Below, piece by piece: positions 1 through 64,000 of a DNA stretch of 64,000 bases (its first letter is position 1; every line of letters begins with the position of its first letter). The translations under genes were made by a program, and so were the position numbers. The stretch spans positions 34,712,001 through 34,776,000 of the forward strand of contig NC_091667.1 of the NCBI RefSeq assembly GCF_042453785.1, read 5' to 3'. The notes under the pieces are model-generated. The model saw nothing but the letters and a program-made list of their open reading frames with translations. It was not told where the DNA came from and did no database searches. The DNA is from Malus domestica. Taxonomy: Eukaryota > Streptophyta > Magnoliopsida > Rosales > Rosaceae.

Positions 1-93
1 GCAAAATTAACAAAAACAAAATGGAGCTAACTTAAGTTTGAATCCCTTCTCAACAAATAGATTTTGTTATCTTCTTTAATTATTATTTTTTAT

Positions 94-584
94 AGGATGA
101 ACTGCTAATTTAGTTCATGAATTATTACCTGAGTGAAAATTGGTCTCTAAACTATTTTTATCAGAAAAATCAGTAATTGAATTATAAAAATTTGTCAATT
201 ACATCCCTAATATTAGATTCGAAGCTACTATATTCAATTTTTTTTGTCAATTTAAGTCACGTTACTTGCATGTGAGGAGGGTATATTGTAATTTTCCATA
301 AAGAAATAGTGTATGAAGTTAAATTTAAAGCGTAAATTAGACATTAGATTCGTAACCTTTATGAAATGTTAATGGCTTATATGCGAGAAAAGAATGATAT
401 TACATTTTAAAGTGTATCAAGTGACTTAAGTTGATGAAAAATTAGATAAAATAGTTTTGAATATAATAGTATGATGAAATTAGTAATTTTTAATGAATTT
501 AGATAGTTATTTTACCGAAAAAATAATTGAGGGACCTAATTTTCACTAACATGATAGTTTAGGGACTAAATCGACATCTTACCC
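94..584. mobile_element. Foldback (TIR) MITE, about 490 bp
   Basis: The left end (from about 94) and the reverse complement of the right end (to about 584) align over roughly 70 bp, sharing 'gtgaaaatt' and 'tccctaaact/tctctaaact' blocks. The interior has no coding potential. This is the structure of a non-autonomous DNA transposon. Superfamily is not assigned because I could not fix a target duplication. Confidence 0.6.
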
Positions 585-621
585 ATATATATATTTTTGG
601 TAAAGGGGAGCATTTTTTTTT

Positions 622-820
622 TATCATCATAAACTATGTTGTATGCTCATCATACAATTAATCATTGGACACGTGTTCTTTCACTTAACCTTAGTTAATT
701 TTTTTTCAAAATTGAAAAGATAACATATGATATGAAAATTAACTTGAGTTAAGTGAGATAACACACGGCAGATATTTAAGTGTATAGTGAGCAAACACTA
801 TAGTTATGATGATGATACTC
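622..820. mobile_element. Small foldback MITE, about 200 bp
   Basis: The two halves are inverted copies: 'ttatcatcat..ctatgttgtatgctcat' at the left pairs with 'agtgagcaaacactatag' and 'gatgatgata' at the right, and 'cacttaaccttagttaattt' pairs with 'aaattaacttgagttaagtg' in the middle. There is no open frame. It lies about 320 bp upstream of the SGT1 start codon and so could contribute promoter sequence. Confidence 0.6.
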
Positions 821-892
821 ACAACTAGCAAGGGACGAAGCCCAAAAGCCCCACCAACACTATTCTCTCTCCCCATTAGATTAAACGAATGA

Positions 893-1000
893 GTAATGTT
901 AGCTAAATAAAAAATTTAGGCTATATTTACAAATAACGTGACGATAAAAAATAAGTACATTAATATACGATTAATAATCTAATTATAAACAATAAAAGCA
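893..1000. mobile_element. Partial or diverged copy of MITE family A
   Basis: The 'gtaatgttagctaaa..aaattta' start and the following 'aataagtacattaatatac' match the end of the window's most repeated MITE (better copies at 15317-15480, 29742-29890 and 35704-35872). Only one end is clear here. Confidence 0.4.
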
Positions 1001-1139
1001 TATAATATTAACTTATAAGTATACGATATTTATCAGCTTACTCTCTCATATTTGCCACCTCAAGTCAATCATATTGTCTCTTTACTTTTTTTCTGGACTC
1101 TTCCATTTCCCTCAGTCCACACAGACGGTTGCTCCGCCA

Positions 1140-3840
1140 ATGGCTTCCGATCTCGAGAAGAGTGCGAAGGAGGCGTTCATTGACGACCACTTCGAGTTGG
1201 CCGTTGACCTCTACACCCAGGCCATCGCTCTTAATCCTCAGAGCGCCGAGCTCTACTCCGACCGCGCGCAGGCCAACATCAAATCCGGCAATCTCACTGG
1301 TACCCCTTTTTCCTCTTGCGATTTCGCGCTAACCCTTTCTTTGTTTCTTGTTTGGTTCCCAAGAAAGCCTGAGAAAATTGAAATAAGTTCAAGAAAATGG
1401 TCAATTGGGTTTTCTGATTCTCTTTTATCTGTTGTGCTTTTTTGTTTGTTTGTTCAGGGGCTGTTGCGGATGCGAACAAGGCAATTGAGTTCGATCCATC
1501 ACTGTACAAAGCGTATTTGCGCAAAGGGTGAGTTCGAATGCACCAACACTGAAAATGGTCAATAGGGTGTTCAATTTTTTCTAAGCTTGTAACCATCAAC
1601 CTAAAAATTAATAAAGGTCATGCTGATCGTTGATATTCGTTGTGGATCTTTCGCCCTTTGTGAAAGGGAAAGGCTTTTAATGCTAATTTGAGTGTTTCAA
1701 AACTTTTGATTTTGTTTTTGGCCAAAATCTTGGAGGGCTCATGACTGAGGTATCGTGGAGTCCATTTGTGAACCTCGTTGTGTACTGCGTGTGGGTTTTG
1801 ATTTGGTATCAGTTATGTTCTGCACTTGCTACATGTGATTGCCAATGTCATCGCTAGTTTTACAATTTTTGTTCTTTGCTGTTGTTGGTTACAGAATTGC
1901 CTGCATCAAGCTCGAGGAATATCAGACTGCAAAGGCAACCCTGGAAATTGGTGCTCCTCTGGCCCCGCATGAGACACGATTCGCTGAATTGATAAAAGAG
2001 TGTGATGAGAAAATTGCAGGTGCGTTGTTTGCTTGTTACAAGTTTGCACCTTTTTAGTGATTCATGGAAATGACGGGCCTTTCACACAATTAGATGTTTA
2101 GCTTTCTTTTTTGGTCTGATTTATGCTGTTTCCTTGCGATCAGAGGAAGCTGATGTTCTACCAACGGCTTCATTGGAGAAAAACATTACAGAGAATGTTA
2201 TACCTGCAGAAGATGTTCAGCCTGTGAGTCAACCTTCCAATCAGGTGACCGTAGCAACTGTCAAACCAAAATACAGGTTAGTCGAGATCAATTTAATTTC
2301 TGTTGCAGAAAGTGTTTTAGTCTTGATATTTTTAAGGAGCATCACCAAAACATTCTATTTGCAGTGTTATTTTTTTTTTTTAACCTTTTTGTACTGTCTA
2401 TGTTGAAGCTCCGTTCTATCTATGCATGCTTGGGTAATACCCTCTTATTTGCTTAATGTATCCTTATTCCTTAGTCACTGAGATGCATGATTTGGTGGAA
2501 TTTTTTTTTATGCAGGCATGAATTCTACCAGAAGCCAGAAGAAGGGGTTGTGACAATATTCGCCAAGGGCATACCAGCCAAAGATGTTAATGTTGACTTT
2601 GGTGAACAAATAGTATGGTTCTCATTGCTCCAATGCTTCTTTTTATTATTTGTGAATATTGATTTTATGGTTGTCGAGAACCTACATAGTAAAAAAGTTA
2701 TATGGATATTTCTTTACAAGTTTTATGGGTGATGAATCAGTTTTATTGGTTGTTTCCAGCTAAGTGTTAGCATTGATGTTGCTGGTGAAGATACATATCA
2801 TTTTCAGCCTCGCTTATTTGCAAAGGTATTGCACCGATTCTATGTTGGTGAGAATTTTTTTTCTTTGTTTGCAACAAGGATGTATACAGAAAATTAGAGA
2901 AATAGATGCATGCCCCTTCCCATTTTCCTATTTTTATTTTTAAAATAATTGGCAGTAACGTATGCTTTGAATTTAATCTGGCCCGAGCAGTTGGTATCCC
3001 TTTGAGTGATTGGTTGATTTTATATATGCATGAGAGCATGACAGAAGGCTTACGTTTTCAAATAACTGTGCGGTCTGGTTGTTTGCGAACAGATAATACC
3101 TGAAAAGTGCAGATTTGACGTTCTGTCCACCAAAGTTGAAATTCGCTTGGCTAAAGCTGAAGCATTACACTGGACATCTCTTGAATTCAGCAAGGACAGC
3201 CCTGTTCCACTAAGGGTCAGTGGCCAAGGTATGTTAATATGTTTGCAACCCTCTGATTCTAAAACTAGATTAGAAATTTGCTGCTAAAAATTGTTAACTG
3301 CCTATAGTTGTTGAAGCACCAAGGCCATCCTACCCATCCTCGAAACCAAAAAGGGTTGACTGGGATAAGCTGGAGGCCCAAGTGAAGAAGGAGGTTTGCT
3401 CGTAACCCAGTTAGACATTATTCTTTTATGTCTCACTGCACGACTACTTACTCCGATGCCTTGTGATTCCAGGAAAAAGAAGAGAAGCTTGATGGTGATG
3501 CAGCTTTGAACAAATTTTTCCAAGACATATACAAGGATGCTGATGAGGACACAAGAAGGGCCATGAGAAAATCTTTTGTAAGACTTTTTCGTATCTAGTA
3601 TTTTGATAGCCAGTAAAATTCATAATTCCGGTCACCATGAAAGATTCGAGTGGAACCACCACGGATTTGGGAGTAAAACCAGTCTACTTTATATTGACTT
3701 GCGTATTGCATCCTTGTGTTTGTACTGTACAGGTGGAGTCGAACGGGACAGTGCTGTCGACAAACTGGAAAGAAGTGGGAAACAAAAAGGTTGAGGGAAG
3801 TGCTCCGGACGGCATGGAGATGAAGAAATGGGAGTTCTAG
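1140..3840 (+). CDS. SGT1: SGT1 co-chaperone (TPR-CS-SGS protein)
   Basis: Ten coding exons join in frame: 1140-1299, 1458-1527, 1895-2019, 2144-2276, 2516-2612, 2760-2825, 3093-3228, 3308-3393, 3473-3577, 3733-3840. All introns are GT..AG and the product is 361 residues, the usual plant SGT1 length. An N-terminal TPR region (about residues 1-105) is followed by a variable linker, the CS domain starting near residue 160 ([18 protein letters not shown]) and the C-terminal SGS domain ([13 protein letters not shown] onward, ending MKKWEF). SGT1 works with HSP90 and RAR1 to stabilise NLR immune receptors and with SKP1/SCF ubiquitin ligases, in cytosol and nucleus; this is family knowledge. The start chosen is the ATG opening [13 protein letters not shown], as in other SGT1 proteins; an upstream ATG at 1074 in the same frame lies in probable leader. 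No damage seen. Confidence 0.95.
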
Positions 3841-4895
3841 ACTGTTGCTGCACTCTAGTACTAGTTGGAACTGAATGATATGCTTTTTCTTTGGGCTTTT
3901 AACCCATTTGGGAGTGTGATTTTGTTGGTTGGACAGACAATAGTTTTGCAATTAGTCTTTGGCACTACTCTGGCTGTTTGGATGATGACTCTCCTAGTCT
4001 TTTGCAATTGGTGTATTCTCTTTTGTGTTTTGCTTGTGCCTTGTACTCTCGAAACCGATCCCATCTGGACAAATTTTAAGTGTTTAATACCTAATTGCTT
4101 TGTTCTTGCCTTGTTGATGCCGAGTTCTGCTTTAACTTCTTGCACTCCTGTCCTGCCAGTCCACGGCACGGGTAACCAGTTATCAATCATATTGTTCATC
4201 TAAGACGACATGCGCAATAGAACCGGCTACAGTTTTGACTTAGGTGCTGTGTGAGAGCGGAGAGTACGCTGTTATAGTTAACTTGATTCTATCAATCTTA
4301 CTATTCATCTAAGACGATATGAGCAAATAAAATCAGTTACAACTTTAACCTGATGCTGGGTGAGAGTGGAGAGTAGAGTACATTGTTATAGCTAACTTGG
4401 CTAGGTTCGGATGCATCTAATTTTCGAACGTATCTGTACACATTTTCTTTTGATAAAATCAACCAACTTATTGCCACTTAGTATTATGAAGTACGGTTTA
4501 ATAGTATTTTTCTTCATTTGTAAGTAAGAAGTCATAAGTTCGATTCTAAACTATATTATTGCTAGTCCATTGTGAAACTTAGCCCATCTTCACACTTCAT
4601 AGCTTAGCGTAAATAATATCGACAGTTAAAAACAAAAAAACAATCATCTTGTTAACATAAAATAACAAGAAATACTTTTCTTTTCTTTTTTTAAGTAAAA
4701 ATTAATTAAATTCCTACGCATAAAACGCCGCGTTCCTGCTACCTGCAGGTTCTGTAGGATCACCATCGTCCTGATCGTTTTTCTGCTGCTTTGGTCCGCG
4801 AGTGCGACGGGGAGTTCGGAAAATACGATCAATCAGTCCGATCGGATTCCGATTTCAGACTTTGAAATCCTTGGAAGAAGGAATAGCACGGAGAA
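3841..4895. repeat. SGT1-TRAPPC1 spacer with a diverged tandem duplication (4179-4402)
   Basis: After the SGT1 3' UTR, a segment of about 110 bp occurs twice in a row (about 4179-4287 and 4289-4402). Shared blocks are 'ttcatctaagacga', 'gtgagag' and 'tgttatag'. Identity is only about 75-80%, so it is old. No gene is seen in the rest of the spacer, which ends with the TRAPPC1 leader. Confidence 0.55.
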
Positions 4896-6389
4896 ATGCA
4901 ATTCTTCGGAGGAACGGAGATAAGCCCGTCGCTGCCGGCGTCGACGGCGTCGGGAAACAACGGTCACATGATGTACGTCTTCAACCGCAACGGCGTCTGC
5001 CTGCTTTACCGCGAGTGGAATCGGCCGCTTCACACCCTGAACCAGCAGCAGGATCACAAGCTAATGTTCGGTCTCCTCTTCTCCCTCAAGTCGCTCACCG
5101 CCAAGATGGATCCCACCACGCAGGACAAGTCCAACCTCGGCGTCCCTCAGCTGCCCGGCCAAGGCTGCTCCTTCCACAGCTTCCGCACCAACACCTACAA
5201 GCTCACTTTCATGGAGTCCCCTTCCGGCATCAAGGTTTGTTTCTTCAATTTTCTCCATTTTTCATTGCCTATCAGATCCAGATATTGAGAAAAAAAAGGG
5301 TTTGAATTTTGATTGGAATGAAAGGATTTGCTGATTCTGTTGGCTATTTGATTATACTAGATGTCCCCAATTAGCAATTGAGATTCTTGATCTTGAATTT
5401 GTGCTTGGCTTGGCAATTTTGATGCGTGTTCGTTGTTTATACCAAATTTTGTATGATTATTCTTAATCCAGTGTTAATGTGATGGAAAAAAACTTAACTT
5501 TATAATTGGTGTGCCCTGCTTACTGTTTTGGGTGTGCAGATCATATTGGTTACTCATCCTAGAACTAGTGACTTGAGGGAGTCATTGAAGTACATTTACA
5601 ACTTGTATGTCGAGTACGTTGTGAAGAACCCGCTCTACACTCCCGGAACTCCAATCAGGTAACTGACTCTGTTCTTGTTATTGTAATGTAGTGAACGATA
5701 ATCTTCACACCGAGAAGTTTCATGTGATAGGTCACAAATAGTTATTCGTATAGTTAATCACTGTGAGAAGTCTCGGAAATAGCAATCCCTGCTGCATTGA
5801 CATATATCAAACTCTTTCCTTGTTTTCTTATCACGCTGATGCATCCCGCTGGGTTGGTCAAGTAATGATGAAGAAAATGTGTCCTTGTATGTTGTATTGC
5901 ATTATAACAAGACTAATCTTTGAAGTAGTTGTTCTTAGTGTTTTCTTATCACGCCGATGCATCCCGTTGGGTTGGTCAAGTAATGATGAAGAAAATGTGT
6001 CCTTATATGTTGTATTGCATTATAACAAGACTAATCTTTGAAGTAGTTGTTCTAAGTAGGCATGTCGAAACGTGTCTTGATATATGAAACATGTCTATTC
6101 CTTGTGTAGGCATATTGAATTAGTATTTATTTTTGGTGGCTTAGGCATCTTAGATACTTCATATGTACCTGACTCGTTGATGTCTTGATACTATAAACAA
6201 TCTCTTATTCCGTCACACCACTAGAAAGTCTTGTAGTTTCTTGCGGTTTCTTTTTTAATCGTGTGGTTGTATACTTTGTAAGGTTTTCACACAATCGGAA
6301 AAAGGTTTTTGAATTCCAGAGTAAGTTTTCCTTGTAGGTGTGAGCTATTCAACACGACTCTTGACCAGTACGTCAGGAGCATTTCATAG
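4896..6389 (+). CDS. TRAPPC1: TRAPP complex subunit 1 (Bet5/TRAPPC1)
   Basis: Three exons (4896-5234, 5540-5658, 6338-6389) with GT..AG introns join to a 169-residue protein, the length typical of plant TRAPPC1. The sequence opens MQFFGGTEISPS and includes the longin/sybindin-type core MMYVFNRNGVCLLYREW, then LMFGLLFSLKSL, YKLTFMESPSGIK, and after the first intron LVTHPRTSDLRESLKYIYN and VKNPLYTPG. It ends FNTTLDQYVRSIS. In this family the protein is a core subunit of the TRAPP tethering complexes that act as Rab GEFs in ER-Golgi traffic; that role is inferred from the family. The gene is in the same orientation as SGT1, about 1 kb downstream. Intron 2 (679 bp) contains a recent tandem duplication. 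Confidence 0.95.
5821..6056 (+). repeat. 118-bp tandem duplication in TRAPPC1 intron 2
   Basis: Bases 5821-5938 and 5939-6056 are consecutive copies of one 118-bp unit differing at only about four or five positions. It is purely intronic and leaves the splice sites untouched. The high identity points to a recent slippage or unequal-exchange event. Confidence 0.9.
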
Positions 6390-6812
6390 AAGCTCAAGGA
6401 AGCATTCAGTTAGCATTCTTTCTGCCGACATTTACTCTTACCCTGGACCGAAGCCGATGGACATTTGGGTTCATTCAGACGTAGGTTATTGAAATGTACC
6501 ATGTCGTGGATATTTTCTGCAACTTGATTCTAAGAGTTTTACAATGAGATATGAGCGTATATTTTCATCCGTGCGGACTCGATGTGTTCAGTGGCATCAT
6601 GTAGTGTCCAATTTGATTATGACAAATTGATTTGATGTAATCTTGGAAGCATGATTTGTTAATTGTTAACGGTTATCGAATTGTTTGGCTTTTCTTATCA
6701 AATTTTTAGTGTTTCTATACCTCTTGCCGTAGGCTTCAATTAGTCTGTCGGAAGAGAACTCTAGTTTCCTCATTGGTTTTTCGGATATCATGTATGTCGC
6801 AATTTCCTTTCC
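6390..6812. other. TRAPPC1 3' flank, nothing recognised
   Basis: This AT-rich sequence presumably holds the TRAPPC1 3' UTR and poly(A) region. I see no gene, RNA gene or clear repeat. Confidence 0.5.
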
Positions 6813-7025
6813 CCATCGCCACCAATTGGCCACTTGGTGGCCAGAAGAGCCAGGCAAGCTGATGCTAACTCGCCATCGTTCCCTAAGTTGCAAAGCATCC
6901 ACATACTGCCCTACCGAGTCGAGGACACAGCCCCATACATTGCCTCCGTCTGTGTCGGACTGCACGCCATTACCAGCTCCCCACCATCTCTTTCCCTTCC
7001 TCACCTCCTTCGCCGACCTTGAAAC
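6813..7025 (+). pseudogene. UGT 5'-end fragment (decayed glycosyltransferase copy)
   Basis: About 210 bp aligns with the first part of the intact UGT downstream (about 8160-8375). An 18-base match, 'ccaccaattggccacttg', covers the GHL region around the family's catalytic histidine. Further matching blocks are 'ggcaagct', 'actcgccatc..tccct', 'catccacat', 'ctgccctaccg', 'catacat.gcctccgtct' and 'ctttcccttcctc'. No frame stays open in register with the parent and nothing corresponding to the rest of the gene follows. It is a truncated duplicate in the same orientation as UGT copy 1, lying 1.1 kb upstream of it. Confidence 0.75.
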
Positions 7026-8058
7026 ACACCATTGTCAGCGGGGATAGATCATATAGATGGAAAGATCGAATGAAATGGAAAAGATTGAATTACGAAGTGA
7101 ATAATTATTCACAGTCGCAACGGGAAGTGTTTAATTGTCATTCCATGTAAAGGTCTTATAGTTTAGTTGATTAAGAACATTCACTATCGTGCCCGAGTTT
7201 CCGAGTTTGCATCCTCCCCTCCTCAAAAAATGTCATCGGTGTTTGGTGACGGTTGGATTGGAAAAAGGAACCAACAAAATGAATTGGTAGTGGGTGGGTG
7301 GCGATGGATTGGAATAATCCTACAACATTCACTACTTGCGGCCGTTGGTGGACGCGCTCTAAAATCAATGCACGCAAACTTCTCGTTCCTCCCTGAGTCC
7401 ACCAAGAAAACGGATTGGAATTTCTCATGGATTATAATTTTGTTTGAATGTGGCATTGAAAACTACTTGATTCTGGAAAGTGGGGCTGCATTGAGATACA
7501 TTCAATTACGGAAACTGATTATTTTTCAGAATTAAATAAATAGTGTTCAACTCTCACTCACCTCCAACCGTGTTCCAAGGGTGGCAATGCCTGCCTGCTC
7601 GCGGTTGGTGGATCGAGTTGGACTCATTCCAAATTTCTGCACGCATGCTCCTTGTTCCTCTGAGTCTTTTGTTTTGAAATTTTGCATCGAAAAGGACAAC
7701 TGAAATGGACAAGAACAGAGATTTTTCAATATAATTGGAACACGGGATGGTACATCATGTGTCACTATACAAATGGTGGTGGAATATGTGTCGTAGAAAA
7801 TTAATAACTTAAAAAAATTAAACTTCTTACCACTTATACGATAACACGTAATATACCACTCGTGTTCTGATCCCAATGAAAAATTTCTCATCAAGAATCT
7901 TATTGACCCGCAATTTAAAGATGAAAAAGACATTTCAGGACAGATGATAATTCAGAAATCTTGATTTCCCAATAAGAAAAAAGTGGACGGATAACATTTT
8001 TTTATTTCTTATTTTTATCAGCAAAAATGATCGAGTAATTAAGGACGAACCGAAGAAG
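7026..8058. other. Spacer upstream of UGT copy 1, possible old local repeats
   Basis: No gene is supported. Two stretches (about 7330-7400 and 7590-7665) resemble each other: both read '..cggttggtgga..' or '..ccgttggtgga..', then 'tgcacgca', 'cttgttcctc/ctcgttcctc' and 'ctgagtc'. This suggests a very diverged local duplication. Short open frames across it look like chance. Confidence 0.35.
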
Positions 8059-8065
8059 TATATAA
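8059..8065 (+). promoter_or_regulatory. TATA box of UGT copy 1
   Basis: TATATAA lies 72 bp upstream of the ATG at 8131. The surrounding 'tataagaacaagtgtgata' is also found upstream of UGT copy 2 on the other strand, so the core promoter was duplicated with the gene. Confidence 0.6.
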
Positions 8066-8130
8066 GAACAAGTGTGATACTGGTACGTGAAGTGAGCACA
8101 GCGGCAAAACTCTCACAAACACAGAGAGCT

Positions 8131-9558
8131 ATGGAGGCGGCAGCTATAGTTTTATATCCATCACCACCAATTGGCCACTTGATCGCCATGGTAGAGCTAG
8201 GCAAGCTCATACTCACCCACCACCCTTCTCTGTGCATCCACATCCTCATCACCACCCCGCCCTACCGCGCCGACGACACCGCTTCATACATCACCTCCGT
8301 CTCCGCCGCTACCCCTTCCCTCATCTTCCACCACCTCCCCACCATCTCCCTTCCTCCCTCCCTCGCCTCCTCCCGCAACCACGAAACCCTAACCTTCGAA
8401 CTCGTCCCCCTCAACAACCCTTACGTCCACCAAGCCCTCCTCTCCATCTCCCACAGCTTCTCCATCAAAGCTTTTGTCATGGACTTCTTCTGCGCTCTCG
8501 GGCTCTCCGTCGCCGCCAAGCTGAACATCCCCAGCTTCTTCTTCTTCACATCCGGCGCTGCCTTCCTCGCCAGCTTCCTCTACCTCCCCACCATTCACAA
8601 CATCACTGACAAAAGCCTCAAAGACCTAAATACCCTTCTCAACATTCCAGGAGTCCCGCCGATGCCTTCCTCCGATATGGCGAAACCGACTCTTGACCGA
8701 AGCGACAAGGCGTACGAACATTTCCTAGCAAGCTCAAGCCAGTTCCCCAAATCAGCTGGGATCATCGTAAACACGTTTGAATCTCTCGAACCTAGAGCTC
8801 TCAGAGCAATATCGGACGGCCTGTGCTTGGCCGAGAACGTTCCCACGCGGCCGGTCTACCCCATCGGACCGCTGATTGTTTCCCACGGCGGTGGAGGCCG
8901 CGGGGCCGAGTGTTTGAAATGGCTGGACTCACAGCCAAGTGGAAGCGTGGTGTTCCTCTGTTTCGGGAGCTTGGGATTGTTTTCAAAGGAGCAGTTGAAG
9001 GAAATAGCGATTGGGTTGGAGAACAGTGGGCACAGATTTTTGTGGGTGGTCCGTAATCCGCCAGCCCAAAATCAAATTAAGGTGGCTATTACAGACCAGT
9101 CCGATCCGGAATTGAAATCCTTGCTCCCGGACGGGTTCTTGGATCGGACCAAGGACCGGGGGCTCGTCGTCAAGTCGTGGGCCCCGCAAGTGGCGGTGTT
9201 GAATCACGACTCAGTGGGTGGGTTTGTGAGTCATTGCGGGTGGAACTCGGTGTTGGAATCGGTGTGTGCCGGTGTGCCGATTGTGGCTTGGCCGCTCTAC
9301 GCCGAGCAGAGGTTCAATCGAGTGGTTTTGGTGGAGGAGATTAAGATTGCTTTGCCGATGAAGGAGTCAGAAGATGGGTTTGTGAGAGCGCCGGAGGTGG
9401 AGAAGCGAGTTACGGAGTTGATGGAGTCGGAGGAGGGCGAGGTTATGAGGAAGCGTACAAAGGCTATGCAAAACGAAGCCCATGTAGCGTTGGGTGAGAC
9501 CGGGTCGTCTGGGGTTGCATTGACTAAACTACTTCAATTGTGGGGCAAAACTGGTTAG
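8131..9558 (+). CDS. UDP-glycosyltransferase, UGT88-like group E (copy 1)
   Basis: A single-exon gene encodes 475 residues, a normal plant family-1 UGT length. The start is the ATG giving [17 protein letters not shown]; the frame stays open upstream to 8074, but copy 2 and the shared leader support 8131. The expected catalytic His is residue 16 (IGHL) and the partner Asp residue 118 (FVMDFFC). The PSPG donor-binding box spans residues 350-393 ([16 protein letters not shown].. to ..PLYAEQ), with HCGWNS and a final Gln, the residue usually linked to UDP-glucose. The overall pattern resembles Rosaceae anthocyanidin 5,3-O-glucosyltransferase and UGT88 enzymes, so a flavonoid or other phenolic acceptor is likely, but the acceptor cannot be read from sequence. 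The protein is probably cytosolic, with no signal peptide. It is intact and about 90% identical by eye to copy 2. Confidence 0.93.
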
Positions 9559-9782
9559 ACTCCAAGCCGCCTGTTTATGACTCTGTAATTGTATTTCCTA
9601 CCATGATTTTCTTCTTGTCGGATTTTATCAACGGAATCTCCAATTACAAATGATTAATAAGTTCATGTCAATGTTAATTGTATTTCTGACCATGGTTGTC
9701 TGTTTTTTTTTTTTTTTTTAAATAATAAATTTGGTTTGCAACATGGTAAGAGGAAAAAAAAAAGATTTAATCACACATGATT
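9559..9782. other. UGT copy 1 3' flank, shared with copy 2
   Basis: About 130 bp after the stop codon ('gactccaa..ttgtaattgtatttcc..atgattttcttcttgtc..acggaatct.caattacaaatgattaataagttcatgtcaat') also occurs downstream of UGT copy 2 on the opposite strand. The duplicated unit therefore included 3' UTR sequence. A poly-T tract follows at about 9706. Confidence 0.7.
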
Positions 9783-10340
9783 CATGAAATTAACCCCTTC
9801 TATCGAGATAGACCTTGAAATAAAAAATAGGTCAACATAGTCTCTGAAAATGGGTGTCGTAAATCAATATGTAACGTCCTTTCCTATTGTGTTAAAAATT
9901 CTGTTATGTAGTGATTGACTCATAACTAGTCCCACAAATCTGATTAAATATTGCCATGTAGGTTAAAAATATTTGAACAATACAAAATCTTAATTTTTGT
10001 ATAATTAAAAACTTTAAAAAGAAAAAAGAAAAAAAAAAAAGACATCTTCTTCTCCTCCCACCCTCCCAATACCCAATACCCCATCCCACATCTCTCTTTT
10101 GTTTTCTTAAAAATTTAAACATTCCCCTCCCACCACCAGTGCTTGGGTGGGAGTTCATCTTCCTCTTTAAAAAAAAAAAATTATAAAGAAAATTGTTTTT
10201 TTATTATTTAAATATTTTTAATCCACATGTCAACATTTAATTAGACTTGTGGGACTCGATTATGTGCCACATCAACACCTAACATAATTGTGATGGAAGA
10301 ACGACATTGATTTGTGACACTCATTTTTAAGAACCACATT
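9783..10340. mobile_element. Foldback DNA element, left arm and first part of right arm (continues at 14799-14885)
   Basis: From about 9783 to 9985 the sequence is an inverted counterpart of about 10196-10340 plus 14799-14885. For example 'gggtgtcgtaaatcaat' pairs with 'attgatttgtgacactc', 'cccacaaatctgattaaat' with 'atttaattagacttgtggg', and 'tgaaattaacccctt' with the far end near 14870. The long inverted arms with an AT-rich middle mark a non-autonomous DNA transposon. The LTR element at 10341-14798 sits inside its right arm. Confidence 0.7.
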
Positions 10341-10821
10341 TGTTTGTACCATACTTGACCAATCCTGAAACTACTGAGCACCGGTCAACGTTATACCGTC
10401 AAGGACCCAGAAGAGTTTCCTTCCAACTAGGAGGCCAATCATAGCGCGACACGTGTTGACATCAGAAGCCAATCATAGCGCGACACGTGTCAATGTCAAA
10501 ATGAAACTAGAAACTCTCTTCTATAAATAGATATCATTCTCTCACAATATTTCCTAATGTCATTTGTACTAAATTATTCACTAGTACTCATTAAAGGAAA
10601 GCTTGAACCTATGTACTTGTGTAAACCCTTCACAATTAATGAGAACTCCTATACTCCGTGGACGTAGCCAATCTGGGTGAACCACGTACATCTTGTATTT
10701 GCTTCCCTGTCTCTATCTATTTACATACTTATCCACACTAGTGACCGAAGCAATCTAGCGAAGGTCACAAACTTGACATTTTCTGTTGTACCAAAGTCCT
10801 TACTGATTTTGTGCATCAACA
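10341..10821 (+). repeat. Left LTR (481 bp) of the gag-only element
   Basis: It starts 'tgtttgtacc' and ends 'tgcatcaaca', with TG..CA termini. It contains two copies of a 34-bp unit with a CCAAT-like motif and 'gacacgtgt' (about 10432-10499), and 'ctataaataga' near 10521 as a probable TATA box. Confidence 0.88.
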
Positions 10822-13800
10822 TTTGGCGCCGTCTGTGGGAACGACACTTATTCCCACTCTCTTTAGCTTTGTTAAGCTGGTTTCCACCATTTGTACACTC
10901 TTTTTTTACCAGACATCCTTCTCCAACATGGAGAGCGAAAGAAGCCATAACACGCAGAATGACACCCTTCTTGCACTTGGTGCGAGACAATGAAAGAAGA
11001 AAGGAAAAATGGTTGTTCTTCAAGCTAAAGTCGATGAGTTAGAAGCTCAGAACAACAAGATAACAATGAAGAATGAGGTCCTCCAGAAGCAGTATGAGAA
11101 GCTTTTTGAGATGCTCCATGAAACTAGGTGTACTCAAACACGCAAGCTCGTTACCCCTGTGGACATCAACCATCATCTGGGTGCCCCCCAACATAGAAAG
11201 TCACCTTCCTTCGACATGGGTATCCCTGATGAGGAGCGAGTTAATCATCAAAATATTGATCAACATAAGACTTCTCTCAAACCAGCTGCTTCGACCCAAA
11301 GTAGGAGAAGTGGAGGCAGACACCTCCTTACAGAAGGAGTGGAAGGATCGAAAGCCGTCTTTCGCAACTGTCGAGATTTCCAAAAGCAACGTCGAGACAA
11401 TCCCATCCATGTAAGCTCGAAGATCAATAACTCAAGAGTCTCTGAAAGACTTGGTCCCTTCCCATGTCCCAGGCCGGTTACCAATTTGGGGAAGGGGCAA
11501 CAAGTCCTAGAGAAACACAAAGGTATAGGGGACTCAGAGATGTTCCGACATACATACCTTGGAAATTAGTACGGCGAGTCCAGGGAAAAACCACATGCTC
11601 TTGATCAAACCTTCATACCTTCAAAAGGAGATGGAGATTTACGAAAGAAAGCTCCAGTGGTACATGACTCCATTCAGGACCCTCTTGTCCTACAACTTCT
11701 TAAGGAAGTAAACAAGTTGAAAGCCGAATGACAAGCTGAGATACTTGATTGGAACCAACCTAGGCCTGGCCCTCTTACAAGGAGGATCCTCGACACCCAC
11801 TCCAAGTAAAGACAAAGCAGAAGCTTGGCTTGCAACTCTATACTGGAAATGAAGACCCGATTGAACACCTTAACCTTTTTAAGTCCACCATGGCATACCG
11901 GATGCACACCGACGAAGAGCGATGCCTTCTCTTCCCCTCTACCCTCTATGATGGAGCTCTAAACTGGTATTGCCGTCTTCCACCTGAGACGGTAGACTCA
12001 TTTGAGGAATTGAGGAAACTGTTTGTTTCTCAACACATTTTACAGACCAATCATTTGCACTATGCGGATGACTTGTACACTATTCGCCAGAAGCCAGACG
12101 AGTCATTACGTATGTATGCTGGCCGCTTCAGCCATGAGTATTCCTGTTGTGCCGAGGCAGACGACAAGACTGCTCTCAAAGCCATCACAGCAGGCCTACA
12201 TGACTGTTTCTTCAAGTACATGATCAATGCCAACACTTGGAAGACTTACTCTGAGGTGATGGCACATGCTTACAATCATGCCTCCGCCGAGGCAATGACA
12301 TATCAAGGGAAACCCCTCACAGCCACCCCTTATCAGCAAGTAGAGAGTGGAAGCCATATCCAACCAAATAAGAAGACCTCGACCTTCCAAACGGCAGCGG
12401 TGCCTCCTCTTGCCTTACTTAATACTTTGCAAGTCAATAGACATATCAATCTCAGGGCAAAAGGAAAGATTTCCATCTTCACCAATCTCATTTTAGTAAA
12501 AAGAGTAAGGGACACTACCGCGATAACCAAGGGTATCGCCTTGATAATCCTCGACCCCAGGCAGTTAACACAGTGGGTCAAGCACATGTCAGGACAACCC
12601 CTACCCCGAGGTATGAGGCATACACACCTTTGAACACCACATGCGTGGCCATTTACCCCAGCATAGCACACTTGATACGGAAGCCAAAGCCAAGGCACTC
12701 AGATTACAAGCCCACGAAGAACACGGGCACGTTTTGCTGTTACCACGAGCATAACGGACATGACGGCGAGAAGTGTATCACCTTTCGTGATCATATTAAA
12801 ACTTTGGCACTTGAAGGAAAAATTGATCAATTCCTCTTTCACCTTCCAACGGGTAACCATAACCAACGCCAGATGAATGTGATATATTCCATAAGTGGTG
12901 GCACACCCATATCTAAATCTTCCAACAGGGTTATGAAAAATAGTGAACGAGCTTTAAGATTTGGCCACCAAGTGTTTCACGTGGAAGACATCAGGGGAGG
13001 TAAGTATCAAAAGCCTAACTGGGATCCAATATGTTTCTACCCTGAGGAAGAAAGAGGTATCATCTACCCTCACAACGACCCACTGATCGTGGAAGCTCAT
13101 ATAGCCAACTTTGAAGTACGACGAATCCTGGTAGGCACGGGGGCTTAGGTCAATATGATGTTTGCTGAAGCTTTCAGGGCACTTAATGTAGCTGAACACT
13201 TGCTCGATCGCTCGATTTCCCCTCTGATAAGCTTCTCCGGTGATATCGTGCAACCTTTGGGGAGCATACACTTACCTTTCACCATTGGTACAGACCCTTA
13301 CACAGTTACCATTACCATTAACTTCCTGGTGGTGGTTGATTGCCCAACGGCATACAATGTCATCTTCGGACGCACAGGTATCAATGATCATAAGGCCATG
13401 GTATCCATACATATGTTGTTGATGAAATTTCCAACCCCCTATGGCAATGGTTACATCAAAGGAGATAAACTTAGTGCACGATCATGTTACAACACTTCGG
13501 TCAAGCAACAGCACATGCATGTGCCTAAGGAAACCCTTTCTATACATGACCAAGTCATAAAGACCAGCCCAGACGAAGCCAACTTGGATCTTCACGGTGG
13601 CAACAGTCAACCCGACGAGCCTCGAGATGACTCTTTCACCCAAACTCTAGATTTGATGGACTTGTTTTGACCTTCAAATTCTTGAGTCGGTCTTATACTC
13701 TAGAGGAAACCAGAAAACCCTCCAACCCAGTTCAAGAATAAGCATGTGGAAAGTTACTTCTTCAAAAGAAAAAGTATCTCATATCATCTCTTCTTCATTT

Positions 13801-14249
13801 GCTTTTCCTTATCCTTATTGTTGTTTATGACATAAGGAGATGGAGAACAATTAACCGGAAGCCGAAGTCAAACCTCCGATCCAGGTTGCTTGCTTGGAAG
13901 TCTAATTGCTTACCTTGTATGTTACCTCATTCGGCAAATCTCCTAGCTCAGCGACTTGGGAGACTCCTACTATAGGGGTTTGTATCGCACTTAACCAAAC
14001 TCGAAACTATAAGTAAGCTTCAAGTGAAATTGATACATTACCTTGTGCATCTTTATCGGTTAAAGATACCACCCCTGGATGGAGGAAAAGTACTTCCAGA
14101 GAAGATGCCACATCTACATATGAGACAGATAAGGCAAGTGAAAATGATACCACACTTCTGTACTTAGAAGTTTCGTGATTGCTCAATGGCTTGGATCTTG
14201 CAAGTCCCCAATCGAGGAGCTTCCCTCACTCGGGAACTTAGGGGAGCAC

Positions 14250-14798
14250 CGTTTGTACCATACTTGACCAATCTCGAAACTACTGAGCACCGGTCAACGT
14301 TATACCATCAAGGACCCATAAGAGTTTCCCTTAAGCCAGGAGGCCAATCATAGCGCGACACGTGTTGACATCAGAAGCCAATCATAGCACGACACGTGTT
14401 GACATCAAAAGCCAATCATAGTGCGACACATGTCAATATCAGAAGCCAATCACAACACGACACGTGTCAATGTCAGAATGAAACTAGAAACTTTCTTCTA
14501 TAAATAGAAATCATTGTCTCACAATATTTCCTAATGTCATTTGTACTAAATCATTCACTAGTACTCACTAAATAAGAGCTTGAACTTATGTACTTATGTA
14601 AACCCTTCACAATTAATGAGAACTCCTCTACTCCGTGGACGTAGCTAATCTGGGTGAACCACGTACATCTTGTGTTTGCTTCCCTGTCTCTATCCATTTA
14701 CATACTTATCCACACTAGTGACCGGAGCAATCTAGCGAAGGTCACAAAATTGACACTTTTTGTTGTACCAAAGTCCTCACTGATTTTGTGCATCAACA
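14250..14798 (+). repeat. Right LTR (549 bp) of the gag-only element
   Basis: It is homologous to the left LTR but 68 bp longer. The excess equals exactly two extra 34-bp 'ccaatcatagcgcgacacgt'-type units (four copies at about 14341-14474 against two on the left). Confidence 0.88.
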
Positions 14799-14885
14799 AC
14801 ATTAATTGATTTCCAAGAACCACATTAATCGATTTTCAATTTGAGGCATCATCTTGATGGGATGGATCAATTTCAAGACTAGGGT
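14799..14885. mobile_element. End of the split foldback element's right arm
   Basis: Starting with the target duplication 'acatt', this stretch completes the inverted arm begun at about 10196. A short local duplication of 'aagaaccacatt' is present (10330-10340 and about 14813-14825). The outermost part pairs with about 9783-9840. Confidence 0.55.
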
Positions 14886-15316
14886 TGGCCCAACACAAGT
14901 AGAGCGATTATCTGGGGCCTTAGAAAATCGAGGGCACCAAAAATATATGGAGGTATATTTAAATATGTTTTCATAAGAATATAAAATTACAACATTTTGT
15001 TAAATGATGAAGGAGTTTAACAAGAAGGGGAGGTTTCTGCTCCTTAAAATAAGGAGGAAGTCATCGGTTCAAAATCGTTAGTGTGTTTTTTTACTTTTCA
15101 ACTTTGATTAATTTCTTTTCATAAGAATACGAATTACAAAATTTGGTCAAATGATCAAGAAGTTTAATCATAAGTGGTGGTTTCTACTATTTAAAATTTC
15201 TTTTTGGTTGTTAATATTTTTGTATGTCCTCTTCGATTATAATAACTAGTTATTAGCTATGTGGGTTGCAATTTTTAGACATTTATTCCAATTTAAGTTT
15301 AACCTTTAACAAATAG
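14886..15316. other. Spacer with two related segments, no gene
   Basis: Two similar stretches (about 14960-15050 and 15115-15200) share 'ttcataagaatac/t', 'aaattacaa', 'aaatgatgaaggagttta' or 'aaatgatcaagaagttta', and 'ggtttctgct/ggtttctact'. They form an old tandem duplication. Nothing else is recognised. Confidence 0.4.
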
Positions 15317-15480
15317 TAATGCTAGGTCGACCAAATTGTTAGACTACATTTGCAAACCATATGACATGGCACCAGTATAAAATAAGCAAGTTAATCAACA
15401 CTTAAGTAATAATCAATAACCACATCAAATGGTTTACCAAATTTGATTTAAAAATTCAGTTTCCCTAGCATTAGCCTTCA
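15317..15480. mobile_element. MITE family A copy
   Basis: It opens 'taatgctaggtcgaccaaat' and closes with the inverted counterpart 'tccctagcattag'. The interior carries the family's 'ataagcaagttaatcaac' and 'aagtaataatcaataac' blocks. It is one of at least seven copies in this window. Confidence 0.7.
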
Positions 15481-15628
15481 ATAAATTAATGTATGTATGT
15501 CTTTACCAAATACTAGGTTTAATTCAGTGCTCAAAGACTCGAAAATATGTATTCTCAGTTCCATATTGACAATGTTAGTAAATAATGAAAAATCTTCGAT
15601 ATTCTAAACCTATGAGCATTTGTAAGCA

Positions 15629-15754
15629 ACTTATTCTACCTCAACAACCAGAAGAAAACTTTCACCGTCTCGAAAATCTCAAGACCAATCATGTCAATAA
15701 CTATTTGTGATAAAAACTTTAGCGGATAATCGTGCTAAACTAAGCCATTCATTT
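15629..15754. repeat. Tandem-repeat unit at the left flank of the hAT insertion
   Basis: The unit starting 'cttattctacctcaacaacc' and ending 'taagccattcattt' recurs to the right of the transposon (17763-17870 and partially to about 18020). The transposon therefore landed inside a pre-existing tandem array of about 125-bp units. Confidence 0.75.
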
Positions 15755-16021
15755 TAGGGCTGGGCACGGGCCGGGCCGAGCCGGGCCGAACCTAAGTTTG
15801 TAGGAACCTGACATTACCCGAAACGGGCCGGGACGGGGCGGGGATTGGATTTTCTTGTATAGGAACCGGACATTACCCGGCCCAGTTAAAACGGGCCGGT
15901 TCGGGCCGGGTCCACGGGTACCCTCTTTTTTTTTTTTTTAACTGCACTGCACAGTTTGAAAACTGCACAGATTGCGATTTGCAACTGCACAATCACAGTG
16001 ACACTGCATTAGAAAGAAATA

Positions 16022-16578
16022 ACAGTACGATTCATGTGCAAGGCATGAAGAGATAACAGCATGCCAATAGAAAATTTCCTCAATTTTTTTTTATCAGCCA
16101 GGTTTCTCTCCAAAGCAACATCAGGTCCATGCTCTGATACATGAAGCATTGCTACCGTTGAACCATATCCAGATTCTAAATTCTTCAAAAGGCGATGAGT
16201 AATTTCCTCAGCTGAGATAACGAGTGGTGCACTAACTAATGATTCATAAAATATAGCAGAAGCTGTTTTTCCCAATTGTTGGCTGACATTAACAACACAT
16301 CTAAGCATTTTAACGAGCACCTCTAATTGAAGAATTAAACCCGCCTCCATGGTAACAAGATGGATGAGATCATCAGAAGTACCTATCAAATATGAATGTG
16401 AGAATTCCAAAATAAAAGGGACAAGCATTAAAAATAAGAAATAATTGGTCCTAAAACAAAAAAATGGAAAGGTTCAGCTAAAGCAACAATACCTTAGATA
16501 CCATTAATAAGCCGCTCAATATTCTCCGAACAACGAAAAAGAGATACTGAGTTCTTTCTGATCAATCCAAAACTACCC
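16022..16578 (-). pseudogene. Captured host gene fragment, nucleoporin Nup160-like (two exons and intron)
   Basis: On the minus strand, 16578-16502 reads GSFGLIRKNSVSLFRCSEN and so on to ERLING. A GT..AG intron (16501-16383) follows, and the frame continues from 16382 as TSDDLIHLVTMEAGL, LEVLVKMLRCVVNVSQQ, AIFYESLVSAPLVISAEEI and MLLSLHALHM near 16022. The splice junction preserves frame, so genomic DNA with its intron was captured. The assignment to the plant Nup160 family rests on my memory of family sequence and is tentative; it is clearly a helical host protein fragment and not transposase. Nothing before or after belongs to the same gene, so it cannot make the full protein. Confidence 0.6.
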
Positions 16579-16604
16579 CTGTAGGAATCCAAAAGCAACA
16601 TAAA

Positions 16605-16735
16605 TGAATCATACATAAATCATTTAGAAATGAATCATACAGAAATCATACATAAATCATTTAGAAATGAATCATACAGAAATCATACAGAATTCATTTT
16701 AAAAACAGAAATCATACAGAAATCATAAAGTCCAC
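16605..16735 (+). repeat. Minisatellite inside the hAT element
   Basis: Interleaved repeats of 'atgaatcatacagaaatcat' and 'acataaatcatttagaa' units occur in three to four imperfect copies. They have no coding meaning. Confidence 0.75.
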
Positions 16736-17044
16736 GGGTCACTTTACCACCATCTGCAGCCACACATACAGAAATCATAAAGTTCAGAGCTTTGCTGAAT
16801 CTAAACTTAATTGAATAAAAACCCAGCAATATACAACATATAAATACATATATAGAATTTTAGATGTTAAATTTGGCAGTACCTGAAATGAAAGTTGGCG
16901 AAGAAGAAGAAGCAGGAAGACCCAGAAAAAGGAAGAGGAAAACAATGGAAAAGCAGAAGCAGAAGCTTTGATTAAACACCATACTTTCTGGGTCTTCTCT
17001 GTCATCACTACCAACCTTTTCACCCTCTACACTCTTCTTCCAGC

Positions 17045-17416
17045 TACAACGACTTCAAATCTATCCCCGGAAACGCCGTGTTCACCCAAACCCGCCTCGA
17101 TTCTTCGTCGTGGGAGCCAAAGCGTTTCAAATCCTCATCCGGGTCTTCTCCCTCCGAAGTTCGAACTCCTCTTCAACCGTCACGCCGCCTCCTCTATTCC
17201 ACAACCACAACAACCAATCTCCCTCCCCGCCACCGCCGAGTCATCATCAACCCGCCCAGCCCTCATTGTCGACTCGCAGGAAAATGGAGTCTGACTCGTC
17301 CACGGCCTCATGGCCTGCGCGGAAGCCGTCCAGCAGAACATCTTCAACCTCGCCAAAGCTCTGGTGATCCAGATCGGCTACCTGGCAGGTTCACAAGCAG
17401 GCGTCGGTGCTCAGGT
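17045..17416 (+). pseudogene. Captured DELLA (GRAS family) gene fragment
   Basis: From 17045 the frame reads YNDFKSIPGNAVFTQTRLDS then KRFKSSSGSSPSE. After a frame change it reads KFELLFNRHAASSIPQ, then SSSTRPALIVDSQENGV. A stop codon follows (tga where the parent has cga, Arg) at about 17292-17294, and the frame goes on as [32 protein letters not shown] to about 17416. The [25 protein letters not shown] and GYLAGSQAG stretches match the region joining the DELLA N-terminal domain to the first leucine-rich part of the GRAS domain in gibberellin-response repressors. It lacks the DELLA motif itself and most of the GRAS domain, so no repressor can be made. The sense orientation could still give a chimeric transcript. 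Confidence 0.82.
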
Positions 17417-17762
17417 AGGAGAGGAGAGAGATGGAGTTCGAGAAGACGATGGAGATTGGAGTGAGTGACTGAATCTGGAAGTGGAAACCTAGACACACGG
17501 GACATCGACTAGGGTAGGAATTAACGATTAAGATTAGATGATAGGGTATCATTTAATCTGGACCGTTCATTATTATTATAAACGGGTCGGTTCGGGGCCC
17601 TGTTTTTCCAAGGATTAGGACCCGCCCCGCCCCGTATTTGACAACGCCCCGGCCCGGCCCGGCCCGTTTTCTTTCTACAATATTTGGAACCGGCCCGTAC
17701 CCGCCCCGAACCTACATTACCCGCCCCGACCCGCGGTTCCTCTACCCGTTTGCCCACCCCTA

Positions 17763-18110
17763 ATTCATTTATTCTACCTCAACAACCAGAAGAAAACTTT
17801 CACCGTCTCGAAAATCTCAAGATCAATCATGTCAATGACTATTTGTAATAAAAACTTTAACAGATCTCAAGACCAATCATGTCAATAACTATTTGTGATA
17901 AAAACTTTAGCCGATAATTGTGCTAAACTAAACCATTCATTTATTCCCGGCTGTACACCAAAAAGATTCAAACTAAGCCATTCATTTATTCCAGGTTGCA
18001 CACCAAAAAGATTCATGTTGTTAGTCACCACATATCTTAAAACGCACGTAAGCCATGGCGTCAACAAATTCTTCGATGACGAACGTAGTGTCAACTTTTT
18101 CCTCTAATGG
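17763..18110. repeat. Continuation of the tandem array right of the hAT insertion
   Basis: 'ttattctacctcaacaacc' to 'ataaaaactttaacag' repeats the left flank. A second partial unit follows (about 17857-17945), then a smaller pair of repeats built on 'cattcatttattcc' with 'caccaaaaagattca' (17934-17975 and 17977-18015). Confidence 0.75.
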
Positions 18111-18681
18111 TTGAACGACTGCGTATTGCTGTTTAATCTGTAGGACAAACATCTTTGGAAAAATTACGTAGGACTAAGGACATACATCTTTGGAAATTTT
18201 ACGTAGGACATATATTGGTAGTTGGAAAATAACTATGGTTTTAAATAATATTTTCAACAGTTACTGAATGGGAATTGTAATATTGACACTCCAAAAAAAT
18301 TGTAACGTTTTCACATAATAATATATAATTAGCTTTGTAGAACGTCATTTTGGCACCAAGAGACATGGAGGTTATTCTCTTGGCATGGACATAATATATA
18401 TCTCTGACTTATTTTGTACTATGCCTCTTGGTACTCTACTTTTAATCTCACTTTGCATTTGAAACTCAAATTACACCACTATGCCTCCTAAAACGTAATT
18501 TTTCATCACTTTTCCATTTTTTTGTCAATTCCATTAAAAAACATGTTTAGTCTCTGATTTTACGTGGCATGGGCCAAGTTGTTGAAGTAGGATTCTCTCT
18601 TCTCTAATTCTCCTTCATTTTCCTCCCCTCTTACCTTTTTTTTTACGTGAATTAATCGTAACCATTCAAATAGGAGAAGAA
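18111..18681. other. Spacer with short duplications, no gene
   Basis: Short duplications are present (for example 'acatctttggaaaa/atttacgtaggac' at about 18147-18210 and two 'atgcctc' lines near 18420-18490). No gene, RNA gene or full transposon is recognised. Confidence 0.4.
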
Positions 18682-19588
18682 TGAAGAAGAGGGAGATTTG
18701 GAAGCGAGATAATCATACTCCTAAGTTCTAATTTGTTTCTATTGTGATTGCCATGTGGTACACAGAAAATTTTAAAAATATCTTGATATTCTGAAAACTA
18801 TAAAAAAATATAAAAACATGCGTACTCTTCCCTTCCCCTCCTCCCGTCACCGCCGAACCTTCCCGGCCCTAATCCAAACTACCCGCCCACTCAAATCGAA
18901 ATCCACAACACTGGCAACTTTCCAATAAAAATAAAAAAAATGGATCTCTGGATTTAAACAATTGTGTAAAAAATTAGGCACAATCCTCTCGCTAAATGAA
19001 CTCCGTATCTGCTACGTTCCATTTTAGTTTGTTCGAAGATATTGACTTAAAGCTAAGGTTAGGAATGCCAAAATTTTAAACCAAGATTTGGTTGTTGATT
19101 ATTGAATTATGAGTAATGCCAAGGAGACTAAATTTGTAAACTAAGTGTTGAAAATTAAAGGACATAGAAGTTGATAATTGAGTTATTACTTAAGCATTGA
19201 TAAACGTGCTCATTTCTATTGGTGACACATCATTTAATTTGCAAATTTAGTCTTCCTAACATTGCTCTTGGATTATTGATATAGTATTGATTAACGTGCT
19301 TATTTTTTATTGGCGATACATCATTTGGTTTGCAAATTTAATTTAAAATTTTGATCTCCCTAACATTATCCTTAACTTTCTATCTTGACATGGTTGATGG
19401 TTTTTTAAGGTATGCAATTATCAATTTAGAACTTAAAGTCGAAACTCTTAAAATTTATTTGTTACGGTAAATAAACAACTCTTTGTGTCTTTAGAATATT
19501 AGAATCTCTCAATAATAGAGTGGTTCAATAGTGTTTGTGCATGGAAATTGCGAAATGCTACATGGTTGACCGGTCAACAGTGACAAAT
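18682..19588. repeat. Long direct repeat R1 (pairs with R2 at 23832-24748)
   Basis: This roughly 0.9-kb segment is repeated in direct orientation about 5.15 kb downstream with high identity (about 93-95% by eye). It begins near 'gaagaagagggagatttgga' and ends at 'caacagtgacaaa'. It includes a nested pair of family A MITEs (19056-19377) present in both copies. UGT copy 2 lies between R1 and R2. The termini do not look like LTRs, so a segmental duplication or two copies of a larger non-coding element are the options. Confidence 0.85.
19056..19377. mobile_element. MITE family A copy with a second family A copy nested inside (19111-19270)
   Basis: The outer copy starts 'aaggttaggaatgccaaaat' and ends 'ctccctaacattatcctt'. 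The inner copy starts 'gagtaatgccaaggagacta' and ends 'ttcctaacattgctctt'. Both carry the family block 'gataaacgtgct.attt..tattgg.gacacatcattt'. Confidence 0.75.
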
Positions 19589-19928
19589 ATATTTTTTTTA
19601 AACATCAGCAGTACGAGAAAATTTTATTGATATATATATATAAAAAAAAGTTATACATAATTAGAAGAACATAAACCTTTTCCCTTATAAAGCAAGAAAA
19701 ACAAAATACAAAATACAAGAAAAAAAAGAAACATAAACATTACCCTTACTGAAAAAACAAAATACAAGAAAAATAGAGGGGACATATACCCTTCCCCTCT
19801 CGAAAATACAATTAATGATTGACATGAACTTATTAATCATTTGTAATTGAAGATTCCGTTGATAAAATAAGACAAGAAGAAAATCATGGCCGGAAATACA
19901 ATTACAAAGTCACAAACCGGGTTGGAGT
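19589..19928. other. UGT copy 2 3' flank
   Basis: On the minus strand the segment 19928-19795 matches the 3' UTR of UGT copy 1. The remaining sequence to 19589 is A-rich with '(at)n' and short 'aaaatacaag' repeats and holds no gene. Confidence 0.6.
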
Positions 19929-21353
19929 CTAACAGGTTTTGCCCCAGAATTCAAGTAGTTTAGTAAATGCAACCCGAGACGACCCGGTCTCACCCAATGC
20001 TGCATGGGCATCGTTTTGCAAATCCTTTGTACGCTTCCTGATCGACTCGCCCTCCTCCGAGTCCATCAACTCCGTAACTCGCTTCTCCACCTCCGCTGCT
20101 CTCACAAACCCGTCTTCTGACTCGTTCATCGGCATAGCAATCTTAATCTCCTCCACCAAAACCACTCGATTGAATCTCTGCTCCGCGTAGAGCGGCCAAG
20201 CCACAATCGGCACACCGGCACACACCGATTCCAACACCGAGTTCCACCCGCAATGACTCACAAACCCACCCACCGAGTTGTGATTCAACACTGCCACTTG
20301 CGGGGCCCATGACTTGACCACGAGACCCCGACCCTTAGTCCGATCCAAGAACCCGTCCGGAAGCAAAGATTTCAATTCCGGATCGGACTCTTTAATAGCC
20401 AGCCCAATTTGATTTTGGGCTGGAGGATTACGGACCACCCACAAAAATCTGTGCCCACTATTCTCCAACCCAATCGCAATTTCCTTCAACTGCTCCTTTG
20501 AAAACAATCCCAAGCTCCCAAAACAGAGGAACACCACGCTTCCACTTGGCTGTGAGTCCAGCCATTTCAAATACTCGGCCCCGCGGCCTCCACCGCCATG
20601 GGAAATAATCAGCGGTCCGATGGGGTAGACCGGTGGAGTTGGAACGTTCTCCGTCAAGCACAGACCGTCCCATATTGCTCTGAGAACTCTGGGTTCGAGA
20701 GATTCAAACGTGTTTACGATAATCCCAGCTGATTTCGGGAACTGCTTTGAGCTTTCTTGGAAATGTTCATACACTTTGTTGTTTCGTTCAAGAATCGGTT
20801 TCGGCATATCGGAGGAAGGAATCGGCTGGACTCCTGGAATGTTGAGAAGGATATTTAGGTCTTTGAGGCTTTTGTCAGTGATGCTGTGAATGGTGGGGAG
20901 GTAGAGGAAGCAAGCGAGGTTGGCGGCGCTGGATGTGAAGAAGAAGTAGCTGGGGATGTTCAGCTCGGTGGCAATGGGGAGCCCGACAGAGCAGAAGAAG
21001 TCCATGACAAAAGCTTTGATGGAGAAGTTGTGGGAGATGGAGAGGAGGGCTTGGTGGACGTAAGGGTTGTTGAGGAGAAGGACTTCGAAGATTGGGGTTT
21101 CGTGGTTGCGGGAGGGGGAGAGGGAGGGAGGGAGGGAGATGGTGGGGAGGTGGTGGAAAATGAGGGAAGGGTTGGCGGCGGAGACGGAGGTGATGTATGA
21201 GTCGGTGTCGTTGGCACGGTAGGGCGGGGTGGTGATGAGGATGTGGATGCACAGAGAAGGGTGGCGGGTGAGTATGAGCTTGCCTAGCTCTACCATGGAG
21301 ACTAAGTGCCCAATTAGAGGTGATGGATATAAAACTATAGCTGTCGCCTCCAT
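19929..21353 (-). CDS. UDP-glycosyltransferase, UGT88-like group E (copy 2)
   Basis: An intact single-exon gene of 474 residues begins [20 protein letters not shown] and ends LLEFWGKTC. It keeps the catalytic His (IGHL) and Asp (FVMDFFCSVG). The PSPG box runs from [16 protein letters not shown] to PLYAEQ, with HCGWNS and the terminal Gln typical of UDP-glucose users. Roughly nine of ten residues match copy 1, with differences concentrated in the N-terminal acceptor half (for example VGLPIATELN for [10 protein letters not shown]), where acceptor choice is set. The two genes point toward each other about 10 kb apart. Expression may differ because this copy has a lengthened leader and duplicated core promoter. 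A phenolic or flavonoid acceptor is likely from the family but is not determined. Confidence 0.93.
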   Translation of the reverse strand: MEATAIVLYPSPLIGHLVSMVELGKLILTRHPSLCIHILITTPPYRANDTDSYITSVSAANPSLIFHHLPTISLPPSLSPSRNHETPIFEVLLLNNPYVHQALLSISHNFSIKAFVMDFFCSVGLPIATELNIPSYFFFTSSAANLACFLYLPTIHSITDKSLKDLNILLNIPGVQPIPSSDMPKPILERNNKVYEHFQESSKQFPKSAGIIVNTFESLEPRVLRAIWDGLCLTENVPTPPVYPIGPLIISHGGGGRGAEYLKWLDSQPSGSVVFLCFGSLGLFSKEQLKEIAIGLENSGHRFLWVVRNPPAQNQIGLAIKESDPELKSLLPDGFLDRTKGRGLVVKSWAPQVAVLNHNSVGGFVSHCGWNSVLESVCAGVPIVAWPLYAEQRFNRVVLVEEIKIAMPMNESEDGFVRAAEVEKRVTELMDSEEGESIRKRTKDLQNDAHAALGETGSSRVAFTKLLEFWGKTC

Positions 21354-21360
21354 AGGTCTC

Positions 21361-21500
21361 TGTCTTTGTTAGGGTTTTGCCGCTGTGCTCACGTATCTCT
21401 CTTAGCTCTCTGTCTTTGTTAGGGTTTTGCCACTGTGCTCACGTATCTCTCTTAGCTCTCTGTCTTTATTATGGTTTTGCCGCTGTGCCTCACTTATCAC
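21361..21500 (-). repeat. 50-bp leader unit in nearly three copies upstream of UGT copy 2
   Basis: Units at 21361-21410 and 21411-21460 differ by one base, and a third more diverged unit runs 21461 to about 21500. On the sense strand each contains 'gagcacagcggcaaaaccct' and 'gacagagagct'. UGT copy 1 has the same unit once, directly before its ATG (about 8090-8130). The 5' UTR here is therefore about 100 bp longer than that of copy 1. Confidence 0.9.
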
Positions 21501-21506
21501 ACTTGT

Positions 21507-21683
21507 TCTTATACACGTCTCCGGTTCTTCCTTAAATCGTTCATCGTTTTTCGTTGATAAAAATAAAAAATAATAATAGGAAGACTTTGGATGCGTCTTA
21601 TACACGTGTCCGGTTCTTCCTTAATCGTTCATCGTTTTTCGTTGATAAAAATAAAAATAGGGTGACTTTGGATGCAATCTGGG
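21507..21683 (-). promoter_or_regulatory. Duplicated core promoter of UGT copy 2
   Basis: An 89-bp segment occurs twice in tandem (21507-21595 and 21596 to about 21683). Each copy carries, on the minus strand, 'tataaga' preceded by 'acgtg' (about 21507-21513 and 21596-21602), plus 'ttttatcaacgaaaaacgat'. The proximal copy matches the promoter of UGT copy 1 ('tataagaacaagtgtgata'), so this gene has two potential TATA boxes. Confidence 0.75.
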
Positions 21684-22349
21684 ATGTGACGTTCTCGAAA
21701 AGGTGGAGCTGTTTAATCCTTGGAAAGCGGACTCACATAATTTTTTTTGGGTTTTCTTTTCCTCTTCTTTTTTTTTTGTTAGCAGTTTTCTTTTCTTTTC
21801 TTTTCCTCTTCTGCTTGGGAAGAGGAAAGCCCCATTGATGTTTTAATTTTTTTATTTTTTCTCTTATTCTCCTTCTCCGATTACACTGTTTTTTCATTTC
21901 ATCTTCTTCTGTTGCTCTGAAAATTTCCACAGCAGCCTCTCTTGCTTCTTCTCTGAGCTTCTTCTTGCTTCCAAGGTGCTCGCTCTTTCTCTCTCTCTTA
22001 TAGCTGCCAAACAACCTAGTGTCTGCACAGACCTTGCCGATTTATAAAACGATTTTGAGTTAATCGCAGCGAAGCACCGCTGCCTAGCGCCCAAGCGCCG
22101 CCTAGCGGCCGCCTCAACCGGTTTTTAGAACACTGAAATTCATTAATACATTAATGTTAAGGACTTCGATTAAAATCTGAAAACTAATAAGACCTCAGTC
22201 AATGAACATTTGTAGTTAGGAATCGGATACTAGTTTTTCCATAAAAAATGGTTATATGTCTTTTTTTTTTCTTTTTCCTTATAGTGAAATCAAGATGATA
22301 CGTGGATAAATTGCAAAAGGCCAAAAATAGGAAAACCATCTATTTAAAT
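21684..22349. other. UGT copy 2 upstream spacer
   Basis: There is a pyrimidine-rich tract (21740-21990, ctt/tttc-rich), then a GC-rich patch at 22070-22115 ('gcctagcgcccaagcgccgc') of a kind common in degraded transposons. No gene is supported. Confidence 0.4.
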
Positions 22350-22415
22350 CATGTTTTGTAAATCATATGATGTGATTATTGATAATTGAATTGTTACTTA
22401 AGTGTTGGATTTTTA
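22350..22415. mobile_element. Partial MITE family A
   Basis: 'gtaaatcatatgatgtgatt..attgataattgaattgttacttaagtgttgg' matches one side of family A; the other end is missing. Confidence 0.45.
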
Positions 22416-22982
22416 TCCAAATATAATAAGAAATATGCTATAAGATATGTAAATGCTTTTAAATTGTTCATTTCTTTTTTTGTTTTCTGGGTTTCTAGTT
22501 TCTACACTCTATTTTGACTCACTAATCTTCACTCATTTTCAGTTATTGGAAAATGACTTTGATGATTTTAAATTAGAATAATAATGTCACTGTATTAGTC
22601 GATACATGTTCAATGTACACGGGTGCTCCTCAACATCTCCAAAATAAATAATTTAACCTTCTGGCGATCCTCATGTTTCATTCTCAAAAGGCTCGCCTTC
22701 AAAGTTCTAGATTTCATTCTCGAATCCTAAAACTTTATCAAATTATTATGCACTTTTCTTATGAGCAATGAAAAACGATTACTTAAATGAGAAGAGATCC
22801 TCTCCGGATCTCTCTCACCAAAACCATCAAGTTCACTTGTTTGGATTTTTGAAATTTGATTCAACAACTATAAACAAAAAAATCATAAGAAATGAACTTA
22901 ATGATTTTGGCGGGAGAAATTCGGAAATGATTTCTTCCCTAATGTCATGAGTGAAAAATGAGCACATGCATTATGCATACAC

Positions 22983-23181
22983 GGATCAGGATCCTCTCCT
23001 GAGTAGATGGAGAGGATCTTCCTGACCAGGCCTATCGAACCGTTCATTTTTTATCCAACGATTATAATTATTATAACTTTTAGAAGGGTCCCCTGTTTGT
23101 AACTGTTTGATAAAAAATGAACGGTCCGATAGGTTTGGTCAGGAGGATCCTTTCCATCTGCTCAGGAGAGGATCCTGGTCC
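22983..23181. mobile_element. Mutator-like MITE (family B) with 9-10-bp target duplication
   Basis: The arms 'ggatcaggatcctctcctga' and, inverted, 'ggaccaggatcctctcctga' form near-perfect TIRs around an AT-rich core. The element is flanked by 'atgcatacac' at 22973-22982 and 23182-23191. A 9-bp or slightly longer duplication is characteristic of Mutator-like elements. A related copy is at 31177-31363. Confidence 0.82.
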
Positions 23182-23394
23182 ATGCATACACGACAATGAA
23201 AAGTGGCGTGTGTACCCCATAGTTGTTGTAGCTCTGACACTCCAAGGTGCTGCCTCCGTCGTACCATATCACTCATTGTTGCTGCCTCGTACCATGGCAC
23301 TATTTGTACCGTGATACTCCCAAAGAACTATAGCGCCATAGCATTCCTTCGTTGTGGTTAATAATTCACAACATGATTGTTCATGGTGCGGACT

Positions 23395-23640
23395 CTATGA
23401 AGAGAAACGAAAAAAATTTTAATCTCACTCCATCTAATTGATCATGTGCAATATTATAAAAAATGTTAACAGCATCCTTATATTTCTTAACATGCACATA
23501 AGGATCTTCATTTTCTAAACAAGGAAAAATAAGAAAAAGATGAACCATTCCATATTGAAATTCATAATTTGGCATATTAGCAGGAAAAAGAATGCATAAA
23601 GGAGATGCAACACGAGTTAGATGCAAAAAGTCTTTCAATC
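23395..23640 (-). mobile_element. Fossil retrotransposon gag fragment
   Basis: The minus strand reads PANMPNYEFQYGMVHLF then LENEDPYVHVKKYKDAV and DGVRLKFFSF. This follows the N-terminal gag pattern of plant Ty3/Gypsy elements (NYEF..P..ENEDPY.H...F and VRLKLFPFSL). It is an isolated, broken fragment without LTRs or other parts, and old. Confidence 0.7.
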
Positions 23641-23831
23641 TACCTTGCCTTGAATAATTGCACGGTCAGCCTTGTCGACAGACTCACTATTACTATAAAA
23701 AAGATTTCCAAACAAAGTTTCAATTTTAGTTTCTGGACGCTTAGCAAATCTGCCTTGGTGATCACAATATCGCATAAAAATTTAAGAAAGAAGGAAGAAA
23801 AGGGAAGGAAGAAAAGGGAAGGAAGAAGAAA

Positions 23832-24748
23832 GAAGAAGAGGGAGATTTGGAGGCGAGATAATCACACTCCTAAGTCCTAAACTTGTTTCTATTGTGATTG
23901 CCATGTGGTACACAGAAAATTTTAAAAATATCTTGATATTCTGAAAGCTAACAAAAATATAAAAACAAACCCTTCCCTTCCCCTCCTCCCGTCACTGCCG
24001 CACCTTCCCTGCCCTAATCCCAAGTACCTGCCCACTCAAATCGAAATCCACAACTCGGGCAACTTTCCAATAAAAAAATAAATAAAATGGATCTCTGGAT
24101 TTAAACAATTGTGTAAAAATCTAGGCACAATCCTCTCACTAAATGAACTCCGTATCTGCTACGTTACATTTTAGTTTGTTAGAAGATATTGACTTAAAGC
24201 TAAGGTTAGGAAGACCAAAATTTCAAATTAAATTATGTAAATCAAGATTTGGTTGTTGATTATTGAATTATAGGTAATGTTAGAAAGACTAAATTTGTAA
24301 ATTAAGTGTTGAAAATTAAAGGACATAGAAGTTGATAATTGAGTTATTACTTAAGCATTGATAAACGTGCTTATTTCTATTGGTGACACATCATTTAGTT
24401 TGCAAATTTAGTCTCTCTAACATTACTCTTAGATTATTGATATAGTATCGATTAACGTGCTTATTTTTAATTGGTGATACATCATTTGGTTTGCAAATTT
24501 AATTTAAAATTTTGATTTTCCTAACATTATCCTTAGCTTTCTATCTTGACATGGTTGATGGTTTTTTAAGGTATGCAATTATCAATTTAGAACTTAAAGT
24601 CGAAACTCTTAAAATTTATTTGTTACTGTAAATAAACAACTCTTTGTGTCTTTAGAATATTATAATCTCTCAATAATAGAGTAGTTCAATAGTGTTTGTG
24701 CATGGAAATTGCGAAATGCTACATGGTTGACCGGCCAACAGTGACAAA
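23832..24748. repeat. Long direct repeat R2 (copy of R1)
   Basis: It is collinear with 18682-19588 from 'agaagagggagatttgga' to 'caacagtgacaaa', including the nested family A MITEs (about 24206-24538). Because both repeats share the nesting, the duplication happened after the MITE insertions. Confidence 0.85.
24206..24538. mobile_element. Nested MITE family A pair (copy in R2)
   Basis: Same structure as at 19056-19377: the outer ends are 'aaggttaggaagaccaaaat' and 'ttcctaacattatcctt', and the inner copy runs from about 'taatgttagaaagactaaat' to 'ctctctaacattactctta'. Confidence 0.75.
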
Positions 24749-25236
24749 ATGACGAGAATGCGTTGAGCTGGTCACGGGGTAACGTCAAGAAATTAAACTA
24801 AGAGAAACTCATGACCGTGACATTGCACTGATTCATTAGAAAGGCAAACAAACTTTCCTTAGTCTTTATTTTCAACTTCTTTCGGATTGAGATTCTCCTC
24901 GAATCTCTTCTATCTGTATTCTTTGGGTCCTTAATTCTTGAGCTGGAGAGAGAGAGAGATAGAAAAGAGGGAAGAAGATGAACATTAAAAGGTGATCAGG
25001 AAAGAATTCCTAGTGGTTCAATTTTCAGTTGAACGGAGATGATTGAAAGTTCAGGAGGACTCGGATGAAAGGATACATAGAGGATCCTATTCCAACTTCT
25101 TCGTGACTCCTTCAACTTCACCACCCGACAACCAAACCTCTCTTATCAGAATACACATGTTTAAGGTTGTGACGATCTTGGATTCTTCCCTCTCCTCTCT
25201 CACAATCTCAATGCCCTGCGCATCATTTTGCTTCCT
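24749..25236. other. Spacer, no gene recognised
   Basis: An open frame crosses into the hairpins (25043-25483), but its product is low-complexity, its 3' half is dictated by the inverted repeats, and no family is recognised. I treat it as non-coding. Confidence 0.4.
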
Positions 25237-25359
25237 GAAGGGACCCGTGACACAAGATGTAGGGTCTCTGCTGACCAATCAGCATTTCACTCAATTCACT
25301 ACGTACGGCTCCCATGACCAATCAGCAGAGACCCTACATCTTGTGTCACGGGTTCCTTC
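25237..25359. repeat. Hairpin 1: 38-bp inverted repeat with 47-nt loop
   Basis: Arms at 25237-25274 and 25322-25359 are reverse complements with one mismatch ('gaagggacccgtgacacaag' and so on). The loop contains a 44-bp sequence found again in hairpin 2. Confidence 0.9.
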
Positions 25360-25370
25360 AGCAAAGACCC

Positions 25371-25482
25371 TAAATCAAGCACACCACATGCATAAAAGCA
25401 CACCAATCAGCATTTCACTCAATTCACTGCGTACGGCTCCCATGATATATTCAGCTTTTATGCATGTGGTGTGCTTGATTTA
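25371..25482. repeat. Hairpin 2: 29-bp perfect inverted repeat with 54-nt loop
   Basis: Arms at 25371-25399 and 25454-25482 are exact reverse complements ('taaatcaagcacaccacatg' and so on). The loop bears 25402-25445, identical but for one base to 25274-25317 in hairpin 1. Confidence 0.92.
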
Positions 25483-25942
25483 GATCTCAATGATCAATTC
25501 AAACAATGTTAAATTCTATTATCTATAATTTTGCCAAGTCTAAATTTATAAAATGCCAATTCAATAATATTCAATTTTTTTTTTACATTAATTTGTAGTT
25601 CAGATGATTAAAAACATTGTGTTTATAAGCGAGTGTTATGACTGAATTTTTTACCTCGGTATGGCATGTATCAAAAGAAAACCCTAATTTTTGCTTTGAA
25701 CTAAAATGAACAAACAAATATTCACTTTCAACCTATTTCATATGGTATTTATCGACATCAACAATTATATACACCAAGCTCAAGGAGCTATAGCTTTTAT
25801 TTGTCCATACATATGGAGGGGGCTATTACAGTAGCCAGCTTCAGTTTTTTGGCAATTAAGCAAATAAAAATCAAGAACACAAGCATACTAATTTATTGTA
25901 CGGTTTGTACCTTAATATTTAACTGTAATTTTCCCATCTTCA

Positions 25943-27746
25943 CTACTTTGATTTCGAAACCCTTCTGGTCAAGACCATCAAACAAAGAACACGATATAAC
26001 ACGAAAAACCCTAGCAGGATCTGAATATCAGTCCACCTCTGCCCTTCATGCAGCCCTCTCTTCTGCAACACGTCGCCCCCCGAAACCATGCAAACTCTAC
26101 TATCACTCTTACTCTCTTGGTACCATATCAAACACTTTGACACAAGGCAGCCGTACCGTTGATTAGAAGAGCATCGAGGGCATATTTGTACATGGAGAAA
26201 AAGTGCATGAAGAGCCAGTACTTGGGCATGTTATGTTGAGAGATGAAGTAGCCGGAGAAGAGAAAAAAACCACCTAAAAGTATTGTCACGAGCGAAGTTC
26301 CGGTGATGTAGTTGGGCGCTAAAGAGCTCAAGAACAAGATGAACGAGTTCGCCATTGGAAGAATGATCCATATGACAAGAACAAAATAAGCAAACGCTTG
26401 CCAAGAACCGCAAAGACCCACCAAGAAATAGACTGAAACGGAGTACATGATCGCGATGGTAAGCAAGTAGGGCAAGAAAACGAGAGTGTTGGCGATGAGG
26501 TAGGAGGAGAGCCGGTAGATTCCGCCAGACGTTTCTCGGAGGAAGATCGGCCTTTCGTTGATGAAGATCGGAAGGGTTTCGGTGGTGGAGGAGAGGAGGA
26601 ATGTAAGAGTGAAGGCGAAGAGGCCGAATCGCTTTTCGATTCCTTGCTTGTCGACTCCAATGTTGATGTAAATAGTTCCCAAAATAAGACCTACAAGAAG
26701 TGCTTCATGAGTGTTAAAGAAGCTGCCTTGTTCTGTAGATGACTTTCCAAAACCGGTTGTAAAGAGCCAATATCTCTTGAATTCTAGAGCCTTTGTATCT
26801 AATGACTTGCCTAATTGCCTGCTCATCATGTTTCATAGGATCATTAGGAGGTGATGATGTGGTTGTTGTAGATGTGATGGGAGGGAGGCGGTTCAGAATT
26901 TCCATGGTGTATTCCAAAGCATTGAGTTGTGGAGGGACAGTGAAGTCATTGGAGAGCAGAAAAGCTTCGAGAGAAGAAAGGGTTCCATGGTGGACAATTG
27001 ACCCTTTTGATAGCAAGAGGATTCTATCAACGGTGGAGAGGATTTTGAAGCTTGGTTGGTGGATTGATAAGATCACAGTGCTATGACGTGAGGTGCAGAT
27101 GGAATTTAGGGTTTGGATTACGTTGAAAGCGGAGGTGCTGTCGAGACCTGAGGTGGGTTCGTCGAGAAGGAGGACAGCAGGGTCGTGGAGAAGGCTCAGG
27201 CCTATCTAGACACGCCTGCTTTTGCCCCCCGATAGGCCTTGGCCGAGGCGGTTGTTGGACAAATGTGTGAGCCGGAGCTCGGTTAGAAGAGAGGAGACAA
27301 TAGCGGCAATGTTTTTAGGATTAGGGTTGGGGACGAGGAGGCTTGCGGCAAAAGCAAAGGTTTCAAAGACAGTGAGGAGGGGAAGGCATGCGTCGTTCTG
27401 AGGGACATAGGCTGAGAGCTTGCGGAATGTGGAAGGGTTGACGGGGGAAGAGTTCAGGAGGAGATAGCCAGCCACCTGTGGGTGACCTCCGGGAGGCTAA
27501 GATGTCTAGGAGGGTTGATTTTCCGGCACCGCTAGGGCCTACAATGGCGAGGATTTCGGAGGGGTAGGCTGTGAGCGAGATGTCTTTGAGAATGTAGGTG
27601 GGGGTGGGGAGGACGCATTGCTTGAAGAGGAGGTGAAATGGGGAGAAGGTGGTGGTGGCTGTGGTTGGTTTGGTGTAGAATATGGAAGAGGCTGTTAATT
27701 CATAGGTTTTAGAGGGTGGTTGAGGTGGTGGTGCATCTGATTCCAT
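25943..27746 (-). pseudogene. ABCG half-size transporter (WBC type, ABCG4/ABCG8-like), decayed
   Basis: The minus strand follows an intronless ABCG half-transporter from [19 protein letters not shown] (27746) to RRVSKSK (25943). Visible are Walker [11 protein letters not shown]-loop AYVPQND, signature LSGGKSRRV (usually LSGGERRRV), Walker B VLLLDEPTSGLDS, H-loop LSIHQPS, and the transmembrane half (FLLSSTTETLPIFINERPIF, ANSFILFLSSLAPNYI, FLFSGYFIS). It is broken by a frameshift near 27476 after SRRSPTG, a stop (tag, probably from tcg) at 27206-27208, a frameshift near 26716 after YRTRQLL, and a 1-base loss near 26157 after ALLIN, beyond which the C-terminus (SKCLIWYQES, LLGFFVLYRVLC) continues in another frame. 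Relatives export hydrophobic compounds at the plasma membrane. Good identity between the breaks suggests recent loss; assembly error in some sites cannot be excluded. Confidence 0.88.
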
Positions 27747-28932
27747 GGAGTTTTAGCTGGTGGGGTTGGATATGGAGAAGAAAGAAAAGTTGGAATATTT
27801 TGAAGAAGTGAGGAAGAGAGAGGTATGCATGTATACAGTTGAAAATGATTGAGGAAGAGAGAGGGATGCATGTATAGAGTTGAAAATTATTGTGTGACGA
27901 TGATTTTTTTTTCGTTGAGTTTGGCATGTAATGTTGGTGGAGTACTATCAGTTAAAAGCCAACATTAATTAAATAGGTTGGGGATTGGGACGAAGTCAAG
28001 TTGGCTAACGAAGGTAATGTGTTTGTGTTTCTTCTGCACTAAGTTTGAATTTTTTTGTTATTTAAATTAATCAAATCCAATTATAATTTCGCTTGTATAA
28101 AGGAATTTGAGATTTTTTTTCGTTCAACTTCTCATTTTATTATGATGATTGAAGTTTTAATCTTATAAGTTATAACTATTGATTTTGAACTAAAACTAGG
28201 AATTAAACATGCATGGAACTTGCTTTTTTATCTCACTGAATAAGAAAAAAAAAAGGTTAAAATATAAAGTAATTTAAGTAAAGTGCAAGTAAAAGAAATT
28301 TTGAGTAGTTGTGGAAGTCAAGTTGGAAAATTGGCCAACGTGTTGCACGAATCAGCATGTGAGCAATCCTTTTTTTTTTTTCTTGTATATCACTCCAAAC
28401 TCACAAGCCTACTTCTGTGCTCTCAGTCTGTCATATGCTTTTGTCTGAGAAATATAGTTTTGAGGTTTGGATAAAGCATTTCAGTAGGCTGCCTTCACTT
28501 GACGACATGCTTTGTAGTAAATAACTGCACGTCGGTGAGTGCTACAATCCTACATACATGATCAAATTATATGCACTTGCATAATACCAGTTATTAGATT
28601 GCTTCATGCATGAGGCTTGATATTATTTCCTTTTTTGTCAGTTGGAGCCTTGGAGCATGAGACATTATTGAAGGATCCAGATGGAAGGGATTCGGAGAGG
28701 ATCTTATTTTCCAAAGTCATGCCGTGTGTGTGTATATATATATGTATCATAGATAGGCTTGATCAACGGAAAACTAAGCAGAAGGATCAAGATTATTAAC
28801 TATAGATAAAACTATAAGAATCAAATTGACCAAGGCTTAAGAAAAAGACACAATGTGACAAAGAGAGAGTATCCAACGATAACCTTTTATTCTTGCTCTC
28901 TTCTCTTTACATAGAGAAATGACAATTTTGTT
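27747..28932. other. ABCG upstream region and spacer, with a 41-bp tandem duplication (27810-27891)
   Basis: 'gaggaagagagaggtatgca' and 'gaggaagagagagggatgca' head two consecutive 41-bp units just upstream of the ABCG start. The rest is AT-rich, with a short '(ta)n(tg)n' patch near 28728. No gene is supported. Confidence 0.55.
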
Positions 28933-29392
28933 TTAGGGAAGTTCTAAGGTAGGAAAACTGTGAGGTACTAACTGATCCAATAGTGCAAAACCCAAAAACA
29001 AAAAACTTTGATGAAGTAATCAGTATTAATAAGCCCATTTTCCAAAAACGAAAAACTTTGCCTGTGTGCATTCCCGCAGCTCTTTGGTTGTACGCAAGGC
29101 TTACTACCAGCGGTCCAAAATATTTGAAAGTCGACAAAATTTACAACTTAAATGATGTGTCATCAATAAAATTGAGCACGTTTATCAACGCTTAAATAAT
29201 AATTCAACAGTAACTTTCATATTATTTAGTTGACAAACTTTTGTCTACAAATTTGATCTCTTTAGCATTACTTTTTTTTTTTTTTATAGGTAAGTTCTAT
29301 GGTACGAAAACTGTAATGCACTAAATGATCCAATAGTGGAAGCCCAAAAACCTTTGATGAGGTACTCAGGATTATAAGCCCATTTTCCAAAT
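28933..29392. repeat. Pair of about 110-bp direct repeats flanking a family A MITE
   Basis: 28933-29048 and 29288-29392 share 'aagttcta.ggta.gaaaactgt', 'tgatccaatagtg', 'cccaaaaac', 'ctttgatga' and 'aagcccattttccaaa'. The MITE (29110-29275) lies between. Identity is about 80%. Confidence 0.65.
29110..29275. mobile_element. MITE family A copy
   Basis: It has 'gacaaaatttacaacttaaa', 'gtgtcatcaataaa', 'gagcacgtttatcaacgctt' and the closing 'aatttgatctctttagcatt'. This copy is inverted relative to the one at 35704-35872. Confidence 0.65.
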
Positions 29393-29741
29393 AGTGAGAA
29401 TAGTACTTGCATTCACTCTAGTCTGACGAGACGAGAATGCCATGGGCCTAAAATCTGCTTACAAGTTTCTATTATTATTATTATTTTAATCAAAGTCCAG
29501 CACATGCCAAACCATATATATGCATATTTCATTCTCTGTATATACGCATTGGTCGACCCACTAACAAGACACCGCAGAAGACAGCACATTATGCCGAGAG
29601 TTTTTCAGTGAAACAACATGGTCCGGTATTTCAAATATTATAATACAAGTGATTAGATACTTTAAAAAATTATTTTAACCACTTATATTATAACACTTGG
29701 AATAAATACTCTATTCCCAGTACACTAGAAAATAGATAATA

Positions 29742-29890
29742 ATAGGGAGACAAAATTTTGGAAACTAAAGAACATAGAAATTAATGATTGGTTTATTGCT
29801 TAAGCATTGATAAATGTGTTTGTTCTTATTTGTGACACATCATTTAGTTTACAATTTTTGTCTCCAAATTTAATCTCCCTAGCATTACCC
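29742..29890. mobile_element. MITE family A copy
   Basis: It opens 'aatagggagacaaaattttg' and closes 'aatctccctagcattaccc', with 'gcattgataaatgtgtttgt' and 'gtgacacatcatttagttt' between. Confidence 0.7.
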
Positions 29891-31167
29891 GTGAAAAATT
29901 TCTCCATGATGCCCCCCTTGTCAGTTGTGTTGAGAATTCATGGAATTATGCGAGGTCATACATTTGCTTTAATTTAATTTTTTTTGTTTTAGCCATATTT
30001 TGTAGTTTATACATGCGAACAATAAACCCTAATCTCCCCAAGCTAGCGCCCCCTCACCCCCAACGTCCTTCCAATTTTTTTTCTCTCTCTTTATTTGGAT
30101 TAATTTGGACCTTCCTCTTGATGCGCATCTTTAATTTGATGATTTATTTGTGACATTATTGGTTTGGGAGTTAAGAAAGTCTGTCAATGTCAATTAAGTA
30201 GCAGGATTATCATTAATCATATATTTTGCCAGAATGCAAAAGCACATGGGCATCTTCAAGTTCAACCAAGAAGGCATCAGATTAGGAGAAGTGTTAGCTT
30301 CGACAACGACGACGAGTACAGTTGGACTGGACAAGACAAGAAAGATGGATTAAGATACAAGTTGGGAGCTCGGATCACCTCAAAAGAGAAGAATAGAGAA
30401 AGAAAAAAACAAAACAAAAAATATATGTAAAAAACTGAAACTGTTTGTGACTGATCCAAACTTGATTTACCTCAAAATTTCCTAATTCAGGAAGAAAACT
30501 TTTTGGGGATTCTCAAGTTATATATGTTACATCTTAGAGTTAAGATTCGTTTGAAAATGTTTTAACATAACTGAAATTGTTTTCAAATCGCATAAAAATG
30601 TTTATGACAATGTTTGACAAAAAAAAAAGTTAATATTTCGCTTGAAATACTTTACACTTCAAATTAATACTTTTTCAAGAAAAACTTGCGTTTATATTAA
30701 AATTATCAATATGCTTGTCATAGAAGCATTTATGACCGTCCTACATTATCTGTGTTTTTCATTGTAATTTGGAGGATTAATTAAATTATATAGAGCTAAA
30801 ACTTCATGGGAGATAACTCAGAAGTGCACTTCATTCTTGTATTAAGTTCCTCCAGGACCTTTAACATATTCATTCAACAATAATCATATAAAAATATCAA
30901 ACAATGATTATAATATTCGGCATGAAAAGATCAATCATGAACACGTCTTGGATCTCTCTCTGTATTTGCAAAAATTGATCAACATTTATTCACACGTCTT
31001 GGATCTCAAGAAACAAAGAGCCGATGGTGGTGGATTCTATATAGTGTAAACAATAGCAAATATCTGCGTGTAATTCACTGTTATAAGAATATCGTTCCCC
31101 AGATACTTTATTTATATCATGAGGCTTAGCATCGAATATTACGCTCATGGTAGGGACCAATTCGCCG
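29891..31167. other. Spacer, no gene recognised
   Basis: AT-rich. An 88-residue open frame (30164-30430) ends in a lysine-rich tail and matches no family I know. A patch at 30540-30740 resembles the 'gtttgaaaatgttttaa' type of foldback element seen at 42025-42206 but is too diverged to delimit. Confidence 0.4.
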
Positions 31168-31176
31168 CCGTAGAAG

Positions 31177-31363
31177 GAAGAAGATCCTCTCCTGAGCTCT
31201 GGATGAGGATTCTTTTGACCAGCCCATCTGGACAGGTCATATTTAATTCAACGGTTTCAATTATTATAACTTTTAAAGAATTTCCTGTTTAGAACTGTTG
31301 GATTAAATTTGAACGATTCAGATAGGCTGATCAGAAGGATCCCCATCCTGAGCTCCTCTTCCA
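31177..31363. mobile_element. Mutator-like MITE (family B), 187 bp, with 9-bp target duplication
   Basis: It is flanked by an exact 9-bp repeat 'ccgtagaag' at 31168-31176 and 31364-31372. The arms ('gaagaagatcctctcctgag' and inverted 'ggaagaggagctcagga') enclose 'aattattataacttttaa', which is also the core of the copy at 22983-23181. Confidence 0.85.
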
Positions 31364-31372
31364 CCGTAGAAG

Positions 31373-32744
31373 ACCAGCCACCAAAGGCCGATTGATTAAG
31401 TCAAATCATCCCAATTAACGTGATAACAATTGAAAATGACTGAAAATAACAACTAGGCTTTAGTATTTTACAATTTAAATTGTTGAAATACATTACGAAG
31501 TAAATTTTATAAAAACACATGTAAAAAATTATGTAAAAAAAATGATATCATGGATGTGTCCCAATGTAAGTTATGATAATATTTGATATCTGCTACCTTG
31601 GTGCGCCTGGAAATTATGTCGTTGTTCGGATATTATAATATAGTTAGCTAGACCGGCCAGCGTGGTACTCTACTATATAAAGTTTCCTGAATTAAATATT
31701 GCCTAGTTGGCTATTTTGATGGATATTTTGGCTTTAAAAAAGAGAACCGAGTTGTTTTGCATCGTTTGATGAATTTAATCCATCCTAGAAGGATTTTCAT
31801 GTATTTGTAACTTGTAAGAGAGTTTATATCAAAGATGAGTTTTATTCATGATATATAAATGAGTTTTAATTTTGATCAATTATTTCATCAAATTTCGTAT
31901 TATTTTATCAACATTGACACGTTGAAGTTTGAAATAAGGTGAATCTATAACGAGTCCCTTGATAAAAATGAAAATCACTTTGGCCTCTATACCATAATAG
32001 GACCTTTTTGTTCTCCCGGTATCACGGGAAGCTTGTCATCCCTTCAAACTGCGAATATTTCAAACTTGAGCCAAGCAATTTCGTCCTAGTATTACATGAT
32101 ACATCATGCCTTCTACGTGAAGTATTATATATCACAGATTCACAAAATGTGACATTTCAAACTCATTTATCTGATTCTCTGCCTCACTTTGAGCTCAACA
32201 CACACTGTCATTTGACTTAGTTGCCCAACAGGAATTAGGTTAGGTAATTGCTGTATACTTTTGATTGCTAACTCACACCACGCCTTGTGATATCTAAAAC
32301 CCTAATTCTGAATCGAACTCCCCTCATTTTTATTAATTTACCGTATGTTTATTTATTTGAAATAACGTGAAGGTGAATGGCTTTGAATATAAACGATTCT
32401 TTGTCGTTATCTCTTACAATTTGTTTTCCGGGTATATCATAAATAAAATCTTTATAACTCACTTTTTTATTATTTTTTATTTGAGAATAAAAATACTCAC
32501 TTCGTGCAAGTAATTATTACGAACGGGTTTCAAACGTTAGAAGCTTTTATAATTTGTCTTACGAATTTTAGTTTATCCTAAATAAGCTAAAAATATGTAG
32601 AAAAATGGAAAAAGGAAAAAAAACACGTTAGGGCAACTCAGCTGGAAAAGGTATAAACAACTAGCATATCTCTTTATGGAGGCCAACATCCAAAATATAG
32701 AAAGAAAAAAAAGAAAAAAGAAAAATACTAGGTCCACAACCCTA
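31373..32744. other. Spacer upstream of the first LEA_2 gene
   Basis: AT-rich, with no gene, RNA gene or delimitable repeat. Short open frames (for example 32008-32220) have no recognisable family. Confidence 0.4.
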
Positions 32745-32745
32745 T

Positions 32746-32753
32746 TATAAATA
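32746..32753 (+). promoter_or_regulatory. Probable TATA box of LEA_2 gene 1
   Basis: 'ttataaataaata' lies about 110 bp upstream of the ATG at 32861. The other two LEA_2 genes also have a TATAAATA-type box (40595-40602; 36917-36924 on the minus strand). Confidence 0.55.
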
Positions 32754-32860
32754 AATACACTTTCCCTCTTGCAGTAAACCACAACACCTTCAAACCAAAC
32801 CAACAACAAAAAGAAAGCCTCTACTTCCCATTCTCAATCTAAACCAGATCTAGAATCATT

Positions 32861-33430
32861 ATGACAACCGGAACCGAAGATTCTCGCCGGAAGCGAAACA
32901 GGTGCTTGCTGTGCATAGCCGCTGGGATCATAGCACAAACCATCATCATAGTCCTTTTTGTGGTTTTCGTCCTCCGAGTCAAAACTCCCAAAGTCCGCTT
33001 AGACTCGGTTGCAGTCAACTCACTTGCCACAAGCTCCAGCTCCTCTTCTCCTTCCTTCAAGATTGAAATCAATGCCGTTGTTGCGGTAAAAAACAACAAC
33101 TTTGGACACTACAAGTTCGAGAGCAGCAAGGCAACTTTCTCGTACAAAGGCACCGAGGTCGGCGAGGGAACCATAGCTAAGGAAAAAGCTAAGGCTAAGA
33201 AAACAAAGAGGATTAATGTTGTAGTGTCGTTGAGTTCGAACAAGGTTTCGAGCCACTCTGAGTTGAGTAGCGATCTGAGGTCTGGGAATTTGACTTTGAC
33301 GGCGTACGCTAAGTTGGATGGGAAGGTTCATCTGTTGAACGTTCTCAAGAAGAAGAAGTCTGCCGATTTGAACTGCACCATAAATCTTGATATTAAAGCC
33401 AAAATGGTCCGCGTATTAACTTGCAAGTGA
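32861..33430 (+). CDS. LEA_2/NHL membrane protein (At1g64065-like), gene 1
   Basis: A single exon of 189 residues. A short basic N-terminus (SRRKRNR) leads into one hydrophobic segment at about residues 15-38 (CLLCIAAGIIAQTIIIVLFV), then the LEA_2 beta-sandwich: KTPKVRLDSVAVNSL, VAVKNNNFGHYKFESS, FSYKGTEVGEGTIAKEKAKA, and the end SADLNCTINLDIKAKMVRVLTCK. The N-x-N-F-G and final C-K-stop are shared with the two neighbours at 36181 and 40726. The family resembles NDR1/HIN1-like proteins, anchored in the plasma membrane or ER with the LEA_2 domain outside the cytosol, and is linked to stress or defence. The exact role is unknown. Confidence 0.9.
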   Translation: MTTGTEDSRRKRNRCLLCIAAGIIAQTIIIVLFVVFVLRVKTPKVRLDSVAVNSLATSSSSSSPSFKIEINAVVAVKNNNFGHYKFESSKATFSYKGTEVGEGTIAKEKAKAKKTKRINVVVSLSSNKVSSHSELSSDLRSGNLTLTAYAKLDGKVHLLNVLKKKKSADLNCTINLDIKAKMVRVLTCK

Positions 33431-34327
33431 TCAAATTATTTAATCCTTGACTCTTTTTTTCTTTCTTCTTTTCTTTTATTGCGTTTTCTTGGGAATTTTT
33501 AATTTCATTTTGATGGGTTTGGAGTTTGGTTGTTGTTGAATATTAATTTGTATTTCTAATTTTTTTATATGGAGGGAAAATATATATGTATGTTCTGTGC
33601 ATGGGAGTTTTCATCTTTTGCACATTCTTTGTATAATATTGGTTTGAATTTTTGAGATGCACAATATTTGCTTGCAACGAATTTTTCATTAACTTTTCAA
33701 CCTCTTGATAAGAAAAATATTATGCTCTCCCCTCTACATTGTGGAAATTCTTTTTTATGAACTAGGTTTATTTCTTGATTGCCTTACTCATTTAGGGCTT
33801 AGTCTGATTTTTACATCATGAAATTGTGTAGAGTCATGTGCGAATCTCCAACTAGTTCGGATTTAAACATGACCTTTAGACTAGACCAGAGACTGCCTCT
33901 TGTTGAACCTTTCAAACTAGGTGGGTCTGGTTTACATGTGCAAAAAGTTAGGACTAGTGAGTAGTTCTACTGAAATGGTTTCAGAGTATTAATTAAAAGC
34001 CTTACAGGCCTGCCTGATGGAGACTACTTCATAAGGATCGATCCGGAATACGTCGAAATCTTTTTTTCGTAGTTTGATAAAGTTTGGAATAGATAATTAT
34101 AAGGAGATTATGTTAACCAAATGAAAAGAAGATTATGTTAACCGGATTAACATGTAACGTCAGATGGCTCGTTGGTAGTGATTGCATATGAAATATTGTC
34201 GCATACAAAAATTACTCATACGACACAGCCTTAGAGACATGTTCAAGTGCATATACATCATTATCAAACATAAGAAGGGGATTCTAATGTTTTTCTATAC
34301 AAATTTCTGTTGAAGAAAAAAGTGATG
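33431..34327. other. LEA_2 gene 1 3' flank and spacer
   Basis: Presumed 3' UTR is followed by AT-rich sequence with no recognised feature. Confidence 0.4.
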
Positions 34328-34466
34328 CTATCCACACACTCTTTTTAACTTTCCACACACACCTCTTAATTTTGGATGTTGTATCAAATGAATTGAAGAG
34401 TTTCAGATGACAGAAATTAATAGGAGGTGCGTGGAAGGTAAAAAGAGGTATGTAAAAAAAAACTTA
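34328..34466. mobile_element. Foldback MITE (family D), about 140 bp
   Basis: 'cacacactctttttaacttt' and 'cacacctcttaatttt' on the left pair with inverted '..aattaataggaggtgcgtgg' and 'ggtaaaaagaggtatgtaa' on the right. A related foldback is at 54960-55115. Confidence 0.65.
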
Positions 34467-35373
34467 CATACAATGAATTAACAACAATTATAATATCTTA
34501 GTTAAATAATACAATATCGCGTAGAATAAAACATAGCATTATTGGACCCGAATTTCCTGACCACGATAAATTATTCTCCTAAAGTTGCTCACATTGGAGC
34601 ATAACTCCATAGTGGAAGCAATCATCTCAAGCTTTACATGTCCCTACTATTCGGTACTTTATCAACGAATACGACACGCCTGTGGCTAATTTCCTTGGTA
34701 GTTATCACCGAGACATATGTACAAATTCTATGTCTTCTACGCAGTTTGGACCCATATCATGGGAGTTTTGGGGATTTAGTATTTCATGTAAGATAATAAA
34801 ATTATAAAAAGAAAGGTGAAGAAAGAGTACTTCTCCATCTCATTAAGAAATTTATGTGCTTCAAATACTGCCATTTTCCTCTTCGTCTAAAGCTATCTAA
34901 GGCAGATAATCAGGCTGCATAAATGTATCCTTTTAGTCCCCTCTAAAATAAGCATTCCTACAAAGAAGATGATACTTTATAATTAATATCTGAATACCTG
35001 TTATGGTTAAATATATGATCAATTTCAGCTCAAAAAGTTGATGATTTATGCCAGATCTGGACTAACTGGCTGGCATACCTTGCTTGCTCTTCACCTCAAG
35101 CATCTTCAAAAAGCTCTTGCTTCATCAACACAAAGGGAAGAGTCAACTTGATAAAACAATCAAATGTAGGACCCTAATCTTTCCCACGGCTTCAATTTGA
35201 CTGTTTGAATTGGATTTGAATTTCAACCTCCATATATCAAATAGTTCACTCTAACAAAAAATACAAACATGGAAAATTGCACTAGTGGGTTGATCGTCTT
35301 CAACTCAGAGAGAAATTTTTATAAGCACTGATAACACAAATTATGTGGGGTCATTTAATGCGTTATACGTTGT
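34467..35373. other. Spacer, no gene recognised
   Basis: AT-rich sequence with nothing I can support. Confidence 0.4.
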
Positions 35374-35640
35374 TGTTTTTTTTTTTTTTTTGGGACAAGG
35401 GAGGCTTCATTAATGAAGGGAAGAATTACATATTGTGATAGATGGACCCAAGTCCAAACCAAACACAAACCCAACAGAAACAAAGCAAAACAAAAGAAAG
35501 AGGACAGACCCAAGTAAATAGAGAGCAACATCTCAAGTCTAGACAAGCCAAGATAAGGCGGGAGGCCAAGTACACTTAGGCCTGTAGGCAACAGTAAACA
35601 ACAAACGAAAAGGAACCCTAAACAAGAGCAGTTAAGTGAA
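35374..35640 (-). mobile_element. Truncated LINE (L1-type) 3' end
   Basis: On the minus strand the segment ends 'cattaatgaagcctcccttg' and then 'tccc' followed by an A-run of about 16. This is the usual 3' terminus of plant L1 elements, preceded by T/G-rich 3' UTR sequence ('ttttgttttgctttgtttct'). No ORF2 is left, so this is a 5'-truncated insertion. The 5' limit is approximate. Confidence 0.55.
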
Positions 35641-35703
35641 AAAATAATACTCTATAGGTCTATAACCATATTCTAGGTACACCAATAAATTACTCGGATC
35701 AAG

Positions 35704-35872
35704 AGCAATGCTAGCTAGGAAAACTAAATTTTTAAACCAAATGATGTGGTTGCTACGATTGGATTATTATTTAAGTATTAATTAACGTGCTTATTTCTTA
35801 TTGGTGACATGTTATTTGATTTGCAAATTTGATTTAAAAATTTAGTCGACCTGACATTATCCTCAGATCAAT
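35704..35872. mobile_element. MITE family A copy (well preserved)
   Basis: It opens 'agcaatgctagctaggaaaa' and closes 'ttagtcgacctgacattatc', with 'aaaccaaatgatgtggttg' and 'attaacgtgcttatttctta' inside. The terminal inversion is clear; the flanks 'gatcaa' and 'gatcaa' hint at a target duplication. Confidence 0.75.
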
Positions 35873-36180
35873 ATGATTTGCCTTATGTTAAAAGATATAT
35901 AAAAAAGCGGTGGATTTTCATTTTTGTTTGACTTGTTCAAGGATAAGAGGGTATAGCCAAAGCATACAATAGATTTATGTGACAAACGACACATATATAA
36001 ATGATGGACGTCTCAATCTAAATCACATATCTCCTTATTGAATACTGAGACACAAACGAATAAAGGTCATCCAAAACCATAATATACACAAACATTGATA
36101 GCAAACTAGCAAACGCTAAGCCCTAAACCAACAAACTATGTAGTTCACCACAAACCGTAGTAACGTGTGTGTTACATGTG

Positions 36181-36765
36181 CTACTTGCAACTTATTTCTC
36201 GGACCACTTTCTCCGTCAAATTAATATTGAACGTGCAGTTCATCTCTGCAGACTTACTTTTCTTGATCATGTTCATCAAATAAACCTTTCCTCTTAGCGT
36301 GGATATTGTGTTAAGCGTCACAAACCCAGAACTTACATCATTGCCCAAGTTCGAATTGGCCGTTGTCACGTCCCCCGTCACAGTAGCCCTTCTCGTTGCC
36401 CTAGTCCTGGCCGTTGCCTTTGGAACAGCAACATCGCCGATCACTGTACCCCTATACACAACGGTTATGGAGCTCTCCTCAAATTTGTACAGTCCGAAAT
36501 TAGGATTCCTGACGGTAGTTTCAGCAATGAACCTCAAGTTAAGCGAAGGGCTGGCTGTGTTTGTGTCAGTAGTGAGCTCTTCAATCGTGACAGAGCGAAT
36601 TCGGAACTTTGGGCTCTTGGCACGCATCACGGTGAGTGCAAACACCGTTATAACGACGATCTGGAAGACGGCGAAAACAGCAATGTACACTAAACATCTG
36701 ATGCGTTTCTTTTTGCGTAAGTCTTGGGAGTGGTCTGTGGCTGACTCTGCATCGCTTCTGGCCAT
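36181..36765 (-). CDS. LEA_2/NHL membrane protein (At1g64065-like), gene 2
   Basis: A single exon; 194 residues if translation begins at the first in-frame ATG (MARSDAESATDHSQDLRKKK). The hydrophobic anchor is at about residues 24-47 (CLVYIAVFAVFQIVVITVFA), then SPKFRIRSVTIEELT, TVRNPNFGLYKFEESS, VVYRGTVIGDVAVPKATA and the family ending AEMNCTFNINLTEKVVREISCK. The frame stays open upstream to 36792 as LAPYANGQA, matching the usual N-terminal spacing of paralogues, but has no ATG there. An ATG at 36818 (MAERNQES) is one frame off. Either the real start is 36765 or one base has been gained or lost near 36790. Stress or defence membrane role by family; the function is not known. Confidence 0.88.
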   Translation of the reverse strand: MARSDAESATDHSQDLRKKKRIRCLVYIAVFAVFQIVVITVFALTVMRAKSPKFRIRSVTIEELTTDTNTASPSLNLRFIAETTVRNPNFGLYKFEESSITVVYRGTVIGDVAVPKATARTRATRRATVTGDVTTANSNLGNDVSSGFVTLNTISTLRGKVYLMNMIKKSKSAEMNCTFNINLTEKVVREISCK

Positions 36766-36914
36766 GGCTTGGCCATTAGCGTAGGGTGCCAAAGGGACTC
36801 TTGATTCCTTTCTGCCATATTAATTTGCTTAATTTCTTGATTAATACAAACAGTTTGAATTGAAAATTCCAACGGTGGTGGGAAGTGACGAAGATTCAGA
36901 TAAGCTTATATAGC

Positions 36915-36925
36915 CTATTTATAGT
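36915..36925 (-). promoter_or_regulatory. Probable TATA box of LEA_2 gene 2
   Basis: On the minus strand 'ctataaatagg' lies about 100 bp upstream of the ATG at 36818 and about 150 bp upstream of 36765. Confidence 0.5.
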
Positions 36926-37242
36926 TGAGATTGTCACATAGTTTGAAGTCATCAAGCATATAATATAATGCTTATTAGATAATGAAAATTGAGGTGGTCA
37001 AAGAAAACACTTTCCTTGAAGTTGTGCTATGGGTTGATAAAGCTCTCTGATTATTTGTATATGGGTTTAGGACTCCATATCAGACGGTTTCAAACCTACT
37101 AGAGAGGGGAAAAATATTTCCTACATCTAAAAAAAAAAAATATATATATATATATATACACACACGCGTCGTTTACTCTTCTATATCTATATACATAGTA
37201 CTGTATATACCATAAAGTAATTAGAATGAAAATATTAAGAGT

Positions 37243-38459
37243 TGAAAATAAAGGTTTAGGTTAAATTTAGAACTCTCTACAATCTCACAATTCTCAAACC
37301 CAACTTTAATGCTTTATTATTCTCTATAAGGAGGTATGTATAAGATTATAAATGAGCAATACTAGAAAATAAATCAAAACTATCATTTGTCCACAAGACA
37401 ATGAAACCTATACCAATCAAATCATATCATATATCAAATCTTTAAAATACTTTTCTTTACATTTTCCAACACCCCACTTTGCCAAGAAGGAAATAAGATC
37501 TAATTTGAAACTTTATAAATTCAACACCCCCTTTCATGTGGAACCACGCATTAGAAGCGAGACACAGGTGCTGAAACTAACGCCAATTTTTTCTAAAGCT
37601 CAGCTAATCTCAATTCGTCGGATATACCGTTTCTTTTCGAATGCCCAGCTGGAACTAGCGCCAATGTTTTCGAAAACTCAGCTAATCATAATACATGGGA
37701 ACTAACACCTTTTTTTCGAATGCTCAGCTAAAACTAACGCCAATCCTTTCGAAAGGCCTACTAGAACAAATTCCTCTTTTCGAAAGCCCGACTAACAAAT
37801 CTTAATCCTTGGAACTAACGCCTCTTTTTCAACAACTCAACTGAAACTAACGCTAATCTTTTTGAAAATCCAATTGGAACTAACGTCTTTTTATTTTAAC
37901 GCAGCAAATAAATCTCTTGTTATGTTTGAACTAACACCTATTTTCGAAAGTCCAATTGGAACAAATGTTAATTTTTTCGAAAGCCCAACTGAAACTAATG
38001 CCTCTTTTCGGAAGCCTCAACCACCAAATCTTTTTTTCCTACAATTTTTTCATTATTCTTGTTTTTTTTTCCTTCCTCAATGAGCGATAACACAACTTCT
38101 TTCTTCTTTTTTCTTCTAACAATCATAAATAATCTTCACATAGGAAAGCACTCACAACAAAGTTCAACTAAGAATCGAACTCTGGTATGATACCAAGTTG
38201 AAAATAAAGGTTTAGGATAAATTTGAAATTCTCTACAATCTCACAATTCTTAAATACAACTTCAATACTTTATTATTCTCTATACGAAAGTATTTATAAG
38301 ATTACAAGGGAGCAATACTAGAAAATAAATCAAAACAATCCTTTGTCCACAATACAAGGAAGCATATACCAAATTAAATCAAATCATGTTAAATCCCTAA
38401 TTATATAATTTCAAATCACTAATTAAATCAAATCTCTAAAATACTTATATTTTCCAACA
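37243..38459 (-). mobile_element. TRIM-like miniature LTR element with an internal minisatellite
   Basis: Direct repeats at 37243-37471 and 38199-38459 have, read on the minus strand, 'tgttgg..ttca' ends (TG..CA). On that strand a tRNA-Met-type primer-binding site 'tggtatcataccagag' follows the upstream repeat, and a purine tract 'aaagtgggg' precedes the downstream repeat. The interior of 727 bp has no coding capacity. This is the structure of a terminal-repeat retrotransposon in miniature. I found no clean target duplication. LTR identity is about 80-85% by eye, so it is older than the element at 10341. Confidence 0.78.
37505..38035 (+). repeat. Degenerate minisatellite inside the TRIM-like element
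   Basis: About a dozen imperfect units of roughly 30-45 bp are built on 'ggaactaacgcc', 'tttttcgaaagcccaactg' and variants. Short open frames across it (37505-37705, 37862-38083) are products of the repeat. Confidence 0.75.
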
Positions 38460-39480
38460 ATATATTTACCTAATTAGGAAGCTCTCGTATCAGGAAGGGT
38501 GGCATGAGATCAGGTACGTATAAGCAAAATTTAAGAGTCTCATACTTTTGTTGAAAGTGCCTTACGAAAATACACAACAGAAATTTTTCTCATGGAGTAC
38601 AGAAGCTAAAGCACAATGGGAAATCTTTGTGAGAAATCTACGTGTGAGACTAATTTGTAAAATGGTAATTTTCTTTTCATTTTAGTGAGAGTGGTATGTG
38701 TTTTTAATTTAACATGTATGAAAAAAACATATTTCCCAGACCAAAAAAGCTAAACACAATATCTTTTCATATGAAGTTCAGATCACTACGATGAGGGACA
38801 GATCCAGGTTTTTAAAATGGAGTGGGTTAAAATAGACGGGTCCAGGTTCATGACATAGGTAATTCCTCAAACAGTTGATAGGCACGAATTCATATGACAA
38901 CCAAACTTTCGAGGGATCAATCTTTATTCTACTAGAGATTTTGGACCAAGAAAAAAAAAAGGAGAAACGCCTCGAGGTTAGGCACTGAAGGACAAGAAAA
39001 TGATGGATAAGTTGCAGGGATGAAGTTTGAGTGAAGGACGTAAAAGACAGTGACCCGTCTCAGGCTACTACTACGTATTCTTCATACTGGTACTGATAAG
39101 TGCATATAAAGATGAAAATACGTCGTTGAGACTGTTTTCTTATCATGATCTTTTCAACGCGTCACAGTTGAACTTATCATACCTAATTAGACGCCTTTGG
39201 GATCATTTCTGATAGAGTTGATGTATGTCATTGATCTTTTCTCTTATGCAAGTTGTCATACCTTTTTTTTTTTGGCCGAGTCTCGAAACATACTTTTCCT
39301 ACTTCCAGAACCAGTAATATACAAGTCAAACACTCCACTAAGCCACCTAACCGGCCAAATAATAATGATTACAATAAAAAAAAATATCATTACCGTTTTT
39401 GGGCACCATCATACTAAATATTTTGATTAATTACTATTTGGATCCGATTTTGCACGCAATCAGCTCATACACTCAAAATT
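38460..39480. other. Spacer, no gene recognised
   Basis: AT-rich, with no supported gene or delimited repeat. Confidence 0.4.
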
Positions 39481-40322
39481 GTTAGATGATGGAAATATTA
39501 AGGATTAGGGTTTGTTTGCGAATAAAAGTTGAATCAATCGCATAATTAATTTAGGTTCAGATAGTCGAAGAAAGCAAGACTTAGCGGCAGTAAAGTTTCG
39601 GCTAAGAATAATTCTGAGTAAATTTAAAGAATAAGAATCGAATATTATCGGAATTATACCATTAGGTAGACTTATCCATCACGAAATTTATCCCTATAAA
39701 TACAAAAGGATTTGCAACGTAGAGAGTTCCTTCAACTCAAAACGCTCTACTCGAAAACTCTCGCTCTACGTGAAACCCTTCTTATAACCCTTAGAAAAAT
39801 ACTAACTATCTTAACCCTCTCGTCAACACATCTTTAGTTTGGATAAGTAAAAAAAATTGTGTTGACAACTGGCGATATCTTCAGTTTGGATTAGTAAATA
39901 AAACTAAAGCGTAGAATTAAACAATTTAGGAGGATCTTCAGTTTGGACAAATAAACATTTCCTTTGAGTGTCTTTGCCCGTACAGCCTAATATCGATTCG
40001 GTGCAAGTATATATTCTCATGAATATAGTTGAAGCAACTGAATACGGTGTAGAAGATCTTGAACTTCGCAGTGAATTAAGCAATCTCGTCTTTTAGGTTC
40101 TACAAGACTACAACCCTAGGCCGAGAGGTGTTCCTTTCTCAGCAGTAGTCGCTCAAGTATAGAAGTCAATAACGCATTCGACACCACCATCACCACATCT
40201 ATTCCACTCGCCTGACTGAGTCAGGGCTCGAGTTGGCACGACCGCATTTACAAAAAGGACTCAGTTAACTCATAATTACTCGACCTACGCACTACGTAGG
40301 CTTTGTAATGTTTAGGCCAACA
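39481..40322. mobile_element. Possible solo LTR
   Basis: The stretch starts 'tgttagatgatgg' and ends 'taggccaaca', so it has TG..CA termini with a 'tgtta/ggccaaca' near-inversion. It has promoter-like 'ccctataaatacaaaagg' at 39702-39720 and local repeats of 'atcttcagtttgga'. No second copy lies in the window and no target duplication is clear, so this is tentative. Confidence 0.35.
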
Positions 40323-40594
40323 ATTACTAATTAGCATGAGGTGCAATCTGCAATGTCATTAGGCTTCTGGTATCCTCGTACGAATTATATGCTTATTAAT
40401 AAAATAAAAATTGGTTTTGCAAGTGGTAATCTTGTTTGAAAAGTAATGAATCGTACAAGTCACCATCACGTGCCTGCGAGAAGTCCAACTTCAAAGCCGG
40501 CTTCCGCGTTTGTAACAAGAAAATGGCAACCCAGAGGACCTTTGCTGATCCCACATTCAAAATAAGTGCACTCTTAATCCTCCTATCATATATC

Positions 40595-40602
40595 TATAAA
40601 TA
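40595..40602 (+). promoter_or_regulatory. Probable TATA box of LEA_2 gene 3
   Basis: 'ctataaatac' lies about 130 bp upstream of the ATG at 40726. Confidence 0.55.
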
Positions 40603-40725
40603 CTTTCTAATCAAAACTACCAACATTATCTATCTTCCACTCACCAAACAAATATACAGAAACCCTAGAAAACAGAAAACCAAAAAACAAAAACTTTGTG
40701 AAGCTACAAATTGAAAGAAATTAAA

Positions 40726-41379
40726 ATGGCAGCTGAGAAAGAAGCAACATCTCCCCCTCCCTCGGCACCCCTGGCAAACAGCTACACTCGGAGCGACCAA
40801 GAATCTGCCGTCACAGCAGACCCCGCCGAGCTGAAAAGAAACAAGCGCATGAGGTGCCTACTATACATTGTTGTATTTGCTGTGCTCCAAGTTGTAGTTA
40901 TCACAGTCTTTGCACTCACCGTCATGAAAATAAAGAGCCCTAAGTTCCGGGTTCGATCAGCCTCCCTTAGTCAGTACGAAGTTGGCAGTGTCACGAACCC
41001 TTCATTTAACCTAGAAATGGATGTTCAGTTTGGTGTGAAGAACACCAACTTCGGACACTTCAAGTACAAGGATGGAATTGTTGAGTTTGATTATAGGGGG
41101 ACAAAAATTGGACAGACCAATGTGTACGAGGAACGTGCCAAGGCTCGATCGACTAGAAAGGTCGAGGCCTCTCTGGACCTAAGTTCGAATGGGTTGAACG
41201 CCAATTCTCAATTAGCGAGTGATATTAGCTTGGGGATTATCCCAATTACGTCCACTTCTAGGTTGGAGGGGAAGATACACTTGATGAAGGTGATCAAGAA
41301 GAAGAGGTCTGCTCATATGAACTGCACCATGGACATCGTTCTTGCTACGCGGTCGATCCAAAATATTGTCTGCAAGTGA
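40726..41379 (+). CDS. LEA_2/NHL membrane protein (At1g64065-like), gene 3
   Basis: A single exon of 217 residues. The ATG at 40726 (MAAEKEATSPPPSAPLANSY) is preceded by 'ttaaa' and fits paralogues. A proline-rich cytosolic head leads to KRNKRMRC and one membrane segment at about residues 44-66 (LLYIVVFAVLQVVVITVFAL), then SPKFRVRSASLSQYEV, GVKNTNFGHFKYKDG, FDYRGTKIGQTNVYEERAKA, and the ending AHMNCTMDIVLATRSIQNIVCK. It is closest in layout to gene 2 (same MRAKSPKF/MKIKSPKF junction). These three genes within 8.5 kb are a local family. Membrane-anchored stress or defence role by family only. Confidence 0.92.
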   Translation: MAAEKEATSPPPSAPLANSYTRSDQESAVTADPAELKRNKRMRCLLYIVVFAVLQVVVITVFALTVMKIKSPKFRVRSASLSQYEVGSVTNPSFNLEMDVQFGVKNTNFGHFKYKDGIVEFDYRGTKIGQTNVYEERAKARSTRKVEASLDLSSNGLNANSQLASDISLGIIPITSTSRLEGKIHLMKVIKKKRSAHMNCTMDIVLATRSIQNIVCK

Positions 41380-41822
41380 TACTTCATACGTATATTGTTT
41401 ATTTCCTTTTTCATTTTTATTCTTGTTTTGTGAGATATAAGACATTTTGCTGCTATACATTGTAGTCCGTCATAAAGTTTCCTATGTAATATTCTTTGTT
41501 GTGATTATTGATTTGGAGTGTTAATTAATATAAGTCCCATATCGGGAAACTGAGAAAATACAATCGATAAGTATATGGTGCCACTTCTAATAGTGCCACT
41601 TGTAATAACACTTAGGTCTTTTGTGTTAGAATTCAACATCTAGTAATGTGTTTAAAGGTATTATCGGTGCGGTTAGGAGTGAGTCAAAGACCCCTCTCTG
41701 AATATATTTCAGCCTTTGATTGAACCCATGACATAGCCCAAATAAAAGAATTCAGCCCTATATACCTCTCCAATGGGCTCTAGTGGTCTAACGGGCCTTT
41801 CAATAAAGAGAAAGAAAATTAA
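41380..41822. other. LEA_2 gene 3 3' flank and spacer
   Basis: Presumed 3' UTR is followed by AT-rich sequence ('cccatatcgggaaactgaga') that resembles retrotransposon flank but cannot be delimited. Confidence 0.35.
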
Positions 41823-42325
41823 TTGTTAGGTCTAAAAGTTTGGGCTTTCGGGCACACAATCCACCATTTATATTCTTCAACCAATTCATGGTTATTCAGT
41901 AGAGTTTTGCTTGTGCTTGGTTCCTTTAAACGAGTCATTCTCCCTTGTGCAAATCACACTTGATACATATAAAGAAAAAAATAATTGTTAGGGCCTAATA
42001 GTTTGGGTTGTTGGGAACATAGAGGTTGTTTGGATGTGCTTTTAAAATGATTTAAAGCGTTTTTGGTGTAAATATTTTTGGAAACAATCCTTAATAAAAA
42101 TGTCAGTAAGTCCTGAAAAAAGCACATAAAGTGCTTTTGAAACCCAAAAACATTTTCTCTAAAAGCGCTTTCAGTCATTTTAAAATCACATCCAAACGAA
42201 CCCATAATCTGTCATTTTCATTCTCGACTTCAACCGGTTCATGGTTATTCAGTACAACTTTGCTTGCACTTGGTTCTTTTATTGAAACGAGTTCCTTCTG
42301 CAAACCACAATTGATACGTATACAA
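41823..42325. repeat. Direct duplication of about 150 bp, second copy split by a MITE
   Basis: 41823-41970 and 41977-42325 share 'ttgttagg.c.taa.agtttggg', 'ttcatggttattcagta', 'ttttgctt...cttggtt' and 'tgcaaa.cacacttgatac'. The MITE at 42025-42206 interrupts the second copy. Confidence 0.65.
42025..42206. mobile_element. Foldback MITE (family E), about 180 bp
   Basis: 'ggttgtttggatgtgctttt' at the left end pairs with inverted 'aaaatcacatccaaacgaac' at the right, followed by further pairing through 'aaatgatttaaagcg' and 'cgctttcagtcatttt'. The sequence is typical of a dispersed plant hAT-like MITE. Confidence 0.75.
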
Positions 42326-42361
42326 AACTCACTTAAGATACAAACAGAAATATTTAAGGAA

Positions 42362-42515
42362 AACTAATGAAAATTGCTTGAAAATTTTGAGTTTTAATCA
42401 AAATGACGAAAATGTGTTGTAAGTGAATAGTACCAAGAGTGTCTTTTTAGAATAAAAAGGTTATTTTCATTAAAAATAAATAGTACCGAAAGTGTTTCGT
42501 TAAAACTTTCATATA
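42362..42515. mobile_element. MITE family C copy (inverted relative to 45770-45960)
   Basis: 'aatgaaaattgcttgaaaat', 'gtgaatagtacc' and 'tcgttaaaactttca' match the reverse complement of the element at 45770-45960. Confidence 0.65.
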
Positions 42516-44699
42516 TTTATGCGCACATCTAAAACAGTGATTACCGACCAAAAAACGACTGCTTCCTTATAAAGCATGAGCCAGTATTTTGACACGGTGG
42601 ATAGTGTTATCATATTGTTTAAACGTTCCAAAAATCTCGCCGATGATTGAGACAGATCCAGTGAACTGCAGCAAAAGACATGGATGCGGATGCATATGAC
42701 TATATCCGTGGAGGAAACACAGCAAATCTAATTGTCCTCGGATGAAAATATGGTGTCGGGTCGGGTGTTTGTTTGTGTGGTGTTTCTTGGTGCATTGCAT
42801 TCATCTGCATATAATTAATCACATTTCTTGATTGAAACACTTGAACTAAGTCATGTCTTTCTGCTGCTCCAACTCGTGCAAATGCAGTGAACGGCAGCCC
42901 TTGCCTCGACTTACCAAAATTTTTGTTCTAACTTCGGAAATTAGGAGTAATATAGGGGCGACTCAAAGCCAACAAGGCTCTCTGCCTTGCAAGGGTTGGG
43001 GGAGGGGGGGGGAGGGGAAGTTTTTCGTCCGCAGCTTATCGTTACTTTACAAATAGGTTGTTTCCACAACTAGAAAGACTAATATATTGTTTAAAAATAT
43101 GAAGTCTCGTAATACACCACGTCAAGTATGTTGTCTCAGAGAACATGAAATAGCTCTAATTGTAATAGTATCAAGAAACACAATCTAAAAATCGATTGTG
43201 GTGTGTTGTAACGTGTTTTGTTCACATTGTTTTGAGCGTTATTGAACCATAATATAAATTTATAAGAGTTATGTTAGCTCAACTTCTACATAGGTACGTG
43301 ACATTATCACTATTGCTAATAAGTGTGGAACGATCATTTTAAAGCGTAAATATTAATAGTTGTGCTACAATCAGATGTGGTTGATGCTTACAATTATATA
43401 AAAATAATAATTAGAATCGACCTCCCATCTTTGATTATACGTATTATCTATAAACTAAACTCTTTCATAAAATACAAATTTAGTCGATCTAAACTCCAAA
43501 TGCAAAACCAGCTATACTTTATATCCCGTTGAAAAAAAAAAAGAGAAACTTCATGATTTATCCTCTTTTTGCAGATGCATGGTTCATTCAGTGGAACAAG
43601 TTTGGTGAGTTGAAGACAACTCAAAATATAATTTAAAGTAGAATCTGCCGATGTTCACAAAAAAAAAAAAAAAGTAGAATATGACGATTAAGATTGACTT
43701 ACAAGAAAAAAAAGACGTTAAAGGTGATGATGTCTTGTCATAAATTTTAGCATTCCACGTAACATGATATGAATAATTTGAGACATTGACACCTTGACAT
43801 CCTCATTTCATCCTGTCACCAAAACTTGTGACTTATAATTTCAAATTTCCAAGTTCATATAATTGCCAAAGCAACACTTCCACTTCAGTCCCATTCAGTC
43901 ATACAGCTCCCCTTGATAATGGTCTCAACTGGTGCCCCGAGATATGTGGTTTTGTTGTCTGTCATTTTTTCTTCTTTGGCAGGTCTGCAATGTGGTTAGC
44001 CGTGAAGTTTGCATTCGTGTCTCAAATGGGATTTTGGGGCCACAAATTTTGGTGTCTTTGGCATTTCTTACTCATCATAATTATGTGTTTGAACTGCAGT
44101 GCCCTGCAGTGCAAGTGCATGCCTTGTTCCCTTGATTTACAGATATCATTTTATACAAATTTTAGGGTTTGTTATAATTTCGATCATGGATTCTAATAGT
44201 AATTTCTATATTCCTCAATTTAGACAAAATCTACACTTATAGAAGCTCTTAGAGTTATCTGAAATGGTGCGGGGAGAGCAGAGTTAGTTTAGTGACAGAT
44301 TCAGAATTTGAGTATTGAGGGATTCCAATGTCAAAGGTCTTAACTTTTTTGGATAGACATGGAGTGCGAAGTGTGCAAAAAAATTTCTCTTTATACACCA
44401 AGGTATTTCGTCGAATACATGGTGGGTGTGTTGTCGTCAGTCAAATTATGTTGTTTACATGTAAACAAATATTGACATATGACAAAGCAATCTGATGAGT
44501 GCTATCGAGAGAATTTGTCGAGTGCTCTCAACGCAACATACTGAGTGTTGTCAACATATGTTAGCAGACATTACATTAAACACTGGATGGGCACAAAAGA
44601 AACTCATACCAAACAATCGAATGGTCATCAGAAGACTTTCATATGTATATTTATCGCACTCTGGGTAGGACCACCTTAATTACAACATACATTTGCCTT
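42516..44699. other. Spacer with a G-rich run (42992-43018), no gene
   Basis: Apart from a run of G-tracts ('gggggaggggggggg' within 42992-43018) nothing is supported. The 122-residue open frame at 43828-44196 is cysteine- and phenylalanine-rich without family resemblance and is probably chance. Confidence 0.4.
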
Positions 44700-44704
44700 T
44701 GAGC

Positions 44705-45696
44705 TGTCACATCCCAGCCTGGGGCGGATCACTTCCCGGGCCCGCTCCACCACCGTAGCACGATATTGTCCGCTTTGGACTTACCATTCCCTCACGGTTT
44801 TGTTTTTGGGAACTCACAAGCAACTTCCCAGTGGGTCACCCATCCTTGGAGTGCTCTGGCCCATTTCTCGCTTAACTTCGGAGTTCCTACAGAACCCGAA
44901 GCCAGTGAGCTCCCAAAAGACCTCGTGCTAGGTAGGGATGTAAATATACATTTAAGGATCACTCCCCTGAGTGATGTGGGATGTTACAATCCACCCCCCT
45001 TAGGGGGCCCGACGTCCTCGTCGGCACACTTCCGGCCAGGGATTGGCTCTGATACCATTTGTCACATCCCAGCCCGGGTCCATCACATCCCGGGCCCGTT
45101 TCACCACCGTAGCACGATATTGTCCGTTTTGGGCTTACCATTCCCTCACAGTTTTGTTTTTGGGAACTCACGAGCAACTTCCCAGTGGGTCACCCATCCT
45201 GGGAATGCTCTGGCCTCCTTCTCGCTTAACTCCGGAGTTCCTACGGAACCCGAAGCCAGTGAGCTCCCAAAAGACCTCGTGATAGGTAGGGATGAGAATA
45301 TACATTTAAGGATCACTCCCCTAGGTGATGTGGGATGTCACAATCCACCCTCCTTAGGGGTCCGACGTCCTCGTCGGCACACTTCCGACCAGGGATTAGC
45401 TCTAATACCATTCTGTCACATCCCGGCCCGGGTCCACCACATCCTGGGCCCGTTCCACCACCGTAGCACGATATTGTCCGTTTTGGGCTTACTATTCCCT
45501 CACGGTTTTGTTTTTGGGAACTCACGAGCAACTTCCCAGTGGGTCACCCATCCTGGGAATGCTCTGGCCTCCTTCTCGCTTAACTTCGGAGTTCCTACAG
45601 AACCCGAAGCCAATGAGCTCCTAAAAGGCCTCGTGTTAGGTAGGGATGAGAATATACATTTAAGGATCACTCCCCTGAGCGATGTGGGATGTCACA
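44705..45696 (-). mobile_element. Cassandra-type TRIM with three LTRs and 5S-rRNA-like sequence
   Basis: Three LTRs (44705-44988, 45060-45342, 45414-45696) alternate with two short interiors (44989-45059, 45343-45413). The whole is flanked by an exact 5-bp duplication 'tgagc' (44700-44704 and 45697-45701). Read on the minus strand, each LTR carries 'aactccgaagttaagcg' and 'ggatgggtgacc' followed by 'ctgggaagt', the internal promoter boxes of 5S rRNA, which is the hallmark of Cassandra. Interiors show 'atggtat.agagc', the tRNA-Met primer site, and a purine tract next to the following LTR. Non-coding by nature; the long open frame on the plus strand (44766-45716) is a by-product. LTRs are about 95% alike. 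Confidence 0.93.
45519..45610 (-). other. 5S-rRNA-like region in a Cassandra LTR (also in the other two LTRs)
   Basis: From about 45610 down to 45519 the minus strand mirrors the 3' two-thirds of plant 5S rRNA: the A-box around 'agttaagcg', the intermediate element, and the C-box 'ggatgggtgacc'. The corresponding regions are near 44810-44900 and 45165-45255. These are pol III promoter mimics and not functional 5S genes, since the 5' part of 5S is absent or unrecognisable. Confidence 0.75.
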
Positions 45697-45769
45697 TGAG
45701 CGGAGTAATACGATAAAATTTAAAAATTATGACAGACAGTTCGATTCCTTTCATTATAACTAGAACAAA

Positions 45770-45960
45770 TAAACTAGGGAACTTTAACAAAAACTCCTGG
45801 TACTATTCATTTTAACGAAAAATCACATTTGTACACTAAAAAGTCAACCATGATATTATTCACTTTACCATTAATTTTGTTATTTTCGTTAAAATTCAAA
45901 ATTTTCAAGCTCTTTTCATTAGTTTCGAAATAAAAAAGAACTTTTAACAACTATTGGTAG
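45770..45960. mobile_element. MITE family C copy
   Basis: 'agggaactttaacaaaaact', 'ggtactattcattttaacga', 'acactaaaaagtcaacca', 'ttattcactttaccatta' and 'cttttcattagttt' form a recognisable dispersed repeat without coding. An inverted copy is at 42362-42515. Confidence 0.65.
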
Positions 45961-46249
45961 AGCATATTGGAAGAAAAGAAATACAGTAAAATGCAAATAC
46001 TTTGGAAAGTGGAGGGGGAATTTGTAATTAGAAGAGGAAGAAATACATGCGATGGCACCCAGCGCATTTATCCACTCAAATAAACAGTAATAGACTGGAG
46101 TGAACAGTAATAGGCCAAGGCATCTCCACCCCTAAAAAAATGCGCTGGCACCCAGCGCATTTATTTGGTGTGTTTTTTTTTAAGTTTATTTCGGATAAGA
46201 TTTTTAACCCATTTAAAATAAAGAATAAAAAAATAAAATAGTTTTAATT

Positions 46250-46590
46250 TCGGATAGGATTTTTAACCAATCTCGTCACGCCACGTATCATTATCTGAAC
46301 GTACTATTTTGTGAATAGATTTCCGATATTATTTTCAACCAATCCCGACATGCCACGTGTCACTTCCATGGTACAATAATTTAGCCAAGATTTCGATAAG
46401 ATTTTCAACCAATCACGTCATGCCACGTGTCATTATCCGAACGTACTATTTTGTGGATAAATTTTCGATAATATTCTCGACCAATCCTGACACGCCACGT
46501 GTCACTTCCGGTTTACAATAATTTAGCCAAGATTTCGATAAGATTTTCAACCAATCACGTAGTGCCACGTGGCATTGTCCAGAACCTTAT
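46250..46590 (+). repeat. Left subterminal tandem repeats of the Harbinger element
   Basis: A unit of about 140 bp occurs about 2.4 times (near 46250-46395, 46396-46533, 46534-46590). Within each unit two half-units share 'ttttcaaccaatc.cg.ca.gccacgt'. The five to six 'gccacgtgt/ggc' motifs are G-box-like palindromes ahead of the transposase start and could serve as protein-binding sites. Confidence 0.75.
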
Positions 46591-46710
46591 CCTTTCTTTT
46601 TTTGTCCATATAAACCCTACATCCCTACATCCATCCTCACACCAAGCTCAATCCTTCTTTTTAGCTCAGAATCCTTGTTCATCATTTTCAAATCTTGAGT
46701 TCTTATTACA

Positions 46711-48117
46711 ATGTCTTCTTCAAGAAGGGTGTATAAGCAGTTGCAAGAGCAACAACAAAGGTTGTTGGCACAACAGGCAGAATTGGCCAATCTCGAGGAA
46801 GGTGGAGGTGGAGATGAGGCTTTCTTCATGGAGGAGGATGAGGATGATCACCATAGAAGGCAGAAGGCCTCACATTCCCGCCGTGTCATGGAAGCCGTGG
46901 GTCAGATAGCCAAACCAAGACGTGTTGCAAACCTCGATAGAAAAAGGGAAAAACGAGGTAAAAATCTATTGGAAGATTATTTTATTCCCAATAGCATATT
47001 CCCTGATCATGTTTTTAGACGGCGTTTTAGAATGCAACGACATTTGTTCAACAAAATCATGAGTGATATTTGCAACCATGATTCATACTTTGTGCAAAAA
47101 GATGATGCTTTTCATGTTCTAGGTCTTATTCCCGAGCAAAAAATTACGGCATCCTTGCGAATGCTTGCATATGGAGCATCTGCAGATCAAGTGGATGAGA
47201 TCGCGAGGATGGGAAAAACAACTGTTCTGGAGTCCCTGATGCGGTTTTGCTCTGCAATTGAAGCCCTCTACACCAAAGAGTACCTCCGGACACCCACGTC
47301 AAGGGACATGCGAAGGCTTCTGAGGAAGGGTGAGATGCGAGGCTTCCCTGGCATGATTGGAAGCATCGACTGCATGCACTGGACTTGGAAAAACTGTCCA
47401 AGTGCGTGGCAAGGAGCATATGGCGACAGAAAAGGAGCCAAAAGCATCATTTTGGAAGCGGTGGCTTCATTTGATACATGGATTTGGCATGCTTTTTTTG
47501 GTGTTCCAGGAGCTCAAAATGACCTAAATGTCCTTGCCCAATCCCCAATGTTCGACGAACTGCTGCAAGGAAACTCGCCGAGATGCACATATTGGGTTAA
47601 TGGTACCCAATACGAAGGATCATACTACCTTGCAGATGGCATTTACCCAAGGTGGTCAACATTTGTCAAAACAGTGCCACATCCACAGACTGAAAAGGAA
47701 AAACACTTTGCAAAATGTCAAGAAGGGTGTAGGAAGGATGTCGAGCGTTGTTTTGGTATCCTGCAAGCTCGTTGGGCGATTGTCAGGGCTGCAGCTAGAA
47801 TGTTTGATGTCGAGGCTCTTCGATCCATCATGATGACGTGTATTATTCTCCATAACATGATTGTTGAAGATGAGTATGATTATGATGCCGTCGATGAATA
47901 TGAGCCAGATCCGATGAACAACTCAAGAACACGTATTTATTGTGCTCATGATGGGACCGAAGATCCAGTGCAACACGAGCCGTTGGAACGTGATGGACGT
48001 TACAATGAATTGATCGTTCAGCGGTACACTAATGTGCAAGAGCCATACTGGCACGTAACCCGCCAGAATGACTTGATTGAGCACCAGTGGGGATTGCATG
48101 GAGGCGAAGATAATTAG
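46711..48117 (+). CDS. PIF/Harbinger transposase (DDE_Tnp_4 nuclease)
   Basis: One uninterrupted frame of 468 residues. A glutamine-rich coiled N-terminus (MSSSRRVYKQLQEQQQRLL) and a basic stretch (KRRVANLDRKREKRG-like) precede the helical region FRRRFRMQRHLFNKIMSDI. The catalytic triad is present: Asp220 in MIGSIDCMHW, Asp309 in YYLADGIYPRW and Glu345 in CRKDVERCFGILQARW. LHNMIVEDE follows the last helix, as in HARBI1-like proteins. It cuts and pastes the element at TWA-type sites in partnership with the Myb-like protein encoded at 48484-49731; that is family knowledge. No damage is seen, so the source may be recently or still active. Start: the ATG in a good context after the 'tataaaccct' leader at 46609. 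Confidence 0.93.
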   Translation: MSSSRRVYKQLQEQQQRLLAQQAELANLEEGGGGDEAFFMEEDEDDHHRRQKASHSRRVMEAVGQIAKPRRVANLDRKREKRGKNLLEDYFIPNSIFPDHVFRRRFRMQRHLFNKIMSDICNHDSYFVQKDDAFHVLGLIPEQKITASLRMLAYGASADQVDEIARMGKTTVLESLMRFCSAIEALYTKEYLRTPTSRDMRRLLRKGEMRGFPGMIGSIDCMHWTWKNCPSAWQGAYGDRKGAKSIILEAVASFDTWIWHAFFGVPGAQNDLNVLAQSPMFDELLQGNSPRCTYWVNGTQYEGSYYLADGIYPRWSTFVKTVPHPQTEKEKHFAKCQEGCRKDVERCFGILQARWAIVRAAARMFDVEALRSIMMTCIILHNMIVEDEYDYDAVDEYEPDPMNNSRTRIYCAHDGTEDPVQHEPLERDGRYNELIVQRYTNVQEPYWHVTRQNDLIEHQWGLHGGEDN

Positions 48118-48483
48118 AATGAGGCTTGTGGTTGAAGAATAAATTGTATTTTTTTTAAGTTTAAGTAATTCTATGTAGTGTGTTTTGTTTTTAAGTTTAT
48201 TTGGTGAGTTTATGTAATTCTATGTAGTGTGTTTTGTTTTTAAGTTTATTTGGTGAGTTTATGTAATTCTATGTAATGTGTTTTGTTTTTAAATTTATTT
48301 GGTGAGTTTATGTAATCTTATTTCATGTGTTTAAATAAAGTACAAAAGAAATTAAATAAATAATTACATTAAAATTGCATAAGAAATTAAATAAAGTTCA
48401 AACCTAAAAAAAGAAAAAACATAAGAAATTAAATAAAGTTCTACTAGAAAAAAGAAAGAAAATACATAAAAATACATAAGAAA
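48118..48483. repeat. Gap between convergent Harbinger genes, with a 51-bp tandem repeat
   Basis: About three copies of a unit containing 'ttatttggtgagtttatgta' and 'tgtgttttgtttttaa' (48150-48315), then an A-rich stretch with 'aagaaattaaataaa' repeats. It probably holds the two 3' UTRs. Confidence 0.75.
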
Positions 48484-49731
48484 TTAAATAAAGTCTCTCG
48501 AGTTAGGATATGTGGTGCTAGGATCTTGGTTGCCATGATTTGTGTAGCTAGAACCCCCTTGACTTGTTTCCGCATCTCTTGCACGCCTCCTACGCATGGC
48601 ATCTCTTTTTTCCGATGTCCAAAAATATTTAGAATTCGGAGACAGTCCTACTAGAGACTTGCTCATAGTGTCACGATCTGCTTGAGCCATCCTTTCTTCT
48701 CGAAGCAATTCATTTTCTCGATGAAGTGCTTCTCTAACCAGCTCGTTCTCTCGATTAACTACTTCTCTTTGTCTTTCAGCCGCCGCATCACGGGCCTCAG
48801 TAGCTGCTAATATTGCTGCCATAGCAGCAACTTTTTCCTCATCTCTAGCCTTTTCTCGTGCCAAGTTTAGTTCACCTTGGCGAGCAAGTTCCTCCATATA
48901 TTTAGTGTAGTCATTTTTGGAAGAACTACCTTTTTTCTTTGACGCCTTTTTACCTAGAGGCCTTAGGGACTGACGAGTCGGTTGGGTCTCGGGCACTTGT
49001 TCAGCCGTCCCTTCCGTGTCTTGAAATGTGTCGGCTTCTTGTTCGGCCATGTCTGGTTCTGGAGAACTATGTAGACCCATACCGTGCATGACAACTTCTG
49101 GACCAGTTGCCACAATTTTGTATTTAGGGCAATCTTTGACAATTTGCCAACATTCCAATCTATTGAATGATTTGTTCCCGTTCTTTGAATTGTAGAATGC
49201 TTGAGCTTGTAGTGTCTATAAAAAAGTGGGATAACATAGTGTTAAAAAATGCGGGTGTAACACAAATAAATAAATTCAAAATATTAATACGGGTGGAATG
49301 CATATAAATTACATAAAAATGACATAAGAAATTAAATAAAAATGACATAAGAAATTAAATAAAAATTACATAAGAAATAAGATAAAAATTACATACGAAA
49401 TTAAATAAATCAAAATATTAATGTGAGTGGAATGCATATAAATAAATAAAAATATTGTCACCTGATCCGCTAAACTTGTCCCACTACGGAGGTTACCGGA
49501 AGCATGAGAGATGGCGTTTTTCCAACAAGTAAATGATGCGTTGAGTTTTTTCCAACGACCTTGAAGACCTTGACTAGTTCTGGCGTTTTCTCCATATACA
49601 TCACAAAACGCTTTCGTAATTTTACTCCACATCTCTCGCTTATCCATCTCATTACCCGTAATCGGATCATGAGTAGTGTGAACCCAACATTCACACAACG
49701 TAACATCTTCAATGAGCTTCCACGAAGACAT
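48484..49731 (-). CDS. PIF/Harbinger Myb/SANT-like DNA-binding protein (ORF1)
   Basis: Two exons (49731-49462 and 49215-48484) joined at CAG|GT..AG|ACA give 333 residues. Residues 1-90 form a trihelix/Myb-like domain with the expected tryptophans (MSSWKLIEDVTLCECWVHTT, MWSKITKAFCDVYG, GLQGRWKKLNASF). After the junction, AFYNSKNGNKSFNRLECWQI leads into a linker, a basic patch (KKASKKKGSSSK) and a glutamate/arginine-rich coiled coil of the NAM-associated C-terminal type (AREKARDEEKVAAMAA and onward). In this superfamily the protein binds subterminal sites and helps bring the transposase to the nucleus. It is convergent with the transposase 366 bp away and looks intact. Confidence 0.88.
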
Positions 49732-50463
49732 TTTTTTCTCTTAAAGTGTAGAAAATATTGAAATGTAGATAGTATAGAAAGTGTAGAAAATATTGGAATG
49801 TGGTGTAAAGGTAGAAGATGAGGGTTAGGTATTTATAGGAAAAAAAATTAACATTTTTCAAAATTTTCTGTAATTTTTTTAAAATTTTCTGTATTTTTTA
49901 ATAATTTTTCTGTATTTTTTAATAATTTTTAATGAATTTTAATATAGTTAATTAATCTGGACCGTTGGATTTGAAAAATATTCAAATCCAAGAGCTAGGG
50001 AGTTGCCACGTGGCCAACGGTCATATTTCTGACCGTTGGGCCCTTTTTTTTTTTTTAATTTACTTTTTGTGAAAAAAACGTGGACCGTTGATCTTTGATC
50101 CGACGGTCTAGTTTAAAAGTAAAATTTAAAATTTTTTTACCGTTGGAAATCCAACGGTCTAGAAAACTAGCCGTTGGAAATCCAACGGCAGAGAGGTAGC
50201 CACGTCGCAACTCGGGGGGGGGACTGACAGCGCCTGCACGCGGGCCCCGGCGTCTGAAAGCTTGTCGGGCACTCGCCAAACGGCTGTGTGAAGTGCACGC
50301 GCCAGGCTTCTTCCCCGGCTTCTGTCTCAGTCTCTTTTGGGCTGGGCTCTTGCCCAGCTCGGGCTGGGTACCAATCAGTTTGTTGGGGTGGACTTGATTG
50401 ACAGAGGCCTGGCTTGGTTTTTGGACTGGAGGCTGGGACATTTGGTCCCCGGTGGAATTGCTC
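49732..50463. repeat. Right subterminal region of the Harbinger element
   Basis: It contains 'ttttctgtattttttaataa' repeats (49860-49940) and a series of short palindromes built on 'ccgttggaaatccaacgg' (about 50140-50192), with more 'ggaccgttg' and 'gccacgtgg' motifs (49965-50110), then GC-rich sequence to the presumed end. An open frame at 50055-50441 on the minus strand is probably not a gene. Confidence 0.6.
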
Positions 50464-50575
50464 TTATGAGTTCCTTCCTCCCCTGCTGGTGCTGCAACAA
50501 GCAGTCAAAGTTGAATAAAATCTGTCCATCCAACCTAGCTACCATAACCAGATGGGATGGGTGGTCAGAGAGACC

Positions 50576-50611
<36 letters not shown>

Positions 50612-51590
50612 ATCTGCCACCTTCTGACTGCTTTTCTTTTGTTCACTTTGAAACGAAATCAGATTTTAATAAAAGCAAATAAAATGCTTCTTTTTTTTCG
50701 GCAAACAATAAAATGCTTCTTTTGCAATCCGAAAGCACTTTATATTTACAAAAAGCAGAAATGCAGTCGGAATCGAATTAACCAATTTTTCTCCAGGCTG
50801 GTGATGATCATAAATCCTCTTTTACAAGTTCAAATTTGTTTCGTAACATATGCTGTCGTTAAGCTTCACACCTATATCTCGTAAAGAAAATCAAAATTCA
50901 TCTGATACCAATTTACTTATAAAGCCTCATTTTTTTTACTTACATGCGAAAATTCCTTGTGCATCCTACTTAGAAACATTAATATCGAGATTTTATCAAT
51001 GACATATTAACGAATCGGACTTTACATTTCGCTTTAAGAACAACTCGAGACCTCATCAGTGATGTATCAACAAAACGAACGTCCATCTAATAACCAAACA
51101 ATTTACAGGCAACAACAAAAATTGATTTCCCACTACCAGTTTTTATGAGTAATTGAAGAACAAGCATCTGATTCCATGATCTGTCAATTTCTCCTGGAAA
51201 GTGGAATCCCCACACAAAACAAGAAAATGAAAGATGCAAACTTGTTGAGTCAAATCAAAATCTCTGAAAACCCAGAAAATAATGTCACATATCTTTCCCA
51301 TTGATTTAAAACACCATTTTCTCTCATCAGACATTCAATTCAAATGCAGCATGATGCTGCTTGCTTCAGTGCAGAAACCCTAAACGAAAAAGGATCCCTA
51401 AATTCTCAGATCATGACACGTCACTGTACAGACAACAACAGGTGAACCCTATATGCTGTGCTCACCGGTCATCATAGCTCAAACCCTTGCAGCTAAAATA
51501 CCAAAAACAACCCTAACCTAACCTTATATTTTCGTTTTCCTTTCTTCCTTTGTTTTTACAGAAAACACAGAAAATAACAGAGCGGGTCAT
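50464..51590. other. Spacer with a (ga)n microsatellite (50577-50611)
   Basis: A (ga)17-like run is followed by AT-rich sequence and the presumed 3' UTR of the MAKR gene. No other gene is supported. Confidence 0.5.
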
Positions 51591-52875
51591 TTAGTTCCTC
51601 TGTTTTTCCCGCGTTTTATCCATTAAAATCCGACGAGCAGAGCTTGAAATTTCTTCTTCGATCGACATTCTCGCGGATTTTTCATGGGAATCACTTGCAA
51701 TCCGTGATAACAGAAAAGAATCTGTCAAAAAAGTTTCTGTAAATTTCCATTAAAATAAATTTGGAATTTGAATTTCTTCGCTTTGATTGGTTCAATAAAA
51801 AGGAGAGACTGATGTTTACCAGTAGAATATGATTTCATGGAGGAAGAATCACTGGTTGACCGCGACAGTGAGGACAAAGAATCTGAAACCAAATTAAAAA
51901 TCGAAATTAATTCATAAACATCAAATAATAGATTTAAAAAATGGTTTAAAATATGAAAGGTTTGAAACTCTAAATACCTCTAGAACTGAACGATCTCTTG
52001 CAATGTAGAATGGCGCTCTGAATCCCATCGTTGTGCAGCAGCAAGGAATCGTCCCTCCGTTGCACTGGCGGCGCCGCCATCACCGTGGCAGACTTGCTCT
52101 TCCCCAAGTTCTTACAGACAACTCTAAATCCCGCCGGAAAGTTCCCCTGCTTGTCCTTCTTAGGCGAACACACAGAGAATATCGGCATCGCCGGAGAAGC
52201 CGTCGGTGAGTCTCCGGCAGGCTTCACCTTCTCAGTAGACCTCCTGGAAACCTTGGAGTACAGAGGTTTGATTAGATTAAGGTACTTCTGCAGAACATCC
52301 TTAGAAAATCTCTCTGTTTTCGAGTCTTCCGGCTTCAGATTCTGCAATCCGATTCCGTTTCTCCTGGAGCTGTTTTCTCGGGTGAGCCTAGGTGGGTTTT
52401 GAGCTTCTTCTCCGGCGAGCTGTTTCGCAATTACTCCTTTGATTTTCTGCTTCTGGGACTCCATCGAAACCTCGCACTCAGCTTTTTCCCCTGTTTTTTT
52501 CTCTGTTTTCTGTCTGGGATTTTTGAACTTTAAAGCTCCGAACTTTGGGGCTGATTTAAGGAGAGCGATGGGGGACTGAGGAGGCCTGGAAACTGGCTCA
52601 ATAGGGAGGATTTTTCTTTTGGAAATGGGATCGGAAGCGGACAGAGAAAGGGTTTGTTTGCCGCCGGCTGTTTTGTCCGAGGTGTTTGGTTTTGGTTTGG
52701 AGTCGAGGATGTTGTTTTCTTGTGAACTTTGGATGATGTCGAAACTTAATTCCAAGTCGAAGAAAGAATCTTCCTCTTCCTCTTCGACCTCGTTGTCTTT
52801 TGCAACGGAAGGATTTGGAGGTGTGCCGGTGGAGGCATTGGGTTTCCAGAACTTGAGGAAGTACAGAGTTTCCAT
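51591..52875 (-). CDS. Membrane-associated kinase regulator (MAKR family, MAKR2-like)
   Basis: Three exons (52875-51978, 51882-51820, 51721-51591) with GT..AG introns join in frame to 363 residues. Hallmarks in order: METLYFLKFWKPN at the start, an acidic DSFFDLELSFD motif, basic serine-rich linkers (KRKILPIEPVSR), the conserved FSKDVLQKYLNLIKPLYSKVSRR, PAGFRVVCKNLGKSKSATV, and RRDDSLLLHNDGIQSAILHC followed by KRSFSSR. The C-terminal exons add SLSSLSRSTSDSSSM and IASDSHEKSARMSIEEE. MAKRs, related to BKI1, are unstructured proteins held to the plasma membrane by basic patches, where they tune receptor kinases (brassinosteroid, CLE45 or auxin pathways by member). The specific receptor is not inferable. 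GA-rich tracts upstream (53055-53130) lie in the presumed promoter or leader. The exon 2-3 junctions are my reading and fit the phase. Confidence 0.9.
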
Positions 52876-54959
52876 GGCTTTGGAGGAGAGGGAAGGGAGG
52901 CAGGGGTTAAAGAAACGGCAGGGTTTTGAGGGGTTTTATACGAGGAAGGAGTGAGAGGAGGGGGTAACGTGAGGAAATGAATGAAATAAACAGGAGATTT
53001 ATCCAAAATTTCACTTCGTTTTATGGCGTTATGTCCGCAGCATCGAAAACAGAGTGGGGAGAGAGAGAGAGAGGGAGAGGGAAAACAAGCTTTTCTTTTG
53101 CTTTTTAGAGAGAGAGAGAGAGAGAGATTGCTTTTGTTTTTGTTTGGGAATTGCTTCTAAATAATTGAAAGTTTTTAAAACAAATTTTAAGTAAAAATGT
53201 AATTTAATTATGAAAAAATATTTAAGTTGTTTTTGGTAAAAAACACATAAGAAATGTTTCTTTCAGACATTTCAACTATTTTTGGAATATAAAATATTTT
53301 CTTTAAAATCGTTTTCAGTCATATAAAAATATTTGACAACGAAGGTTATACATGTATATACAAATTCATACACTGTTTTATGAAACAATGCAGGTTCAAT
53401 GGCTGTCCCCCGGCCCCCGTCCCTTGCGCTCGTCGTCTCACGAGTCTTGACTTTGAACTTTGATTTGCAGAACTCGTTGATTTTATTGTTTGTTAAACTT
53501 TGTTTCACATAAAGAGGATTACGAATCCCTCTATTCTTTCCCCCAAGCCAAAAATTCAATATTCCCCCTTTTCTTTTTAGTTGTTTTGTTTCGAAGAACT
53601 ATAGTCCATCATTTGCGTAAGCGTAATTATATTGACTATAACGAATGTATCTTAATATCTTCTTGTCATAATGAATAATAGCTAGTCAACTTAAGAGACA
53701 AAACAAACTTGTGGATAATAGCTAGTCAACTTAAAAGGAAAAATCAAACACAAGTTTTTATACCCTTGTAACTCATATTAGTTTCTAGTATAGCATCGCT
53801 TGTATAAAAAGAACAAAGTTCATCAACTTAATGAGAAAACCGAACAAAAAATAGTGAAAAGTTAACGTCATAAAACAACTAAGTTATAAGTCCTTTACAA
53901 TGTAAATAAAGCCCTTGAATTTGTTTTTAATTTTATTTCATGAAGATAAACTTGACCAAAAGAAAAGAAGAAAAACTAACTCAAAAGTGTGAGAAAGTTA
54001 TAAATAGACATTGTCAAATGATATGTTTTTCTTGTGGAAAAAAACAAAGGTAAAGTGAAACGAGCTTGGTTAAATGATCTTTTTGGAACTTTATTGGAGA
54101 AGAGCGTGATGGTGAATTGAGTACATGATGTAGTTCCCAATCTAACAAGTCCAACTTCTAGAACCGATATCCTCTCCATATTTGGCGGTATGAAGTCGAT
54201 GGATCGTGAAAGACAGATTGAGAAATCCGAATTACTCTTTTTAAATTTTACAACAATCATTAGCCTATTTCACTGGTCTACCTCTCATAAATTAAGAGTT
54301 TAAAATTTTCTTCCTCTTCCTTTCTTGAACGGTATAAATCTTTTAGTCTATCAACTTTTGGACTGCGAGATCTGAAAAAGATATGAATTCCTTCTTCGGC
54401 ATTGGATTTTTGGCATGGAGGATGGTGACGAGATTTCCAAAAAGAACAAGAGAAAAGAGAAAAAAGAGAAAGAAAAATGAAAGAGAAAAGGCCAAAAAGA
54501 AAAGTCTCCAATGGCTTTAACTTTGCTTTTGCAGAGAGAGAAGTCAGAGAATTGGGGTTCTTTGCAAGGCAAAGGCCTTGGGATGCAGATGGGGCACGCC
54601 TCTTCTGCTTAAAGACTAAAGCTTTGACTTGTAAAATTGGTTTTGTGTGGTGTTGGACTCTCGGCCATCCTTTTGAATCAATGGGAGCTGCATGCTGCAG
54701 AATACTACGGAGTAAGGTCCTGACTTATTTTCCTCTTTCACTAAATGTTTTACCAAAATCTTCAGGGTATGTGAGGTATTGAACTTCAAATTCATTAAAG
54801 CATGTGGGGTGTGATTGATTTGAGATACCGACACACCGATACTGATTTTTCCGGTTCAATTATGTTTCTTCGTCATTGAGAAGTAGCTCTATAATATGCT
54901 TTCTTTGAATATAAAAACTCATTAAGGTATGCAAGGTGATCCTCTAAATTCCTTTCAGC
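52876..54959. other. MAKR promoter and spacer
   Basis: (ga)n runs at 53055-53130 are the only clear motif. The region 53215-53340 contains a diverged relative of MITE family E ('tttttggaatataaaatatt', 'cgttttcagtca'). A purine-rich stretch lies at 54430-54500. No gene is supported. Confidence 0.4.
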
Positions 54960-55115
54960 AAAAGGATAGTGCTATGGACACTTTATTTCTCATACACTGT
55001 TCTCAATTTTTGACCGTCGGATCTAATAAATTGAAAAAGATCAATAACTAAAAATTAACAAATGTGTGGGAGAAGTAAAAATGATGTGTGAATATCACTT
55101 TTTCAGCAAAAATGC
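54960..55115. mobile_element. Foldback MITE (family D-like)
   Basis: 'gtgctatggacactttattt' and 'ctcatacactgttctcaatt' on the left pair with inverted 'aattaacaaatgtgtgggag' and 'aaaatgatgtgtgaatatcac' on the right. It is similar in layout to 34328-34466. Confidence 0.6.
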
Positions 55116-55665
55116 TATCTTGATCGTATTTTGAATTAATCAAACATTGTCACGTGAAAGAGATAAAATGCATGCAATCTATGTGATTGACTTAAAAAAC
55201 CGATACAATAACAACTCTAATCTAGGCACGTTTCTCTCATATGTGAAAGTCATATTGAAGTAACTAGTGCATAAGATATTTTCTTGAAGTGTACAAAGTT
55301 GTAGCATTAGGTTTCAAAAAATGACTTTGTTTTATACATTCTTTCCAACCATGTGAAGAAAAGAAATTCTCATAGTAAGAGGATTGGGACATGTTAGAAT
55401 CAGATGCTCCGACTGCCAAATTCTCTGCCACAGCCTTTCACAAAGGCACGAACCAAACTTATGCATCCTTTGGTCCTAAAACTGCTTCCACCCACACCAG
55501 TCTCCCTCTGAAGTTTCAGCTCTTTCTTTAAAGGTAAATATGGAAGCCAACGACTAAATGCAAATATGTCTGTGTAGTCTATACTTTTACTAATCATGAT
55601 ATATTCACAATATTTTTGTCATTTACATGACATGTAATTTATCAGATTTGAAAAAAATATACTAG
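55116..55665. other. Spacer, no gene recognised
   Basis: Nothing supported. A 65-residue minus-strand frame (55400-55597) looks like chance. Confidence 0.35.
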
Positions 55666-55932
55666 TCGCGTAGCAAGGGGGAGATGAGCGTTTATATTTG
55701 TGTGAATAGACCTACATCTTCGCTTGTACACACCCTCAAGGTTTTTTTATGGTGTTTGTGAGGAGACGCCTTAGCCAACGTTGCAGCGTCTATCTCCTAG
55801 TATCCCCCTTGCACTTTTTTTCTTTGTAGGAATAGTCGGTTTTTTCTCCTAGGTTTGTCTTTTGTATGGACTTTTTTTGCAACCTTTGGCGTTTTCTTTG
55901 GCAATGCACTTCGAGTTAAAAAAAAAAAAACA
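55666..55932 (+). mobile_element. Possible non-LTR retroelement 3' end (poly-A tail)
   Basis: A T/G-rich tract ('ggaatagtcggttttttctc', 'ttttctttggcaatgcactt') ends abruptly in about 13 A residues (55919-55931), like a LINE 3' UTR. There is no ORF and no confirmed target duplication. Confidence 0.3.
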
Positions 55933-56315
55933 CATCAGATGGATATTAATTATAGTATGTGTGAGTAGAGAGACCATTTTTTAGACTATATTTTACATAC
56001 CACATTAGATGCCGGTTGATGGTTGAATTCTTTCTTTAATAATTGCAAGGTTTTGCACCTAGTGATTATTCTACATTCCATCCCACTTTTTTAACAATAT
56101 TTGTTGTTCAAACTTTTGAAATCCGTCTTCATCGTATATTTTTCAGACCATTCAGCGATTCAGACTACTAGAAAAATTGTGATGAGTAAAGTTAAGTGTC
56201 AAATGATCTTTTGATAGAACACATCTTTAGTTTGGTTGGTGTTTCCTTTTTGTTCAAAAGAAAAGCAGGTGTTTCTCAGAATAAAATAGAATAAAATAAA
56301 ATAAAATAAAGGAGA

Positions 56316-56470
56316 AAGCTTGGCTCCTCAAAAAATTAGCAGCAACTCCTGCTGCTAACAAATCAAGGGTGGGCATGTGTTCAAGTTGTAATTAAAAAAT
56401 CAATTACTTGGACACTTGTCCATCTGTTATTCGCAAGCAGCCGAAGCTGCTGCTGATTTTTTAGCAGCCA
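56316..56470. mobile_element. Foldback MITE, about 155 bp
   Basis: 'cttggctcctcaaaaaatta' and 'gcagcaactcctgctgct' on the left pair with inverted 'cagccgaagctgctgctgat' and 'tttttagcagccaa' on the right, around an AT-rich core. Preceded by an (aaaat)n run. Confidence 0.7.
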
Positions 56471-57529
56471 AACTCCGTTCTAAAATAAATGGGTGAACCC
56501 CACCCATGATAAGATGTTAAATTTTTATCTTGTTGTCATCTCATGTGGAACAAACTACGAAAAATCCTTAATGTGAGTTTTGGGTGTTGTGTTTTTGAGT
56601 GAGTGAGAGCTCTTTCATATTTGTCTGCTAAAGAATTTCATATGTGGTTGGCTAGTCAAATTATGCCTCAAAGAAATTTAGTTATTGGTGGGGTCTTCAT
56701 GTTTAATTGGTGTCTAATCCTAATCCGGCTGATGTTAACTCTTCATGTTTAGGAGTTCAAACCCTAAATCTTATGTTAGCGTATAAAATATTGGTATCAG
56801 TGAAAATATTCATATATAAATTTGTGGAAATGTCGAAGATTATATTGATATCACTGTCTTTGATGGAAATGATGGAAGTTTGCTAAAAATGTGGCAGTCT
56901 GCTCTGATACCAAATAGAATTAGATGGGTTAATTTTCATGTATTACATAACTTTGAATATAAATACATGCAATCGTTGGTCTCTAAAGAAACAATAAAGG
57001 TCACAAAGTTGACCCATTCCACCATCCATTTCCACATCTTTGTCTGATTTTTTTGATATGTCACGGATATATCTAACATATGGAAGAAATTTTAAACCAG
57101 TTGATTGGAACCCAAAGTTGACCCAAACCATGCAGCCAACAGCTTCTATTGGACTTTTAATTTTGTTAAATGGGCTACGAAGGCTACCTACTTTGGGTCT
57201 GCAGCCCAGATAACTATCGTCAATGCTGTAGAGTGGGCTTGGGTTAATGAGACCTACTTCTTTTCAATTTCTCATCAATTTTGACCCAAATGAAATGAAA
57301 TATGGAGTGTTTTTGTTATCAACAATTGTTGTTTATCAAAACTGATGAATTGCTATGGTAGTTAGAGCCGTTCCGTCCTCTCAATACACTGAGTCCGAGT
57401 TTCATACAATGCAAATAAACAAAGTGGACTATCTAGCTAGTAGTGTGTTTTTGAGTTTCAAAAACACTCAAAATGCATATATATATGTGCTTCTTATCAG
57501 AAGAACTTCAAGGATTCTTTTACATTTGT
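56471..57529. other. Spacer, no gene recognised
   Basis: AT-rich sequence; nothing supported. Confidence 0.4.
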
Positions 57530-57962
57530 ACTAAGGAGGCTGTATTCAATTGAAAATTTGAAAGACTTTAATGGATTTATAAATTTATAGATTTTTATAG
57601 AGTTTAATTGATTTGTAGAAATTTCATATAAAATTTTGATTCAATTCTCTTGAAATCACATAGGGAGATGTGAGATTTGTTGATGCTTAAAATACACTAC
57701 GAAATCTCTCTAATTCACTCTAATTCCACAACTTTCTGAAATTCTTTAAAATCAACTTCTAATTGAATACACCTGAAATGTTATAAACTTCTTTAAAATC
57801 CTAATTGAATACACCCGGATTTCTAAGGATTTTAATAAACTATCTTAAAATTCTAATTGAATACACCTTGAATTTTAGAAAATTACTTAAAATCCTGATT
57901 GAATACCCCCAGATTCATTAAAAGAATTAAAATCTCTCAAAATCCCAATTGAATACACCCCT
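57530..57962. mobile_element. Foldback element with internal 'aattgaatacacc' repeats
   Basis: The left end 'ggctgtattcaattgaaaat' pairs with the right end 'caattgaatacacccctta' inverted. Between them, four or five copies of a roughly 50-bp unit ending 'aattgaatacaccc' repeat from 57740 to 57962. This is the behaviour of a dispersed hAT-like MITE with expanded subterminal repeats. Confidence 0.65.
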
Positions 57963-59743
57963 TAAAGATTGGTTTCAACATTTTATTCTTCATAAAAATC
58001 GTTTTCAGCCATTTTAAAAACAGTTATAAACGAGCCCTAAATCAATTGGGAGAAGAAAGAGAGAAAGCATATTCTTCTGTGAGGTTCTGTTATTCTATCG
58101 ACAACTATAGCCTCTTGGCATATTCTTCATTTCTCCCAGAATCATTGTACCAAATAATTCAAATGATTGGCAACTCTTCTTCCAAAACATCTCTCTTTCG
58201 GAAGCAAGAAGCCCTTCCGACGGCAGTGGATTTCAATTTAAAGCTAACCCGCCACCGCAATGTTGAAGCATGTCCCACGGCGGAAACCTGACAACGTTAA
58301 CATGAAAAAACGTCTCCGGCATCTTGATCGTTGCTTTGCCAACTCCAAATCGGTGGGTATCTCTCAACTTTGAATCTTGATTTACTTCAAAACTGTAGCA
58401 TCCATCTGCATATTTTCTAAACCTTTATGTAGTTTATATCTATATGTCTTTCCATCTAATTTGTATTCGGTAAGATTTTTAGAAGGGTGAAACGACAGGA
58501 AATGCCTAAGTTGTATTTCTTGCTGCACTTGCTATGGAAACTTAAAACTCTAATACTCCAATTGCATGCCAATTCTTCATGATAGGTGTTCTATTAGTAC
58601 AACAAACACATATACGATATTTTGAATTACTCTAATTATACGATATTTTGAATTACTCTAATTATGAAGAGAAAGATCCAACTTATATGTAAGAAGACGA
58701 TCACACAACCGTCTCAAAACTAGTCTACTTACTCTAATTACTCTAGTTCATATATGCTAGTGTATTTCGACATCTTTCCTCCATTTAGAAAACTTCTTCA
58801 ATACTATGTAACATTGAATGATACAGAAACGAATGAGTGAGATTGAAATTAGAGGATTTAAATATTTGTGTAAATTAAATCTAAGAGCTAAAACACTTGT
58901 AGTATTGAATGATACATAACTTTAAAGTCACACCCCTTTATTTAATATTCTTTTATTGGTGGCATTTTCCTTGTCATTGTCCCTTTTTTTATTGTTTTAA
59001 TTCGTTATGTATAGCAGATTGCGCTTTACTGTAGTGATGGAAAATAATCATATCAATTCATCATGTTGTGAGTTTGATCTCCACTGATCCCCTTCTCTAA
59101 CAACTAACAATTTAACCCACTAATGTTAACTATCATGGAGTGGTCCAGTGGTTGGGACAAATTCTATATCCCTTGATAAATCGCGCGATAGTGACCAGCA
59201 GAGACTGAAATGCCTTTATGAGTCTTCCTATCTTCTAGAATGGTGAACTTCGGCACCAATTGATTTTTTTTTTAAGAAAGAAGAAAAAAATTACCAACGT
59301 TATCGCCTGTTAAAAAATTTAAATTTGTTATGCATAAAAAATAGTAATACTTTGAAAAAGAGCATGCACCAAATTGCTACGGTCCAACAAATTCCTCAAT
59401 TATGACATGACGTTTGCAATCTAAATTAGAATTTGATTGCACTTAAATTGTTGGAAAAAGGAAACACAAATAGAAAACAATTAATTAATTAATTAATTAA
59501 AATTGGTGGGTAATTAAATAAGGGGATAGGTCGCGCTCACGATGCGATCACAGAAACACCACAAGCTCCGGGATGCGAGATTTTCCCGCCCCGTAGTGCT
59601 TTCCTTGGTTTCTTCACCATCTTTCAACGGCCCAGATTGCACCTCCCTAACTTCTCGCTCTAAAAATAATTAAATTTACGAAACACGCATGACACTCTCT
59701 CTGATATCAACGCCTTGAAAAATTTACCACCTCCATTTGGACC

Positions 59744-59746
<3 letters not shown>
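57963..59746. other. Spacer and RTNLB promoter
   Basis: A 25-bp direct repeat at 58614-58664 ('acgatattttgaattactct') is present. An 81-residue frame at 58046-58291 has no recognisable family. The last 200 bp is presumed RTNLB promoter. Confidence 0.4.

Positions 59747-59778
<32 letters not shown>
59747..59778 (+). repeat. (ct)n microsatellite in the RTNLB leader
   Basis: About 16 ct units end 17 bp before the ATG at 59795. CT-rich leaders are common in plant 5' UTRs; length variation could influence expression. Confidence 0.8.
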
Positions 59779-59781
<3 letters not shown>

Positions 59782-59794
59782 GATCTGAGAATCC

Positions 59795-61555
59795 ATGGCG
59801 GAGCCAGAACCAACAGCCGCATCGCTGATGGACAAGATCCACAGCCACCACTCCTCATCTTCGTCGGACTCCGACGACGACAAGAAGTCCAAGCGCGCTG
59901 CCGCCGTCAAAACCAAGGTTGATGACAAGCCGTCGGCGCACGATTCCGTCAAATCCAAGATTTTCAGGCTCTTCGGGAGAGAAAAGCCTGTTCACAAGGT
60001 CTTGGGCGGCGGCAAACGTACTATATTTTTTTCCCTCTCTTAATCCGTTTATACATCACTAGCATAAATATTTTGCATGGATTTGGTGTTTTTTGTTTGG
60101 CTGATCGGAAAATGTGGGAAATTATGAAGAAACTGAAATTCTGAAAGTTGATTACCTTGATCTGATTGAATATTAATTATTCTGTTCACCTGAATTGCAT
60201 CGAAAGTGAAATTTTTCTTGAAATAACAAGAATCTTCGTTTGAGCGAGCTAATCTCAGTTTATTAATTCGATATTTTTCTTGAAATTATAGAACTTTTGT
60301 TTAGTATTAGTGATTAGATATTCCTAATGGCTGTGATTAATCTTGAAAGTTATGAATTTGGGGAAGAATTGTTTGGCATTTTTTAATTTGTTGATTTGAA
60401 TAGTTATAATAATTTGTTGTTTATGTGCTTTCTGATTTGTGTATACTGTATAGATTGCCAGTTGATGCAATAAACCTACATTGATCGTATTTCCTTATTT
60501 TGTCCTGGTTTCGGATACGTAGCAATACGGACATGATCAGTTTGAATTCGGAAAATGGTGATTTGTTTGTAATAATATGGCCTAGAAAAGAAAGATTTTC
60601 CATAACAGTTTTCCGTTTGTGCGTTAATGAACTACGTTTGAAAGAAGAAACTTGGAAAGAAAATGCCATCAATTGCGATCTAATGTCGGTCTTTCATTGC
60701 AGCTGCTGATGTTCTCCTATGGAGGAACAAGAAAATATCTGCAAGTGTCCTCGGCGGTGCCACTGTTTTATGGGTTTTCTTTGAGTTGCTCGAGTACCAC
60801 TTAATCACTCTGGTGTGCCATTTATTGATACTTTCTCTGGCGGTCTTTTTCCTGTGGTCCTATGCATCCACCTTTATCAACAAGTAAGGCGTTGGGTGTT
60901 CTAGCTGTTTGTTTTTCGCATATTTGATCCTTGAAGCAGTATCTTATGGTCTTGACTTGACTGCATTCTTTAATCAGGTCGCCACCACAAATCCCAAAAG
61001 TTCAAATTCCTGAGAAGACTGTCCTTGAACTTGCCTCTGCTCTGAGAATTGAAATCAACAAAGGATTTTACGTTTTGCGGGATATTGCATCTGGAAGAGA
61101 TTTGAAGACATTCCTTGGAGTAAGTTGATCTTTCGTTCATAGTTATGCTGTATGTTTAGGCTGTTATTGGATTATTTAGTCACTAGTTGTTGCTCTTCTG
61201 ATATCAGGTTATAGCCGTCTTGTGGATTTTGTCGGTGGTTGGGAAATGGTTCAACTTTCTGACCCTGTTCTACATAAGTAAGGATGGTTTCGTTTCAGTT
61301 TCAATTTTGTTTCGTGCCTCTCAGAATTCAGATTCGGGAAGCTTTCATTTCTATTATTGACTTTGTCTCGAACGTTGAATGCCAGTTTTTGTGTTGCTGC
61401 ACACTCTGCCGGTGATTTATGAGAAATACGATGACCAGATTGATGCCTTTGGCGAGAAGGCGTGGATCGAAATAAAGAAGCAGTATGCGGTGTTTGATGC
61501 CAAGGTTTTGAGTAAAATCCCCAGGGGTCCAGTGAAGGAGAAGAAGAAGGATTAG
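59795..61555 (+). CDS. RTNLB: Reticulon-like protein B (RTNLB)
   Basis: Five exons (59795-60017, 60703-60883, 60978-61119, 61208-61277, 61386-61555) with GT..AG introns join to 261 residues, normal for plant RTNLBs. An acidic/serine-rich head ([19 protein letters not shown]) is followed by [20 protein letters not shown], then the reticulon domain: [19 protein letters not shown], hydrophobic hairpin 1 ([28 protein letters not shown]), loop [20 protein letters not shown], hairpin 2 ([34 protein letters not shown]), and the tail [16 protein letters not shown] with lysines near the C-terminus like an ER-retention signal. Reticulons wedge into the ER membrane and shape tubules and plasmodesmata; that function is from the family. 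Confidence 0.95.
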
Positions 61556-61942
61556 ACACGTCGTTACGATGTTAAGCGTTTACTAGGGTTCACATTTTAG
61601 TCACTGTTTTTAGTCGAAATCGTTTAATTCCGTTAGATTACTGTCTTTCTGCGTTGTGGTTTAGTACTGGTTACAGCTTACTGTTTTTCGCACAGTTTAC
61701 TGTCCTTCGCTATTAATAGTATATGAAAGTTTTAAGTCTAATTTTCTTATTAGCACCTGGGCAATGTTGCGTGTAGGTTCAAATTGCATAGCAATTCTTG
61801 TGGAACAAGTAATCGTCCAAATTATTAAATTTATTTTTATGTTTGACTAATTCATTTCAAAACATGATCTCCACGTAATCTAAATAGGAATTGAATTGAA
61901 GGGTTGAAATCTAAAAACTAGGTGGCCCAGTGAAGAGAAATT

Positions 61943-61977
<35 letters not shown>

Positions 61978-62720
61978 GAGAATTGTGAGCAAGACTCACC
62001 GCTAAAGTGAAGAGACGTCACTGTGACAATTTACTTGTGTTAATCGTTAACATTTTCAGTAATTGATGGAGAATGACAGTACCGTTAATTTAAGTAGTTT
62101 AAAGTGCTTATTAACTAGCTTTTAGTTTAGTAGTACTTGTATTAAGGTTGTAAACCGACCCGATACAACACTAGTTTGTATCAAACTTTGGTGGAATTAA
62201 TTGGCTTTAATGTTGAATAAATCATCTTTTCGTCTTGAATTTTCTAAAATAATAATTTCTTTCATATAATAATATATTAAGAAAAAATAAAGCAAAATCT
62301 AGTAATATACATGTATAAAGAGCATTGCACTATCAAATAATTACACAACTTAAGAACAATGTTCACAAATGCTCTTTAAATTCAGCCCCAAGTTTCCTCT
62401 CACCAATCTGAAATCCCACAAGCATCTCCAAATTCCACACATTTTTCACAGAACATGGACTAAAAAAATCCCAAATAACTGTGGCTACGCTTACATTTTG
62501 TACACCGATATATACATTCCTTGCGTTGTAAGGTTTCTTCCTCGCCTGAGCGTCGAAGCTAGAGCTGCTTCGAGTTGACCGTCACACTGTCGCGAGCCAT
62601 CGAACATTGTTGCTTTTCATGTGGAGTTTCCATCTTCCTCAATCCCTTCACATTCTTCCTCAAAGAATGAAGCTGATGACCAGTGCCTAAGTTGCCGGCT
62701 TCCCCGTATGTATTAGTAGT
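61556..62720. repeat. Spacer with an (at)n microsatellite (61947-61974)
   Basis: 3' UTRs of RTNLB and of the convergent AAA ATPase gene face each other here. The '(ta)14' run is the only repeat. No other gene is supported. Confidence 0.6.
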
Positions 62721-64000
62721 TTACATGAAATAAGTCAGTTGTTGCTTCTTCCTCGAGCCACCCTCGCCATACAGTTCGTTCCACTGTTTCAGCTCGCTCA
62801 TTACCGATCCTTCTGATGCGAAACTTGCAGCAACCTACATTACACCATACACATGCATAAACATAAACGCAATTCGAACAAAAATCGAGAGTTTTTGGGG
62901 GATAAAATGCGAAAAGAAGGTGAAGTTTGTTACCTGATTCTTTGCCTGCCTCATATCTTCCATGTTTAAAGGCCTCAGGGTAATTACGCCCTCCTCTTTC
63001 TCTTCTTCTTTTGGTTCTGAAGCTTCTTCAGTGCTCTTTTCTTCTGCATCTTTCTTCTTCTTTTCCTGTAGTTCCAAGTTTTATCAAAATCGTTAAGCAT
63101 TTCTTAAACCAAAATCGGAAAGAAAAAAGAATATGCCGATGAAGAGGAGGAGCGTAAATGTAGTGAATTACCATATCCTTTTGTCTCTCCTGTTTTAAAA
63201 GCTCCCTAACCGGTCGATAGGCTGCTGTCACGCACAAGTTCTGTTTTCCAGGATTTAGTTTCGTGAGTTCGTTGTACTAGTCACAATTTAAGGTTGGTTG
63301 TTAATATTGTCAACTTGAAAACTAACCTTAAGATCACTTCCACTGTATCCTTCTGTTATGGTTGCAAGCTCCTTAAAGTCCAGATTTTCGACCTTTTCTT
63401 TCGAAAGAAGAGTTCTCAAGATCATTTCCCTGTTCTCGACTGAGGGAAGGCCAACCATGACTCTGTTCAGCACAGAAAAAGATTTCGAGTTAGCCGACAG
63501 TGAAAAAGAATGAAGAAAAATATGAATGTAACACAATGCGGACCTATACCTCCGCTCAAATCGCCTGATGATTGCTTCATCAAGGTCAAATGGCCTGTTG
63601 GTTGCGGCAAGAACAAGAATCCTCTCCCCTGTCTTTGTCAAAAGTCCATCCCAGTGTGTCATGAACTCGTTCTTAATCTTCCTCATGGCCTCATGCTCCC
63701 CAACTCTGGTTCGCTGCCCAAGCATGCTGTCAACCTCATCCACGAAGATGATAGTTGGGGAGACCTTTGCTGCAAGTGTGAACAGAGCTCGAACGTTCTT
63801 CTCATCTTCTCCAAACCATTTTGAGGTGATCGTGGACATAGACACGTTGATGAAACTTGCTCCTGCTTCACTTGCTATGGCCTTTGCCAGCATTGTTTTT
63901 CCAGTGCCAGGAGGACCGAAAAGCAATATGCCTCTGCAAGGCTTCAGAAGCCCACCTTTGAAAAGGTCTGGTCTTCGAAGCGGGAGCATGACCAATTCCT
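62721..64000 (-). CDS. AAA ATPase, DAA1/At1g64110-like, 3' part (runs off the window)
   Basis: Five exons are visible: >64000-63550, 63462-63327, 63240-63172, 63065-62934 and 62834-62721, all with GT..AG junctions and consistent phase. The protein shows the AAA core: Walker [13 protein letters not shown], Walker [12 protein letters not shown], sensor LVLAATNRP, arginine finger IIRRFERR, then [48 protein letters not shown] charged stretch ([17 protein letters not shown]) leads to [19 protein letters not shown] and the ending [18 protein letters not shown]. The closest group I recall is the plant ATAD1/spastin-like set around DAA1 (At1g64110, At4g28000). The N-terminal half lies beyond 64000. 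Convergent with RTNLB. Confidence 0.9.

Follow-up and report, generated by a model that had tools for sequence, protein, structure and literature searches.

In the window, the 64,000-nucleotide stretch of Malus domestica DNA that we analysed, we found a 2008-bp hAT element, W (C7:34727755-34729762, where C with a number stands for a chromosome), that carries pieces of NUP160, LLG and DELLA genes. The left part of W matches a family of elements that carry NUP160 sequence (N family), and the right part matches another that carries LLG plus DELLA sequence (D family). We consider it probable that W is a non-autonomous Pack-TYPE hAT hybrid whose two parts were joined by template switching in repair and which was then moved by a transposase acting in trans. 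The features of W and its surroundings are collected in Table 1.

Table 1. Features of W and of the surrounding window (positions within the window; TIR, terminal inverted repeat; TSD, target site duplication).
Feature	Position	Strand	Remarks
UDP-glycosyltransferase gene	8131-9558	+	convergent with 19929-21353
Retrotransposon gag-like frame	11830-12633		PF03732, E=1e-12; between first UDP-glycosyltransferase gene and W
Left TSD, ATTCATTT	15747-15754	.	all 8 bases as in right copy; paralogues of the empty site at 17901-17946 and at 17970-17991
Whole hAT element W, 2008 bp	15755-17762	+	ends and TSDs; second full copy at C14:22174239-22176246, 99.6%
Left end (TIR and subterminal region), N-family type	15755-16010	+	4/256 differences to N7 and to N5; 80/200 to D14b
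Hypothetical spliced frame, 157 aa	16009-16982	-	LLG exon 1 (16982-16883) in phase with NUP160 exon (16382 to stop at 16009); prediction only
Join, 24 bp, left end to NUP160 piece	16011-16034	.	same in N15
NUP160 fragment: partial exon, intron, partial exon	16035-16598	-	98.9% to C5:28300696; nearest locus C5:28.298-28.310 Mb
Junction filler, 149 bp, NUP160-carrying left part to LLG/DELLA-carrying right part	16599-16747	.	partly repeats adjacent LLG intron
Piece of LLG gene (GPI-anchored protein, LLG1 type): exon 1 and intron 1, with the first few bases of exon 2	16748-16997	-	nearest relative C3:3295542
Spacer, 33 bp, LLG to DELLA piece	16998-17030	.	common to three D copies
DELLA/GRAS fragment	17031-17401	+	92.7% to C16:1620088, 91.1% to C13; alignment
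Right end (subterminal region and TIR), D/X11 type	17402-17762	+	last 255 bp differ at 17 sites from D10, 28 from D14a and 29 from D14b
Right TSD, ATTCATTT	17763-17770	.	identical to left copy
UDP-glycosyltransferase gene	19929-21353	-	convergent with 8131-9558

W begins with TAGGGCTGGGCA at its 5' terminus and closes with TGCCCACCCCTA at its 3' terminus, giving 12-bp TIRs with one mismatch (TAGGGCTGGGCA / TAGGGGTGGGCA), and the TSD ATTCATTT flanks it with an exact 8/8 bases on both sides. A search of the 64-kb window for the TIR with at most one mismatch returned only the two end sites of W, in inverted orientation; shuffled sequence gave a mean of 0.31 sites, with at least two sites in 3 of 100 shuffles. 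Six-frame translation of both strands gave no Pfam match to a transposase within W. These results bear out the description of this DNA in an earlier note, made from the sequence alone, as a hAT element with matched TIRs, an exact 8-bp TSD and no transposase. Two unoccupied versions of the target site lie beside W, each spanning the insertion junction with one copy of the TSD: a local repeat at 17901-17946 (93% over 46 bp) and a shorter stretch at 17970-17991 (22/22 bp).

The element sits between two convergent UDP-glycosyltransferase genes, downstream of both. The gag-like frame in the same interval is followed by two open frames with no Pfam match that reach position 13670, and DNA related to the two UDP-glycosyltransferase genes was also observed on C1 near 30.35 Mb.

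The NUP160 piece, which had been named only tentatively as an antisense exon-intron-exon fragment, proved to be well founded: W matches PF17238 (NUP160_helical_2) at E=4e-35, with the matching residues mapping to 16329-16033, and matches the solved NUP160 chain 9sob_R at E=1.5e-17 when the predicted spliced frame is used. It differs from the C5 locus at 6 of 564 sites, and is 98% identical to a second copy on C5 and about 80% identical to the locus on C10. Gaps aside, the loci on C5 and C10 align colinearly for about 11 kb, and PF11715 exon matches were found at both of them as well as in the N elements. The second C5 copy (C5:28.378-28.398 Mb) is partial and is interrupted by some 7 kb of other DNA; short inverted matches lie close to its edges. 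The other NUP160 exon has gained a stop (TCA to TAA) in W and its C14 copy; N7, N5 and N15 lack this stop.

The antisense LLG piece was an addition to what had been recognized before, as was the recombinant structure described below. LLG, which we take to mean LORELEI-like, was identified by way of solved LLG1 and LLG2 chains: joining the three exons of the parental locus gave a protein that matches the LLG1 chain 6a5d at E=1.5e-58, and the same protein had no match in Pfam with an E of 0.1 or less. The piece in W is 92% identical to the C3 gene (15 of 245 sites differ) and 88% identical to the C11 gene, and by raw counts all five DELLA-carrying copies are nearer C3 than C11.

The sense-strand DELLA piece was likewise confirmed, at 91-93% DNA identity to two genes with a DELLA domain; its orientation stood as first described, and its limits moved from 17045-17416 to those given in Table 1. 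The captured stretch begins downstream of the DELLA domain itself, some 190 bp beyond the end of the Pfam match, and extends into the start of the GRAS domain. The C16 and C13 genes have their DELLA domains in open frames 642 and 638 aa long; the C16 gene has PF12041 and PF03514 (DELLA and GRAS) in one frame, and chains of DELLA RGA are matched by the C16 stretch with an E of about 4e-35. In W the frame is broken by a 7-bp insertion, and because of this break the GRAS match is sub-threshold (E=0.1); a scan of the full plus strand gave none with an E of 0.1 or less.

Which of the two genes was the DELLA parent is not settled. W differs from the C16 gene at 20 of 364 sites, and raw counts place all five DELLA-carrying copies nearer C16 than C13. 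In trees, the five element copies cluster together with support of 82/93 in one run and 84 in the other; the first run leaves the parent open and the second would put C13 with the elements, at a weak support of 63. Four DELLA genes were tried as outgroups for these trees and two were used, those on C2 and C15 having no alignable match. Across the genome, PF12041 matched 21 times, 6 times in frames longer than 500 aa and 15 times in short scattered frames. When three of the short-frame loci (L045, L046 and L047) were compared with the C16 gene, the first two aligned in part and the third not at all, and none of the three had these hAT ends.

As is characteristic of Pack-TYPE elements, W lacks a transposase and contains fragments of host genes, and its NUP160 and LLG pieces retain introns, with the gene loci present on C5, C3 and C16. 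The suggestion that the capture was genomic holds for two introns rather than one, and a cDNA origin was rejected on these grounds. The loci proposed as parents were found for NUP160 (C5) and for DELLA (C16 and C13); since the parent loci are still in place, capture was by copying.

To place W among its relatives, the genome was searched with the first 30 bp of the left end, which occurred 16 times exactly and 114 times with at most three mismatches, the reversed control giving 0 in both cases. We delimited 18 elements of 1.3-3.8 kb each; a further locus (L027) gave a match and was left out of the delimited set. The TSD is an exact 8 bp in 16 of the 18 and has one mismatch in the other two (two of the three D copies), where TSDs were computed for eight elements, read by eye from the flanks for the three D copies, and obtained for seven through a right end picked by TSD match, so that for these seven the TSD criterion is partly circular. 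The 8-bp TSD and the short TIRs common to family members are features of hAT elements. Among the elements examined, the DELLA piece occurs in five and the NUP160 piece in six, and independently inserted elements with TSDs of their own carry both kinds of piece. The expectations that several copies would share this cargo and that the fragments lie inside the element thus both agree with what we observed.

Whole-element six-frame Pfam scans covered 6 of the 18 (W, X11, E5b, E7b, X14 and E11b), and N15 was scanned in part. At about the same place in E7b and E11b, a possible remnant of the hAT dimerisation domain (PF05699) appeared at E=0.0036 and 0.0023, below the Pfam cut-off; X11, E5b and X14 had no Pfam match with an E of 0.05 or less. 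A genome search with PF05699 found no intact transposase with matching ends among the 150 of 1495 candidates that were scored, and by eye none of these 150 lay within 100 kb of a delimited element. For the stretch of the N family that lies past NUP160, Pfam gave a chance-level match alone (DUF3516, E=0.12). A 503-bp segment on C2 (L035:4130-4632, C2:14082129) is 98-99% identical to part of the N elements, and the C2 relative of part of the stretch past NUP160 gave a weak TMEM131-like match (E=0.0048) that is below cut-off.

We compared W with four copies of the N family and three of the D family. Counted from its own first base, W aligns over 1-844 to N7, N5 and N15 at 97-99%, and over 994-2008 to D14a, D14b and D10 at 88-90%; the fourth N copy, N4, is an internal deletion form that is 96% identical to W over 1-663. 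At the left end, W differs from D14b at 80 of 200 sites and from N7 at 4 of 256. The NUP160 sequence is 1122 bp long in N7, N5 and N15 as against 564 bp in W, and the LLG sequence is about 320 bp in the D copies as against 250 bp. Because the donor cargo extends past the breakpoints of W, W is the derived form, and the reverse reading, with W as ancestor of the N and D families, was rejected for the same reason. A single capture of all three genes was also rejected, as NUP160 and LLG/DELLA are found in separate families and diverge unequally from their parents.

The two parts meet at the 149-bp filler, which was found in the two W copies only, with no other genome match at the sensitivity of the search. 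The filler shares a 19-bp exact match with the adjacent LLG intron (the maximum in 100 dinucleotide shuffles was 12) and contains a 46-bp direct internal repeat. Moreover, a base of the LLG intron that is particular to W and its C14 copy recurs in the filler, an indication that the template was local. Comparison of the filler with the other parts of W gave nothing of this kind: shuffles did as well in 100 of 100 cases for the NUP160 side, 64 of 100 for the DELLA piece and 74 of 100 for the right end, and a 10-mer in common with the left end, reached in 7 of 100 shuffles, is not clearly beyond chance. Two other joins in the N family have 5-bp microhomology (TTAAC and AAATA). The full copy of W on C14 differs from that on C7 at 8 of 2008 sites and has a different TSD (ACTAAAAC on C14, ATTCATTT on C7), and these two copies with distinct TSDs demonstrate the mobility expected of a Pack-TYPE element.

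We suggest that these structures arose in the following way. An older line of the D family would have copied one piece of an LLG gene and one piece of a DELLA gene, and a younger line of the N family would separately have copied a piece of the NUP160 gene on chromosome 5. During repair of a break or excision gap in one element, synthesis may then have switched templates, joining an N-type left part to a D-type right part, with the filler at the join partly copied from the neighbouring LLG intron. As the hybrid keeps two usable hAT ends, a transposase supplied from elsewhere could have moved it at least once more, giving rise to the C7 and C14 copies. From these comparisons we infer a mechanism of the repair type, the temporal order of the events and a transposase acting in trans; it is the junction that speaks for template switching, no intermediate having been seen among the elements, and part of the filler could stem from later replication slippage.

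A different route to the hybrid, which we regard as less likely though it deserves weight, is that N-type and D-type insertions lay close together and were co-mobilised by their outer ends, after which an internal deletion removed the inner ends and much of the cargo and repair left the filler. Fusion of neighbours is a published model for the growth of Pack-TYPE elements, and passages of Gisby and Catoni (2022) describe AB and BB groups of fused elements, the parts of which are separated by DNA of unknown origin, and mention similar cases for CACTA and hAT (PMC8903248). The deletion form N4 indicates that such deletions do happen in the N family. However, W has no inner TIR pair and no inner subterminal sequence was seen, the join sits within both gene cargos, and the filler partly matches the LLG intron and has no match elsewhere in the genome at the sensitivity of our search. 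Template switching in repair remains our preferred reading.

It is most likely that the cargo of W is passenger DNA. That W is functional today, through small RNAs homologous to DELLA or through a spliced chimeric LLG-NUP160 transcript of 157 aa, seems very improbable to us, even though cargo and gene loci are 88-99% identical, LLG exon 1 agrees with the NUP160 exon in orientation and splice phase with the frame open in both copies, and splicing of a transposon with gene fragments has a precedent in the account of Tgm-Express1 of soybean (PMC1947982). A phase match would be expected about one time in three, the DELLA piece is frameshifted, and both W copies have the stop in the other NUP160 exon; we regard a functional 157-aa frame as unlikely. 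It would be similarly far-fetched at present to see template switching among gene-carrying hAT elements as an engine of exon shuffling in this genome that put the signal-peptide-like LLG exon in phase upstream of the NUP160 exon and so created a spliced, expressed 157-aa chimera, the transcript of which could also carry antisense DELLA. Finally, the idea that the hybrid results from misassembly or belongs to a segmental duplication, which a repetitive region in a single genome assembly might suggest, was rejected as extremely unlikely, given an identical junction on two chromosomes with different TSDs and 8 differences in 2008 bp, and an unoccupied-site paralogue beside the window copy.

It is still debated how excisive DNA transposons acquire gene fragments and combine them. 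In the present case one genome contains both donor families as well as the parent loci and the precise junction, so that the succession of events can be traced: two separate lines of capture would have been followed by one joining event, with filler that in part matches the cargo, and then by renewed transposition. This set of elements is a good test case for models of template switching and of neighbour fusion, and W shows how such elements can shuffle gene pieces. If small RNAs were made from W, it would provide a defined source with matches to one DELLA, one NUP160 and one LLG gene.

Several known systems resemble W in part. A search of the open-licence literature found no title on Pack-hAT elements in Malus, and neither 'Malus' nor 'apple' occurs in the main text of PMC8903248. 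The Pack-TYPE hAT elements of maize and rice, as described in passages of that paper, are like W non-autonomous, with 8-bp TSDs, hAT ends, gene fragments, related copies and fusions of smaller elements (PMC8903248). W differs from that description in that its three parent loci are traced to separate chromosomes and its fusion point lies within both cargos, with a filler that partly matches one of them. The maize elements Ds2 and Ds-l4 also have hAT ends, 'filler' DNA and occasional gene fragments, including an intron, with gene fragments reported in 11 elements (2 Ds2 and 9 Ds-l4); the passages on Ds do not describe recombination between two gene-carrying lines (PMC3260210).

In animals, passages on Pack-TIRs report hAT as the commonest superfamily (208 of 370) and describe capture junctions that show microhomology and a de novo insertion, for which gap filling or template switching of the FoSTeST type is proposed (PMC8277862); the switch that we infer for W would have taken place between two gene-carrying elements rather than between an element and a gene. 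Tgm-Express1, a soybean CACTA element with five gene fragments, is like W in having several unrelated fragments per element, but according to passages of its description it lies in a gene and is transcribed, whereas W is an intergenic hAT element (PMC1947982). Set beside these systems, W is a well-resolved further case of the known hAT elements that carry gene fragments.
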